Assembly: GCA_963693315.1 (NCBI GenBank)
Contig: OY856188.1
Coordinates: forward strand, 265,355,114 to 265,419,113
Reading direction: 5' to 3'
DNA from: Diogma glabrata
Lineage: Eukaryota; Arthropoda; Insecta; Diptera; Cylindrotomidae
DNA length: 64,000 bases
Shown here piece after piece: positions 1 to 64,000 of this stretch. How positions within the stretch are numbered: position 1 is the first letter of the stretch; each line of letters opens with the position of its first letter. Both the position numbers and the translations under genes were made by a program. The notes beneath the pieces are model-generated. The model had not been told where the DNA came from, searched no databases, and saw nothing but the letters and a program-made list of their open reading frames with translations.

Positions 1-1254
1 ATGCTTTAGGCGTCTGTACCAAACGTGAGTAATTTGATGCTCATAAGCTCAAATCTAAGAAAAAAATAAGCAATCTTTTACCGTTTTTACGGAAAATGGA
101 AAAGTTTAATGTGCATTTCATCGAACGCTGGCGCTGTGTCTATATAATTACATACCAAAAACATGTATTTTTAAAAATAATTTAATGATTTAGTTTAGAT
201 TAAATTTAAATACAGTATCATTTTTTAAAACAATCAACATGATAATATCTTACTAATGAGCTTGATTCCTTGCCATACAGACGAAATGTTGCTGATTTGA
301 CAATTTTCTACAAATACATTATAGATGAACGAACTTCCTCTGAGATTATTTCAATTTTACCTGAACTAGCAAACTTCTCGCGTTTCACTAATCCCCAGAA
401 CTGATATACTGTGGCCAATGCTTTTACGGTTCCAATAAAAAGGTGCAGAATCGCGGTAGTCATGACACACTTGTAGAAGACTGCCGATATACCCGATAAA
501 ATTACCGATACACGATAATAAATCTCCTGCATGAGATCCCGTCTAAGTCGCGCACCTAAATGTTCGATGGTATATGCTATTGCCATCATCATTTTGGGGA
601 TAACGCAAATGCGACCACATATGTAAATTATAACGCTCAAATGCCCAAGGTTAAAAAAAACACGAGGCGAAAGGTGATGATAGCTTCTCCAAACACCATT
701 TCGACCCCCAAACACTTCAATATTACTTTCAAAAAAGCTTTTTTGTTGTACATCTAGTGAAGTTTCAGTTATTGCATCAGCTGTTGAGGAAAATATTTCA
801 AGAAAAACACGTCTTTTAGACTACTTCTTTCTCTACGCAGCAACGTGACTAAAGCTACCATTTATGGTTGGTAAGCGGCCTTTTAAATTTAAACATTGGT
901 TTCGGACGAGCGTTTTGACTTCTTTAAGACCCTTGTTATCGCCGATGTTACCATTTCTATTCTCGTAGTTGATTTCATTTCAAAACCAACATCTTGTCGA
1001 TCAACTAACTGGATTATTCACTTAGGCTACCTTATTAACTTCCCTAGCACCATCTTTTACATTGTTTAACGATTCAGTTAATATTGAATTTTTCAATATT
1101 TTCAAAAACTTAAGGACTTAAGCGTGAGAATATTATCTAGCTAACCTGTATAACATAACGTGATATACGTTATTGAAACACATGGACCACCCGTTACATG
1201 TAAATATCGTCGACTAACTCGACAAACTGGCCAATGCAAAGACGCAATTTGATT
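1..1254. other. Non-coding AT-rich stretch upstream of the gypsy remnant
   Basis: I recognise no conserved domain here apart from the unassigned reading frame listed at 308-715. The last few hundred bases may include decayed gypsy gag/protease sequence, because the recognisable reverse transcriptase begins near 1255, but no motif can be pointed to. Confidence 0.4.
308..715 (-). CDS. Unrecognised 135-residue hydrophobic open frame
   Basis: An open frame of 135 codons is present on the minus strand. The predicted protein has alternating hydrophobic stretches (roughly residues 20-50 and 75-105) that could be membrane segments, separated by short basic or acidic runs. I do not recognise a family. 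No splice sites or neighbouring exons were identified and the frame lies beside decayed transposon DNA, so it could be an exon or exon remnant of a membrane protein, or chance. Its length is notable for sequence this AT-rich, which is the only reason it is listed. Confidence 0.2.
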   Translation of the reverse strand: MFGGRNGVWRSYHHLSPRVFFNLGHLSVIIYICGRICVIPKMMMAIAYTIEHLGARLRRDLMQEIYYRVSVILSGISAVFYKCVMTTAILHLFIGTVKALATVYQFWGLVKREKFASSGKIEIISEEVRSSIMYL

Positions 1255-1600
1255 TAATGTTATCTTAAGGCATTTTCCGACCATCTAATAGTTCTTTTTC
1301 TCTCCGTATCATAAAAAAGAAGAACGGCGAGTAGATACATTGCGGTGACTACCATTTTCTGAATAACATTACAATTCCTGATAACTATCCTATTCAGGAT
1401 AAAATGTGTTGTGTTACAGGAATTACAATATGTGTCACAACAATACTTTTAAGACTTAGGTCCCACGGTACCTTTTAAGACTTAGGTCCCGCAAAAACAT
1501 GCGCTCTGAGGTGTTGATGAACGCTTTGTTTATACCTTTGTGGATTAAACGCCGCCCAAAACTATTGATTCAAGCAAAGCATTCCATTTGTACGATGTCA
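1255..1600 (+). pseudogene. pol: Gypsy reverse transcriptase N-terminal fragment
   Basis: Translation from about 1260 gives the gypsy RT opening, with residues equivalent to RPSNSS, KKNGE and CGDY, then the NITIPDNYPIQD box ending near 1401. A stop codon interrupts it after KKNGE. After 1401 the expected catalytic-Asp strand is missing; a block shared with 24.15-24.35 kb follows. A short stretch near 1530-1575 reads GLNAAQN, which resembles the gypsy FGLRNAAQTF box. The enzyme would copy element RNA into DNA in a cytoplasmic particle; this copy cannot. Confidence 0.7.
1446..1493 (+). repeat. Local direct repeat, about 24 bp x 2
   Basis: The motif CTTTTAAGACTTAGGTCCC occurs twice in tandem (about 1446-1466 and 1470-1490), inside the block shared with 24.15-24.35 kb. 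The copy at 24 kb has only one version of the motif, so this is a local duplication. Confidence 0.7.
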
Positions 1601-2119
1601 CTATGACATCGAATGATCTCAACAGTTTGACTGTTTGCATAAACCGATTGACGTGTAATACGGTGAAAAAAATATGGTTGAGACATAATGGATCCGATTT
1701 AATCCGAGCCAGTGCTAATGACGCTATTTACAAAAACAAGGAGCTCAGAACTTGAGATTTCTGCTCCGTTTGGACTCTTCGAATTCATTCAAATGATTTT
1801 CGGATTGCGAAACGCTGCGCAATCCTTCCAATAGATTATTCACTTCCTTCTCCGAGACCTTAATTTCTGTTTCATCTACATAGATGACCTCCTTCTTTTT
1901 GCTTCTGAAAATTTTGAAGAAATCCAAAACAACTTAAAATTGTTTTCGAGCATCTTTCTGACGCTAGTCTCATTATAAATGTTGATAAACGCAACTTTGC
2001 TAAAACTTAAGTTGACTTCTCGGACATTATATTGATTGAACTGAAATCAAACCTACGTCTGAAATCAAACCTATGTCTGAACTGAACTTGCCGACGCTAT
2101 TAATCGTTACAAATTTTCC

Positions 2120-2881
2120 AAAACGGTTATGCAACGCGGTCGTTTTCTTGGAATGATAAACTTTTACCGTAGATTCATTCCTCACGCCTGGTGGCGATCA
2201 AGCCGTTCTCAACGATTTTCTCAAAGTGTTCAAAAAGAATGACAAACTCGTCATTCAATGTTCTGAAGACGACGTCGAGTTATGCAAGTGGCAACTCAGT
2301 TAGGCGACATTTTTTTCTTATTCTTCACATTTTGCCCAACTTGCTGTAATGCTCGATGGTTCCAACAAGGCGCATCTGGCGCTGTTGTCCAACAGAAAAT
2401 TAACGTTTGTTGGACATTCCTAGTTTTTTTGTACGAATTCATGAGTCACAACAAAAATACAGCGCTTATGATCCCGAACTTCTTGCAACTAACTCTGCAA
2501 TTAAATATTTTTGGTATTTTCTTGAAAGCCAAGGTCCTTGAAGGTCCTCGAAAAGAATCTTTACTCTTTTCACCGATTATATGCCTCTCATCTACGCTTT
2601 GTCGCAAAATCCTTGCCAAAGAAAGTCCTCGAAAACTCAGACACTTACATTTCATCAGTCAATTTACGATGGATATTCACCACATCTCTGGAATTGATAA
2701 TGTAGTTGATGACACACTTTCTCGTGTAGAGAAAATACTAATTCATGAAAACCGTAACTACGACGAAATTGCTGATGCCCAGTTCAATGATCTCGAACAC
2801 AAGGAATTAGTGGACACTTGTCCCATACTTCTATTCCGTTCTTTTTCATTATCGTTTGGCAATTCTGACTGTGAAAGTTGA
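2120..2881 (+). pseudogene. pol: Gypsy RT C-terminus and RNase H remnant
   Basis: Around 2125-2195 the sequence encodes GRFLGMINFYRRFIPHA, the gypsy connection/tether box that follows reverse transcriptase. The RNase H region follows in several frames. An open frame at 2282-2881 ends its recognisable part with HISGIDNVVDDTLSRVE, corresponding to the conserved HxxGxxNxxADALSR end of gypsy RNase H. Intervening stops and frameshifts, visible when adjacent frames are compared, make this non-functional. The order after RT and before integrase is as expected. Confidence 0.8.
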
Positions 2882-2899
2882 GTTGTCAAAACTTATCGG

Positions 2900-3410
2900 T
2901 TTCGAACGTAAATGAACTAGCAGTTGCAATCCTAAATGTAACGGACTCAACAAACATTTGTACCAAACTCATAAATCTGTTATCATGGCCTATGACCGAA
3001 TAGACTGGACACGTATACTACCATCAATATTACTCGGTTTACGAAACACTTTCCGTGAAGACTTCCAATTTTCATCGGTACAACTCGTCTACGGTACTAA
3101 CGATAAGCGATTTCCCGAAATGTTACTTAGGCAAAATTCAAATTCCCCTCCTCAGTCCAATTTCGTTTCAGAACTGAAAAACTTTTTGATCTCCTTCGTC
3201 CCGCGTTTTATTATAAACATATATATTTAGGACGTAAATCGCTTCAAGCTTCATAAGAAGATCCTTCTCCTGTTATTAGCCTTGACGATAAAATTTAGTT
3301 AGTGACCGTAAAGGTTAACACATTCGAGTTTCCATCGATAGATTAAAATCTTGCTTTAGGGAACAATTTGAAGATGGCCTAGCTCAAAAAACATCTACTT
3401 AGAGTACTAA
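2900..3410 (+). pseudogene. pol: Gypsy integrase C-terminal fragment
   Basis: The open frame at 2958-3230 contains WTRILPSILLGLRNTFRED followed by a LVYGT box. This is the part of gypsy integrase just after the third catalytic residue, usually read as LPLVLLGIRxxxKED...ELVYG. The N-terminal zinc finger and DDE residues are not seen, so integrase is truncated. Between 3300 and 3360 a second frame encodes a VSIDRLK box, the usual tail of these polyproteins. Integrase would insert the DNA copy; this fragment cannot. Confidence 0.78.
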
Positions 3411-3689
3411 TCTCAGTCGAGCAGACGAAACTTTGTCTTTTATAGATAACATCTGATTATACTCCTTCGGACACATTCTATTCTTATCTTTCTACCTCCA
3501 CAGAAACGAAACACCGCAACGCTAACGCAAATGTATCACCTAAAAGGGTTTGATTTAACCCCATTCCTCAGCATTAATTATTCATCCTATATCCACAAAC
3601 GAAGGCACATCAACCAAGCAGGCAGAAAAACCTGTACCTCACTCGTTTAATTCGAACTATAGCACAATAATTCACTATATCGTCCCTAT

Positions 3690-3850
3690 GAAAGTAGAGG
3701 GGATGATTTGTAGCGATTACTCCACTTTTGCTATATATAAAAGTTACACTTACGCACTGCAAGACGTTATATTTTTTATATTACAGCAATTGGAAATAAG
3801 CATTAATAAAAAAATTCACTCCTGGCTAGAAAAATGAAAAGGTTGCCTGT
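3690..3850 (+). repeat. Polypurine tract and start of gypsy 3' LTR
   Basis: A purine run at 3690-3705 (AAAGTAGAGGGGATGA) is followed by TGTAGCGATTAC at 3709, the typical start of an LTR in this lineage. A TATA-like CTATATATAAAAG lies at 3731-3743. The right end of the LTR could not be defined. Confidence 0.6.
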
Positions 3851-4784
3851 ATTAAACAACTCCTATATTGTATGCTTGTTGTATAGTGGAGGTGAAATAT
3901 GTAAGTTTTACATTGCCACGCAATATTTGAACGATAGAAATAGTTGGAAATGTCATGTTTCTAAATTAATAAATTATGCCTTGCACGCTATGCTTTGTAA
4001 ACTGTCACATTCAAATTATAAAATAAACAAGAATTAACACATCATACTCACCTTGGTGTTCAATCTCTTAGTATTTGCTTTTCTAATGTTGATGTTAGGC
4101 CCAACTTCATATGCAATGGTTTATAGCTTTTGTTTATTCTGCTGCATGTCCATAAGTGTGCGTGTAAACAGGCAGATGTCATTTGCGTAGTCTTGATAAT
4201 TGAGTCGTCTTATCAATAAGATAAGTTTCATTGGATTTTAGTTGAACTTGCGTCATCAATCTTTCACACGGCACTATCTAGTACTATTAGGAATAATAGC
4301 GGAGATAGTACTCAGCCTTGTCTCACTCCTCGGTGATTGTAGTATTTACCACTACTTTGCTGTCCTCTGTATTGCATCCTGTTTCCGGTATTCTGATACA
4401 TTTCCTTTATTCTTCAATGATTTTATTCGAGAAGCCTTTTTCACCATAACTTTTTTTTGTACAGAAACATTGTCTTTCGTATAAAGTAAATATACATTCA
4501 AATAACATCTAGTCTTTTTCACAACATTAAATTAGGTTAAATAAATTAAACCAACCAAAAAGCATTAAATTGAAATAGCTGATCGATGCAAAATATCTGA
4601 CGTGTTTTTTTCAAATTTCTGTTATTTTGACATAAAATAGTGCAAATTTTAGATTTTTTAAATCAGACAAAATGTTTGATACAATCATAACAAATGTTGA
4701 TTGATATATTAGACAACGTTTATTAAATCAACAACTTTCTTTTTATTTTGACGAAATTGGATTTAACTGACTAAGAAATCAATC
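3851..4784. other. AT-rich non-coding interval
   Basis: No conserved protein, RNA gene or clear repeat was recognised. The short open frames here (for example 4242-4484) have no recognisable motif. Confidence 0.4.
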
Positions 4785-5115
4785 ATGTGACAAAAAATAA
4801 CGTGTCGTAATTACTTTGACGGTAGCTATTATTGACAATTTGTAATGAACACTGATCCTGATAGTGCAATCACTATCAGAAACATTAGAGGAACTACGTG
4901 CCTTGCGAGGTTTAATTCCAACTGGCTTTAATTTTGCGGATTCGAGAAGATATTTCCCCAGTCCAGTACAAATGCAGAATTGCAAATGCAAAATAAAAAG
5001 AGAACTGATTTAACTACGAAAAATGAGGAACAAGGACTCTGACGACCCCAAAAGACAGAGGAATCAAGATCTTCCCACACACCACGTTAATCAAGTTACT
5101 ACATTTACAAAAAAA
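4785..5115. repeat. Dispersed repeat family R1, copy 1
   Basis: This segment shares its layout with 13480-13740. Both contain a GACTACGTGCCT-like or GAACTACGTGCCT box followed, after about 100-130 bases, by the GGGACTCTGACGACCCC / AGGACTCTGACGACCCC box. The two copies are diverged and in the same orientation. Class unknown. Confidence 0.55.
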
Positions 5116-5640
5116 AATTAAAATGTTTCACTCATCTAGATCACATGGGATTCAAACCTTCATGCTCACATTTATCTAGTAAGTTATCTTGACCAACTTA
5201 CACTAAGCAATAAACTATGATAATAAGGAATAATTCTTTCAAAAGATGCGCCAATAGACCAGGTGATTGTCAACTTCTTGATTTATATTTGTATTTTCCT
5301 TAACATGATATAAACAGAAGGTTTTCCATCAAAATATTCTCTTACTAATATTTTTTGTTTGTTTTATCTGATGGACATCTAGAGTGCGTGCATACCAAAA
5401 ATTAAAGTCGCCACCAATATAATACTGATCGAATTGAACAAAAAATGAGTATTGTAAATATTCAGAAAATATGATACATAACTACTGTAAAGGAGATCTG
5501 GTTCCATTAGAAGACCAATGGAATCGGTATGGCAGGCCGCGCACCTAGTTCGATTTTGAACCCTAAATTAGCTTCAGCCTGCGGGAACGAGAGAGTATAC
5601 CCACCGCCCAGTACAAATTATCTGAATTGTACGCGTGTTT
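5116..5640. other. AT-rich non-coding interval
   Basis: Nothing recognisable in either strand. Confidence 0.35.
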
Positions 5641-5694
5641 GTTTATATACCAGATAGGGGAAGCGAAGAAGCCACGACCGTCACGTTCACCCCC

Positions 5695-5830
5695 ATAATT
5701 ATTTTCCCATTCACGCACTCCCTCATACACTTATGCATACACACATACACTCCCACATACACACATACACACACCCACCCATTCATACACCCATACTTGT
5801 ATCCATGAACATACACATACCCACACAATC
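5695..5830. repeat. CA-rich microsatellite (CACATACA-type)
   Basis: Imperfect tandem CACA/CATA/CCCA units run through this stretch. They give a spurious minus-strand open frame rich in Cys, Val and Tyr, which is not a gene. Confidence 0.85.
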
Positions 5831-5950
5831 CTATACCTATATGTAGAGATAAAAGTACTCACACCATACTAGTAGTAAATCCCGTTCTGTCCTCCCAGCT
5901 GGATTAGCCGATCATCTCTCTCAGCCCAATTATGTAATAAGAATCAAATA

Positions 5951-6285
5951 CCGGTGGATGAATGTAAAACAAATTGTACGTAGAATTTATAATGCTGTTG
6001 TATACGGTGAATATGGATGACAGCTAAGTTGTTGTAGCAATATAGCACTATTAGTTCATGCACTGGTGGATAAATGTAGAACAACTTGGGCGTAAACTTT
6101 ATAATGTTGTTGAATACGATGAATGTGGATGACTGATGAGCGATTGTAGCACTATGAAACTATTGATTCATACAGTGGTGGATGAATGTAGAATAACTTG
6201 TACGTAAAGGTTATAACGTTGTTGAATACGGTGAATGTGGATGACTGCTGGGTAATTGTAGGTTAAATTAATTTATAACTGTTGA
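5951..6285 (+). repeat. 112-bp tandem repeat, three copies
   Basis: Units begin at GGTGGATGAATGTA (5953), GGTGGATAAATGTA (6065) and GGTGGATGAATGTA (6177), exactly 112 bp apart. Each carries a TTGTTGAATACGGTGAATGT-like block. Copies are moderately diverged and the last is incomplete. Confidence 0.85.
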
Positions 6286-6289
6286 ATCC

Positions 6290-7860
6290 AGTTGATCAAA
6301 AAAAAAGAAAATGGTTTCTGATGTTCACATAATACCATGTCCCCATGTCGAAAAAAATCACAATCAACCTGCATAGGCAGATCTCGAGATCCGGACGCAA
6401 TAAACTTTTATCGCACAAATCAGCCCACAATTCCAAATTTTCACAATTTAATTCAAATACTTTTTTATTCCGTATATGTTTTGGTTTCACTAGATTTTCT
6501 TTTGTTCTTTTCTTAACCAGGCTCGGAATAATGATTTCATTATTTTTATTAGTAATGATTATGGTATTGTGCAATCACTGTGCAATCACTATGCGCAAAT
6601 AAAATATTGATAAAAAAACTCAATTCGATTTCTTTACTTTAATCAGGTTTATTTTGTTTGTAACAAATAATTTTGTTTGTAAATTGGTTTAACACCAAAA
6701 AAAATTAATCGAAAAATGCTATCTATCGCCATTTTATAATGTTCCAAAAATTTTAAATATTACTAATCCTATGATTATTTAACTAAACTATTATAATTAG
6801 ACATTTAAAACCATGCCTTATTCGTTTTCAAATAAACTTTCTGCCTACGCATATATTATCGAAATCTAATAAATATAAATTTTTCTAAAAACAATCACTA
6901 CACCGAATTATATTTAATTGACAACCATACGAGGCCATACGAGAAAAAAAAACTCACTCCAGACGTCGAAATTGAAAAAAAATCCAAATAGATAAGAGAG
7001 CCTTTATTGTTGAGTTCAAGTATTTATAGTTGATGGAAAAGCATAAAGGTCGATTTCCACGATAAAACAGAAACGATCAGTTTCTATGTTTAGATTAACT
7101 ATGCGCACCCACTAAAAAAATGTGGCTGGTTTAACCTTTGCTTGTTTGGACGCATTTCACCATAACAATACTGACAACTATTCTCAAACAATAATTCTCA
7201 TCGAATTTTTCCAACTGAATGACATTTCATTCTCCATTCGCATCCGTATATATTTATCAAAAACATTATGAAAGCGCGTGGAAATTATGAAGAAGACGAA
7301 CAATAGAAAACATATCGACAACGTTGAATCGACAAAACGCCCTTCTCAACGCGGAGACAAATTGGTTAGTCAAATATGCCATATTTTAGTTTTTTGAGTT
7401 ATGGATACTGAAAAACTGGAATATGGGTTGCGTGACTGGTGAAGTAAGATTATACACATTACACATATTGAAAAATTCTAAATCTGCAACTATCTGGTAT
7501 TTTCAATTTATTTTTAATATTTGGCAGTGTCTAAAAGAGCATTCCGTCTGTTCTAAAATATTATCATCATTTTTCTGACTAAGTTCTGGTTTTTAAACAA
7601 TAAAGTAGTGGAAAAATTACCAGCATTTTGCGTCTGTCAGACGTTTGTCAGACATAGATATTTATTTATTTTGTTTATCTAGACTCCTTAAAATCCTGTG
7701 GTGGTTGATATATTTAAATCTAAATAATTAATCACCACAAAACATAAAACGATCACATGATCACTTATACTCATGACATGAACCATCTGTGAACGTTGCC
7801 AAGACTTAATCATATTCACGCCACCCATACGATAAATTAAGTAATTAATTTATTCAAAAT
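6290..7860. other. AT-rich non-coding interval
   Basis: Overlapping short open frames on both strands at 6296-6602 have no recognisable motif and overlap each other. I see no gene, RNA or clear repeat. Confidence 0.4.
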
Positions 7861-7874
7861 CGAAATGAAGTGTG

Positions 7875-8200
7875 ATTCAGACTTCGTGATTGAGAGTCGA
7901 ACCGCTTTCCCACATGCATTAAATTTGTATTGACAGAAGTTTTCATGTTTATTTTCGTTTTTCCTTTAAACGTAGTTTCTTGTACTCAATCCGTAGCCGT
8001 CATCTACAATGGTTTCCGTTTAAAAAAAAAATTACCATAAAATAGTTGTGTGCTGTTTCCCAATGTAATTTCCTGTGTTCAATTTGTAATCGTTGATCGC
8101 TATATAATTTTTTATATAACAGTTGTACAATACCATTGATTCATAATCGTGCTGTTTTCAAGTATAATTCTTTCAATCGTATCATAATCAATGTTTATCA
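7875..8200 (+). repeat. Dispersed repeat family R2 (body B), copy 1
   Basis: Homologous over about 300 bp, same orientation, to 60140-60400. Shared landmarks in order are TTTTCGTTTTTCCTTTA, CATCTAC followed by a GGTTTCCGTTTAAAAAAA-like run, AGTTGTGTG, TTCCCAATGTAATTTCC and TCAATTTGTA. At 60 kb this body is fused downstream of a degenerate hammerhead ribozyme; here the ribozyme is not visible. A TATA-like GATTATAAATAG lies farther downstream at about 8344, and GCCTATAAATACG lies at a comparable place after the 60-kb copy. Confidence 0.65.
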
Positions 8201-8429
8201 TTTAATTCTTTTCAATTTTTTTCATACCAATTAGCTGTGTAAATGCATTAGTGGGTATAAATAATGAACAAAAAAGGAAATAAAATTCCCCAAGAAACTA
8301 CCTTATCGATTCGTTATTGTTGGCCAACGGCGCGGCGTTAGCTGATTATAAATAGAACGCGATAGATAGCTTCGGTCTGATGTCTTTGAAAATTCTAGTT
8401 GTGAATATCGGAAAGCATATGTGGAATTT

Positions 8430-9105
8430 CTTTTTGAATTCACGTTCTGTATATTAAATATAAGTAGTGAAATTTTACTTAAATTAAATTTATTATTAAA
8501 TAGTGCAATTAGTCCAATTTTTGTAATTAGCATAATTCATTAGCAATTTAGCAAAAAGTTATATGTTTTGTGCCGCGTTCTGTAGTTAATCAAACAAAAA
8601 AACAGAAAATCACAAAAAATTTACTACCCATCTTCAATTTTCTAGTTTTCAATTGAGTACAAGTTTATATGTTTGGGTTGTTACATTACAAACATGAAAA
8701 CTCTCTGATACCTGGTGGCATTTCCCGCGTGAATATCAAAAGCAAGGTAACTTGGATTCACGTTTCCTGTATCATAATTAAATAGTGAAAATTTTAGAAA
8801 AAATATGGAAAATTTTTTGTTTGTGCAATTAGATCAATTAGGTAATGTTTTTTTTTATGTAAATCTTAGTTCAATTTATAAAAAAAAGAATCTATATGTT
8901 TGTGCTGTGTTAGAGCAAGTTCAACATAAACATAAACTTATATGGATTGCATTTGTATTGAGTAAAAATCTCCTTGGCGTTCAATTAGTTCGGTTTTTAT
9001 TTAACTACAATCATTAGTTCAAATTTAAAACAAATTTGTGTGTCTGTGCCGCATTAATGGTTAATTAAAAATAAAAGAAACACTGAAAAATTTACTGCCC
9101 ATGTA
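8430..9105 (+). repeat. Diverged tandem duplication
   Basis: Blocks at 8432-8640 and 8755-9105 share, in order, GATTCACGTTTCCTGTAT-type, TAAATAGTG, TGCAATTAG, TGTGCCGC and AAATTTACTGCCCAT-type landmarks. Their spacing differs because of indels. No coding signal. Confidence 0.5.
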
Positions 9106-9298
9106 AACTCATATTTCGACTTTATGTCTAATCAGTTCACAGTTGTTGGTGGTTTTGTTTTAACAGCTAGATGTCCAGTCTTGTGCGGTAATAAATTTAA
9201 CTAATAAATTATAATAATATGACTGTGGAATTACTGTGATATTGTATGCTCCCTCGAACTGTCATAAAGGGAACTATATATAATAATTTTGCATTCTC

Positions 9299-9445
9299 AT
9301 ATAAAAATAATTACGTAAAATTCTGTGTTAGCCTAATTTATACCAAAATAATTACGTATAATTCTGTGTTAGCATAAATTATATAAAAATAAATACGTAT
9401 AATTCGTTGTTGGCATAAGTTATATAAAAATAAATGTGAAGAAAA
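9299..9445 (+). repeat. About 47-bp tandem repeat, three to four copies
   Basis: Units contain AAAATAATTACGTATAATTC, then TGTGTTAGC, then an ATAAATTATAT-like block, repeated with a period of about 47 bp. The last unit is degenerate. Confidence 0.75.
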
Positions 9446-9767
9446 ATAAATTTAGCCAAAAACTGTGACATTATGAACCTCGTAATCATCTTTATTTCAA
9501 TTGCTTGTTGAAATTGGGAGATTGTCCATGTTCCAGATAGTTGTGTTATTAAAATCCTAGCTTCATCGACACAAAATCTCTGTGATATTTTTAGGGTAAC
9601 ACGGATATCAGGACGAAGTGAATCAGTGAATTGGAAGCTGGAGTGTGATTTACGGAAAATACTTGGCCGCATGCTACGATTATAAATACGTATCCGGCAC
9701 GACCATTTTGTTTTTGTGATATTACGTTGACATCCTCATTCCTGCTGAATAGTACATTTCCTTTAAT

Positions 9768-9791
9768 AAAAAAAAGGGGGGGGGGGGAGAA
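9768..9791 (+). repeat. Poly-A / poly-G homopolymer junction
   Basis: A run of A is followed directly by about 13 G bases. This is an extreme base switch in AT-rich DNA and a likely sequencing-error hotspot. Confidence 0.8.
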
Positions 9792-9799
9792 ATATCACC

Positions 9800-10909
9800 G
9801 ATCATCAACAAGTTTGGATTACAATAATTTTTACATCGTCGTTGTGATACTGATGTCAGAGCTTACCAATCGATGAACTGGATGAAGATGAGCGATTAAC
9901 TTTGGACAACAGGAGTGGGAGCTGGCCAAGCTATGCGGTGAGTCGTTTTAAATATGTATATATGTGGGAGCGTTTGTACTATGAATGTTTGCGTGAATGT
10001 ATGGGGTGTATGTGGGTGGGTGAATGCATATGTAATTAATATTTCGATTTATTTTATTTTTTTTATAATTATAATTAGTGCATTATCTTATGTGATTTAG
10101 CCATTCATTATCAGTAATTTATTGTTTGAAAATATGAAGAAAAACAAGTGTAGTAGCGAATGTTCCTAATAGCACCATTAATGATAATATTCATTGAAAT
10201 TCAACCCAAACTCATTTGCTACAACTAATGGTAATTTTTAGTATTGCTATAATGGGTGCTGAATTTTGAGACCATATTGTCTAAAGAAAAAGCTGTAGAA
10301 ATTCTTCACAGTTTTTCAAGGCAAAAACTATTACACCAGAAAATAATAATACCTTTTACTGGATTGAAATTACTCATACCAATCTCATCATATAGTATGA
10401 CTAATAACCAAACTAACGTTACGATTAATACCTTTCGAGATAAACATGAAAATTTTCGTAATACAACCTGTCGTTATTCATCACCAAATTTCTCCATTTT
10501 TTTTAATGGCGGATGTCATGAAGTTATGCCTTTACTAATCGTAACCCATGGTATCTTGGTCTAAAGCAGATCAGTAAATATAATAATGCTTCGAGGTTTT
10601 TACTATGTATTCGAAAAATAAAGGACCATTGGATTTGTAAATACTAGAGAGAGTTGGTTCAACAAATAAAATTTAATTTTAGTATTTTAGCAGAAATTAA
10701 AAAGGAACCGTTTTGGTGAATTTCGATCAATAAAAAATCGCTGCAGAAGCGAATGATGATGAAGTTTTCTTTTTTTTAATGACTATATACCTATTGTCGA
10801 CCAACTTTGAATAGTATTATTTTAAATTTTAAAGCTTCAATCTTTCTTTGATTACAGATTTATATATTGTTTTATTTGCTTTACCACAATTTTCATTTAT
10901 ATTATATTT
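9800..10909. other. Non-coding interval with a GT-rich patch
   Basis: A TGTATGTGGG/TGGGTGAATG-rich patch lies at about 9955-10035. The open frame at 10256-10564 (102 codons) has no recognisable motif. Nothing else is supported. Confidence 0.4.
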
Positions 10910-10924
10910 CTCATGTAAATTGGG

Positions 10925-11020
10925 CGTATGGACTTGGATGTGTGCATGTGTGTGTATGTGGGGGTGTGAGTGTGTGTGTGCATGAATGAATGAGATGCAA
11001 GAGTGTGTGAATGAGTGCGG
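10925..11020 (+). repeat. GT-rich microsatellite
   Basis: Imperfect TGTGTGTG/GTATGTGGG units run through this segment. It resembles the patch near 9955-10035 and is roughly the complement of the CA-rich tract at 5.7 kb. Confidence 0.75.
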
Positions 11021-11159
11021 AAATATGGGGGTTGGACGTAGTGATCGTGGTTCGTTCGTACACGGGGGTCGCCAGAGTCTGTTTAGTAATAAATAATAAA
11101 TAAAATATTGTAAAAATTGTGAACATAAAAATCGTGGTGTTATTATTATTTACATCCCT

Positions 11160-13440
11160 ACGAATTGGAGATATACATCAATTCAAAATGTAGAAAAATA
11201 ACAAAACATTATGGTAAGATATTGAAGACTTGTCATGAATTTGATACTTAGGTATTTACAGACACAAATAAAACTTAAAAAGACATTCTTGGTTCAAAGA
11301 AAAATAAATAAAATAACAACATACAAACTTAAATAAATATAAAATAAAAACAAATAGCAAGAAAAAGAAATTAATTCAATTAAGAAGAACTAAAATGAAA
11401 AAAAAAATATGCTTACCTAACTTATTCTTACGATAAAAATTAAATAAAAATATTTCAGACAAGAAAATATTTTTGTTTTCTTGTTCAACTTTTTATCAAG
11501 CACGCAATTCTCTAATTATAGTCCACCAAACAACTAAATAAAACAAAAATTCAAAATTTTGGAGAACAAACAGTATTGAGTACATTGTGTAAACGTAACA
11601 GTCTACATTGGTTGGAATATTTGGATTAATTTTTCTTATTGATAAACGTCAACATCAACATGATCAAAATATTCACAGATTCTGTACAAGTCAGATCTTT
11701 CTATATATATTTTTGAATTAAATGTCAGAAAAACTTAACCAAAAGTTTTAATACTTTGTTCCGAAATCTTAGGGGAACCAATTAAATCTTTCACAATTAA
11801 TGTTTATGGTTCTACTTTGAAATTAAACATTCAATGGTCATCTTAAAAAAAGGAAATTAAAATGCTCTGTGGCTTTGCTCCTTTAAACCTTCATTTATTA
11901 TTTTTATTCTAGAAAAAAAAAACGAAATCAACAATCAAAAATTTAATTTTTATTGTGAAATAAATAAACACAAAAAACAACACCAACATAATTTATAATT
12001 TCTAGATTTTTTGTCTACAAAACTATCGAAATAAATATAAAATAAAGTAGTTTTTTGTCTCTCTGATTATTTCCAGATGCTGTTAAAGAACCATAAAATA
12101 TTCACCACAGCACAACACAACAAAAAAAGATGCTTCCAACAAAAGTATTTAAATTATGGAAAAAGGATAACAAAACAATAAAATGAATAGAAAATTAATT
12201 TCGGTCAGAAGAAAAAAGGAAAAAAAAAATAATATAACTTAAGTTCAGAAAAAATTTTCCTAGTTCCGTAAAATGAAAAAAAAAAAATAAAAAATGTGAA
12301 AAACAAAACGAAAATTATTTATTATATATTTTACTTGAGTTAAAGAAGAGTCCCAATAGGGATTTATTGTTAAATGTCTATCCTAAACGAAATTGAAAGG
12401 TCATTGAGAGTGAAAAATGTCTTTAGCACAGGTCAATTTAGTAGAACTGATTATGGTTGAGAACTGAGTGAAAATAAAAGGATATAGCTTAAAAAAAATC
12501 CTAAACCAAAATATCCGTTTTTGAAAAGGGGTGAAATAGAAGGATGTACCCTAAATAAATTCAACTCTAAATTATTAGATCTCATGTTTATTTTATTATC
12601 TTGATCCTTTGTTTTTTAAGACATTTTAAATGGTTTCCAGTTTTTTTTTTCTGTAATAGTTTTGTTGGTTTTCTTTTATAGGAATAGACTGAGAAATTGG
12701 GTCAAACGAAAGTTTTAAGCTCCACTTTTTTAATGTAACTTACTTTTTCGGTTTTATTTTATTTGTTTTTTCTCTAATAAAACAATTTAGTTTTACGATA
12801 TTTCAATGTGGATAATATCCAGGATTAATAGAAGCTTAAGTAATTTTTGATAGTTTTATTATTTAAATTAAATTAAATGTATAGAAAATATGTTAAAGTA
12901 ATTAAAGTTTTATTAGAAAATGAGTTTGAAGATAATAAAGGAGAGGATTATTTCAGTTCCATTTGTAAAACAAAATCGTTAATGATTTGGGTATTATAAT
13001 GTGATTTGGTTAAGGCCAATTATGTTTTGAAATAAATTTAATATATTTTAATTTGAAAGTGAGTTAGTTTAAGGTATTGAAATGTATAGATACTAAAATA
13101 AAACTATAGTTATGGGTTTTGTTTGTCAGTCCCAAATTAAACCACAGGAGGGAAATGTTTTTCTAGATTTATTATTTTTGAATTGCTGATATTTTGATAT
13201 AAATACGGTTTTGGAATTAATTGAATTTTAATTAAATCAGTTTATAACTTCTTATAAACTTTCACTTTTAAACTAAATAGAATCAGTTAAAATAACAAAA
13301 GAAATAAGTGGTATGATGGAGTTGGAGAATTAGGTGGTACCACGCCGGGGTCACCAATATGGGTGAAAGATGTTTGTTGTTTTACGGTTTTTATCTATTT
13401 GATTTAATTTGTTTAATTTGGCCTTTTATAAATAAAATAT
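11160..13440. other. Long A-rich non-coding interval
   Basis: More than 2 kb of strongly A-biased plus-strand sequence. No open frame with a recognisable motif, no RNA gene and no clear tandem structure were seen. A GGTACCACGCCGGGG patch near 13335-13350 is an isolated GC-rich island. Confidence 0.45.
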
Positions 13441-13479
13441 GAATAGTAGTAATGTCCCGAGAACGATTGTTTAATTTGT

Positions 13480-13740
13480 CACAGTTGTAATTAAGACCGA
13501 ACCTCTAAAAACAAAAAAACAATCGGAGGACTACGTGCCTGGCAAAGTTGTAATCTGACGAGCTTCAACCATGTGTGTTAGAACAGCAATATCTCCTATT
13601 TCTGTACAAATAATCAAATATGCACGAAAAAAAGAATGTGTTAATGGAATCAAATAACCAAAACAAATATGCAGGGACTCTGACGACCCCAAAGACCGAA
13701 GAAACCGTGACGCTCACACCAACTTGACAACTACTAAAAT
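13480..13740. repeat. Dispersed repeat family R1, copy 2
   Basis: See 4785-5115. This copy has the GGACTACGTGCCTGG box at about 13528 and the GGGACTCTGACGACCCC box at about 13674. Confidence 0.55.
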
Positions 13741-14655
13741 TTATAATTTAAATGATTGAATAATTTATTCTCTAACCCCATGATTGTTCCGCAGCAAAAT
13801 CAATTACCTTTTGATCCTTATGAACCCATGCTGTAAAGAACCATCCTTCACTACTGCTAGTTCCGAGTTGTATATAGAACTTCCAGCTCTGTTGGATTGG
13901 TGCTGGTACCAAACGTTATACTCGGGTTTTTTCATTGCTCGCTAAAACCCAAAATATTCACCTTTCTTTCCTTTGCTACAACGGAGAATAGATCCCAGGC
14001 TGCCCTGAATTCGGCCAGATTCATTTGAATAACTTATAGATTTCATTTGTTAGCTCGGCCTGGAAGGACGGACATCTTTGAGTATGGTCGCCTTTCCTCT
14101 TTTATCCGCATATATGACACAATTTTTAGTTGGTTAAGTGACCCTTAATGTTTCATTTCCAGCAAACACCCTTCCTTTCAACCCATGTTCGTTTTCCAGT
14201 TTCCTTTTGTGACGCCTTTTTCTCCTGTTTTGGGCAGTTTTCCATCCCCATCATTACTTGCAGGGAATGGGTGAACTAAACTATCCCCTTATTGTTATCC
14301 AGCTATGTCTTTTCCGTTAGTAGTTTTCTTTCTTTACTGGAAATACCATGTGGTTTGTTTTTGATGTGATTTTTGCTTATACGCTTTTTCCTTTATTTGA
14401 TGGTGCACTAGCGTTTTTCACCTTTTTTCGTGTGTTTCATGTTGCCTTGTTGATGTTGATCGCCTTTCTTTCTTTCGAACTCCACCTGAATATGGTTATA
14501 TTGACAGGAAACCTTGAAAATTTCAACCGCAATGGTCATAGCTGTTTTATACAACCCCTGAACTACGTTGATTCTCCTCCTGAATTGGCATGGAATATGG
14601 ATGTTGATTTTTGGTTTAAGCAATTATGACAACTCCTTTACATTTCTGTTAATAA
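13741..14655. other. Non-coding interval, less AT-biased than neighbours
   Basis: A 93-codon plus-strand frame (14348-14629) and an overlapping minus-strand frame are both without recognisable motifs. The segment lies just past the 3' end of the minus-strand LINE and may be older repeat sequence. Confidence 0.35.
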
Positions 14656-14672
14656 CTTTTTTTTTTTTTATT

Positions 14673-17600
14673 AATTAGTTAGACATGTTTAGCACACTAA
14701 ATATGAAATCTTCATTATTAAGACTCTTTGAATATCCGAAGACACCATGTCAACTATAAAGGAAGGAGATGAGGAAAATGGAAGGAATGGGGATAAAAGG
14801 ATAACTATACTAATTGTTTTAAATGATTATGGACATTTTCTTTAAATGCCTGAGGGGAAAATTCATCGGGAAATACAGAGGCAGGCATTGAGTTCCACAA
14901 TTTGGCCACTCTATTACAATAGTCGTTCTGAAAGGACACAGTTCTACAACGAGGTATTTGTACAACAAATGGATGGGATAACTCGGCAGCTCTTGTTTGT
15001 CGATTATACTGCGCACACGATGGAAGGATATTTTGAATTTCCTTAGAGGAGAATTCGCTAAAGTTATATTTATAGTAGATTGATAATTCAGCCACATTTC
15101 TTCTGTGCTGGAGTAAATCAAGCTGGTCCATTAGTCCATTGGACCAATCAACCGTATTGCTTTTCTCTGTACAGAGTCTAGACATTTTAATGTTGACTGA
15201 CAAGCACCTCCCCTCACATGACAGCAGTACTCAATAGATTGACGAAAAAAGGACTTGAAGATTAGCAAAATTTGCTCGGGATTGAAATACTTTTTACATC
15301 GACTCAAGAATCCTAATTTTTGCATTGCAGATTTAGCGAGGTTGAACACATGTTTATTCCATTTCGGGGTATTTTGAATATCCACTCCAAGAAGTCTAAC
15401 TGATTCAACCTCACGCAATTCCTCATGGTTTATTTTAATAGGGAAATTTTTATGTCGCTCTATTCGTGAAAGACGGCATAGTTTGGTTTTGGTTGGATTA
15501 AATGAAAAAAGATTACAATCTCCCCATTCCATTATACGCTCCAGATCTTTGTTGATAGAATCAATTAGTAGCTCTCCATCAGTGGTACCTGCAGTATGAG
15601 ATCGAAATTTAGGAGATGAATGTGATGCATGCAATGTCATCAGCAAAACTGTGGATTGGGTGCACTGTGGAAATAAGTAAGTCATTAATGTACAGAAGGA
15701 ACAAGGTTGGTGAGAGTGCAGAACCTTGGGGAACCCCAGCATTGGGTGTGAAAATATTGGATGTGATACCACCTAAATTAACATGAAATTGGCGACCTGA
15801 AAGAAAACTATGAATCCATGAGACAGTAAGATGGTCTATGCCATAAGATTTTAATTTAGCTATGAGATTTTTATGCCACACTTTATCAAATGCTTTAAAA
15901 ATGTCAAGTGAAATACTGAATGTTTCACCATGGTTTTCCAGCGATTTGTTCCAGAGATGGGATAAGTAGGCTAACAGACCACCTGTTGCATGATTTCTAC
16001 GAAAACCATACTGTTTATCATCAATAATTCGCGACACTTCCAAACAATCTATTAAATTGTAGTTAACATATTTTTCAAATATTTTAGCTAAAACCGACAG
16101 AATTGCAATTGGTCTATAATTGTTAGGATCTATCTTACTGCCTTTCTTTGGTATGTGTTGAACGCTGGCCAGCTGCCAAGAGTTGGGAAATATTCCGGTT
16201 TATAAGATAAATAGAAAACTGTTGTTAAAATTGGAGTTAGTTGCCTAGTAAAATTTTTAAGAATGAGGGGTGGAATACCGTCGGGGCCAGCGGATTTGCT
16301 GATATTGATAGAAAGAAGCATTTTCCGTACAATATTGCAACGAAAAATAATTGGTTTCATTTTCGTTACAACTGGGGGAATGAGTGTAGGAGAATGGGGA
16401 GGTTCCACTATGTTTGAGTTTTCTGCGAATATACGACCCATAAGATCCGCCTTCTCTTTCGAGTCGCTCACGGGAATGTCATTCAGAACTAAGGTTGGAA
16501 TAGAGGATCGAGTAAAATTTCTCTGGACTGATTTAACTGCCTGAAAGAAACTACGTGAGCCAGATGGGTGCTCGGCGAATTTCTTTGCTTTCTTCTGGAT
16601 AAACGCTGCTTTGTCCAAGTCTATTTTGTATTTACTAATATTTCTGGCTTTCTTATAGGCGCTATGGGTTTCAGGTGTTTTATTAGCGTTATATGTCTTA
16701 AATGCTTTGCGTTTATTCCTCACTGCCTCATCAACATCCCAGGTGAACCAAGGCTCAGTTTTAGGAGTGGTTAATCGATTTGGAATAAACCGCCGCATTC
16801 CGTATTTTATGATTTCGGACATTCTTATTGCCGATGTGCTAGGATCTTGATCAACACAACAAATAGTTTTCCAAGGCGTTTCATCATAAAATATTCTTAG
16901 TCCCTCCCAGTTGGCGCGTTTATAGTTCCAAACGCGACGAGGATTTGCTTTAATTTGTGTCGGTGATGTAAATTGTACTATTGCTGATATTAGTAGATGG
17001 TCCGATGTTCCGAGGGGTTGTTCAACTTTTGTTTTCGTAGTATCTGGGTCGTTTGTCAAAAACAGATCCAGCAAATTATTGTTATGATGTGAATTGTCTG
17101 AGATTCTAGTGGAGCACTCTATCATTTGCGTCAAAGCGTGATAATCTGCGAGTATCAGTTCAGCTTGTCTTCCTACGTCGTCAGTGCGCGATGAATACTT
17201 AAGCCATTCTTTATTATGCATATTAAAGTCTCCAAGAATGGCCAGTCTTGCTTTGGGGTAGTCCGTGGTAATCTTGTCTAGATTAGCCGATATTTGATCG
17301 AAAAAGGGACATTCTGGGGGAGAATTTGGGGATCTATATAATCCTATTATAAACATAGTTTCATCAACACTTGAGATCATTAGTGCTATAGAATTATGGA
17401 GCTTAGAGTTCAACTCGTAGGCCTTAATTCTCATACATGAAAGTGAATCTCGGACAAATACACAGATACCATGCTTGTTATAAAAGGAATGTTCCAATTC
17501 GAAACTAGGTATCCGGTATTTATCGGGATCCAACTTCGATGCTTTGCCACTAACAATTGTTTCGGTAAGAAACAATATGTCAGGTTTATTTTTTTCAAAG

Positions 17601-17716
17601 TAGTGATGAACCTCGTTTAGATTCAAATTGAGACCTCTTAGGTTAGTGAAGTCAATGCTAAGCTGTTGGTTTACTCTGCGGCCATTTTGTTGAGACAAAA
17701 AATTACCCTTTGACAT
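14673..17716 (-). pseudogene. LINE ORF2: AP-type endonuclease + reverse transcriptase, frameshifted
   Basis: The endonuclease (17716 to about 16950) shows PDILFLTET, a GICVFVRD-type strand, the LYRSPNSP box, LGDFNMHN (catalytic Asp/Asn) and GTSDHLLI (catalytic His). RT follows, with SAGPDGIPP (about 16280), DIFKAFDKVWH (motif A Asp), NAGVPQGSALSP (motif B, about 15720) and SFADD (motif C catalytic pair, about 15645). The C-terminal part includes LLGVDI, the AIRLIG box and LDLLQHRRNVAELS. Frameshifts lie near 16180, 15640 and 15135, and the protein ends at 14805. The active-site residues survive but the frame is broken. Function when intact: nick target DNA and prime reverse transcription of its own RNA. 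Confidence 0.88.
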
Positions 17717-18565
17717 TGCAGGCTAAGCTACTGAAATTCGGCCAGGCCTTAATTTCAACACTAAACAGTACAAAAGAAACTGGGTATCTCTGTCACAAAA
17801 ACACGATAGCAGATTTCATGCAACAGTAGCACGATAAGAGAAAAGCAAAAAAAATGGGGACACAAAAGACACTAACAAAATTGAAGAGTACAAATAAAGG
17901 GTTAAATTCTAAGTTCCTAACTTTTGTCAAAAAAAAGACATTTCATAATCAACTAACTGATATTTTCCAACTCCCAAAATAAGTCCGAGGTGGGAGGAGC
18001 TAGATCATGTCAAAAAACTTCACAAAAAAATATCAATCAATCCAAAAAAAATCACTACCAACTAAAACGAAATTTTTTGTTTTCTGTTACCAAGACAAAT
18101 TTACGCTTTAAAATAATAAATAAATTTATTACATCAAAGCAATAAAGGTAAAATTTTACCTGCCTACCCCTTGGTAACAGTAAACACAAAATACCAAATC
18201 ATTTTTTAATAAAGAACAATCTCACCAATTATATATTTGTACGCGTCCGTTCTTCAATACTTTTATTTTTATAAACACTAACACAAACACTATAACACTT
18301 GTTAGCTACTTATTAACACTTATCAACACTTATAACACTTATTTTTCTATTTTCGATTATATTTGTTTTTTTTGTTCTTTTCCTTTTAACATTTCGGAGA
18401 CCACCTTCTTCGTCTGACTCCGAAATAAAAACTTGCATTTTCTTCGTTTCCGTTTTGCCTATTCGAAAGCGATGTTAATGACGAAGGACGCTCCAATTTT
18501 GCACACGGTCCTCTTTTTAATGGAGATCTCGGTTGTATCTGATTTGAAACTGGAATTCTTCACAC
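17717..18565 (-). other. Probable LINE 5' region
   Basis: There is no coding signal. Repeated TTAACACTT/ATAACACTT motifs lie at about 18290-18345, and a GC-richer patch at 18395-18540 could be the promoter-bearing 5' UTR. Assignment to the LINE is inference from position. Confidence 0.35.
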
Positions 18566-18744
18566 AATAATTGCAAACACAATATGTTATATTTCAATAA
18601 CTTTTTAAAGTGATTTAATTTTCTTTTAAGTAATTTTAGGTTACAATTTTAACTTGTTTTTGATGTCAAATCAAAACTTGAATTGAATGAATAGAGGAAT
18701 TTTTACAAAAAATTAATAATTTTTGTAGTATACAAAATATCAAA

Positions 18745-19570
18745 AGGCAATAAAATCATAAAATAAATGAGCAATTTCACGCCAGCTCAGCACATTTTTG
18801 GGAAATTTTGACTTGACCCCTTTTAATTTTGATTATTTTTTGTTTATAAATAGTCTTTCATGAATAAAAAATACAAGTTCTCTTAGAATTTTTTTTTCGA
18901 CCAGGGGTCTTCACAGGGTGCCCCTCAATTTTTTGTTATTTTGTGATTTGAGTGCATTTTGACGAGCGATTGTAGAAAAACTACTCAATCGATTTTCATA
19001 AATGATATGTCGTTGAATAGGTATTAGAACAAAGTTCTTAAAAATGTACACTGTTAATTTTTTGAAATAATTTTTAACGGTGTAACATAAGAAAAAAACG
19101 GTGTAATTGAAAAAAAGATGACATAGCCTTTTTTTTAACTAAATTGAAGCTTATTTTATATCTAACCACTTGTGAAAGTTTAGGAACACGCGTTATTTTT
19201 TGTTTTAGAGATAAAATTTGTTGTGCATATAGGAATTTTTTTTGTTCTGAAGGAAAATTATAAAAATAGCAATTTTTAGATTCAGTTTTTTTTTATGTTA
19301 AATATCAAATATTTTATTATTAAATGAATTTTTTAAAAGGCAATTTCAGTCAAGTTCAGCAAAATGTTGCGACATTTTGACTCGACCCTTTTTAATTTGG
19401 TTTATTTTTAGTTTATAGATAGCCTTTGATAAATGAAAAATACGACTTCAAGTAGAATTTTTTTTAAATATAATAATATAAATTATTATATTTTTAAATA
19501 TAATAATATAATTATAATAACAATATAAATGATATGTCGTAGAATAGGTTAGAAATTCAAAGAAATTTTT
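18745..19570 (+). repeat. Diverged tandem duplication, about 550-bp offset
   Basis: Block 18745-19060 and block 19312-19570 share, in order, CAGCTCAGCA / AAGTTCAGCA, a TTTTGACTTGACCCCTTTTA-like box, a GTTTATAAATAG / GTTTATAGATAG box, a TAAAAAATAC / TGAAAAATAC box and AAATGATATGTCGT. Both are non-coding. The pair flanks the segment upstream of the gene fragment at 20.1 kb. Confidence 0.65.
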
Positions 19571-20094
19571 GAAATTGTGCATTGTTAGCTTTTTAATCCT
19601 ATTTAACGGTGTTACATAAGAAAACAAGTTTAAAAGATGACGCTACTATCTAATCCCACTTTTTTATTTTTTTAAAAAATAAAATTGAAGCTTGGTTTTA
19701 TTTACCTGTGAACGTTAATCCGTTAATCCATTAAAAGGAGGCTGTTTTTTTTAGATATGCATGATTGAAAAATTTGAAAATCCTACTTTTAATTTTAAGT
19801 GAATACAGGCGTAAACTAATATGGATTAAAAATAAATAAAAACCATCTTAAGTATTTTAAATTATATATGGCTGTAATTAAGACAAAGATTTCAAAAGGT
19901 TAAACAGATGCTGTAGAGTAGTAAATGTAGAGTAATTATATTTGGTCATAAAAAATAGGCGTATATAATCTTTATTGATGCTTGCATTACTATTTTTAAT
20001 CCCATTTTGGTTATATAAATGAAATTTTAAATTGGTCACTATCAGTTAATTTCTATTACTTTAACAAAAACTTTCAAAATTTAATTTTTCTAAA

Positions 20095-21085
20095 ATGAGT
20101 GAATATATATGCGTTAAACCATTTTCAAATTCTAAGTGTTCTTCAAATAAAAGGAAAATTACAGAGAAAGTTCGACAACATTTAGATGTTCTTGGGATTA
20201 GTGCAATGGAGAATAAGCGAATATGTTCATCTCGTTATTTTAGTTTAGTCAAACAGTCAACACTACCTTCTGGTTCAGATTTATCAACATCTCTAGCAGT
20301 GGGTTATGATGCAGTATCCAATGACGCATCTTCAAATGAAACATCAGATGAAATGCAAACCGATCAAGTGATTGGTGCCAGCTTTAATCGAGATTATGTT
20401 CAAACACCAAACTTGATTAACTTAGAGCGTGATGTGCTGATTAATAATTTAAACGAACATATTGTGCCGCATATATCAGATCATCTTTCACCTCTTAAAA
20501 TAAATTTGTGTGGCAGTCTCGACTACAGAAAACAAAAAGCCGTACAAATAACTAAGTCTATTCAGGAACGTTTGACTGGAGAAGTATTAGAGTTGTCTGA
20601 AAATTCAAAAATAAGGCAACGTTATGAAGAAATTATTAGAAACCTAAAGATACATTTCGACAATGGGGATTATGCTGAAAAACAAAAAATAATGTCAATT
20701 TTACCGCAAGAAATTAAAATGGAGGAGATTCAAGATATATTTGGAAGTAATGCTACGCGTCATTTGGTTGAAAAAAGTAAAATTCTACATGAAAATAATT
20801 TTCAGCATTCATCTGCGACGGATAAAAGAGGTAAGGATACACCTCTTTTATCCGTACAGATATAAATAGATATAAATGTTGTGGAACCAATCTATAAAAG
20901 TGATGAAATCAGTAGATTATTGCCAGGCAAACGAGATGCAATATCTCTTAAAAAAAAACACAAAAGCGCTTATTGCTATGTCCATTAAATGAAGCTTATG
21001 TGGAGTTTAAAAATAAGTTTCCTGATGTGAAAATAGGATTTACTAAATTCACGTCCCTTCGTCCATTCACGTCTCCTAGCGCCAT
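20095..21085 (+). pseudogene. Broken member of a multicopy uncharacterised arthropod protein family
   Basis: A 256-codon frame opens at ATG 20095 and stops at 20863. The same frame continues after the TAA with YKSDEISRLLPGKRDA, then a run of A (about 20950-20960) shifts it, and the next frame gives KRLLLCPLNEAYVEFKNKF and VKIGFTKFTSLRP, ending near 21050. The combination of a YEEIIRNLKI helix, DEISRxxPGKxD, KRLLLC-LNEAY and KIGFxKFxxLRP is, from memory, characteristic of a large family of uncharacterised proteins found in many copies in aphids and other arthropods. Function is unknown, and high copy number suggests a link with mobile DNA. The N-terminal 120 residues are Ser/Asn-rich and low in motifs. 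One in-frame stop plus one frameshift mark it as a pseudogene. A C-terminal Cys-rich part expected in relatives is missing. Confidence 0.7.
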
Positions 21086-21528
21086 CTTTAAAAAAGTTTT
21101 TTTAATATTTTTATTTAAAAATTAATTATAAAAACAAGAAATTAATTTTTTTTCAAATGACTAATTAATCATCAATCAAACAAAAAAAGTTTGATGAAAT
21201 CGGTATAGCCGTTCTTGAGCAATTTAATTTCAAAGTTACATCGGATTTTCAGAATTTTCATTTTTCATGCATGTTGGGGTGCCCCTTATGTGCACTTTAC
21301 AAAAATTTTAAAATAAGACGTATTTTTTATTTTGTCCATACTACTTATATGCCAAGTTTCAGGAAAATCAAAAATGGTCAAGTTTTCACAACTCTGTCTA
21401 GAACATGTTTTTCATCTATTTAAATTTATTTGCTTTAGTCTTGTTGTTTTTTGAACATGTAAACTATTTTTTATTGTATTGAGGGATCTGCCCCAATCTA
21501 TTGTTAAAAAAGTCCGATACAACAAAAT
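21086..21528. other. Non-coding flank before the 516-bp array
   Basis: AT-rich. A TTGGGGTGCCCCTTATGTG box (about 21274) resembles an AGGGTGCCCCTCAATTTTT box at 18917, so the two may be remnants of one dispersed repeat. Confidence 0.35.
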
Positions 21529-21542
21529 ATTTCCTAAAATTT
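21529..21542 (+). repeat. Left target-site duplication of the retrozyme array
   Basis: ATTTCCTAAAATTT here is repeated exactly at 23779-23792 on the far side of the array. The true duplication is 12-14 bp because the outer A and T bases are ambiguous. Confidence 0.85.
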
Positions 21543-21601
21543 GCCCAAAGATTCGAGCCGGGCACTGACGAGGGTAGGTTCGAATCCGATCCGAAACACG
21601 T
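21542..21601 (+). ncRNA. Hammerhead ribozyme, 5'-truncated at the cleavage site (unit 1)
   Basis: This copy starts with UGCCC, the 5' strand of stem I, and contains CUGACGA, stem II and GAAAC, but lacks the stem III 5' strand and GUC triplet. It corresponds exactly to the downstream product of self-cleavage. Confidence 0.85.
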
Positions 21602-22032
21602 AAAAAATGTGAATTGTAGTTTTTTTCTGAGAAACTTCAAACCATACCTTTGAATTGAAAATATTCCAATTACTTCTTTACTTACTTGAGTTTAATTGAT
21701 CTCAAAAATCCAAAATAAAATTGAAATTCCCTTAATGTAGTCTAATGTTAATACATATAGAACTACAAATTGACCAAGTGTCAGCCATTGATTTCACATT
21801 GATTGGAAACAATCAATAATGACTATACAATCGTGACTTAGGATGTTAATTAGAATAGAAATGTTCCCCATTCTATGAATTCACACAAAGTATTGTCTAG
21901 AAATTTAATGCAAAAAATCCCATATAATGTAAAAGCATTTCCATAATATGGTGTCTAATGACAGTGGAAAAATTCAACTTAAGTAAAATAAATAAGTGAT
22001 GAAGAAGTTTCAACTTTGAAATTGTCATCGCC

Positions 22033-22103
22033 TTAACGGCGTAATCGATAGCGTGTCTGCCCAAAGATTCGAGCCGGGCACTGACGAGGGTAGGTTCGAA
22101 TCC
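22033..22103 (+). promoter_or_regulatory. Pol III-like A box / B box overlapping the ribozyme (also at +516, +1032, +1548)
   Basis: The B box GGTTCGAATCC (22093-22103) fits the tRNA consensus and lies in stem II and its loop. An A-box-like TAACGGCGTAATCGATAGCG precedes it at 22033-22052; the diverged copy at 57.4 kb has the better A box TGGCGAAATGGATAGCG. That wording resembles arthropod tRNA-Arg 5' halves. Inference: internal pol III promoter of a SINE-like transcript. Confidence 0.55.
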
Positions 22104-22117
22104 GATCCGAAACACGT
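22051..22117 (+). ncRNA. Type III hammerhead ribozyme (unit 1/2 junction)
   Basis: Stem III is CGUGU (22052-22056) with ACACG (22112-22116), extendable by a G-U pair. The cleavage triplet is GUC, with the cut after C22057. Stem I is UGCCC (22058-22062) with GGGCA (22076-22080), closing a 13-nt loop. Core box CUGACGA is at 22081-22087. Stem II is GGGUAGG (22088-22094) with CCGAUCC (22102-22108), one G-U and one A/G mismatch, loop UUCGAAU. Core box GAA at 22109-22111 is followed by A15.1. Every invariant core nucleotide of the hammerhead is present. Stem III is the open helix, which defines type III. Expected role: self-cleavage of multimeric transcripts into unit-length RNAs. Confidence 0.93.
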
Positions 22118-22566
22118 AAAAAATGTGAATTGTAGTTTTTTTCTGAGAAACTTCAAACCATACCTTTGAATTGAAAATATTCCAATTACTTCTTTACTTA
22201 CTTGAGTTTAATTGATCTCAAAAATCCAAAATAAAATTGAAATTCCCTTAATGTAGTCTAATGTTAATACATATAGAACTACAAATTGACCAAGTGTCAG
22301 CCATTGATTTCACATTGATTGGAAACAATCAATAATGACTATACAATCGTGACTTAGGATGTTAATTAGAATAGAAATGTTCCCCATTCTATGAATTCAC
22401 ACAAAGTATTGTCTAGAAATTTAATGCAAAAAATCCCATATAATGTAAAAGCATTTCCATAATATGGTGTCTAATGACAGTGGAAAAATTCAACTTAAGT
22501 AAAATAAATAAGTGATGAAGAAGTTTCAACTTTGAAATTGTCATCGCCTTAACGGCGTAATCGATA

Positions 22567-22633
22567 GCGTGTCTGCCCAAAGATTCGAGCCGGGCACTGA
22601 CGAGGGTAGGTTCGAATCCGATCCGAAACACGT
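22567..22633 (+). ncRNA. Type III hammerhead ribozyme (unit 2/3 junction)
   Basis: Identical to the copy at 22051-22117, shifted by 516 bp; the predicted cut is after position 22573. Confidence 0.92.
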
Positions 22634-23082
22634 AAAAAATGTGAATTGTAGTTTTTTTCTGAGAAACTTCAAACCATACCTTTGAATTGAAAATATTCCA
22701 ATTACTTCTTTACTTACTTGAGTTTAATTGATCTCAAAAATCCAAAATAAAATTGAAATTCCCTTAATGTAGTCTAATGTTAATACATATAGAACTACAA
22801 ATTGACCAAGTGTCAGCCATTGATTTCACATTGATTGGAAACAATCAATAATGACTATACAATCGTGACTTAGGATGTTAATTAGAATAGAAATGTTCCC
22901 CATTCTATGAATTCACACAAAGTATTGTCTAGAAATTTAATGCAAAAAATCCCATATAATGTAAAAGCATTTCCATAATATGGTGTCTAATGACAGTGGA
23001 AAAATTCAACTTAAGTAAAATAAATAAGTGATGAAGAAGTTTCAACTTTGAAATTGTCATCGCCTTAACGGCGTAATCGATA

Positions 23083-23149
23083 GCGTGTCTGCCCAAAGAT
23101 TCGAGCCGGGCACTGACGAGGGTAGGTTCGAATCCGATCCGAAACACGT
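23083..23149 (+). ncRNA. Type III hammerhead ribozyme (unit 3/4 junction)
   Basis: Identical to the copy at 22051-22117, shifted by 1032 bp; the predicted cut is after position 23089. Confidence 0.92.
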
Positions 23150-23598
23150 AAAAAATGTGAATTGTAGTTTTTTTCTGAGAAACTTCAAACCATACCTTTG
23201 AATTGAAAATATTCCAATTACTTCTTTACTTACTTGAGTTTAATTGATCTCAAAAATCCAAAATAAAATTGAAATTCCCTTAATGTAGTCTAATGTTAAT
23301 ACATATAGAACTACAAATTGACCAAGTGTCAGCCATTGATTTCACATTGATTGGAAACAATCAATAATGACTATACAATCGTGACTTAGGATGTTAATTA
23401 GAATAGAAATGTTCCCCATTCTATGAATTCACACAAAGTATTGTCTAGAAATTTAATGCAAAAAATCCCATATAATGTAAAAGCATTTCCATAATATGGT
23501 GTCTAATGACAGTGGAAAAATTCAACTTAAGTAAAATAAATAAGTGATGAAGAAGTTTCAACTTTGAAATTGTCATCGCCTTAACGGCGTAATCGATA

Positions 23599-23665
23599 GC
23601 GTGTCTGCCCAAAGATTCGAGCCGGGCACTGACGAGGGTAGGTTCGAATCCGATCCGAAACACGT
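23599..23665 (+). ncRNA. Type III hammerhead ribozyme (unit 4/5 junction)
   Basis: Identical to the copy at 22051-22117, shifted by 1548 bp; the predicted cut is after position 23605. The partial unit downstream ends at about 23779. Confidence 0.92.
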
Positions 23666-23778
23666 AAAAAATGTGAATTGTAGTTTTTTTCTGAGAAACT
23701 TCAAACCATACCTTTGAATTGAAAATATTCCAATTACTTCTTTACTTACTTGAGTTTAATTGATCTCAAAAATCCAAA

Positions 23779-23792
23779 ATTTCCTAAAATTT
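23779..23792 (+). repeat. Right target-site duplication of the retrozyme array
   Basis: Exact repeat of 21529-21542; see that entry. Confidence 0.85.
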
Positions 23793-24029
23793 TTCTTTAC
23801 TAGTTTCGATTGACTCTAATTGTGTCCGAAATTCTTGTTTCAAATCTTGGCTTAAGCTTGTTTCCCTATTTTTTAAAAAAAATTTAGGGAACGGTCGATA
23901 GTATAGTTTCATAATTAGTCTGCAGATTGAATGGCTCAGCTTTAACGGAAATAAAAAAATATAAATAATCGATTAGTCAAATAATCACAGATAATCCTTC
24001 AGTTCACTTCTAAAATATGTGGTTGTAAA

Positions 24030-24350
24030 TCAGTGTTCTTCAGAATCATTATTTTTGATTGTGACAATGTCAGGAATTTGGAAAGAAATGGCTTCCTTCC
24101 TTCCTTTCTCATTTGAACGCATTTGCAAAACATAATGAACCTTGACATTCATTGTCATATTGACAGAATGCCGAAGGATTTCTTTGTCCGAATCAATAGT
24201 CTTAGGGGCGTTCAATCCACAAATGTTTAAAAAAAGCGTCCACCAACACCTCAGAACGCATATTGTTGTGGGACTTAGGAGTTAAAAAATGGCTATGTGT
24301 TGTTGAGACACATATTGTAATTCCTATAATACAACACTTTTTATGAAATA
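24030..24350 (-). repeat. Dispersed repeat shared with the gypsy remnant at 1.4 kb
   Basis: Read on the minus strand from 24345, this copies 1396-1590: GTGTTGTATTATAGGAATTA, CAATATGTGTCTCAACAAC, CTAAGTCCCACAACA, TCTGAGGTGTTG and a TTGTGGATTGAACGCC box all align in order. A 61-codon minus frame ending at 24030 extends it with no recognised motif. It is either a second decayed gypsy fragment or a repeat that inserted in both places. Confidence 0.6.
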
Positions 24351-24520
24351 TAAAACAATATTCAAAAAATGGATTTTTGATTATATTTTAAAAAACTTAT
24401 TTTATATGGATTTTTACAATTCAAGATGGCGCAAAATTTTTAATATTGAGATTAATATTTCAAAATGGCGCTAAAGGTTCACAATTTTTCTGTGCTAAAA
24501 AACAATCAGACTTTGAATGT
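24351..24520 (+). repeat. Dispersed repeat family R3, copy 1
   Basis: Homologous to 46790-46930 in the same orientation. Shared boxes are a TTTTATATGGATTTTTA/TTTTATATGGAGTTTTA pair, TTTCAAAATGGCGCTA, a GTTCAC(A/G)ATTTTT box and CTGTGCTAAAAAA. Non-coding. Confidence 0.65.
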
Positions 24521-26923
24521 CGAGTGTTTTGGCCGTGATTCATGTAAAATTGTCTGTCAGACAAAAAAATATTCGCTTTGATTGGTTGAGGGTAACAATT
24601 TTTTATCGTACGATAATCTTTTTAATTGTAGGACAAAAATAGTATTTTAAACATTCTTCTTCTTTTGCTTAAGATATAAAACAAATCCTAGAAAGTTTTC
24701 GTTTCGCCTGTTAAACAATATATCTGAAAAATTAATTTTTAAATTAAATTCTTTAACATGAATCATGGCCCCTAACCAGCCAGAATTCTAATATACTTTC
24801 AACCAGTTTTAAGTTCCAAATTTAAATTTGAAGTATTTGTATCCCAATTCCTCCAGTTATGTAACCCACCCGAATCACTGAAATCGTCTTCTGTCACAGA
24901 TAAATATAAATTGCCAAAATATTAATGGTGATTACATAAAAACAAGACAATTTTGTGAGCATCGTTATCGTTTTGTAATCCAAATAAATCAGAAAAAACT
25001 TCATAATCACGATATCTGTTAATCTGTAATCTCCAAATAAATTAATACAAAAAAAGACGAAAAAAATCTAAAAACTGAAATTATTTAAAAAATTAATTGA
25101 AATATTTTTTTTTTGTATTTTAAATCCAAAAAAAAAAACTGCTAAATTGTTTAATCATGACAGAAAAAAAAATCTAATTTAACATGCAATGAAATTTAAT
25201 TTATTTTTTGTACTTAAACTGATTTCGCTTTAATTATGTTTTAAATTAAATACTTTTAAAATTAGGGGAACAAGGTAACGTGAACTAAATCGTTGACATT
25301 TAAAAGTAATAACTTAATACCATTGATGACAACTATGAAAATTAATTTTATTTTAATTTGGTGTTACAAAACCAATATTATTGTGAAAAAGTCGAAATAC
25401 AAGTTTGGGTTGGATAGGGTGATATAAAAGATGGTTGGTAAACTGTTACCCAAGTTGTTGGATTTTAATTTTTGGTATTTTTAGAGTATTAAATATATTA
25501 TCCTGTAAATCTAATTAAATTATGAATTTTCATATTAGAAGCAAAACCAAAATCACATCAGCTTAAAAATACTGGGACATCGATCTCCAAAAGAATCAAA
25601 TGTTAAATTTGATAATTAATCCTAAACCCTAAAATACGTTATCCTTTGATAAATACTTGCTTTTATTATGATAAATCCTTTCGTTTCAAAACATTGTAAA
25701 ACAAATCATGTAAAACATATTTACGCAAGAATGATTTCAATAAAATAACCGCTTTTTGGTAAACCGAAAATGAAAATATTTAGGAAAAAAAATAACAGCT
25801 TTTGATATTTTGATGAACTTTCATAAAAGCTTCTTCTACATATTAACAAAAAATTATACACAAATTTTATTATACTAAATTATATCGTATCTAAAACCGA
25901 AAACTGACTAAAGAATTTGAAGTTAGGAACTAAGAGAACAGAAAATTGGAAAAACCAAGCTTTTATATTTCTAAACAACATCATTAGGAGTTTGTTCTGT
26001 TTCCAACTGATTAATAAACATTGACAAAATGAAATTATCATTGACTGTGGGTTGTGGACTGTACTGTCTAATTCGATGGCCAAAAACGCGTCAAAAAATT
26101 AGGCCTCCTCAACAGAAAAAAAAAAAAGTCATAATTTTGAAAATAAGTGGAAAATTGTGCATTTGAAAATTACAAAATATATTATTTTTGACTACAAACA
26201 AATTTATAAAAGATAAATCACAACCCCTACGACAAGGTCAAAAATAATAAGACAGGAAAAATTTTTCACATATTATGGGAAAATACGTCGAAAACTTTGG
26301 TTTCGTAAATTACAAAAAAATTGTTTTGAGGTAGAAAAAAAATAACCTTTCATATGACACTCGTCAAGGTCGAAATTAATTTTTTTTCAAAATTTCCACT
26401 CCTAACTCCGATTAATATTTCAAATGCGACCGTTATGGTTTGTGTATAATCTTTTCAATATTTCCAATAACAGTGACAATTCAACTCACTAAATAAAGTT
26501 TCGATAAGGTCAAATAAAAACGCTTCATTTAGTATTTTTTAACAAATCAAAACGAATTATATCGATTATTTTTCTCTGGTGGGAAGGAACAGCGAATATT
26601 ATCGAATATTTTCGGCCTACTTAATATATTAATTTAAAACAAAAATTCACATACAAAATTATGTGAAAATGCAATTTGCAAATAGTAAAAATGTCCGTTT
26701 TCATTCATAAATGATTGCATGTTTATGTTTATTTGTCAAAAATAAATTACAAATTTATAACATTTATGCGCCTACTAAGATGAAATAATATTTAATTTTG
26801 TTAGAAGAAAAAATGACAACAAAGGATTATGTTGTATGAAATAATGTAACTATTTCTGTTTGTTAAATTGTCTGCTAAATACAACTCGTCACCAAATTAT
26901 TATTCGATTATTTTTCAACATTA
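24521..26923. other. AT-rich non-coding interval
   Basis: No gene or RNA recognised over about 2.4 kb. AAGGTCAAA/AAGGTCGAAA motifs recur at about 26235, 26364 and 26508 without clear periodicity. Confidence 0.45.
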
Positions 26924-27229
26924 CCCTCATGTACAGATGTAAATTCACCGGTAAAATATATTTGTGGTAATTTTACCGTAAAATTACCGGTAAGATTGGT
27001 AAAATTGGTAATATTGGTAAAATAAAAAACTCACAAAATATTTAAATATAGTTGCAAATTGCAATTTCATTTAATTCAAAATTGATGATCATCACAATCA
27101 TTTCTAGTTTATAAAAACACAAAATGCAAATCAAATATATTAATATCGAGTGTAAAAGTAAATATACTTACTCGCATAGTATCAGACAGCAAGAAACATA
27201 TGCAACAATGGAAAATTCTTTTATACCCC

Positions 27230-27360
27230 ATACATAAACGAAATTCAGCTGTTGTTCTTTTAGCAGGACATCCAGAAAACAGAGTACCCGCTTCTTTTGC
27301 AGCTGCAAAAATGCAACAAATCCTGAACACACTGGCTACAAAGATAACTGCTTTCTTCAC
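27230..27360 (-). pseudogene. Possible PIF1/Helitron helicase scrap (N-terminal)
   Basis: Within an 83-codon minus frame starting at 27360, the segment GTLFSGCPAKRTTAEFRL resembles the TLLxGGRTAHSxFxL box downstream of the Walker A loop in PIF1-like helicases. The Walker A loop itself is not visible. The match is short and uncertain. Confidence 0.35.
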
Positions 27361-28029
27361 TGTTATGTAAAATTATGCGTTTTTGAAAACACTGTCGTAT
27401 TCGAAAATGTTTAGGTATTACACATCGAATAGAAGTATGAAATGCATTTCAATGGCTCAAATGGAAACATCGAATGACAATTAACCGCATGCATTTTCAA
27501 TTAATCTTAATTTATTTAGACTATAATGCAGTCAAGCCGTTTCATCACATGTGGTTGGAAAATGAACGCGGTTCTATGCTTTTCCGGCAATTTAGAATTT
27601 TCAACGGCGTTAAACATGTCACTTTTTGCGTACTACACATGCCACTGCCCAACACTGAGATAGATGTATTAATTACGCAATACGTCACATCAAAATCTAA
27701 TTCATGCATTGTTTCTTTCTCGTTCAATATAAATAGCAAATGGCTAAAGATATTTGGCTTTAAAATTATATTATATGAACTTGCATTTTGCAGCAAAAAA
27801 TTACATCGGTGCGGTGATAATTGCTGCTGCATCGTTCAATGTGAAATTGGGTCGTGAATAAAACTACTACACAAGTGACCTTTGAGGGTTATTAACATGG
27901 ATAATCAGCAAACTGCCTATATCTGGGTATGGGAAAAACGTTCTTCATGGCAGCAATTTGATCCCGAAATAACAAAAATTTAACTTTTGCCTCATTGCTG
28001 TGTTATTGCTACCGGGTGAAAAAACTACC

Positions 28030-28245
28030 AACTCCAACCCACCGATCGACACAAGAAGACAAAATAGATGTTTGCCTAAAGTACTCTACTTTGTGGCAAC
28101 ACGTAGATACCGTAAAATTGCCTACACATATGGGTGTTCAGCTGTAAATCGATCGATCAGACGAGATATTCTCACAACAATATGCACGCAATTTTCAATT
28201 GCAGTACGGAGTGTCAACAAAAAAGCACAAACTCTAATGTATAGT
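28030..28245 (+). pseudogene. PIF1/Helitron helicase fragment
   Basis: In one plus-strand frame the translation reads PTHRSTQEDKIDVCLKYS, then LWQHVDTVKLPTHMGVQL, a stop, and DRSDEIFSQQYA. This aligns in order with the PIF1/Helitron box usually read as CLKSSxLWRHVxxLxLxTNMRVxL followed by AxxFSxxLLxIGNG. It is truncated on both sides, has an internal stop, and the remaining helicase motifs are absent. Known role of the family: 5'-to-3' DNA helicase, used by Helitrons for rolling-circle transposition. Its position inside a hAT-like element suggests capture or a nested insertion. Confidence 0.7.
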
Positions 28246-28375
28246 AAATAAAGATTATTCAAATTTAATTGCAATTTTACCAATTTTACCAAGCCTAAGT
28301 AATATTACGTAATATTACCAATTTTACCGATAATTTTACCATGGGTAATATTACTTTTACATCTGTACCCTCATG

Positions 28376-28704
28376 CCATTTGAGGCCTCAAATGACATTC
28401 GTAATAATGATTATGAAAAAAATAATCGACTATTATTTGACGACACGTGATATTAATTATATATGAATATTTTCAAATTTTTTCTTTTATAATGTTTGAA
28501 GTTAAGGAGAGGGGGGAGGAGGGGAGGGAAACAAACTAACGTTTTGATAATAACTCAACTAAGCAATCGATAATGTATTGAATATTTTTTGTAAATATTT
28601 CAATCTTTTTCGATTTTTCTAAATCAAACTAGATTTCTTAAAAATACAAATAAAAACAAATATTTGCAATTTTATGTGTTTAGTAGGCGTGGAAATAGTA
28701 CATT
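28376..28704. other. Non-coding, with a short G-rich patch
   Basis: A GAGAGGGGGGAGGAGGGGAG tract lies at about 28507-28527. Nothing else recognised. Confidence 0.4.
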
Positions 28705-28792
28705 GTATTACTAGTGTGAATGTGTTTTCCAAACAAGAGTTAGTTTAAGGCAAATAACTCGCGTTTGGAAAACGCATTCGCACTAGTAATAC
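28705..28792. repeat. 88-nt perfect-register hairpin
   Basis: The arms GTATTACTAGTGTGAATGTG...TTTTCCAAAC and GTTTGGAAAA...CGCATTCGCACTAGTAATAC pair over 30 bp with about three mismatches. An inner GAGTTA/TAACTC helix and a 12-nt loop complete it. It could be a microRNA-like precursor or a minimal foldback element; it lies in non-coding DNA. Confidence 0.75.
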
Positions 28793-30135
28793 ACACAATT
28801 TTTTGTAACAAGTGCATAAAATTTATAAATATTTATTTAATTGTTCATTTAATCATTTATTTAACAAAGTTATAAACAAATTTAAGATTTTTAAACAATT
28901 GAAGTACGCCATATTCGTTGTAATAGTTGTAAGTTATTATAGCTCGAAAAAATAAACATAAGAATCCAACTAAAAAAACACATAGTAATCCAACTGAGCT
29001 GTCAAAATTGTGAACTTTGAAAACCTAAATGAATTGTTTTTTCTTGCAATTCAAATGATGCAATGTGTTTAAGTTGTTTTTACTATATGGTAAGTTATTT
29101 ATTATTATTTTGGTATTTTAGTGCTATAAAAATATTATATACAGGATAGATTTAACTACAAATCTCACATGCAGGCGGCGTGCTAGCGGCGTGTACAAAA
29201 TATTTTGTGGTCATATGTGCGGAAAAGTAGTTTTTTCTTGTATTTTATTCTAGTACAAAATTACATTTTTTTTATGCATGTGTTACAAAAAATACATTTT
29301 ATATCTGAAGAAAATTTCAAGCTGATAGTTTGAAAGAAAATTATGCAGTAACGGACGAACACCGAAGTCTCACCAATAAGGTACCGCTTTTTCTTTTTCA
29401 AAGTATGGAACCCTCAAAAGGAATACAAAGTGATTTAAATCTTTTGCTTTTAGCCACGGTTGGATTTTGATATTAAGGACAAGAATTCAAATGTTAAGTC
29501 AGAAAGGTAGGATGGTGTGCATGTTGTACCCGGGTACTCGAGTATTTCAGCGAGTTATTCGTTTGTTCCCAAAAATACAATGTCTTTGAATAACGCAGAA
29601 CGCTGTACTACAGAACGGTATTTGTTATAATTTACTCTTCTGCATCTATAGACAACTTAAGGTTGAAGAACGTCCTCACAGTTCACGTCTACACACTCCT
29701 TTTTCTTCGTCACATTAGATGGAAATTTAAGCCGTTCTTATAATAATACGTTCCCATTTGCAATGTTACGAGAAATGATGTTCTAGTTTTATATTTGTCT
29801 TGATCTCATGCAGTTGCTGGCATATGTGCCAATCAATGATTAACCATGCCAAAATAAAAACCTGTATCTCAAAACTGGCTGTGACACCATTTAACATCAT
29901 CTGGGTTCTTAAAATCACAATACGAGTAGTAGAGTTCAGACTCTCAGTCATATCAGAGTTCAAAGATGGGAACCAAACCAAACCTACGCGTACCAAAAGA
30001 TCGGTCCGAGGAAAACTTTAATAATTTCACCCATTTAGTGGTGCCATAATTAAAAAATATCCCGGGGTTAAACAATTTAAATCAGTTACATTTTCTGTGA
30101 CAGGACATCGTTCGCTCTGCGAAAAGGAAGATACG
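28793..30135. other. AT-rich non-coding interval
   Basis: No gene or RNA recognised. Overlapping frames at 29766-30021 on both strands show no motif. The last 150 bases may be decayed 5' sequence of the Harbinger transposase that follows. Confidence 0.35.
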
Positions 30136-30139
30136 CATC

Positions 30140-31470
30140 TGCGAAAGGTAATTACTGCTGACGAAAGATTTGCAGCAACCCTCCGTTTTCTGGTCAATAG
30201 TGATTTATACAGTACTCTCATTTGCAAATGTCCAAAGCGTCAATTCGGCATAAAATTGGGAAGACATGTGACGTGATCTATGAAGTATTGAAAGGCGAAT
30301 ACTTGCTGGTAAATATTAAATTCAATTTTTATTCAAGTTATATTTTCATTCATTTCATTTTCATTCAAGTCATTTTTTTTTATAAATATAAATATTTTTT
30401 TATAAATATTTTTTTATAAATTTATAAATATAAATATAAATATATTAAATGCAATTTAGATTATAAATTTAAGTGTAATCACAATTACTCGAGTATTATG
30501 TTAATTTCGTCCAAAACGATGTCTTCGACGTTGACTCCATCTTTCACATGGTCCCTGAAACGAGGACGTGAAAATGCTCCCCAAGCATCGATGCGAGTAA
30601 GTTGAAGTTTCTTTATTACGTCCATTTCCTCTTTCATTTGGTTTATTATCATTTTTCATTGTGGATTGTATTCGATGCGCTGACGTTTCTTTTTTATTGC
30701 TGTGGCCGGTGGTTGGCTTAAAAAACTGTGCGAAGTTCCATTAGTGGATTCTAATGGAAAGAAATATTGAATGGTTTTGATAGCAAATGAAAATTTTCGA
30801 AATATTTGGGTGTCTTTGGTGGCAAAAACATTGAAATTAAAGCACTTGCCAGCTGTGGCTCAAATTGTTACAATTATAAACATCGTAATAGCATTTTCCT
30901 GATGGCAATAGTCGACAGCGACTATAAATTTATATACATCGATGTTCAGACGGAAGACTGTTCAGTCAGTAAGAAAATAACACTTTATAAATTAAAAAAA
31001 ACAAAAGTTGCAATAATAATTCAGATCTTTCACGTTATGGCAGATACCGGCTTTCTTCCGCATTAGAGACAACACTTTGAATTGTCCATCGTCATGACCA
31101 TTATCATCCACAACGAAAGCTGAATTCATAGTTGCAGATAACGTATGCCCCAAAAAGGAATACAACATGAAACCAAATGCACATAGAAAACTAAATATGA
31201 ATGAGCAAGAGGCGTGAAGTGTTGTTGAAAACGGGTTCGAAATTTGTGCCGCTACAATGTACGCTCTGCTGAGAACAATGACAATATAAAGCGAAGTAGG
31301 ATGAAAAAAAGTTTTGCTTGCCATATGCACTTTGCATAACATTCCTTACATCGAAAAATCAGTATATGCCACTGCTGCTGATTTCAATCGTGAGATTCTA
31401 TCTGACAATGGACAGGAAGTGCTTCCTGGCTACTGGTGAGAAAATTTTGAGGCTAACATAAACTCATGCG
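30140..31470 (+). pseudogene. PIF/Harbinger-type DDE transposase, decayed
   Basis: Plus-strand fragments occur in order across several frames. ITADERFAATLRFL (about 30153) is followed, after a frameshift, by IGKTCDVIYEVLKGEYLL (to about 30309) and a possible donor GTAAAT. The catalytic core region at 30806-30960 contains GKNIEIKALASCGSNCYN, NSIFLMAIVDSDYKF and IYIDV, matching the GxIDGKHIxIxxPxxSGSxYYNYK and SIVLMAxVDAxYKF boxes. At about 31122-31440, with stops, come a FIVADN/MKPNAHRKLNMNEQEA region, ENGFEICAA, TLHNIPY and DNGQEVLPGYW. The first Asp-containing GAID motif has become GVFGGK, and no continuous frame exists, so it is inactive. Intact proteins cut and paste PIF/Harbinger elements with TWA target sites. 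Confidence 0.82.
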
Positions 31471-32540
31471 GCGGCCTGTTCTGTCCGATGAATTTAAATA
31501 TTATTTCACCGGCGATCATGGTGCAATAATAGCTACTTACCAAATTGGATATGCGAATTTTTGGCTCTAATGTAATAAATTACATCAGAAACTTTAATAT
31601 CTTATAGATGGTAAACATATGTACTTTTATTTGTACTAATATTACTAAAATGTTTGTTTGTCCTGTAATTTGTGCGCAAGGTATACCATTTTGCCGTGCA
31701 ATTGTCCCCGTCACGAAATATTTTCATGCTGACATCAGATTAAAAATAAGAACCATGCAGACAAAATTGACACAATTTTTAAACACAAATACCATCGCAA
31801 AAAAACACCATAATTTTTTATTTTATTTATTTAATAATTTTTATTTTATTGGCGACACACAACAGTTGAAGTGCCAAATTGTAGGTTATTTTATTTGATA
31901 CACAATAACGTAACCTCAAAATTGTGTACAATAATCGTAAACTTGTTTGCAATATTTGTTATTGCCAAAATCATTGCCAATATATGCAGTTATGACTGTT
32001 ATGACGCGGATCTCTTGCAATGTTCGTTATTGCTCATCTCATGGGCAATGATATGACGAACCGTTTACACTACCATTGGACGAATATTGCTAAGTTCTGC
32101 AAAAGTCTTTAAGCAGCTTTACTTGAATTCCCTTGAATTTCCCTGAAAGTCCACGTCCCCCACTTTTTTGAATCATGTGAAAATAAAATTTCAATAATGT
32201 TGTCGCCAACTTCGACTGAATTTTTGTACCCACAATCAATTTGTTATTTAATGATGAATTAAATAAAAATGTGAATTATCAGTCAAATGACGTCTGCTTT
32301 TACTATAACCATATGTCCAAAGTTTTTATATTCAGCCATAAAGTTCACATACTCTGATTTGAGTATTGGATATTCGTGCATTTATCTTTCCATTGACAGG
32401 AATCTATATAGTCTTTAATGTCTCTCACTCTAGCTAGCTCAACAATTTAAAATAATAGAAAACACTTAATAATTTCGTTTAATGTCAAATGTCGATTTCT
32501 TAAGCTGAACGAAGATGAAAATATTTTGTAATGTGCCCGG
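31471..32540. other. AT-rich non-coding interval
   Basis: Short frames at 31608-32056 show no motif. They may include the 3' flank of the Harbinger element, but no terminal repeat was found. Confidence 0.35.
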
Positions 32541-32603
32541 TGAGGACCATGTAACAAATCACTGAATGTAAAACCATCCAGTGTTCTATTACATGGTCTC
32601 CAT
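32541..32603. repeat. Short imperfect hairpin
   Basis: GAGGACCATGTAACAAATCACTG-like and CAGTGTTCTATTACATGGTCTCC-like arms, about 23 nt each with a few mismatches, surround a loop of roughly 15 nt. Confidence 0.55.
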
Positions 32604-34339
32604 CGTTGTTTGTAATAATTTCAAAATTTTCTCAGTGTTGTGTTCTCATATACATGTCTCAACTAGCTATTAATTTGCATTTTAAAATAATTTGACAGAA
32701 AAATAAACAATCTTATATCCACTCAGTTCTAGTTTTCAAAAGAAATTATAAAAACTAAATCTAAATTTCTGCTATAAGACCTATGTAAATAAATTGTTCA
32801 TGCTGTTTAATTGAAAATTTTTAATTCACGAGTCTTTTATTATAATTATTTTGTTCTATTCAAATTTAAAAATCTTAACAAAATCCATCATCATTATCAT
32901 CTCTCATTATTAGGTTGAAACCAAAGAATTAAGTTAGATACAAAAACAAAGTATTCTCACAAAAGGAATCTAAGTTTTGTTTAATAAGAAAATGAAAAAT
33001 TTTAAGGCAATGACAATAGAAAATAGAAATTAAAAATTTATAGTTTTAGTTGAACAAAGGTTGAGACAATAATCTTATTGTCAAAATAATAAAATAAAAC
33101 AGAAGATAAATCTATCTGATAAAGAAACTGAAACGGTTGTTGACTTAGTTTTTTTTATTCAGTTTGCTTCCAAAAAATTTTCATTAAGGGTCATATTGAT
33201 TTAAAGTATTATGTGGGTTCAGTTAAAACAATTTTATTATTAATTTATATTTTATTTAATTCTTTATTACTAGTTCTTGGAGTTTTATAAGTTGTTCCAA
33301 TCACTAATCCTCCAAGTCTATATTCTTAACCCGACTACTAAAGACCTTCCGCATCTCAATGTTTTGTGTCTCTAGAAGCACAACAACGATTTCTCTGATC
33401 TGTCTTACCCTTCTCGGGAGAAAAATTATAACCTTGTAGAGGGTCGAGATATCATTTCCCATACTTGTCTTTAGAACATGTTTGCCTACTTCCAATTTTG
33501 GCAGTCATGTCATGAGGCAGTCAACCGAATGTTAGTCGTAGCATAACCTCAGCACTACCTCAACAAACTCTGGTAGGAAATGAATACTTCGAAACCCCAA
33601 TTAGGGGACCCAGTTTTTCAAATTAATTGTTTAAAGCAGAAGTTCAAATAAAATTTAGAAACGAATATTTGTTGCTAGTATATGTATCGCCACATTTTAT
33701 TTAAAATAATTTAACAGCCGACCTTCGTACACATTTCATTTAACTTCGCCTATATATTTCTTGTCTTAAATGAAATCACAGTATCGCGCACAACGAATTT
33801 GCAATGAAACCAAACTTAATAAAAAATGAGAGAAATATCTATTCGTAATCGATGTTAAAACGAGATATTCAATCGAATGAGCATCATTGAGTTACATTTT
33901 GATTGCATTAAATTAAATTAAATCATGTAAATTTTTTAATACAACTATTATTTTAAAATAACAAAAAATGAATTATAAAATTTGATAATCAAAATAAAAT
34001 TAATTTGTTATACAAAAATCTAAATTATGTGCTGAATCAATAAAGAATTTAATGGTTTTAAAAATCAAACGAGAAATTAAATAATTAAAATTTTAACAAA
34101 ATGTTTAAACTTTAATAGAAAATAAACGTCAAACAGCAACAAGTTAATATTTTTAACTTAATTTTACAAGTATAATTACAATGTGTTCCGCCATTAAGAT
34201 TATTATTGGAACATCACATTCTCCAGGTGCAATTAATTAAATTAAAATTCATTAAATTAAATTAATTAAGTCCAACTATTAAATAAAATATATCAATTAG
34301 CAAGTTGTTTTTTAATATAAAGTTTTTTATTTATATAAG
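32604..34339. other. AT-rich non-coding interval
   Basis: A 63-codon minus frame at 33304-33495 sits in a locally GC-richer patch (33300-33600) and could be a fragment of something once coding, but no motif was recognised. The rest is AT-rich. Confidence 0.4.
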
Positions 34340-34460
34340 AGATGTATCAAACTGGGGTTCATCTCCAGGACGTCCGGTCCGTAGATTGTTGTCTATAAAG
34401 ACCCGGTACAACAAATTGGCGCCGAAACAGGTGAGCCTCATGACCGAGAAATTAGCCGTT
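34340..34460 (+). mobile_element. LTR 3' end and primer-binding-site remnant
   Basis: A GC-richer block ends in GGTACAACAAAT and is followed by TGGCGCCGAAACAGG (34417-34431), which resembles the TGGCGCC-type tRNA primer-binding site just inside a 5' LTR. No gag or pol follows; the sequence breaks down by about 34600. Probably a solo fragment of an LTR retrotransposon. Confidence 0.5.
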
Positions 34461-34924
34461 GTTTCCACTTGTTGCGGATGAGTAATTTTAACAGCCAATT
34501 CGATTACCTGAGAAGGTAATCCTCAGACGGCTCGAAAGGTCCAAACAAACTGGCCCTTTGGAGGCATGGATCATATAAAGTTATTTGAGACACCCAATAA
34601 GATTATTAAATTCAAAAATCTCAATTCTATATAATTTTAACTGTAGATGAAATAAAAGCTAGGTTTATATAATTATTACCATTAAGTCAAAGTAGCTAGG
34701 TTAATTAGATCAAAAAAAGAAACGCAAACCATACTCAAAGTTAACGTCTCGATTGGAATATATCAAGCACTGATAAAGAAAGTATCGTAGTACCGAATCA
34801 GAAAACAATGTTGTATACTAAACGAATGCTAGAATAATATAAATATAAATATAAAAAGTTATAAAACAATAGTTGATGTTTAAATCTAAATACGGATCTG
34901 CATGTTAAATTTCATAGCTAACAC
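34461..34924. other. Non-coding interval
   Basis: The first 130 bases may be leader of the LTR element. Nothing recognised after that. Confidence 0.35.
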
Positions 34925-34929
34925 GATTC

Positions 34930-35242
34930 CAGTTAGGCGATTATATTATATTATGTGAATCCACCAATTAAATCCAACATCTGGGCGATTATTTTATATT
35001 GTAAAATTCAACCGATTAAGTCTAACTGCAATACACAACATTTAGGCGATTATTTTATATTGTAAAATTCAACAGTTTAAGTCTAACTGAATTACACAAC
35101 ATCTAGGCGATTATTTTATATTGTAAAATTCAGCCGATTAAGTCTAACTGAATTACACAACATCAAGGCGATTATTTTATATTGTAAAATTCAACTGATT
35201 AAGTCTAACTGAATTACACAACATCTAGGCGATTATTTTATA
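34930..35242 (+). repeat. 61-bp tandem array, left part
   Basis: GCGATTATTTTATATTGTAA recurs at 34985, 35046, 35107, 35168 and 35229, exactly 61 bp apart, with a degenerate unit from 34937. Each unit also holds GATTAAGTCTAACTGAATTA and ACACAACATCTAG. The array resumes at 36814 after the Penelope-like insertion. Confidence 0.9.
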
Positions 35243-35340
35243 AGTATAAATTATTTTTTGTATTTTTTAAAAAATTGTAAATCCTTAAATTTAAAATGCA
35301 AATTTAATTTCAATTCTTTTTTTTTTTTAATAACTTAACT

Positions 35341-35385
35341 ACATGTTTCGAGATACAATATCTCATCTACAGGTTGTTTGTACAA
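35341..35385 (-). ncRNA. Hammerhead-like degenerate hairpin in the Penelope 3' region
   Basis: On the minus strand, GATGAG is followed by a short helix (AGATA/TATCT) and CTCGAAACATGT. The GATGA...GAAAC framing recalls the hammerhead motifs known from Penelope-like elements. The CU before GAUGA is not in canonical register, so self-cleavage is doubtful. Confidence 0.4.
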
Positions 35386-35630
35386 TTAAAGAAATTATGG
35401 TCACAATACTAATATTTATACCTAAAGAACTTATTATCTACTTTTTTGAATTTATTGTTCTGGGTGTAAACTAATTGATGGAAAATTAAACAATTAAACA
35501 AAATTAAAAAAATTAAAAAAAAATCAAAAACGAAAAAAGGATTAAAATACAAAACAAAGAGAAGAGGAACAAAAAAAAATTTTTCATATATAAAAAAAAA
35601 AAAACTGAAAATATTAAACAAGAGGGCGGG

Positions 35631-36813
35631 TTATGGGTTTAAATTAAACAATGGAGATTCTTCTAAATTCATCAGGTGTTCTGTTTTTGCAATATAAAAT
35701 GATTCATATGCATCCAATTTCCATTTGTTTATTACAGGTTTGATTATTTTTGAATTTCTAAAATCTATTTTATGGTTTGATTGTATCATATGCGCTGCTA
35801 CACTTGATTTGTGTGTTTTTTTTTGTAAAGTGGCTGCTCTGTGTTCCTTAATTCTCGTCTCATAGTCCCTTGATGTTTGTCCTATATATACATCTTGACA
35901 ATCCTCGCACTTGATTTGGTAAATGCCGGATTTACTATTTGATCCTTCTCTATCTTTAAAATTATTTAGCTGGGTTTTTATGGACGTAGTTGGTCTTGTT
36001 ACTATTTCTATTTCATGCTTGTGGAAGACTTTCTGCAATTTATTTGTTATTTTTGGATAAAACGGCAGACTTATTCTTTTGTATGTTTTATGTTTATCAA
36101 GTATCGGAGAAAGATTGGTTAGTTGTTTCTTATGATGTTTAACTCTATGCTTTTCAATGATTATATTTGCAAATTCTATTGTATAACCGTTAGCTATTGC
36201 CGCGTTCTCTATGTATTTAACTTCTTCTTGAAATTCTTTTTCTTCCATCGGAATGTTGTACAAACGGTGGGCCATGGAATGAAATGCAGCTTGCTTGTGT
36301 GAAATGTGATGATGTGAATCTGAAGTAATAAATCTATTGGTGTTGGTTTGTTTTCTAAATATCCCAAATTTAATTTTATTTGTTGGTAGTTTGATAATTC
36401 TGAAAAACAAAAAGTTTAAACAATCATTTTCTTCTACTTCCAATGTAAATTTAATTGTTGAATGTTGTGAATTCAGTTTTTCTAGTACTGTTGAAATATC
36501 TGATTTTTTAACAATTGCAAAGATGTCATCCACATATCTATACCATATTCTTGGAAACAGGCTGAAGTTTTCTTTAACATTTGATTCAAATTTACTCATG
36601 AACACATTACTAATATATGGGGCCAACTTGCTACCCATCGTTGTTCCAGATGTTTGTTTATAAAACTTTTTTCTGAACTGGAAAAAGCTTTGGTCCATGC
36701 ATGTTTTAGCTACTTTTGTTAAAGCACTAACTAGTGGATATGGAACGTTGTTTTTCATGAGATGTTCTTCAAGGTATTCTATTGCTGGAATCACTGGGAT
36801 ACTGGGAAACAGC
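35631..36813 (-). CDS. Penelope-like reverse transcriptase–GIY-YIG endonuclease (N-terminus missing)
   Basis: The frame is open from the insertion edge at 36813 through 387 codons after the first ATG at 36794. Near its start is the LFPSIP box of RT motif A; the catalytic Asp just upstream has been lost by truncation. GTTMGSKLAPYISNVFM (motif B) and RYVDDIFAIV (catalytic YVDD, about residue 87) follow. After a connector of about 200 residues comes GIYQIKCEDCQDVYIGQTSR (about residue 291), the GIY-YIG nuclease with a CxxC pair, then RIKEHR. This domain order is diagnostic of Penelope-like elements. In intact elements the nuclease nicks the target and the RT copies the RNA there. The nuclease here looks complete, whereas full-length proteins are roughly twice this size. 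Confidence 0.92.
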
Positions 36814-37012
36814 GCGACTATTTTATATTGTAAAATTTAACCGATTAAGTCTAACTGAATAACACAACATCTAGGCTCTTATTTTGTCAAATTCAACCGA
36901 TTAATTCTAACTGAATTACACAACATCTAGGCGATTATTTTATATTGTACAATTGAACCGATTAAGTCTAGCTGAATTACACAAGATCTAGGTGATTATT
37001 TTTATATTATAC
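36814..37012 (+). repeat. 61-bp tandem array, right part
   Basis: About three further units of the array at 34930-35242, more diverged. The first starts with the duplicated target sequence of the Penelope-like insertion. Confidence 0.88.
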
Positions 37013-37664
37013 AATGAATACACTAAGTCATACAACAGCTGATTCGAACCAAGTTTCAGAGGAGAATAATCATAAAAAACGTTGATTGGGGAAATTGTTA
37101 AAACTTGTTTGGATGTGACAAATACTATATAAACAATAATTTGCTAGATTTCTGGTCTATTGGATTTTGAATCTGGAACTAGCAACACCTAAAAGGAAAA
37201 ATATCGTTGGAATATTCAACAGATATTCAGGAAGAGAAGATACAGTGCTACGTCAACATGGGTTGCTGATGATTCCAGACGTTAAACAAAAGGAAAAAAT
37301 TGAGTATTCATTCTGTTATTATTATTTAATTATTTAATTATTTATTTATTATTTTGTGAAATAGATTTTTTGAAGCGAAAACTTCTTTAGCCGCGTTATG
37401 AAATTTTGTATGGAGTAAAATTTGTATATTCGCGTCATCAAGTTTTATATGCGATAGTGATTTGCAAACGGCAACAATTTGCATTAATACCAATGAATGT
37501 TTTGCGCTGGAAGATTTGTAAAATTTAAACTTGTTGATCTATGGGTGTGACAACTACGCGTACTTTAGTCCCTGCTATTGGCATATGAGTTATCTTGAGA
37601 TATCGTATACCACTGGCAATAGTAATGCAATCTCATTAGCCAAAGTGATATTTTAAAGACTAAA
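37013..37664. other. Non-coding interval
   Basis: A TTATT/TAATTATTTA-rich low-complexity tract lies at about 37316-37360. No gene recognised. Confidence 0.4.
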
Positions 37665-38209
37665 AGCCCGCGACGGCCAGACCTTCGTTATTTTATAAAA
37701 GCTGAAAGTTTTTCTGCGCATACCTCCTACTGAGGTAGGAATGATTAGCGACATATGAAGCTTGGATCATAGTGGCTTTGGCAGGGAGCAGGTAACAAAG
37801 GGGCCTTCAAAGTTTCATGAAAGTATAAAAGATAATTTTTTTATATATTCTTCGGGGTAGTATTAGAAGTCACGTCACCCATTGCCAGACACTATCGTGG
37901 TAACCTCCTGCCAGACACCCTTAAACATTATCAATTTGTTAAAATTTAAGGGTGTCTGGCAGGGGGTTACCACGATAGTAAGTGTCTGGCAATAGGCGAC
38001 GTGACTTCTAATACTCTCCCGAAGAATAAATAAAAAAATTACCTTTTATACTTTCACAAAACTTTGGAGGCCCCTTTGTTACCTGCTCCCTGCCAAATCC
38101 ACCGTGATCCTAACTTCATATGTCACTAATCATTCCTACCTGAGTACGGGGTATGCGCAGAAAAATTTTCAGCTTTTATAAAATAACGAAGGTCTGGCCG
38201 TCGCGGGCT
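37665..38209. repeat. 545-bp long inverted repeat (foldback element)
   Basis: Two arms of about 260 bp, roughly 90% complementary by eye, are joined by a short AT spacer near 37925-37945. The outer ends are AGCCCGCGACGGCCAGACC and its complement. The inner ends are a GTGTCTGGCAGG-type box and its complement. No coding content and no clear target duplication was found. Either a foldback MITE or an inverted duplication; a transcript would form long double-stranded RNA. Confidence 0.9.
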
Positions 38210-39306
38210 CTCTGTCTATTAGGGGTGCTGGTGGATGAAGTATTTTCAATCAAAGATACCACTCCTTACTCTAAATATTAGTAGCTTAAATATTAGTAAC
38301 TATAAGCATGGAAGCTTAGGGACTTAAAGTCTGGCGCTCGGGAGAGCTCTTCGTAAATGACATTAGTCTTTAGTTGATAACAATTTATTTTTAGGTAGAA
38401 GCCGTATCTGGGTCTGTAAAATTTGGTCGTTCACAGCCACATCCAAAAAGGTATTGGTTTTATCTTGTTAGGTGGGAAAAAATCTGTTCAGTAGAATTTG
38501 GTCGTTAGGGGTTAATCCAGTCAGATATTACATGCCATTATTGGTAGAGGCTGGCAAGCGCGGAATTCTTGCTCAAGTGACGATGATCTTTAGTACCCTC
38601 GCTATTTTTTAATCTGTTATCAGGCAAGTCCGTGTTTGAAAATCTCTTAGTTTCGTATGAATTATATAATAGTAGTTTAATCAATGAGTGAATAATGAAG
38701 TAGTTTATTCTCAAGCAAAAGTTTAAAATTTGAGCGAGGCACGAGCGAGAATTTTAATTTGCGAGAGAATAAAATTCATTATTCACGAATCGATTACAAT
38801 ACTTTATTCTCTGACAAAGATTTTATTATAAAAAAGAATTGTGTATTATAAAAAATAAAAACATTTTCTTCAATTAAAACAATAAATCTTTATTGTTTTA
38901 ATTGATAAATCAAATTTCTTAATAAAAAAAACCCTGATGATAAAAAACGCCCTTCTCATACAATCAACCAAGTTCAACTAAACGAAATAAGAGAATTTAT
39001 TAAAATTTGATTTTTGAACAAAACTTATCAAAGCAATTGTGATTATAATTTGAAAATAATTTTAATGAAATCAAAACAATTTGACCAATTGGAATCATAC
39101 CAATTGAATAAAATGTTCATTAGGCAATAGGTTAAGTTCATTAGGTTATAGGTTAGAAAACAATACAATAATACATACTATTATTATCGAAAAAACCTAC
39201 AAATAAAGCTGATATAATTAAATGGAAGAGAATAAATAAATCTTTTTTTTTCAATTTGAAAAACTAAATAAATAATTATTTTATTAATGAATAAATAAAT
39301 ATTTTT
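38210..39306. other. Non-coding interval
   Basis: Nothing recognised. Several AT-rich low-complexity runs occur near 38800-39300. Confidence 0.4.
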
Positions 39307-39552
39307 TTCACAAAAAAACTCCTTCACTTTCTTTCTCCTCGCATACTTGCTGCGCGTTCGTTATTTTTTAAATAGCCGGACTTTCGTTTGTTGTTTAAGA
39401 TACCGGTCATCTTGCCATATGACGATCCGTTATTTGTTCTAGATGACACAGTTTTGACCGTCGAGTGTTTAATAAGGGGTGTGAACGCCAATGGGGGGAA
39501 ATTGGGTTTAGTAACTGATTGAGTACACTGGACCTGCATAGGACCCTATGCA

Positions 39553-40083
39553 TTGGACCTGCTTGGGTCCAGGCGATGCAATAACAAGTGCAAGCATGAT
39601 GGTTGCTTGGGAGACTTGGAGCTAGCGGCATTTGGTCTGAGGTCTATATTTGAATGTCTTCATCAACGGGATAAGACATATTATGGCAAGGGCGGGAGAT
39701 TGAGAGACCGCGAAGATCTACAGGAGACACGCAGACTCGCGTTCGCTCAATTAGGATCAACAGTGAAGTCATTGCATATTCAACCAATGAATAGATCCCC
39801 GCCGGTAGCTATACAGCCCCTGATGGAGGTGCTGCGCGAGTTACTACTTATGAAACAACAAAGGCAAAGATAAAAACTATTAAGAGTGCTACAACAGCAA
39901 CAGCCAAGTCCACGGGTAGATTATTTTACACGTGTGAATTTGGGTGCAGCTTTTAGAGAAAAAGTTCTTTTTAATAGTTCAACATTGGCCCTGCCACACT
40001 ACAATCAGTATCCACAGGGTCATCAAAACGCTGCCCCAACATTGTTGATCGGAGGATACTGGAAGGGATACTGGGACTTATAA
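39553..40083 (+). pseudogene. Unrecognised, locally GC-rich coding-like segment
   Basis: Two successive plus-strand frames (39553-39873 and 39886-40083) lie in a patch clearly richer in GC and in Arg, Leu and Gln codons than the surroundings. The first contains LGDLELAAFGLRSIFECLHQ and RLAFAQLGSTVKSLH, which read like a real helical protein; the second starts LQQQQPSPRVDY. A TAA separates them in the same reading phase region. I do not recognise the family. It could be a fragment of a host gene, a retroelement gag or a horizontally acquired sequence. Confidence 0.4.
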
Positions 40084-40111
40084 ATAATTTCAGTTCTCTG
40101 TTACCTAAGCG

Positions 40112-40178
40112 ATTTGAGTGGCTTAGTTGTAAACACGCTGGACTCGAACTCGGAGGACTTGGGTCCAATACTCGAAAA
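40112..40178 (+). repeat. tRNA-like / SINE-head-like segment
   Basis: TGGCTTAGTTGTAAACACGC resembles a tRNA A-box region, and GGACTTGGGTCCAATACTC about 20 bases later resembles a degenerate B box. A clean cloverleaf with matching acceptor arms was not found, so this is more likely a SINE head or tRNA fossil than a tRNA gene. Confidence 0.35.
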
Positions 40179-41219
40179 AATGCTCTATTGACTGATCACC
40201 CATATAAAACTAATCTATTAAATAAAGTCTTAAAGTGAAACTGGATCATAAAATTAAGGAAATTGAAATGAATACGGATGAGTGACTCTTTTTGACAGTA
40301 TACGTCCCTACATGGAACAAATAAGTCAAGAAAAATTAGCTTTCATACCTACTATGATTCCAGAGATTACTCGTTTTGGTTCTTGACGAGCTTACATAAG
40401 CAATGAAATGTTTTCTGGCTACCAGCTGGTTAGGCAAAAAGGGCACAAAAAGTACAGAACAAGTTTTAAAACTTTTGGTTCCAAAAATATGTTTGTGGGA
40501 GGCGCAGATCCGAAGTAACGATGAGATCAAAAAAATAAACGGCCATTGCTTTTCGTTTGCATCTGTAGAAGCAGTACCTCGATTATTGTATATAAAAAAA
40601 CCGTTAAGTGTGTCAATATAAATCATATTCATACAATTTGCTACAGAATTGGAAGGTACAACGTAGAATAGGAAACATATACAGAACGCATTCATGTTAA
40701 GTGTTAGTTTTGCAATGCATTTCTAAAGTGAAATAAAAGATATTTAACATTTGTCCAGTATTAGGGTAACCAACACGCACATTTTACTCTGAAGTCTGGG
40801 CTTAGAGGTAGGAAGGAAGGTTCGGAGCTAGGTCTATTTCTCCGGTGTTTAGTTCATTTTTAAAAACATATCGGAATTGACATCTAAAACCTACAAATCT
40901 TTTTACGACCTTTTTAAAAACGCTATTTCCTTATACAGCACCGAAAGTTCATTGTTCGTTAAGAAAATAAAAAATTGCGGTAATTTTTAATTGAGGTAAA
41001 TTCAAAATTTCAACTGGAAAAATATGGAGGGGCTGAAACCTCACAGCTCTGAGATATCAAGACTTCGGTCTGGGTAAAGATTTTGATATAGTTTTCGGCA
41101 AAAAACTTTTATGAGGACATGGTTTTTAGTTTTGGGCAGCGATGTATATCAAACATAACTCTTTGTTAAAGTACAAGTATTTATCTCTGTTTAAAAATTT
41201 ATTACAAAACTAACACGAA
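40179..41219. other. Non-coding interval
   Basis: Overlapping frames on both strands at 40336-40695 have no recognisable motif. Nothing else supported. Confidence 0.35.
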
Positions 41220-41640
41220 ACATCAATACGTTGCCGGAAAATTATAATCAAAATTTCAAAAATATTGTTAAATTAAATAAAATCAAACTTTTTCAAAATT
41301 CCAAAAATTATAATAAAATCAAATATTTAAATTTTTTCTAAATCCCAATAATATTTCAAAAATTTTTAAAAATTCAAACTTTTTCCAAAATTCTAAAAAT
41401 ATTGCAAAAATTATTACAAAATCCAATATCGAAAATTTTTTCCAAATTCCAAAAATTATAATAATATCAAAAATTAAAAATTTTTCAAAATTCTAAAAAT
41501 ATTCCAAAAATTCTTACAAAATCAAAAATTAAAATTTTTGCCGAAATTCTAAAAATATTGCAAAAATTATTACAAAATCAATAATACAAACTTTTTCAAA
41601 ATTCCAAAAATATTTCAAAAACTGTAACAAATTCAAAAAT
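41220..41640. repeat. Degenerate AT-rich tandem array, about 60-bp period
   Basis: CAAAATTCTAAAAATATT, CAAAAATTATTACAAAATC and an AAAATTTTTTC-type block recur in order with a period near 60 bp and many substitutions. Confidence 0.65.
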
Positions 41641-42360
41641 TTCCATGTCCAATTTCATTTTAAATTACATTTACGTCATAAAAACAGCTTCATTTTTTTT
41701 TCCGAAAAATTGGCTAAAAAATAAATGAAATCATTTTTTGACACAGTTGACATTATTTTTTGACAAACTTATAATGCCATAATTCTCAATAATAATAATA
41801 AAATTTCATTTCAAAGAAACAATTTTATTTTTTTTCCAAAAAATTGGGTAAAAAAATAAATAAAAATCTTTCTTTTGACACACTTGACAACATTTTTTTG
41901 ACAAACTTATAATGCAAAAATCTAGTTTTTGGTCTCACATACCAATCCCGACCATCAAAATTTCTCCAAATTTAATGTTCCTACTCGTAATCACTTAAAA
42001 TGAACGTTTTTAAGCCAAAAATATGAAAATTTGCTATTTTTGACACACATAATGATTTTTTTGACACACTTCCGGTACAGTTATCGAACACAGCGTCCTT
42101 TCGGACCTGTCCCTGGCGAATACCTATTACTAGAAAAATAATTTTTGAAATCCCTCCAGCGGTTTTCCCTGCAGCGTAGGTAATGACGGACGGACGGCCG
42201 GCCGGCAGACAGACATACATTTTTTTTTTTGCTTTTTTAGAATCAGTAGGTCCTAAAACGTCGAGAAATGCCAAAAAAAGTAGGGTCTGCGTCGGACCAG
42301 ACGGTGGAAGTTATACTTCTTTGGCCATTCGCTCGCACACACGCACACAGACAGACAGAT
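41641..42360. other. Non-coding, with GACGGACGG-type patches
   Basis: A GACGGACGGACGGCCGGCC run (about 42186) and an ACACACGCACACAGACAGAC run (about 42336) flank a poly-T tract. Runs of this kind are common in dispersed insect repeats; class not determined. Confidence 0.4.
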
Positions 42361-42720
42361 AGGATACATTAAAACAAATAACTAAAAAAACCAAAATATT
42401 ATTCAAAAAAAAAAAAAAATAAAAACAAAATATTATTCAAAAAAAAAATATTATTCAAAAGAAAAAAATATAATACAAAAAAAAAAATATCGTTCAAAAA
42501 AAAAGCAAAAAAAAACATATTGTTCAAAAAATAAATAAAAAAAAATATTATTCAAAAAAAAAATTATTATTCAAAAAGTATAAGAACGTATAATCGTCGA
42601 TTTTTCTTAGTTTTCTTAGTCAAAAAAATAAAAAAAATTTTCAAAAAAACAATATTATCCAAAAAGAAAAAAAAAATATTATTCAAAAAAAATATTATTC
42701 AAAAAACTAAAAATTATTAA
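42361..42720. repeat. Low-complexity TATTATTCAAAAAAA array
   Basis: TATTATTCAAAAAA-type units of variable length repeat more than ten times, interrupted by A runs. Confidence 0.85.
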
Positions 42721-43253
42721 TTACTAGAAGGTACCCGCACGGCGATAAAGTTGTTGAAAACTCCAGAAGATGGCTTAACTCCAGTTTACTCCAGAAGATG
42801 GCCTAACAAGCTGAAATATATATCGAGTAACAGTAAAATTAAAAAAAGCTTTGTTTTCTTTAATTTTTTATTAAACTTATTAAATAAGTTATTTGCGTAA
42901 AGTAACAAGAGATTGACATTATGTTAGTTGAAAACTGTTTTTTTTGAGTAAATTCTCCTATAGTGTTTTTTAGTGTCATTTAATTTAACTTATTTTATTA
43001 GTAATATGTATATAAAAAGTTTGAAAAAAATGTAATAGTATCATTTTACAGTCAGCAAAAGCCAATAAGTAAATGTCTCTAAAGCTATAGATAAATTAAC
43101 ATATTAAATGTATGTTAAAATTAAAACACGTTGACAGACAAATAATAATTAAATAATTTTTATAAATGTAGATGGCAAAAAATTAAGGTTAGAAAAAAGT
43201 TAAAATTTTATTCCAAAGATTTAATTCAAATAATTCAATGTGTCACGAACAAT
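42721..43253. other. Non-coding interval
   Basis: CCAGAAGATGGC occurs twice (about 42761 and 42791) as a short local duplication. Nothing else recognised. Confidence 0.4.
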
Positions 43254-43256
43254 TAA

Positions 43257-43933
43257 TGGCGTGTTCGATTTACGCAACTCGTGCGCACTAGTGCAAACTT
43301 TTTCAGTGCTTCAAATTCGGTTTATAAGTTTCACTACACTAGTGCAGTTATTCATGTTCGATTTACAAGTTTTATTGCTTATTTTAAGTTTTTTAAGTTC
43401 GGTTTACCAGTTTAGTACATAAAAACTAACAGAGTTTGCACTTTTTTCAACTGTCAAATAGAGTAAGTTTTTTGAGAAACTACAAATTTTGTATTTAAAT
43501 AATAAATGCAAATAATGAATCAAAACCGAAAGTATGTTGTGGTAAATGAACTTTTAACAAGTTCAGATTCATCTGATGATGAAATGGAAGCAATTTGTGC
43601 AACTACATGGAAAAGCGGAACTTATGTAAAATTGTTAACTTCGTAGAAGTAATAGAGGCTGTTGATAATATAGAAGTATTTTTCCTAAGTATTTATTGAA
43701 TTTAAAACATTTACAAACAACATATTTATTTACAAACATAGTTCAGACGAAAAAAGACCACTGAACTGCTAAATTGTAGTTTCATTGAATATTTTTTTTC
43801 AGTTGTAGTTTGTTTACACTGAGTTTTGAGTGGATCAGTTTTAGGTTTTTTTTTTAAGTTTTATTCAAAATTCTACACTCATGCAGTTTTTTAGTAACTA
43901 ACACCAGAAAAGTGATGCAAATCGAATACGCCA
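43257..43933 (+). mobile_element. PIF/Harbinger-like element with TAA target duplication (677 bp)
   Basis: The left end TGGCGTGTTCGATTTACGCA and right end TGCAAATCGAATACGCCA are inverted repeats (about 16 of 18 paired), flanked on both sides by TAA (43254-43256 and 43934-43936). A 3-bp TWA-type duplication is typical of PIF/Harbinger. The inside repeats the GTTCGATTTAC/GTTCGGTTTAC box several times and holds a small open frame (next entry). It lacks a transposase; a decayed Harbinger transposase exists at 30.1-31.5 kb. Confidence 0.8.
43515..43646 (+). CDS. Small 43-residue frame inside the Harbinger-like element
   Basis: ATG at 43515; the protein reads YVVVNELLTSSDSSDDEMEA in its first half and stops at 43646. 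The acidic, Ser-rich SSDSSDDE segment is reminiscent of N-termini of Harbinger-encoded proteins. It is probably a truncated relic that the internal deletion left behind rather than a functional product. Confidence 0.35.
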   Translation: MNQNRKYVVVNELLTSSDSSDDEMEAICATTWKSGTYVKLLTS

Positions 43934-43936
43934 TAA

Positions 43937-44911
43937 GTGAGCGTAAATATATTTGTTTATTGGATGTTTATTGTCAATTACTTACTCCGAAACCACCGTA
44001 CTCGTCATACAAAATAGGCACACTGGTTCATTGATATTGGCTTAGCGTCCTATTTCATGTAGACTTATAAGCATTTATCAATCCAGAAATTTTGCTGTTC
44101 TGAAGAGGGTCGTATTGCAATTTGCAAATATATTTTATCGATTGTCTGCAATACTCTACTACATTGATGCATACGCCGGCCGGTTAAAGAATACCACCAT
44201 TTTTAGTGAATATTTTCGTTTAATGGGTTTTATCGCTTTATAGTCATCGTCTTATTTCGACATTCCTTCCCACAACTTAAAACAAAAATTGGAAAAAATA
44301 ATAATAAGACTAATTTCATTTGTAAATTCAGACTTATATATTATTATTAAAACAGTCAAATCACACCATTTGTTAACATATTTGCATATATTTTATAGAT
44401 CCCTTGCAATAACAATAATAGTTTTGAAAGTAATGGAGAAGCATATTTCACTCAATAAGTAAAACACTTTAAACCTGTAGCTTTGATATTGTTCATAATC
44501 TTTTTCTTCGGTACTAAGGTTCCAATGCAAATTCTTGGTTAATCAATGTTTCTAAGAAGAGGAAAAGAAACGTCAATTTCCGATTTTTGGAACATGTGAG
44601 GGCAGTTCTGTTAATGCAAGCAGGTTTGTTTAATCATATATAAGCAATGCTTAAATGTATCGTATTGGTGCTAATGCATAGAAATATGTACATATTATAT
44701 ATAATTGCAAACCATAAGAACATATTTGTTGTAAATTAGAAATATGTATTTGTTAAAAAATAATTTAACATAATTTTCATATAAATGTAAATATTTGTTT
44801 GTCACATGTATAATACATTAACTATTCATTTTAATGATAATTCCGAAAAGTGAAAAAAAAAATTGATCAAAGATAACTAAGCGAATAATGTTTTATTATT
44901 ATAAAATATGA
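43937..44911. other. AT-rich non-coding interval
   Basis: Nothing recognised on either strand. Confidence 0.4.
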
Positions 44912-44993
44912 TTGATTTAGTAATTTCGTCTTTATTACCATACAGCATAAGGTTGATTTACTAATTTCGTCTTTATTACCATACAGCATAAAG
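44912..44993 (+). repeat. 41-bp tandem duplication
   Basis: The unit TTGATTTAGTAATTTCGTCT...TTATTACCATACAGCATAA is present twice, at 44912 and 44953, nearly identical. Confidence 0.85.
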
Positions 44994-45109
44994 GTTAAAA
45001 TATAACTTAAACAAGCGTGACGCGGTTTCTCGATTAACACCCCATCAAAATATTTACAACGAGCGCAAAGAAGTATAACTTCAAAAAGTGGAGGTAAGAA
45101 TTTCACTTT

Positions 45110-45440
45110 GAGCTCATGAATGTAATACTTAGGTCTTTCAGACCGAAGTAATTGTCTTTGCTGATTACGAATCCAATGTTTGAAAGCAAGTGAGGCTTTC
45201 TCCAGCCTTTCAAAACCACCTATAGACGTTGCATTTATTTAAAAAAATATATTTCGCATTGGAAATTGTCTCTCGGGGATTTATGGGGTCGATGATTACA
45301 AATCTGAAATTCAAAAGCAAGTGAGGGTGATTCCAACCCTCAAAAACACCTGAAGAAGTGGTAGTGATGCAAAAAAATTAATAGTTAGCATTCAAATTCG
45401 TCTTTCATGAGTTTCGGGGTCGTTTATCACGAATCCGAGG
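45110..45440 (+). repeat. Dispersed-repeat fragment with internal duplication
   Basis: AAAAGCAAGTGAGG, a CCAACCCTCAAAAACACC-type box and a GGGGTCG(A/T)TTATCACGAATCCG-type box recur about 140-150 bp apart (45180-45260 and 45310-45440). Non-coding. Confidence 0.6.
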
Positions 45441-45950
45441 TGCAATTATACAAATTTATACAACCAATGCGATTTCCGATCAAGTTGTATACAAAATTAT
45501 ACCTTTTCTGTTTTTGATAGTTGATCGAATTGTTAGCTGAATAATTTCATTGTCAAATATGGGATTCTTGCCTTGGAAAAAATTTGAATTTATGTTCTGA
45601 AAATCCCTCTTCATCTGTTTACCTTCCTCTACAGTCGGTAACTATTGTTGTCTTTTAAATAAAATCAATAATTATGTTTATAAGAATCCTCAAAACAATT
45701 TTTTTAATATATTTTTTACGCATTTCGAGCGTGAGGATACTTTTTGTAATCCGAAGATAAGTGTTTACACTAGAAACACGGAAAAAAATATTCATAAAAG
45801 TTTTATTTGTGAATTCTAATAACAATAATTTATTATTACAAATTTTTGATTTAATTTATTTAATTAAATAAATTTATTTTAACCATTAAAATTGTGTTTC
45901 TCTAAGAATATAATAAAATACATTTGCACTAGTGGGTTTACCAACAACAG

Positions 45951-46290
45951 CCCAAGCAACAAAACAAAGTTATATTACCGTTATTTTATGGTGAAACAAC
46001 TCACGTTGAATAACTATTGAAAGTTATATTTTGGTTATTTTTACGTTTAAAAAACCTACCACAAGCATTATGGCAACTGTAAATGCCCAGTTATTAAATA
46101 ACTTACGTTAAAATAAAACGTAACTTCAACATAAATGTGTTTGTTGAGAAAAAAGCACAAATTAAATATAATTACGTTGGAAAAACGTAGTCTCAACAGC
46201 ATAGGCATACTGTAAATACCCAGTTATTAAATAACTTACGTTACAAAATAATGTAGTTTCAACGTGATCTAATACACCCAGAAAAACTCA
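45951..46290 (+). repeat. Inverted-repeat element end with internal 130-bp duplication
   Basis: The left end CCCAAGCAACAAAA at 45951 is complementary to TTTTTTGTTGCTTGGG ending at 52103. Inside, a CAGTTATTAAATAACTTACG block followed by an ACGTAACTTCAAC-type block occurs twice (about 46085 and 46220). Family unknown. Confidence 0.5.
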
Positions 46291-46547
46291 AATTTAACGT
46301 TGTGAAAAGTTTTATTTGAAATTTATTTTTAATTTTATTAATCTAATTGTAATAAATTTAAATATTATTTTATCTATAATAAATAAAATAAATCTACTTA
46401 TTATTTTAAAATTAATTTTTCTTGAATAATAAATGATTAAAGATAGACACATAATTAAAATAAAAAATTACAAAAAACAATCATCATCAAATCCATTTTA
46501 AATAAACATATTACATAAATGGTTTAATTCAACTTATCCCAGTCTAT

Positions 46548-46697
46548 AGCTGGGTTTTAGCAAGCGAACTGTGGATTGTGGATGGTGTTATTAACCAATC
46601 AAAAGTAAGAATTTTCAAATTTTGTGGTGATAAAATAAAAATCTCTTCTCTGATTAGTTGATAAAAAATTTCGCAGTCCACAGTGCCAAAACCTCCT
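46548..46697. mobile_element. Small MITE family M1, copy 1 (degenerate)
   Basis: Begins AGCTGGGTTTTAGCAAGCGA, then ACTGTGGATTGTGG, and ends with the complementary AGTCCACAGTGCCAAAACCT. Same family as 47743-47889, with an indel in one arm. Confidence 0.65.
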
Positions 46698-46789
46698 TAA
46701 TCTTAGCCCTACTGATTCACGCCATATGCAATAAACAATGAACATTACCATTACCATGTGCAAAAAATTGTATTAGTCTTTTTGATTAA

Positions 46790-46930
46790 ATTTTTTTGAA
46801 TTTTTTTTATATGGAGTTTTATTTTTCCAGATGGATGGCGTTATGATGATTTTTTGAATTTTTTTATATTGAGTTTTAATTTCAAAATGGCGCTACAAGT
46901 TCACGATTTTTACTGTGCTAAAAAATGAAG
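46790..46930 (+). repeat. Dispersed repeat family R3, copy 2
   Basis: See 24351-24520. This copy is followed at once by a loose right end of MITE M1 (GCGCATGTTAAAACCCAGC, ending about 46978). Confidence 0.65.
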
Positions 46931-46978
46931 AAGGCTTCTATATAGGGGGTTTTGACAGTGCGCATGTTAAAACCCAGC

Positions 46979-47742
46979 GTGTTTCTGATAGTAGATTGCT
47001 TTACTACTACTTCTACGTACTAACGCACCAATAGTAATGCCCGATTTATAGTCGGTAACTTTAACTTAACGTTATCTTTTAGTATAAAAACTGAAGAAAA
47101 CTAATATTTAATTGCAAGTGTCCATAAAAATAAAATTTTATTTATTAAAAAATCCAAAGGATATAAAAAGAGCGACTTTAAAGCCAAATATTAGCATGAA
47201 ATTAAAATGAAAATAATTTTTTTTATTTTTAAATTTTGTATCAAATGTTTATTTCAAATTTTGATATTTTAAATTTTGATTTTAAAATCAGTTTGTTACT
47301 TTTAAGGAACTGATTGATTTATAAAATTGATTACAAAACCAAAATTAATATATCAAATCAAACGTCAAAGAATACGTAATTTCTTACCGACTATAAATCA
47401 AAATTTTGTAGTGTCTTAAGTTAAAGTTAACGTTAAGTTAACGTTACCGACTGTAAATCAGGCATAATTATTTTGATGAGGATAGTTTTTCAAATAACTT
47501 TTTATTAATATGATTAATACGAATAAATTTTTTCTTCATAGAATGAACTCAAAATACCAATTACTTTTGAGGGTAGAAATGATATCATGAAATGGTGGTA
47601 TTATGAATACCGATAATGATAAGTTTTTGACAAAAATTATTCGATTGTACTAAAATCTAATATTTCAATAATAGCTGTATTCGATTTGACTGAAACAACT
47701 GAAAAATTGTATGCAATTGTTGTTGTGTTTTCAGTTGTCTCA
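46979..47742. other. AT-rich non-coding interval
   Basis: GACTATAAATCA / GACTGTAAATCA and AACTTTAACTTAACGTTA / AAGTTAACGTTAAGTTAACG-type boxes near 47035-47085 and 47395-47460 are inverted relatives, suggesting the ends of another short inverted-repeat element of about 420 bp. Confidence 0.4.
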
Positions 47743-47889
47743 AGCTGGGTTTTAACATGCGAACTGTGGACTGTGAAAGTTTTTATTAAACAATCAAAGA
47801 AGACAATTTTATATTCACCACAAAATTCTTATTTTTGATTGGTTAATAACACCATCTACAGTCCGCAGTTCGCATGTTAAAACTCAGCT
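47743..47889. mobile_element. Small MITE family M1, copy 2 (147 bp)
   Basis: Terminal inverted repeats of about 30 bp (AGCTGGGTTTTAACATGCGA at the left, its near-complement at the right) are flanked by TCA on both sides (47740-47742 and 47890-47892). The interior is AT-rich. The 3-bp duplication suggests a PIF/Harbinger-driven MITE. Confidence 0.8.
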
Positions 47890-47892
47890 TCA

Positions 47893-48320
47893 GTCAAATC
47901 GAACGAACTAATTGTTTTATCGTTAATTTTATTTCAAATATCATCCGGTAGGAATTGAGCTAATGATGGATGTTTAATATTTTTAAATAGCCGTATAAAA
48001 TGTTGGTTTGCAATTATTTTAATTGTTATATTTAGATTGTGTTCCAATTGATGCTAAATTGTACTAAACGTGCTAAATCTAAATTAATTAAGTCAACAAT
48101 TTTATTTGAATAAAATCTAGCAAATCAACATTTTGTTTCCAAATAATTGTGAAGAAATATATACGTAAAACAATATTTGACTACTTGATTACATCCCTTT
48201 AAATTAAAATTCGGTAATTTTGTAAAATTAAATTTTGATTTAGCAGTTTCGTACAATTTAGCAGCTAATTGGAACCCAGGGTTAATAGTTATTATTTGTT
48301 ATCGTTAATTTTATTCGACC
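47893..48320. other. AT-rich non-coding interval
   Basis: Nothing recognised. Confidence 0.35.
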
Positions 48321-48324
48321 TAGT

Positions 48325-49423
48325 TGTGGATCAACTGCAATAGATCTTTGTAATTCTATTCCATTGTCAACTACAGCTCAAGGATAGTGTTCATCTGTCT
48401 TTGTAACCATGACACTACCTCCAATCCAATCAATAGACACAGATGTCATGTTTAGAATTTCCTTTCATATTTAAATCTTGTTTATATCCTATTTTAATAT
48501 CCATATTTTCCTTTTCCATAACGGAATTCTAATTCCGAACATTCACGATATTTTTCTTTGTAAATTAATTTACGTTCGTCAGATCTATCTCCGCAATCAT
48601 TGGCAAGATCACAAGTTCATTGTCTGATGGGAAGGAAAATTAGAGGTAAAAAATAAATAAAAAATTATAAAAGATCTGATAAATTGGCTTACTTTCGAAT
48701 ACAACGATTTCCAGATTTAAAATCTGTTTCTGCACTACATTTAGGAAAACTTTCTGGAAGCTCGTCACTATTATCATAGCAATCGTCTTTACCATCACAG
48801 AACCAAAAAATCGAGCGACGGATTTGCACCTTTCGTCGACAACCATTAGGGAATGCAACAATAGTTTGTTTGATCTGGATAATGTTGCCATCCAGTTGTA
48901 CAGTTTCTTTGGCGACTTATGTAAGCTGGATCATCTGAATCATTACCACAATTATTATCATACATCCATAATTTTGGAATACATCTTCCATTTCAACAAC
49001 TGAATTCAGTTTCTGGATCACACACACCTTTATCTAAAACCAAGAATATGATTATCGACCTAAATTAAAAAGATTGTGTTTCATTGGATACTTACGATAC
49101 ACAGCAGGATCTTCATCACTAGCTTCCGCTAGATTTGAATTTGAAATCAGAATCTGGAAAAGGTTTAATTACAGTTTTGTCCATCGGTTTTATCCCCACA
49201 GTTGTATGTTCCGTCACAAATGGTGGCTGATGGTGTACAATTTGTATTACCACAGTGGAATGTGCATGCTCAACAATGACGAGCAGGACATGTAGCCGGC
49301 TCATCAGATCCATCTTTGCAATCACGTTCACCATCACATTTCCAGAATCATGGAATACATTTTTCATCCGCTCCACCACAACGATGTTGACCAGTTGTAC
49401 CACTTCTCGGTGTAAACTGTAAT
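48325..49423 (-). pseudogene. LDL-receptor-related protein (LRP) gene fragment, decayed, introns retained
   Basis: Minus-strand exons at 49416-49096 and 48693-49033 and from 48623 downwards are separated by introns of 62 bp (49095-49034) and 69 bp (48692-48624). Both introns have GTAAGT/GTAAGC donors and TTTTAG/CATCAG acceptors. The exons encode LDL-receptor class A repeats: CGGADEKCIP...WKCDGERDCKDGSDE, then [36 protein letters not shown] and [13 protein letters not shown]. The acidic CDGxxDCxDxSDE calcium cages are intact in several. Near 48440-48325 a DWIGGSVMVTKTDE...NGIELQRSIAVDPQLG segment matches a YWTD beta-propeller. At least five stops and a frameshift near 48830 kill it. Retained introns show it arose by DNA duplication, not retroposition. 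Intact relatives are large endocytic receptors of the LRP1/megalin type. Confidence 0.88.
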
Positions 49424-50350
49424 TAGGAGTATCAATAAATATAATTAGGAGTATGTGACACTTTTCTATATTTTTCATTATACAATTACTAATTTTTCTA
49501 TCATTCAAAATACACCTTAAGACACCTATCAATTTTTTGAGATCACAGCTTCATCTATAATAATTAAAGTAGCAGTTGAAAAACAATCTAGTTTTCTTAA
49601 ATTCGGATTGTTTAATTTGTCCTTTACTTGTAATATTATAAATTTAAGCAAGTTGGAAAATATTCACCTTTAAGATACGTCCGACGTGACGTATGTGATC
49701 AAAATCTATACCCGACATAGACAAAAGTTATTATTCATACGAAAATTATGCCAATGCGAATGGGTATAGTTTTTGTATGAATGATACCGGAGTTCAGAAA
49801 ATTGTCCAATCAAATCAATAAAAATTTTCTGATATGAATTTGTTACTTCCCGCGACACGGAATACTAGTTATGAAAAATTCGCTATAATTTTTTCACAAT
49901 TCGTTTTTCACGATGTACCGGAAATTGGCAACAGTTCTTTTACTTCTACCTGAAAGAGATGGCAGAGATTTTGAAGTTGTCAAAAAGGAATAAAAAACTA
50001 TTTTTTGCTTGCTCCTCATAAAAAAAGTGCCGAGAGAATAAGGTCATTCTATATAAAATAAAACGTGAGCAGTTCATTCCAACTCTAGATAACGATACTT
50101 TTAAAAGGCTAAAAAATGCTGACAGTGAAAGCGTACATTGGTTTAAAATATGTTGGATACGATTTTTGGGAAGCGATCCATATACAAATATTCTACAGAG
50201 CAAAAACGAATGAAGATGCACCATTCAAAGCATTGAATTTACTTTAACTAGGAAGACCGAAAGCCTTTAATAATATAAAGTTGGCATCACTATACAAAAC
50301 CACCAGGCAACTCACAAACCTATAACACAATAATATAATGAATACTATAT
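49424..50350. other. Non-coding interval with a possible decayed frame
   Basis: On the plus strand at about 49948-50270 one frame runs about 105 codons with only two stops (EMAEILKLSKRNKKLFFACS, VILYKIKREQFIPTLDND, VHWFKICWIRFLGSDPY). I do not recognise it; it may be the relic of another gene fragment. Confidence 0.3.
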
Positions 50351-50351
50351 A

Positions 50352-50668
50352 CCCTGGCAAAAACTCTTGTAGGAAAATTATATTGGAACTTACATGATCA
50401 TGATCATTTCTTGTAGAGAATTGGGACAAGATGTTTACAAGATCATACAAGATTTACATAGGATCTTTTGTAGTTTATGTAAGATCCTAACAAAAATTCC
50501 TATAAGAATTTTTGCCAGGGCAGGAACTTACATGATCATGATTATTTCTTATAGAGAATTGGGACAAGAAGTTTACAAGATCATACAAGATCATACAAGA
50601 TTCACATAGGATCTTTTAAAGTTCATGTAAGATCCTAACAAAAATTCCTACAAGAATTTTTGCCAGGG
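50352..50668. mobile_element. TA-flanked MITE with internal 138-bp duplication (317 bp)
   Basis: Ends CCCTGGCAAAAACTCTTGTA and TACAAGAATTTTTGCCAGGG are inverted repeats (one mismatch) flanked by TA on both sides, the target choice of Tc1/mariner-type transposases. The inside is a direct duplication: GGAACTTACATGATCATGAT at 50385 and 50523. A copy of the right terminus (TTTTTGCCAGGG, 50509-50520) lies at the duplication junction. Confidence 0.88.
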
Positions 50669-50670
50669 TA

Positions 50671-52210
50671 TCACCTGCGCACCATAGTTATTTTCCATCC
50701 CTCCCGCATAATAAAACTTCAGAAGAGTGTAGAATAATTAATAAAACAATATTAATATTAATAAACTTAATATTAAAAGCATTTAACAATGAATAAATAA
50801 AAGTAGAAGTAAATTTCTTAAGAATTGAAAATGTCATTTCATTGATTTTGAAAGTGGCGCAAGTCCATTAATAGGCATCAAACACATATTATTTTTTAAA
50901 TAATGTTACATATGATAACAGGGGTGATTAGTTTGACACCCTTAGAACCCCAAACACATTATTCTACTATGCTATCGCCTATCGGTTACCCATATTTTTA
51001 AATGTAATCCAACGCAATCCTTCCAATATTACGAATCAAACATAAATGGACTTGCGCAACTTTCAAAATAATCGGCTCATTCTTACATAAATTAAATTAG
51101 AGAAATATTTTTTGATAAATTTTATCGCAGCAGTTTTTGTTATTTTTTTCCTAAATTTTGGAGCAACCAATTTATTTAATTTTATTTGATATTAATTTAC
51201 AGAAATCGAAAAATGCTAGGATTAAACAATTTTCTCAATTACAATTTACACTCGTTCAAAAATAAATGTGATACCCAAACGTGGGACAAAAAAACATAAA
51301 CTTTTCAAGAAACTTCCGTTTAGGGTTAATTCATCTTTTCTATAATTGCAAGTTTTGTGCAAAAACCTCATTTAATCTGTAAATACCTGATAATTGAATA
51401 AATAAATACCTGATAATTCAATAATACCTATAAGTCTAGTCTTCCATTATAGAAAATTTTACTCGTCTCAAATCAATATTTTTTATCACCAATATTCACT
51501 GAGAAATAATAACTATTTTGATTTTTTTTTAATTTTACGTACATATATAAGAATATATTAAATTTAGCACTATTTCACAATTAATTAAACCTTCTGGTTA
51601 ATTTAATTATTAATTAAATTTGATTTAACACAAACACTGATTTCACATATTTATTCAAAATACAAAACAACAATGACAATGTTTTTTATTTTCTGTGGCG
51701 TATTTTCTTTGTTTAATTTTTTTATATTAAAATAGGATATTTATCAACTACGGTTATTATCAGGTAAATTCAACGTTTTACAATGATGGTTTATATGATG
51801 TTATAAAGTAACATAACGAAAACTTAAAATTATGCTTTACTTCGTTTTTATAAATACGATCTAATTAATAGGTTTTATTTAATCGCAATATTAACAAGAT
51901 TTTATAACTGAAATTCAACGTTATTTCGAAACGCATGATTAACATATCTCCAACGTTTTAAAGTGGCACATAATAATTTGGTTATTATATTTTGGTTCAA
52001 ATGTTATCATATTAAAACATGTATCAAAATAACTTATTGTCAACCGATTTATAATAAAAACTAAAAGTTATTTTATAACCTCGGTTATTTTTTGTTGCTT
52101 GGGAGCAAGAATCGAAAGAAAAAAATCGTTTTCTGTGGTGATATTAAATGGAAATTTGATTGCAATAGAGAAACAACAACCAAAATCACTTTAAATGCAA
52201 AAGTAAAATT
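50671..52210. other. AT-rich non-coding interval
   Basis: No gene recognised. It ends with the TTTTTTGTTGCTTGGG terminus at 52088-52103 that is inverted relative to 45951, and contains AACGTTTTA-type boxes like those after 45951. Confidence 0.4.
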
Positions 52211-52720
52211 ATTTTTTATTCGCCTACATATTAAAGTGTTCCTTTATTACTGTGATTTGCGGCTTTTAAGTATCACTTTTCAACTATTTATTTTGTTGTT
52301 ATAGCTACGTCCAAAAAAGCAAAAAGCATTTGTATTTGTTTAAATTCTATGAAAAATAAAAATTTTTATCAAAGCAACCCTCAAATTCAAAATTTCATTA
52401 ATTATCCAATTAAAATAGTTGTTATCATTTGTTGTCATAGCTACACAATAATTTGGAAAAAATAATAAATATTTTGTCAAAGGTTACTTGTTCCACATAT
52501 TTTGATTTTAAAATTTATGAAAATTTATAATTTTAATTTAGAATAAACAACTTTTCTTAAAAAATATTTTGCTTGCGGCGAATAAAAAATAGTATATGAT
52601 GCACGGACGTAAGCTATTTTGGACCTAATGTGGGTGCAAATCTCGGCTTGCGCCTCGATTTGCAAACTCCAAATCCGTCCAAAATCTTTAGATTTACGTC
52701 TTAGAATCATAATGTACTAT
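52211..52720 (+). repeat. Large inverted duplication, left arm
   Basis: About 510 bp, inverted and closely matching the right arm at 53342-53840. Paired landmarks are TTTATTCGCC, TTACTGTGATTTGCGGC, AGCTACGTCCAAAAAAG, TGTTCCACATATTTT and GATGCACGGACGTAAGC. The last 110 bp is itself a palindrome (GACGTAAGCTATTTTGGAC...TGCAAATCTCGG against CCTCGATTTGCA...GTCCAAAATC). Non-coding. Confidence 0.9.
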
Positions 52721-53341
52721 ATTTAATTTTAATTCCGTTCCTTTGAAAAGAAACCAATGTTGTAAAGAGCAGAAGCTTAAACAAATTTGCAGTTCTTACT
52801 TGTGGGATTTATTTAATTTTATTTTGTCTGTAAATTGATGTTGTTCTATGTGACTGGAAAATGTTTGAAGATTACGAAAACAATAACACAAATTCATTTG
52901 AACCATTTTCACGCGTCAGTTTTCGTTAATTCCAAACATGTGTGTGCTCTTAGTTTTAAATTCAAGTTTGGAAAACAAATGTTGTTGTTTTCACAAGTCT
53001 TCTTAATTCATAAAAATAAATCACACCCACTTTAAAAATATGAAACCAAAAATCTGCTTTCAAAATAAAGATTTCAATAAATAAGTATCTAAGCCAATAA
53101 CAATAAATAAAATCGCCAATTCATGTTCTCCGCCACAAAAAAATGCCACTAAATAAATATAATAAAATATTTACACTAAAAACCTGTTAGGGGATGAAAA
53201 ATATGCTTCAAGAAAATATTGATTGTCAAAAGATAATAACATAAGTTTTATGTTTGTTTGTCTATATCTTCTGGTAGTCTATAAAATTCAACTTCCACTC
53301 ATGCAGCCAACACACAAAAATTTATAAATATTTGAAAATAA
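52721..53341. other. Spacer between the inverted arms
   Basis: AT-rich; a 66-codon frame (52835-53035) has no recognisable motif. Confidence 0.5.
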
Positions 53342-53840
53342 ATAATAGCACATTATGATGCTAGGACGTAAAGCTAAAGATTTTGGACGGATGTGGAGTT
53401 TGCAAATCGAGGCGCTAGCCGAGATTTGCACCCACATTAAGTCCAAAATAGCTTACGTCCGTGCATCATATACTATTTTTTATTCGCCGCAAGCAAAATA
53501 TTTTAAGAAAAGTTGTTTATTCTAAATTAAAATTATAAATTTTCATAAATTTTAAAATAAAAATATGTGGAACAAGTAACATTTGAAAAAATATTTATTA
53601 TTTTTTCCAAATTCTATGACAACAAATGATAACAACTATTTTAATTGGATAATGAAATTTTGAATTTGCGGATTGCTTTGATAAAAAAATTTATTTTTCA
53701 TAGAATTTAAACAAATACAAATGCTTTTTACTTTTTTGGACGTAGCTATGACGACAAAATAAATAGTTGAAAAGTGATACTTTAAAGCCGCAAATCACAG
53801 TAATAAAGAAACACTTTAATATATAGGCGAATAAAAAAAT
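53342..53840 (-). repeat. Large inverted duplication, right arm
   Basis: Inverted copy of 52211-52720; its first 110 bp (53355-53470) is the nested palindrome, facing inward like its partner. Confidence 0.9.
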
Positions 53841-54489
53841 TGTTTATACGCGACTTCGGCGTAAATATAAGAATGAGTACAGTTTTCTTAAGAAAATGAA
53901 AAGAAGGAGAAAATCAACATTGGTTGTGAAAATAGATAAATAAAGAAACAGGAAATTGAGGTTAAAGAAATTAATAATAAAATTAATTTTGTTTATATAT
54001 TTTTATGTGTTTGTAAGGTATTTTAGGTTCTGTTGGCAAATAAATATGAAAGTGAAATGTTCAACATAAAAACGTGGTTTAATTCTTTCTTACGTGTTTT
54101 ATAGCTCCAAAATGATTTTTGTTCCATACCTGAAAGCAAAACCCTATTGGTGAGAGTTCAGTGTCCGTTCGAACATAATCGATTTTCTCACAAACTATAA
54201 GTCGTATCAACTTCAAATTTGCTACAGTTATAGAATGTGTTTGTTCACACCTATTGATAATAAACAATTGCAAATCTTTTTATTTATATACATTTTATTG
54301 TTTAGTTTACATTTTATGGATCGATTGCTTAGTTTTCTGAGTCATTACAAAATACGTGTGTTTGTTTTTCTCCATATTGTTTGGCAACGTTAAATATCAT
54401 AAATGGCAGGTTATTTTCGACTACACTATTAACAAAAATTATTAAACGATTTGTTTTGCGGTGGTATTGAATCGTCGAAATAACTTAGT
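53841..54489. other. Non-coding interval
   Basis: Nothing recognised. Confidence 0.35.
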
Positions 54490-55045
54490 CACAATCAACA
54501 ATATTTTTTTATTATTATACCTCTAATAATCGTTTGTAGCTTTGGCAACGCAACGCTAGATTTATTTCTCTTATTATGATTATTCAACATTGATTTATGG
54601 TATAATTATTATTCGACAATCGTCTGTTCCTTTGTATGTAATTTATATTAGTATACTATTCTTATTCAACAATCACCTGTATCTTTGGCGCAAATATTGA
54701 TTTATATTATTATATTATCTGTAGTCAGCAATCGTTGGTGCCTTTGACGCAACGATTGATGTTGTGTCCTAATGAAAGTAATTTAGGGCTGGTGACTTAA
54801 TATTGTGTTAACGAAAAAAAATTAATTTAGTTTTGTTAAAAATTCAAAATTACCGTATCATCTGGCTAGCAATAAAACCTTTTTGTAAAAAAAAAAAATA
54901 GAACACAATGTCTTTTCTTTATTTTTAAGATTTCAAACCATTATGCACATTTTGTTTGTAACCCAAAATATTTTTCCTTTGGCGAAACGATTGATTTATA
55001 GTATTATTTTATCGTTTTTCAACAATCGATTGTAGCCTGTGGTGC
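54490..55045 (+). repeat. Degenerate tandem repeat, about 60-70 bp units
   Basis: A TTATTCAACAATCG-type box, then a TGTAGCTTTGGCGCAACG-like box, then GATTTATATTATTAT recur at least five times (about 54520, 54600, 54665, 54725, 55010), with strong divergence and interruptions. Confidence 0.6.
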
Positions 55046-56980
55046 ATTTGTGATGAGCTGAGGAGACATATACTCATAGACTGAGACTAGTTGATCCTCC
55101 TGGATGTTCCTGGTAATGATTCCATGAATATTATTACGAAATATTAAAAGAAATTTCTGTTATATTATATCAGCACATTGATTTTATCTGTACTTGTCAT
55201 AGTTTTAACCTAAAACGTTTCAATTTAAGACTTGTAGATCTCTATTGATTTAGTTAAGGAACTGTAATGTTTCAAATTTTTCAAATTGGTGTCTATGACA
55301 TTGTATTATTATACTAAAATTTATTCTATTATTTAAATATGTACACAAAACATATTCATAACAAATGCATCATTGCATTACTTTTATAAGTGGCATAAAG
55401 CAAATTCAAATTAATTTTCTTCCAAAAAATTAAAAAACCAAACAATATTTTCGTTGATAGAATTATATAATGACGAAAGCTCTTTTTAATTTAGAACTAA
55501 ATTTCCATAACAAATTTAACTTCTACAAAAATTTTATTTTAATTTATTTATTTTACAATTTTAATTAAGCATTTTATTTTGTTCTACTATTTTCTACACT
55601 TCGGTACACATCCATATTCTAGTCGAGAGAATGATATATAAGCTATGATGTGTTTATGTGTTTCTATATATATATATCTATGTACATAGCTGTAGTTCTA
55701 GGTTTTAGGAAAAAATATTTGTAAACGATCCTTTGCCAATTTATCATTCGAAAATAATGTATGCATTTTATTGTTGTTGATATAACGTTTACAAATAAAA
55801 TTTATTTATTTTTCATCAAATAGTTTTTCCTATTTGCAGTTTTATTATTATTTTACTTTTTTTTTTTCTCAATTTCGGTTTTAAATTTAAATAAATTACA
55901 AACAAAAGTTTTGGTTTTAACGTTTGTGAATGTGAACGTTTTGTTGTGAGATATTCAAGTGATAACTATACGGGTATCAAAGGCAATATGTGAAGAACAA
56001 CATTTAATTTTTGGGTATTTACAAGCAGCATTTGTACTATGAAAACAAAACTAGCTTTAACAATATATAGGCTTTGGAAGAAAATCGAACCTTCTGGTGA
56101 TATTGTTTTTATTTTTGAGATGCATAGCAAAAATACAGTACCATGTAAAGAGACTGAATTGAATACAAGTCTTTAATTCTAGTTAGAAATGTATTACAAA
56201 ACTAACAAACAACATACCTGCGTAGTCGGGAAACTACAATATATAAATTAACATAATAACACGAAATGAAACGAAATGGGGATTCACTCAGAAAGTATTT
56301 CAATTCATCCTTATATAATTTTGACACGACTTATGATTGACTAATTTCCCTCCTTATTATTAGTCCGAACCCCTTTTACAAAACCGTATCCTTTGTCTAT
56401 AATTATAACTTTTGGGAAAAACTGACATTTGGGTTAACATAACCGGATATCCAGCCTCCTGTTCTTTTTATGTATAATACAACAAGCTAACCTTCCAGCA
56501 GCTATAGAAGCTTGAAATTATTCGAAACACTCTTTTTAAAAATTACAAATTCTAATTCGTGAAAAATGATATTTGATCTGCATTTGGCTACTATTTGCGA
56601 ACTTATTTTATTAGTCGGAAGTGGCTAATGATGAACATCATGTCATCCAATTAATTACTATTGTTTTTTAAACATTTCCAGACAATGATTTATTTAAAAT
56701 GTACGAAAATGATTCTTTTGATACATTTTACGATTTTTTTACAAACTTACAATTCTGTGCTTGGGCTCTTGGTCTTGCAAGATCTTTTTATTACATAAAC
56801 TAAACTATAAACCAAAAAAAAGGCAAATAATTTTGACGAATCTTTCATCACCAATTTATAGAAACGAAAATTTTTTTAAATTGACTCATCAATTTTGCTC
56901 AACTGGTGCCCATCTGATGTATATTACTAATTGCAGCGTATTTAACATAAACTAACCAATATTCAACTGCAATTAGTTTT
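55046..56980. other. AT-rich non-coding interval
   Basis: A short TATATATATATC run occurs near 55665. No gene, RNA or clear repeat was recognised over about 1.9 kb. Confidence 0.45.
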
Positions 56981-57110
56981 CTACATGGTGCCGCAGAAAG
57001 CTATAAAAAATAAATCAAAGCAGAAGTAAGTAAGTCTGCCAAACTTAGGCTAGATACCCTTGGATACAGTTAGTCAACTGTAATTGGTGACCCCGACGTG
57101 ATCTGATTAA
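56981..57110 (+). mobile_element. Gypsy-type LTR 3' end and primer-binding site remnant
   Basis: The segment ending CAGTTAGTCAACTGTAAT is followed by TGGTGACCCCGACGTGAT (57085-57102). This is the primer-binding site that typically follows the 5' LTR of insect gypsy elements of the K02A2.6-like group. No pol follows within the next several kilobases, so this is a fragment or a chewed solo LTR. Confidence 0.65.
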
Positions 57111-57323
57111 TTATTTGTTTTACTTCAAAATTAAAATAACGTAATCGATATATAAAAAAGTTAATTACCAGTATTTACAATCATATCATTCTCTTCCTTC
57201 TCTACCGCACACACATACACATAGTAATTTTAATTTTACGGTTCCGTAACTTATATTGACAGAGGTGTAGAGCCAAGAGTCTCAAAAACCCTTGAACAAA
57301 CATATTCGGACATTCGGAATTTT

Positions 57324-57575
57324 GTGAGCCATTAAACTCAAGTAACTAAGGAAATAATTTGAATATTTTCAATTCAAAGGTATTGTTGGAAATAAATCAG
57401 AAAAAACTCTGTTTTTCTCTTTTACGTGTTTTGGTTGGGATTCGAACTCATAACCTCATCAGTGCCAAGAATGAGTTCCAAATCCTTTGGCAGACACGCT
57501 ATCCATTTCGCCACCAATGCGATGATATTGTGAAGTTGAAACTTCATCATCACTCTAATCACGTAAGTTGAATTT
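57324..57575 (-). mobile_element. Monomeric diverged relative of the 516-bp unit
   Basis: On the minus strand, about 250 bp align with the ribozyme-containing half of the 516-bp unit. The order is AATTCAACTTA, GATGAAGTTTCAACTT, the A-box TGGCGAAATGGATAGCG, the hammerhead, ACACGTAAAA, ACCTTTGAATTGAAAATATT and TTACTTGAGTTTAA. The copy stops at GCTCACAAAA, the same point at which the 3' end of the array at 23.78 kb stops. This suggests a real 3' terminus there. Confidence 0.8.
57424..57499 (-). ncRNA. Diverged type III hammerhead, probably inactive (G12A)
   Basis: Stem III CGUGU/ACACG and the GUC triplet are kept. Stem I is UGCCAA with UUGGCA (6 bp), where the array has UGCCC with GGGCA. The core is CUGAUGA. 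Stem II is GGUU with AACC. The second core box reads AAAA instead of GAAA (position 57432), which should abolish activity. The B box GTTCGAATCCC sits in the stem II loop. Confidence 0.85.
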
Positions 57576-58385
57576 AAAAACTAAATAATAATAATTTTAA
57601 TAATAATTTATTTTAATATAAAACCGACTTACAATTCGAGTTGAGTTTTATTTTAAATTTAAATCCCAACTGTGCACAAGAATTCTATGAAATCGATATC
57701 CCAACTCCGTCCAAATTGAAAAATGTGATTTTTTATATATTTTTAAAATTATCTAAACAAGAGAGAAAAAGAGTTGATTGCATATATTCTTAACCCGTCG
57801 TGCATATTGTTGTAAACAATACATTTTGTAACGATCGCAATAATCGCAAAACAATAATAAAACCAAATTCCTCTTTGTTTTCAATTCAATAAAAATGTAT
57901 TTCATTAGTTTCCGTTCATTTTTTACATTAATAATAATTTTAAAATTTTCTAAAACTTGGCTGCTGGTTGAATTTTGAATATACTATAAAAAGCAAACGA
58001 ACGTACTCAATTTTATTTCCAATTCTAACGAACAGATGTCGTTGTCGTTATTAATCTTTGCTGAATTTTCAATGTTACCCGATTTGTTTTGACATCATAA
58101 GATGTAAAACAAAAAATCACATTTTTGGATGGAATGAGTTTTCGATGTTAAAAGTTTGATTTAAATAAAAATTCATTCCGGTTTTAGTTTTTCAAAAGAT
58201 GACATCTAGTCAAAGTTTGTTAATGCAATCATGTTTAGAAAAAAATAAGTTCATTGATAATTATATCAAAAAAAATTTTTGTAATGTTATATTTAAACAC
58301 AAAAATGTTTTATGAAAGTTTGAATAGTGTGTTTTTAATTATAAGTGTCTGGAATTAAAAATAAAATAATAAATTGATACATATC
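57576..58385. other. AT-rich non-coding interval
   Basis: Nothing recognised. Confidence 0.4.
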
Positions 58386-58387
58386 AA

Positions 58388-58698
58388 AGATTACGTTTGA
58401 TTTATTCTAAATGTGAGGATCAAATGTATATATTACACACAAATGAACATTTTAATATATTTACAAATAATTTAATGAGAAAAGGTAAACAAGCTATAAA
58501 ACTATTTAAGGAAGGTAAAGAAAAGATGTTTGAGGAAAATTCTCAATATCGAAGGAATTTAACAAAATTAAGTCTGGTTTTTTTGCACATATGTTAAGTG
58601 AATTAAAAGCTATATTTCCAAATGGATTTTTTGCTGGTGAATGGAAAGAAAACAACGAAGGCAATCTGGAAAGGATAGAAGGCATCACATCGATTACA
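58388..58698 (+). pseudogene. Cbl: Cbl E3 ubiquitin ligase exon fragment, frameshifted
   Basis: A plus-strand frame preceded by an acceptor-like TATCAAAG reads [39 protein letters not shown] and [20 protein letters not shown]. It then shifts frame at a T run (58578-58584) and continues [17 protein letters not shown]. This is the four-helix bundle of the Cbl tyrosine-kinase-binding domain, matching animal Cbl over about 80 residues. The following EF-hand and SH2-like parts, which should continue with FRITKADAA, are missing; unrelated residues lead to a stop at 58699. Intact Cbl ubiquitinates activated receptor tyrosine kinases. This isolated, frameshifted exon is a duplicated gene scrap. Confidence 0.85.
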
Positions 58699-58699
58699 T

Positions 58700-59610
58700 A
58701 GAAGATAAGTTTATTTGTTTTTATATATATATATATTATTAATTAATTCCGAAGTTTAACTATTGAAATGTCAGATTAGGAATAAGTATTTTAAGAGATT
58801 CCTAAATTCAGATTTGTGTGAGGGTGATCGTTACAATCCGTAGGTTAGTTATATTTTTATTTTTTTCTTGAAGTAACAAAATTGTGTATAAAAGTCCAAG
58901 CCACCTACAGTGGCACTCGCAATAACTGGCTCCGTATCAGGGCCTGTGCAATAATTTATAATTTATAACGTAACCAGTTAATAACAGATTGTTTCATTTT
59001 TCCAAAACATTTTTTCTTGTTTTTCTATTAATTTGTAAAACATAAACAGAAATAGGGACCACCCTTTCATTAACAAATATTCATATAATATCATCATTTG
59101 GTTTATTGCACACATCAATCGGCAAAAAACTCTCACACATCGAAATGGTTCAGAAAAGAAATTTAAAATGAGCATACATACTTTGAGTTTTCGTTTTTGT
59201 ATGTTTCAATACAACAAAATTATACGAAAAGAGATTTCATATATCATCATCTCCTATGTTTCGTTTTACTTAAGCAAAAAGATAATGAAGGCAAACAAAT
59301 AAAATTCGAAAAGTTTGTAAAGAGAATGCAAGTATATAACAAAAACTATTATAACCTTGATGTTTCACAGTGAGTCAGAAATTTAGGTATACTGATTGGT
59401 TGTTAACAAAAATATTAATAAAAACTCCAACGATGTAGTAGCATAGACGAAAAATGGAAAAGTGCGGGTTGATCAGGAATTAGTCTTTACTGTTGGGTTT
59501 GAACTACAAAGAACTATTTCCTCTTCTAACACCTTTACTTAGAACTCAATGGTTCCTACTTCTATATGTGATGGAAGATGTTCTTGTTCAAACGATAACT
59601 GTTGAGCAGT
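58700..59610. other. AT-rich non-coding interval
   Basis: No gene recognised. The last 100 bases may be diverged sequence of the 516-bp-type element that follows. Confidence 0.35.
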
Positions 59611-59619
59611 ACCAAATTT

Positions 59620-59997
59620 GTGGGCATAACACTATTTATCGGAAATGTTTTAACATTATTTTGGGGATTTCTCCATTAAATTTCTAGACAGTACTATTGT
59701 GTGAATTCATAGAATGTGTAATATTTCTATCATAGTCAACATTCTAAGTCACGAGTGTATAGTCATCATCGATTGCTTCCAATCACTGCGAAATCAATGA
59801 ATGACACTTAGTCAATTATTGTCAAATATGAGCTTGCGTATCAGACAACATTTTGGGGAATTTTTAATTATACGAGATTTTTGTGAGCCATTAAACTCAA
59901 GTAACTAAGGAAATAATTTGAAAATTTTCAATTGAAAGGTATTGTTGGAGATAAATCAGAAAAATTCTTTTTTTCTCTTTTACGTGTTTCGGTTGGG
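59620..59997 (-). mobile_element. Diverged 516-bp-type element, minus-strand part
   Basis: On the minus strand this aligns with the 516-bp unit from the hammerhead 3' core (CCAACCGAAACACGTAAAAG, 59978-59997) through ACCTTTCAATTGAAAATTTT, TTACTTGAGTTTAA, TGTCATTCATTGATTTCGC, TGACTATACACTCGTGACTT and TGTGTGAATTCATAGAATG-type landmarks into ATTAAATTTCTAGACA (complement). It includes both halves of the unit, so the 516-bp composite is old. It ends abruptly in stem II of the ribozyme. Confidence 0.75.
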
Positions 59998-60400
59998 TAA
60001 CTTAAGTAATTAGAGTGATGTTGAAGTTTCAACTTCAAACTATCATCCCATTGGTGGCGAAGTGGATAGCGAGTCGGCCAAAGGATTTTGAAGTCATTCT
60101 TGGCACTGATGTGTTATGAAGGGTAATCCAAACTCCATGATTGAAATTCAAACCTCTGTCCCTCACACACCAAATTTACCTTAACAGAAATGTTCATAGT
60201 TGTTTTCGTTTTTCCTTTACACACAATTTTTTGTATACTCCATCCATGGTCATCATCTACTATAGCTTCCGTTTAAAAAAAAATTATGAACATAAAACAG
60301 TTGTGTGATATTTCCCAATGTAATTTCCTTTATTCAATTTGTATTCGTAATTCCGCTATTTCCATATAGATTTCCTACAATCGTTTTATAATCCATGTTT
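59998..60400 (+). mobile_element. Ribozyme module fused to repeat body B, plus strand
   Basis: Directly abutting the minus-strand copy, this begins TAACTTAAGTAATTAGAGTG, then TGAAGTTTCAACTTC, A-box TGGCGAAGTGGATAGCG and a degenerate hammerhead (60069-60135). It then continues into repeat family R2, as at 7875-8200, instead of the array body. It is therefore a second composite with the same head and a different tail. Confidence 0.7.
60069..60135 (+). ncRNA. Degenerate hammerhead with covarying stem III
   Basis: Stem III is GAGU with ACUC (the array has GUGU with ACAC), the triplet is GUC, and stem I is GCCAA with UUGGC. The core boxes have decayed: CUGAUGU replaces CUGAUGA and G12 is missing, so it is inactive. 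Confidence 0.7.
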
Positions 60401-63400
60401 CTGTTTATAAATATTCTACAATTTTAGTACAGGTTGAAATCTTCACTCTTTGGTCAGCGCACATAATTATCGGAAATAAATTTATCGTTTTATTAACTTG
60501 TTGTTGTTCCCCCAACGATCGTTATTTTGTTTGCCTATAAATACGCCTAGCCACGTTTAGAGGCTCTCTTAGTCGATTTATTTATTGAAAAACTGTTTTT
60601 TGTTACCTTTGACCTTGAATAATTTACGACGCAGGCACGAGATTTTATGAGAGTTTTGAGGCAACTTTTGATTAGAAATACACATGTTCGATTCTTCAGA
60701 AAATCGAAAATCCGAAACAGTGCCAACAATGATACAGCGAGCTTCTATTGCCGCATTTCGTCAAAAACTAAACTTTTGCTTAGAATAATCTGCACCACTT
60801 TGTCCAACATTGTCCATAATCTAAACAATTATTAATAACAATGATAAGAACCATGTGCTAGAGGTTTTATCAAAGTCGAATGTCAGAACTTTAAATTATT
60901 GATATTTTAAATAAACTTTACTTATATATTAAAAAAATGTAGTTTATAAGTTCTATAGTGTAAAAATAACAAATTTAATATACAATTATAATTCAGCTTC
61001 TATTTTTCCTTAAAATCACTCGATACGTAATTTTTCTCTACAATTTATTTGTTTACTTTCTAAAATTACAACGCATTCCTTTTTATGATAACCAAACTTC
61101 TTTTCAAATAAATTATCAAAACGCTCCCTCTGTTTCAATAAATTAAAACAAATGTTTCCAAATTACACTTACAGTTAATTGTAAATATTTTCGATAATAT
61201 TCATAAATTACAGAAAATATGTACTACTACATGCAAAAACTTTATCATGAAAGTAAAATAACATTAATTAGTAAAATGAAAATTTAAAAAAAATTCATAT
61301 CGTAACTCTGTGCCGTAGAGTAAAATATTATCAACAAATATTAGAAAAAAGAAATTTAAGAAAAAAATACAAAAATATTTTTGATAAGAAGTCAATACGA
61401 ACGAACCATGAAACAAAATTATATTTACTTTGGTGTCAAAGATATCATTCTTTAGATTTCGAAGCTTAAAGCACTGTTTCTGTTTCGTTTCATTTTCTTC
61501 GTTTTTTTTACATGTATATACATAAAAGGTGAACAAAGATTTATTTAAGATTTCCATATAATTTATTGCTAATTAAAACAATTTGCGGCAGTTTTTCTTT
61601 TGAAAGATAAAAATATTGTTTATGTGATTTTGTTTTGTGAAATTGAAATGACTTTTTAAAATATTGGGCTTTTGTCAGATGTTTCAAATATTTTCGATGC
61701 AGTCGGATACGATGATAATTAAGTCAAACCGATTGATGAATCTATCCAAGTTAACGATTTCGAATGATTTATGAGCCTGGAATTATTTTTATTTCCAAAA
61801 AACTGTTTTAAATCTATAATGAAACCTAACTTTGCAAATGACGCAGCTCATTGCCATCAAATATTTTTTAGTATCCGGCTCGAAGGACCAACAATTTTTT
61901 ATGATCGTCAATTTTGTATTTACAACTGATTTTCCTTAAAAAAAGCCAAAGAAAGAAAAAATAGTGTGTCACATTTGTGGCCTTACTTCTAATAATAATC
62001 TTAAACCAAAAAAGTACTACCTTTTCTTATAAATTTGATTCCGACATCTGTCAACCTACAAGTCTGAGGGACAGAACGGAAGAAAGCATTAAACTACACA
62101 GTTAAACTACTTTATTATAATATTTGTTCCGGAAGAAAAAAAGTTTCACAATAACGAATTTAGACCGCAACAGGATCTGGGTGGGTTAACTAAGCAAGTC
62201 TAAACTGTCCAATTTTATAATACGCTTCAAGTTTAAATTTATAGAACTATTTAATAATCAAATGCTGAGGTAAACACATCAGATGCGCTCTTTAACCTGA
62301 TCTAGTAGTGTGGCAGTAGTGCCGACAGGTCGATTAACTGTTGTTGGTCCTCAACAGTTACCAACGCTAAAAATTAGAATCTTTTCTTCTTACGATATTG
62401 TGACTTGGTCTAGCAAGTCAGATCAATATCAAAAACATAAACACATACACAGTTCTAAATACACTTGACTCTCCACCGGTAACAGGTATCCTAGAGTAAA
62501 CTACTATTTATAGCAGTATTTCTGTACATCTAGCAGGAAAAAAGATTATGATGATCAAACAGTATCATCTACCGATCACCACCACCTCTGCCTCATATCG
62601 CACGGCGAGATTTCATACACGTCATAATAAAGTAATCTGTGTTTGTCTAAATCGTATGAATAAAGACGATAAAACAACTCACCGAGAGAAAAAGAGCATA
62701 AAAGAAGACAGGTTTCGAGTGATAATGTCTCAATTTGTTTGGAGGGCTCAGCAGTCAAAATGTTCTGGAAGCTTCGAATGGAGTAGTCGGGCATACGGGG
62801 GAAGAAATAGACTAAGAATAAACTTTCGCTCGAAGAAAACCAGCTGTTCAACCTTTTCGACGAAGATAGTATGAATAAAATATCTAATTGGAAAGCGAAA
62901 TTTTTTTCTGTGTACGGCTCAGTCGACGCAAAATTGATTGGATCAGGTTTGAAGTCACAAGCGACAAATACTGTTATGATGGAAATAGACGAGTTTGAGC
63001 TTCGACAAAATATTTAGCATTATAGCATAAGTGGTTCATATCACCTTATGATGTGACTTGTTAAAAAGTTGTGCAAAAAATATTCATAATTAAAGACCAT
63101 TCGTTTTATGAAGTATTGAAAATTTCTGTATACACAGGCTTCTGACAAGACCAGAACTGGCATAGATATCCTCAAATAACTTAGCTACGAACTACGAACA
63201 AAAAAGAGACGGAAACTTTTAATGTATGTCTATTTTCCAATCGACTCCAGTAGTCCGCTAACAACGCATATGCCAAGAATAAAAACTTGGATATCATAGT
63301 AGACCGTGACAAAATTCACATCACGTAAGGTGGAAAACATTAATGCCAACAGTAAAGAACAGACTTTTTTAGAGTATTTGGCTAATATAATTTAAAAATT

Positions 63401-63515
63401 TCAAATGCCAGAAGAAACCACACATTTATTAACGCCCAACGTCAAGAAACCATAGACATCCCCCTATGATCCTGGTATCTTCTATGACAGTCCGTCTACG
63501 GAAATATCCTCTCTC
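60401..63515. other. Long non-coding interval
   Basis: A TATA-like GCCTATAAATACGCC lies at about 60533 with an initiator-like TCTTAGTCG about 35 bp downstream, comparable to sites downstream of the 7.9-kb repeat. The frames at 60547-60835, 61264-61557 and 62548-62874 have no recognisable motif. No RNA gene seen. Confidence 0.4.
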
Positions 63516-63521
63516 TGGCGT

Positions 63522-64000
63522 TTACATCCCATGGAGGGATTTTGCCGTCTGTGCAATCAGCTTCCAATCGTCTCGTTCCATGACCAGTTGACCCCAGTTT
63601 CGACATCCTATATCACGAAGGTCTTGGATGATGTCATCACGCCAGCGTTGTCTAGGTCTTCCTCTTCGACGAACACCAGCTGGTTGTTGTTGGGACGCTT
63701 TTTTAATCATTCTATCTAATGGTGCCCTTTCTACATGACCAAACCATCTAATCCGGTTAGATTTAATGAATCCGATTACATCGCAGCCTCCAAGAAGCTG
63801 TCTGATTTCATGATTCATTCGGATTCTATACTGATTTTCAGCAACTTTACATGGACCATAAATTGTTCGTATGACTTTCCTCTCGAATGTTGATAAAATT
63901 CTACAATCGGAGGAAGTCAGTGTCCAGCTTTCGCTTCCAAAGGTAAGCACAGGTCGAATTAATGCTTTGTAAAGTGTAAGTTTAAACGACTGCGAAAGAT
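63522..64000 (-). CDS. LINE reverse-transcriptase C-terminal region, runs off the window
   Basis: The frame is open from the window edge to a stop at 63522, about 159 codons. It reads TLYKALIRPVLTFGSESWTL, then a long helix FERKVIRTIYGP, then RIRWFGHVERAPLDRMIKKA and RRRGRPRQRWRDDI. These are the post-RT boxes of many insect non-LTR retrotransposons: the YGSETW-like segment, WxGHVxRMPxxR and RGRPxxRWxDxI. The RT active site lies beyond the edge. It is distinct from the LINE at 14.7-17.7 kb in its C-terminal wording. No interruption is visible, so this copy may be fairly young. Confidence 0.87.
   Translation of the reverse strand, partial: LSQSFKLTLYKALIRPVLTFGSESWTLTSSDCRILSTFERKVIRTIYGPCKVAENQYRIRMNHEIRQLLGGCDVIGFIKSNRIRWFGHVERAPLDRMIKKASQQQPAGVRRRGRPRQRWRDDIIQDLRDIGCRNWGQLVMERDDWKLIAQTAKSLHGM

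What the first reader, a model, noticed from the sequence alone, without database searches (positions are those of the whole stretch)
21542..23779. Tandem 516-bp retrozyme-like array with a complete type III hammerhead in every unit
All invariant hammerhead nucleotides (CUGACGA, GAA, A15.1-U16.1, GUC) and three helices are present in a 67-nt motif that recurs exactly every 516 bp. Established knowledge: retrozymes are non-autonomous, hammerhead-bearing elements that occur as tandem repeats and yield circular RNAs. Animal examples described mostly carry type I hammerheads, while the long type III form is typical of plants. A type III, long-unit example in an arthropod would be unusual.
Basis: partly seen in the sequence, partly recalled or inferred. 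Interest (0 to 1): 0.95.

Follow-up and report, generated by a model that had tools for sequence, protein, structure and literature searches.

The report
Insect retrozyme with type III hammerheads
This insect genome carries thousands of copies of a small non-coding mobile element whose RNA seems able to cut itself and close into a circle, and many of its insertions look as if that circle had been copied into DNA several times round at the spot where it landed.

Summary
The array is real: four identical 516-bp units plus 174 bp, flanked by a 12-bp duplication. Four complete type III hammerheads (HHRs) are present, not five. Compensatory changes across 28-29 variants support the fold; Rfam Hammerhead_3 gives 27.1 bits, below its 48.5-bit gathering score. 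The genome is an insect's with 3,609 near-identical HHR copies. In 39 insertions examined, 28 of 30 single ones end at unit 174-186 while 5' ends vary, and 21 of 39 have adjacent direct repeats of 9 bp or more (9 of 1,482 mispaired controls). Nine are head-to-head pairs, eight of them with outer ends near 175 and 390. Units within an array are far more alike than between arrays. Best reading: a non-autonomous, non-LTR retrozyme-like element whose circular RNA is copied several laps by target-primed reverse transcription. It differs from described animal retrozymes in its type III HHR, 516-nt unit and a tRNA-like segment overlapping the ribozyme. Cleavage, circles, promoter and helper are untested. 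New variant of a known kind.

The parts
21542..23779 (+). retrozyme array: four identical 516-bp units (21542, 22058, 22574, 23090) plus a 174-bp partial unit (23606-23779); read as one insertion
   Evidence: period check; locus structure
21530..21541 (+). left copy of the target-site duplication TTTCCTAAAATT
23780..23791 (+). right copy of the target-site duplication TTTCCTAAAATT (one or two further bases are ambiguous microhomology)
22052..22116 (+). complete type III hammerhead 1: helix III 22052-22056/22112-22116, C17 22057, predicted cleavage 22057|22058, helix I 22058-22062/22076-22080, CUGACGA 22081-22087, helix II 22088-22091/22105-22108, GAA 22109-22111
   Evidence: covariation
22568..22632 (+). 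complete type III hammerhead 2
23084..23148 (+). complete type III hammerhead 3
23600..23664 (+). complete type III hammerhead 4
21542..21600 (+). incomplete hammerhead of the first unit: lacks the 5' strand of helix III because the insertion starts at the cleavage site
22037..22048 (+). tRNA D-arm / A-box-like segment CGGCGTAATCGA (repeated every unit)
   Evidence: letters; aligned with the perfect A box TGGCGAAATGG of the old 57k copy. In this unit the best A-box score (6 of 8) fell instead on unit 488-498; by hand this site also scores 6 of 8
22093..22103 (+). B-box-like T-arm GGTTCGAATCC inside hammerhead helix/loop II (repeated every unit)
22136..22142 (+). T7 run, the only run of 4 or more T in the unit; would be a Pol III terminator
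23767..23779 (+). inferred priming site of reverse transcription, CAAAAATCCAAAA, where this and most other examined insertions end
57313..57575 (-). old diverged copy (about 76% identical) with hammerhead (its GAA reads AAA), a more canonical A box, and 3' end again at unit 173
59629..60087 (.). old diverged head-to-head copy: (-) arm 59629-59997, (+) arm 59998-60087
15612..17722 (-). LINE-like element in broken frames (endonuclease and RT); an example of a possible helper class, not shown to be the helper
35634..36836 (-). Penelope-like frame (RT + GIY-YIG; the class name is recalled); the other candidate helper class

Best explanation
A non-autonomous, non-LTR retroelement (retrozyme-like) of an insect. 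Inferred life cycle: unit-repeat RNA is transcribed from an existing array; the type III hammerhead of each unit cuts after GUC and frees 516-nt monomers; these are closed into circles by a host ligase. A LINE-type (or Penelope-type) reverse transcriptase nicks a target (A/T-rich by eye) and primes on an A-tract of the circle (unit ~174-186; second site ~376-406). It then runs round the circle, about 1.4 to 10.7 laps in the arrays examined, and falls off at varying points, leaving a mostly homogeneous tandem array with a fixed 3' end, a ragged 5' end and a duplication of about 9-17 bp. When both nicked strands prime, a head-to-head pair of arrays results (twin priming). Shown by sequence: array, duplications, 3' phase lock, head-to-head pairs, within-array likeness, hammerhead fold with compensatory changes, genome-wide dispersal. 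Inferred: self-cleavage, circular template, helper identity, promoter.
For: Exact array with 12-bp duplication. 39 insertions from 38 fetched loci plus the window: single insertions (29 arrays and one 134-bp fragment) end at unit 174-186 in 28 of 30, the other two at 393 and 399. Adjacent direct repeats of 9 bp or more in 21 of 39 against 9 of 1,482 mispaired ends (the longest, 17 bp in L032, lies in an AT run); four more have them set off by filler. 9 of 39 are head-to-head, 8 of these with outer ends at 174-181 and 376-406. The motif CAAAAA(A)TCC occurs only twice in the unit, just 5' of both priming zones. Within-array substitutions 0.26 per pair (213 pairs) against 3.85 between arrays (6,228 pairs). 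33 of 39 loci differ from every other locus by at least one position; the nearest neighbour lies in the same array for 73 of 101 units (15 ties) against 0.87 on average with permuted labels. Copy number within 3 mismatches: 7,946 at unit 129-167, 3,609 at the HHR (21-59), 3,938 at 239-277, reversed controls 0: 3'-anchored, 5'-truncated. HHR: helix I pair 5 occurs as A-T, C-G, T-A and G-C, helix II pair 3 as T-A, A-T, G-T; 0 of 5,000 permutations reach either. Rfam Hammerhead_3 E=2.7e-4. The unit folds better than 100 of 100 shuffles (z=-4.43). Longest stop-free frame of the circular unit 98 aa, no Pfam match.
Against: Rfam score below the gathering threshold; the old copy at 57k gives no Hammerhead_3 match at E up to 10, only Hammerhead_II at E=7. 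RNAfold prefers another fold of the isolated hammerhead by 6.4 kcal/mol, and its folding energy is not unusual (z=-1.21, 23 of 200 shuffles as good). The census pattern fixed helix I pairs 1-4, the core and part of helix III, so those are untested; helix II pair 4 is unpaired in 5 of 28 and does not covary. 18 of 39 insertions lack an adjacent 9-bp repeat, and the old copies have none adjacent. A linear multimeric transcript could also give homogeneous arrays, so the circle is inferred. Two of 30 single insertions, this one included, start at the cleavage site (p=0.013), which suits a linear or opened template there. L054's identical arms prove little, because its unit equals that of another locus; L049's arms differ (5 and 26 positions). 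L064's second outer end is at unit 334. No expression data. Species unknown.
Confidence: 0.8

Rival explanations
1. The template is a linear multimeric transcript of an existing array that escaped self-cleavage, not a circle; otherwise the same target-primed mechanism.
For: Long and homogeneous arrays exist as possible sources (L044 with 10 identical units; a run of units at C1:86170775-86208310); this array and L052 start at the HHR cleavage site, as a run-off on a cut linear RNA would; RNAfold favours a fold without the hammerhead that could protect linear RNA.
Against: It needs uncut RNAs of up to 10.7 units although each unit carries a hammerhead with an intact core; 28 of 30 single insertions do not start at the cleavage site.
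Confidence: 0.15
2. DNA-level origin: ordinary satellite expansion by unequal crossing-over, or re-integration of extrachromosomal circular DNA.
For: Tandem identical units; long satellite-like array at C1:86.17 Mb, where crossing-over probably did act.
Against: 3' ends share one phase and 5' ends do not; flanking duplications without duplications between units; head-to-head pairs with outer ends at two fixed sites; units cluster by array. None of this is expected from crossing-over or DNA circles.
Confidence: 0.02
3. The hammerhead is a relic: the element is a tRNA-related SINE that spreads without self-cleavage.
For: A/B-box-like segments, tRNA model 19.5 bits E=0.063 on the old copy, 3'-anchored truncated copies.
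Against: Compensatory changes keep helices I and II in diverged subfamilies; multi-lap arrays are hard to get without circles or multimers; the A/B boxes lie inside the 175-to-175 unit, not at a 5' head, and a T7 run follows about 100 bases later.
Confidence: 0.03

Closest known systems
Animal non-LTR retrozymes (Cervera & de la Pena 2020, PMC7229834; abstract, passages and Discussion read)
   Same: Non-coding tandem HHR repeats, low GC, duplications longer than 4 bp, dimers to long multimers; circRNA as template for possibly target-primed, tandem-copy reverse transcription was proposed there
   Different: Those carry type I HHRs and give RNAs of ~170-400 nt; here type III and 516 bp. Phase-locked 3' ends, head-to-head pairs and array-wise clustering of units are genomic evidence for the copying step that was only proposed
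Plant LTR retrozymes (PMC4918200, search listing only; features from PMC7229834 and PMC7761336 passages)
   Same: Type III HHR, non-autonomous, circRNA intermediate (inferred here)
   Different: Plants: ~350-bp LTRs, 4-bp duplications, GC above 55%; here 9-17-bp duplications, array ends at varying unit positions, GC 32%
Atypical type III HHRs of HDV-like circRNAs and of termite and dipteran genomes (PMC7936874; passages and Discussion read)
   Same: Type III, 5-bp first stem in helix I, Watson-Crick contact between loops I and II, in insects
   Different: Reported in termite genomes as isolated motifs, not as a mobile array family; loop contact there GCCR/YGGC, here complementarity of up to 13 bases
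pDo500 satellite of Dolichopoda cave crickets (PMC2837043, Background section and passages; PMC2808323, passages)
   Same: Insect, ~500-bp HHR-bearing tandem unit
   Different: Studied as a satellite; no insertion-site anatomy or retrotransposition in the parts read. Its HHR type was not established here
tRNA-related SINEs (general knowledge; papers seen as a listing only)
   Same: A/B-box-like segment, 3'-anchored and 5'-truncated copies, LINE-like duplications
   Different: Self-cleaving motif, tandem multi-lap arrays, promoter-like segment internal and entangled with the ribozyme

Membership tests
Type III hammerhead ribozyme | conserved core, three helices, helix III open, cleavage after NUH | tested here: met
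   (4 hits, 0 in 40 shuffles); compensatory pairs
Type III hammerhead ribozyme | Rfam RF00008 gathering score 48.5 bits | tested here: not met
   27.1 bits, E=2.7e-4 in a 111-nt search
Type III hammerhead ribozyme | self-cleavage | not testable with these tools
   needs in vitro transcription
Animal non-LTR retrozyme (as described 2020) | tandem non-coding HHR repeats of low GC | tested here: met
   (GC 32%, no Pfam match)
Animal non-LTR retrozyme (as described 2020) | no LTR, primer-binding site or polypurine tract | tested here: inconclusive
   array ends lie at varying unit positions in 39 insertions; primer-binding site and polypurine tract not searched
Animal non-LTR retrozyme (as described 2020) | duplications longer than 4 bp | tested here: met
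   12 bp here; 9-17 bp in 21 of 39
Animal non-LTR retrozyme (as described 2020) | type I HHR | tested here: not met
   helix III is the open helix
Animal non-LTR retrozyme (as described 2020) | RNA of ~170-400 nt | tested here: not met
   unit 516 bp; RNA itself not seen
Animal non-LTR retrozyme (as described 2020) | abundant circular RNA | not testable with these tools
   no RNA data
Plant LTR retrozyme | 4-bp target-site duplications | tested here: not met
   9-17-bp duplications in 21 of 39
Plant LTR retrozyme | tRNA-Met primer-binding site | not tested
   -
tRNA-related SINE | A and B boxes | tested here: inconclusive
   A+B consensus score 16 against at most 15 in 400 shuffles, but only 6 of 8 in the A box and best placed at unit 488, not at the D-arm-like site; old copy 8/8 and 9/10; tRNA model E=0.063 on the old copy, below gathering; no ARAGORN hit
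tRNA-related SINE | Pol III transcription from a 5' head | not testable with these tools
   no RNA data; boxes are internal

The most novel reading that the evidence does not exclude
One ~80-nt stretch (22037-22116) serves as ribozyme, as internal Pol III promoter (the T-arm/B box is helix II; the D-arm runs into helix III) and as a switch: loops I and II are complementary over 8-13 nt in 23 of 29 variants and can form an alternative helix that would keep the finished circle uncut. The circle is then the direct template of multi-lap, twin-primed target-primed reverse transcription. That would be a promoter, cutter and lock in a single RNA element of a circular-RNA transposon.
Probability: 0.27. 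Interest if true: 0.87.

Novelty: new variant of a known kind. Interest (0 to 1): 0.68.

Why it matters
How animal retrozymes get back into the genome was only hypothesised: which primer, whether the circle itself is copied, LINE or Penelope helper. This genome probably holds hundreds of young insertions (63 groups with an exact hammerhead in the listed first ~95 Mb of C1) that record the step: fixed priming sites, lap numbers, fall-off points, twin priming, duplications. It also widens animal retrozymes to type III hammerheads and 516-nt units, and suggests how a ribozyme and a tRNA-like promoter can share nucleotides. If circles are confirmed, it is a natural system for multi-lap reverse transcription of circular RNA.

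Tried and rejected
Rejected: satellite or crossing-over origin of this array, plant-type LTR retrozyme, and a chance hammerhead (see rivals and membership rows). A simple Pol III story was not adopted: the T7 run about 100 bases after the A-box-like site should end transcripts after about 120 nt (my estimate), so full units would need read-through. A pattern search for D-arm plus hammerhead in viral contigs found none. The Penelope-like frame in the window was considered as helper; no match to the type III descriptor lies there (type I motifs were not searched), and A-tract priming with 9-17-bp duplications suits a LINE at least as well; not decided. The MAFFT alignment A1 misplaced loop gaps and held rows cut at wrong places, so pair counts were done on structure-anchored parses instead. 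Species not identified: COX1 was located but no letters were left; the cuticle family PF00379 was asked once, met a busy machine and was not repeated. A genome-wide count of paired against unpaired helix I variants did not complete. Rows dropped before the 39-insertion counts: L053 main array (same flanks as L051), L053 piece cut by the locus end, L054:6614-6886 (old), L066:3377-3512 (shares its 3' flank with the main L066 array). From the HHR variants one nested sequence (C1:65092045) was dropped, one with an 8-nt loop (C1:81991242) also, and 2 of 28 could not be anchored for the loop pairs.
Full report
Observation. The array at 21542-23779 is exact: four identical 516-bp units and 174 bp of a fifth. 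It is flanked by TTTCCTAAAATT at 21530-21541 and 23780-23791. The array starts precisely at the predicted hammerhead cleavage site and ends after CAAAAATCCAAAA. Four hammerheads are complete; the first lacks its upstream helix III strand. A type III descriptor finds only these four in 64 kb, and none in 40 shuffles. Rfam gives nothing at gathering score, no hammerhead in a 2.5-kb search to E=10, and Hammerhead_3 at 27.1 bits, E=2.7e-4, when only 111 nt are searched.

Genome context. The assembly G000 has 1.33 Gb in 1,788 contigs. It is an insect's: the odorant-receptor family 7tm_6 has 67 matches, many in clusters, and rings in 0 of 14 control genomes (that this family is insect-specific is recalled). 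A LINE frame in the window has its named best matches in Lepidoptera and an isopod, at 32-38% identity. The 39-nt hammerhead segment occurs 3,609 times within 3 mismatches, the reversed control 0 times. Unit 129-167 occurs 7,946 times and unit 239-277 3,938 times, so copies are anchored at the 3' side and many are cut off before the hammerhead; differing conservation of the segments is a caveat. The exact hammerheads listed reach about 95 Mb of C1 and fall into 63 groups (92 typed positions; two known arrays were entered by one position each).

Anatomy of insertions. I fetched 38 array loci from the places listed, where 40 of 492 candidates were scored and the list was cut, so the sample leans to young, multi-unit copies. 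With the window, 39 insertions were measured. Of 30 single-orientation insertions (29 arrays and one 134-bp fragment), 28 end at unit 174-186 and two at 393 and 399. Their 5' ends are spread, with an excess in the hammerhead/tRNA-like segment 485-60 (11 of 30, expected 17.8%, p=0.011). Two, this array and L052, start within one base of the cleavage site (p=0.013). The 29 arrays run from 1.36 to 10.67 units. Exact adjacent repeats of 9 bp or more sit at both ends in 21 of 39 against 9 of 1,482 mispaired ends; four more (L036, L040, L051, L059) have them set off by filler. Nine insertions are head-to-head pairs with 5' ends facing; eight have one outer end at 174-181 and the other at 376-406; L064 has 178 and 334. 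In 9 of 9 the arm primed near 175 stops, on its last lap, 3-169 nt short of the other arm's outer-end position, as if the second primer were a roadblock on the same molecule. This is a weak argument, because about half of the single insertions (15 to 17 of 30, counted by hand) stop in the same stretch.

Single template. 114 full units were aligned. Substitutions average 0.26 within arrays (213 pairs) and 3.85 between arrays (6,228 pairs). 33 of 39 loci differ from every other locus by at least one position, gaps counted; six do not (L051, L052, L053, L054, L059, L060; L053 duplicates L051). The nearest neighbour of a unit is in its own array for 73 of 101 units, 15 ties, against a mean of 0.87 (maximum 4) in 30 label permutations. 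L044 (10 units), L068 (9 units, 5 substitutions from the nearest locus), the window array and both arms of L038 and L054 are internally identical; for L054 this says little, as its unit equals that of another locus. L049's arms differ by 5 and 26 positions, gaps included. So most insertions look as if one RNA had been copied several times over; a circle is the simplest such template, a linear multimer the main rival.

Ribozyme evolution. A pattern census found 598 matches with CUGAUGA (reversed control 0; some may be among the 3,609). The pattern fixed helix I pairs 1-4, the core and part of helix III, so these could not be tested. From 29 distinct hammerheads (25 from the 32 sequences printed there, this unit, and three old copies), helix I pair 5 is A-T 18, C-G 6, T-A 1, G-C 1, unpaired 3; helix II pair 3 is A-T 11, T-A 11, G-T 5, unpaired 2. 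On 28 of them 0 of 5,000 permutations reach the observed pairing at either position, while helix II pair 4 (unpaired in 5) does not covary; relatedness of copies is not removed by this test. Loops I and II are complementary over 8 or more bases in 23 of 29, against 2% of shuffled loops; but loops of different copies fit each other nearly as well (mean run 8.66 against 9.31 for own loops). Of 14 loop-loop pairs tested on 26 anchored sequences, pair 6 shows covariation (p=0.0008), pair 5 p=0.085, the others 0.21 or more. RNAfold gives the hammerhead fold -15.0 and the alternative helix -21.4 kcal/mol, pseudoknots not counted; the energy of the 70-nt stretch is not unusual (z=-1.21), that of the whole unit is (z=-4.43). 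The loop pairing may be the contact that speeds hammerheads, or a lock that protects circles; PMC7229834 argues that the HHR in animal circles is probably blocked in vivo in some way.

tRNA-like segment. The unit holds CGGCGTAATCGATAGCGT, which can form a D-arm (by hand), and GGTTCGAATCC, a B box that is also hammerhead loop II. The A+B consensus score is 16; 400 shuffles reach at most 15. The A-box match that one search scored best in this unit (6 of 8) lies at unit 488-498, next to, not on, the D-arm-like site. The old copy at 57313-57575 has a perfect A box (TGGCGAAATGG) and 9 of 10 in the B box, and the tRNA model gives 19.5 bits, E=0.063, below its gathering score. ARAGORN finds no tRNA. 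The only T run of 4 or more in the unit (T7) follows the hammerhead; it is T5-T7 in the four old copies printed that cover it. Promoter activity is therefore possible, not shown.

Old copies in the window. 57313-57575 (-) ends at unit 173, like the young arrays; 59629-60087 is a decayed head-to-head copy with an outer end at 413. The phase lock thus seems to predate the young subfamily. No adjacent duplication is left. The 57k copy gives no Hammerhead_3 match and its GAA reads AAA.

Literature. Animal retrozymes with type I hammerheads, ~170-400 nt, duplications above 4 bp, and a hypothesis of circle-templated, possibly target-primed copying by LINEs or Penelope elements are in PMC7229834 (abstract, passages, Discussion read). 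Type III hammerheads with loop pairing in termite and dipteran genomes are in PMC7936874 (passages, Discussion), with insects mentioned as 'in preparation' in PMC7761336 (passages). pDo500 has a ~500-bp unit (PMC2837043 Background and passages; PMC2808323 passages). PMC6155905 and PMC3088659 were read in passages. The searches listed no paper that I recognised as describing a type III animal retrozyme or twin priming of retrozymes; most listed papers were not opened and most subscription journals are not held, so this is weak evidence of absence.

Verdict. A well-supported, dispersed, apparently recent insect retrozyme-like family with type III hammerheads; a new variant of a known kind. Its main value is the genomic record of multi-lap, twin-primed, target-primed copying.

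Noticed in passing
G000 C1:86170775-86208310: Long satellite-like run of retrozyme units at ~516-bp spacing (CUGAUGA variant), minus strand then two plus-strand units: a retrozyme insertion that seems to have grown into a satellite.
   Followed up: partly
window 34975-35242 and 36814-37015: 61-bp tandem repeats on both sides of a Penelope-like RT/GIY-YIG frame (35631-36836, -), possibly part of its terminal repeats.
   Followed up: no
G000 C5:20072602/20090504 and C1:340085418/340102658: Full-length COX1 matches in large contigs in pairs about 17-18 kb apart on the same strand, scoring like the match on C1788: perhaps tandem insertions of whole mitochondrial genomes.
   Followed up: no
L051 and L053 (C1:232.46 Mb and 220.35 Mb): The same retrozyme insertion with the same flanks in opposite orientation 12 Mb apart: segmental duplication or assembly duplicate.
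   Followed up: no
unit 162-170 and 370-379: CAAAAATCC / CAAAAAATCC occurs only at these two places of the unit, just upstream of both priming zones; possibly a recognition motif of the helper RT.
   Followed up: partly
window 5953-6261, 9299-9433, 41253-41645: Other tandem arrays (112 bp x 2.8; 41 bp x 3.3; AT-rich 55/100 bp) without a match to the type III hammerhead descriptor.
   Followed up: no
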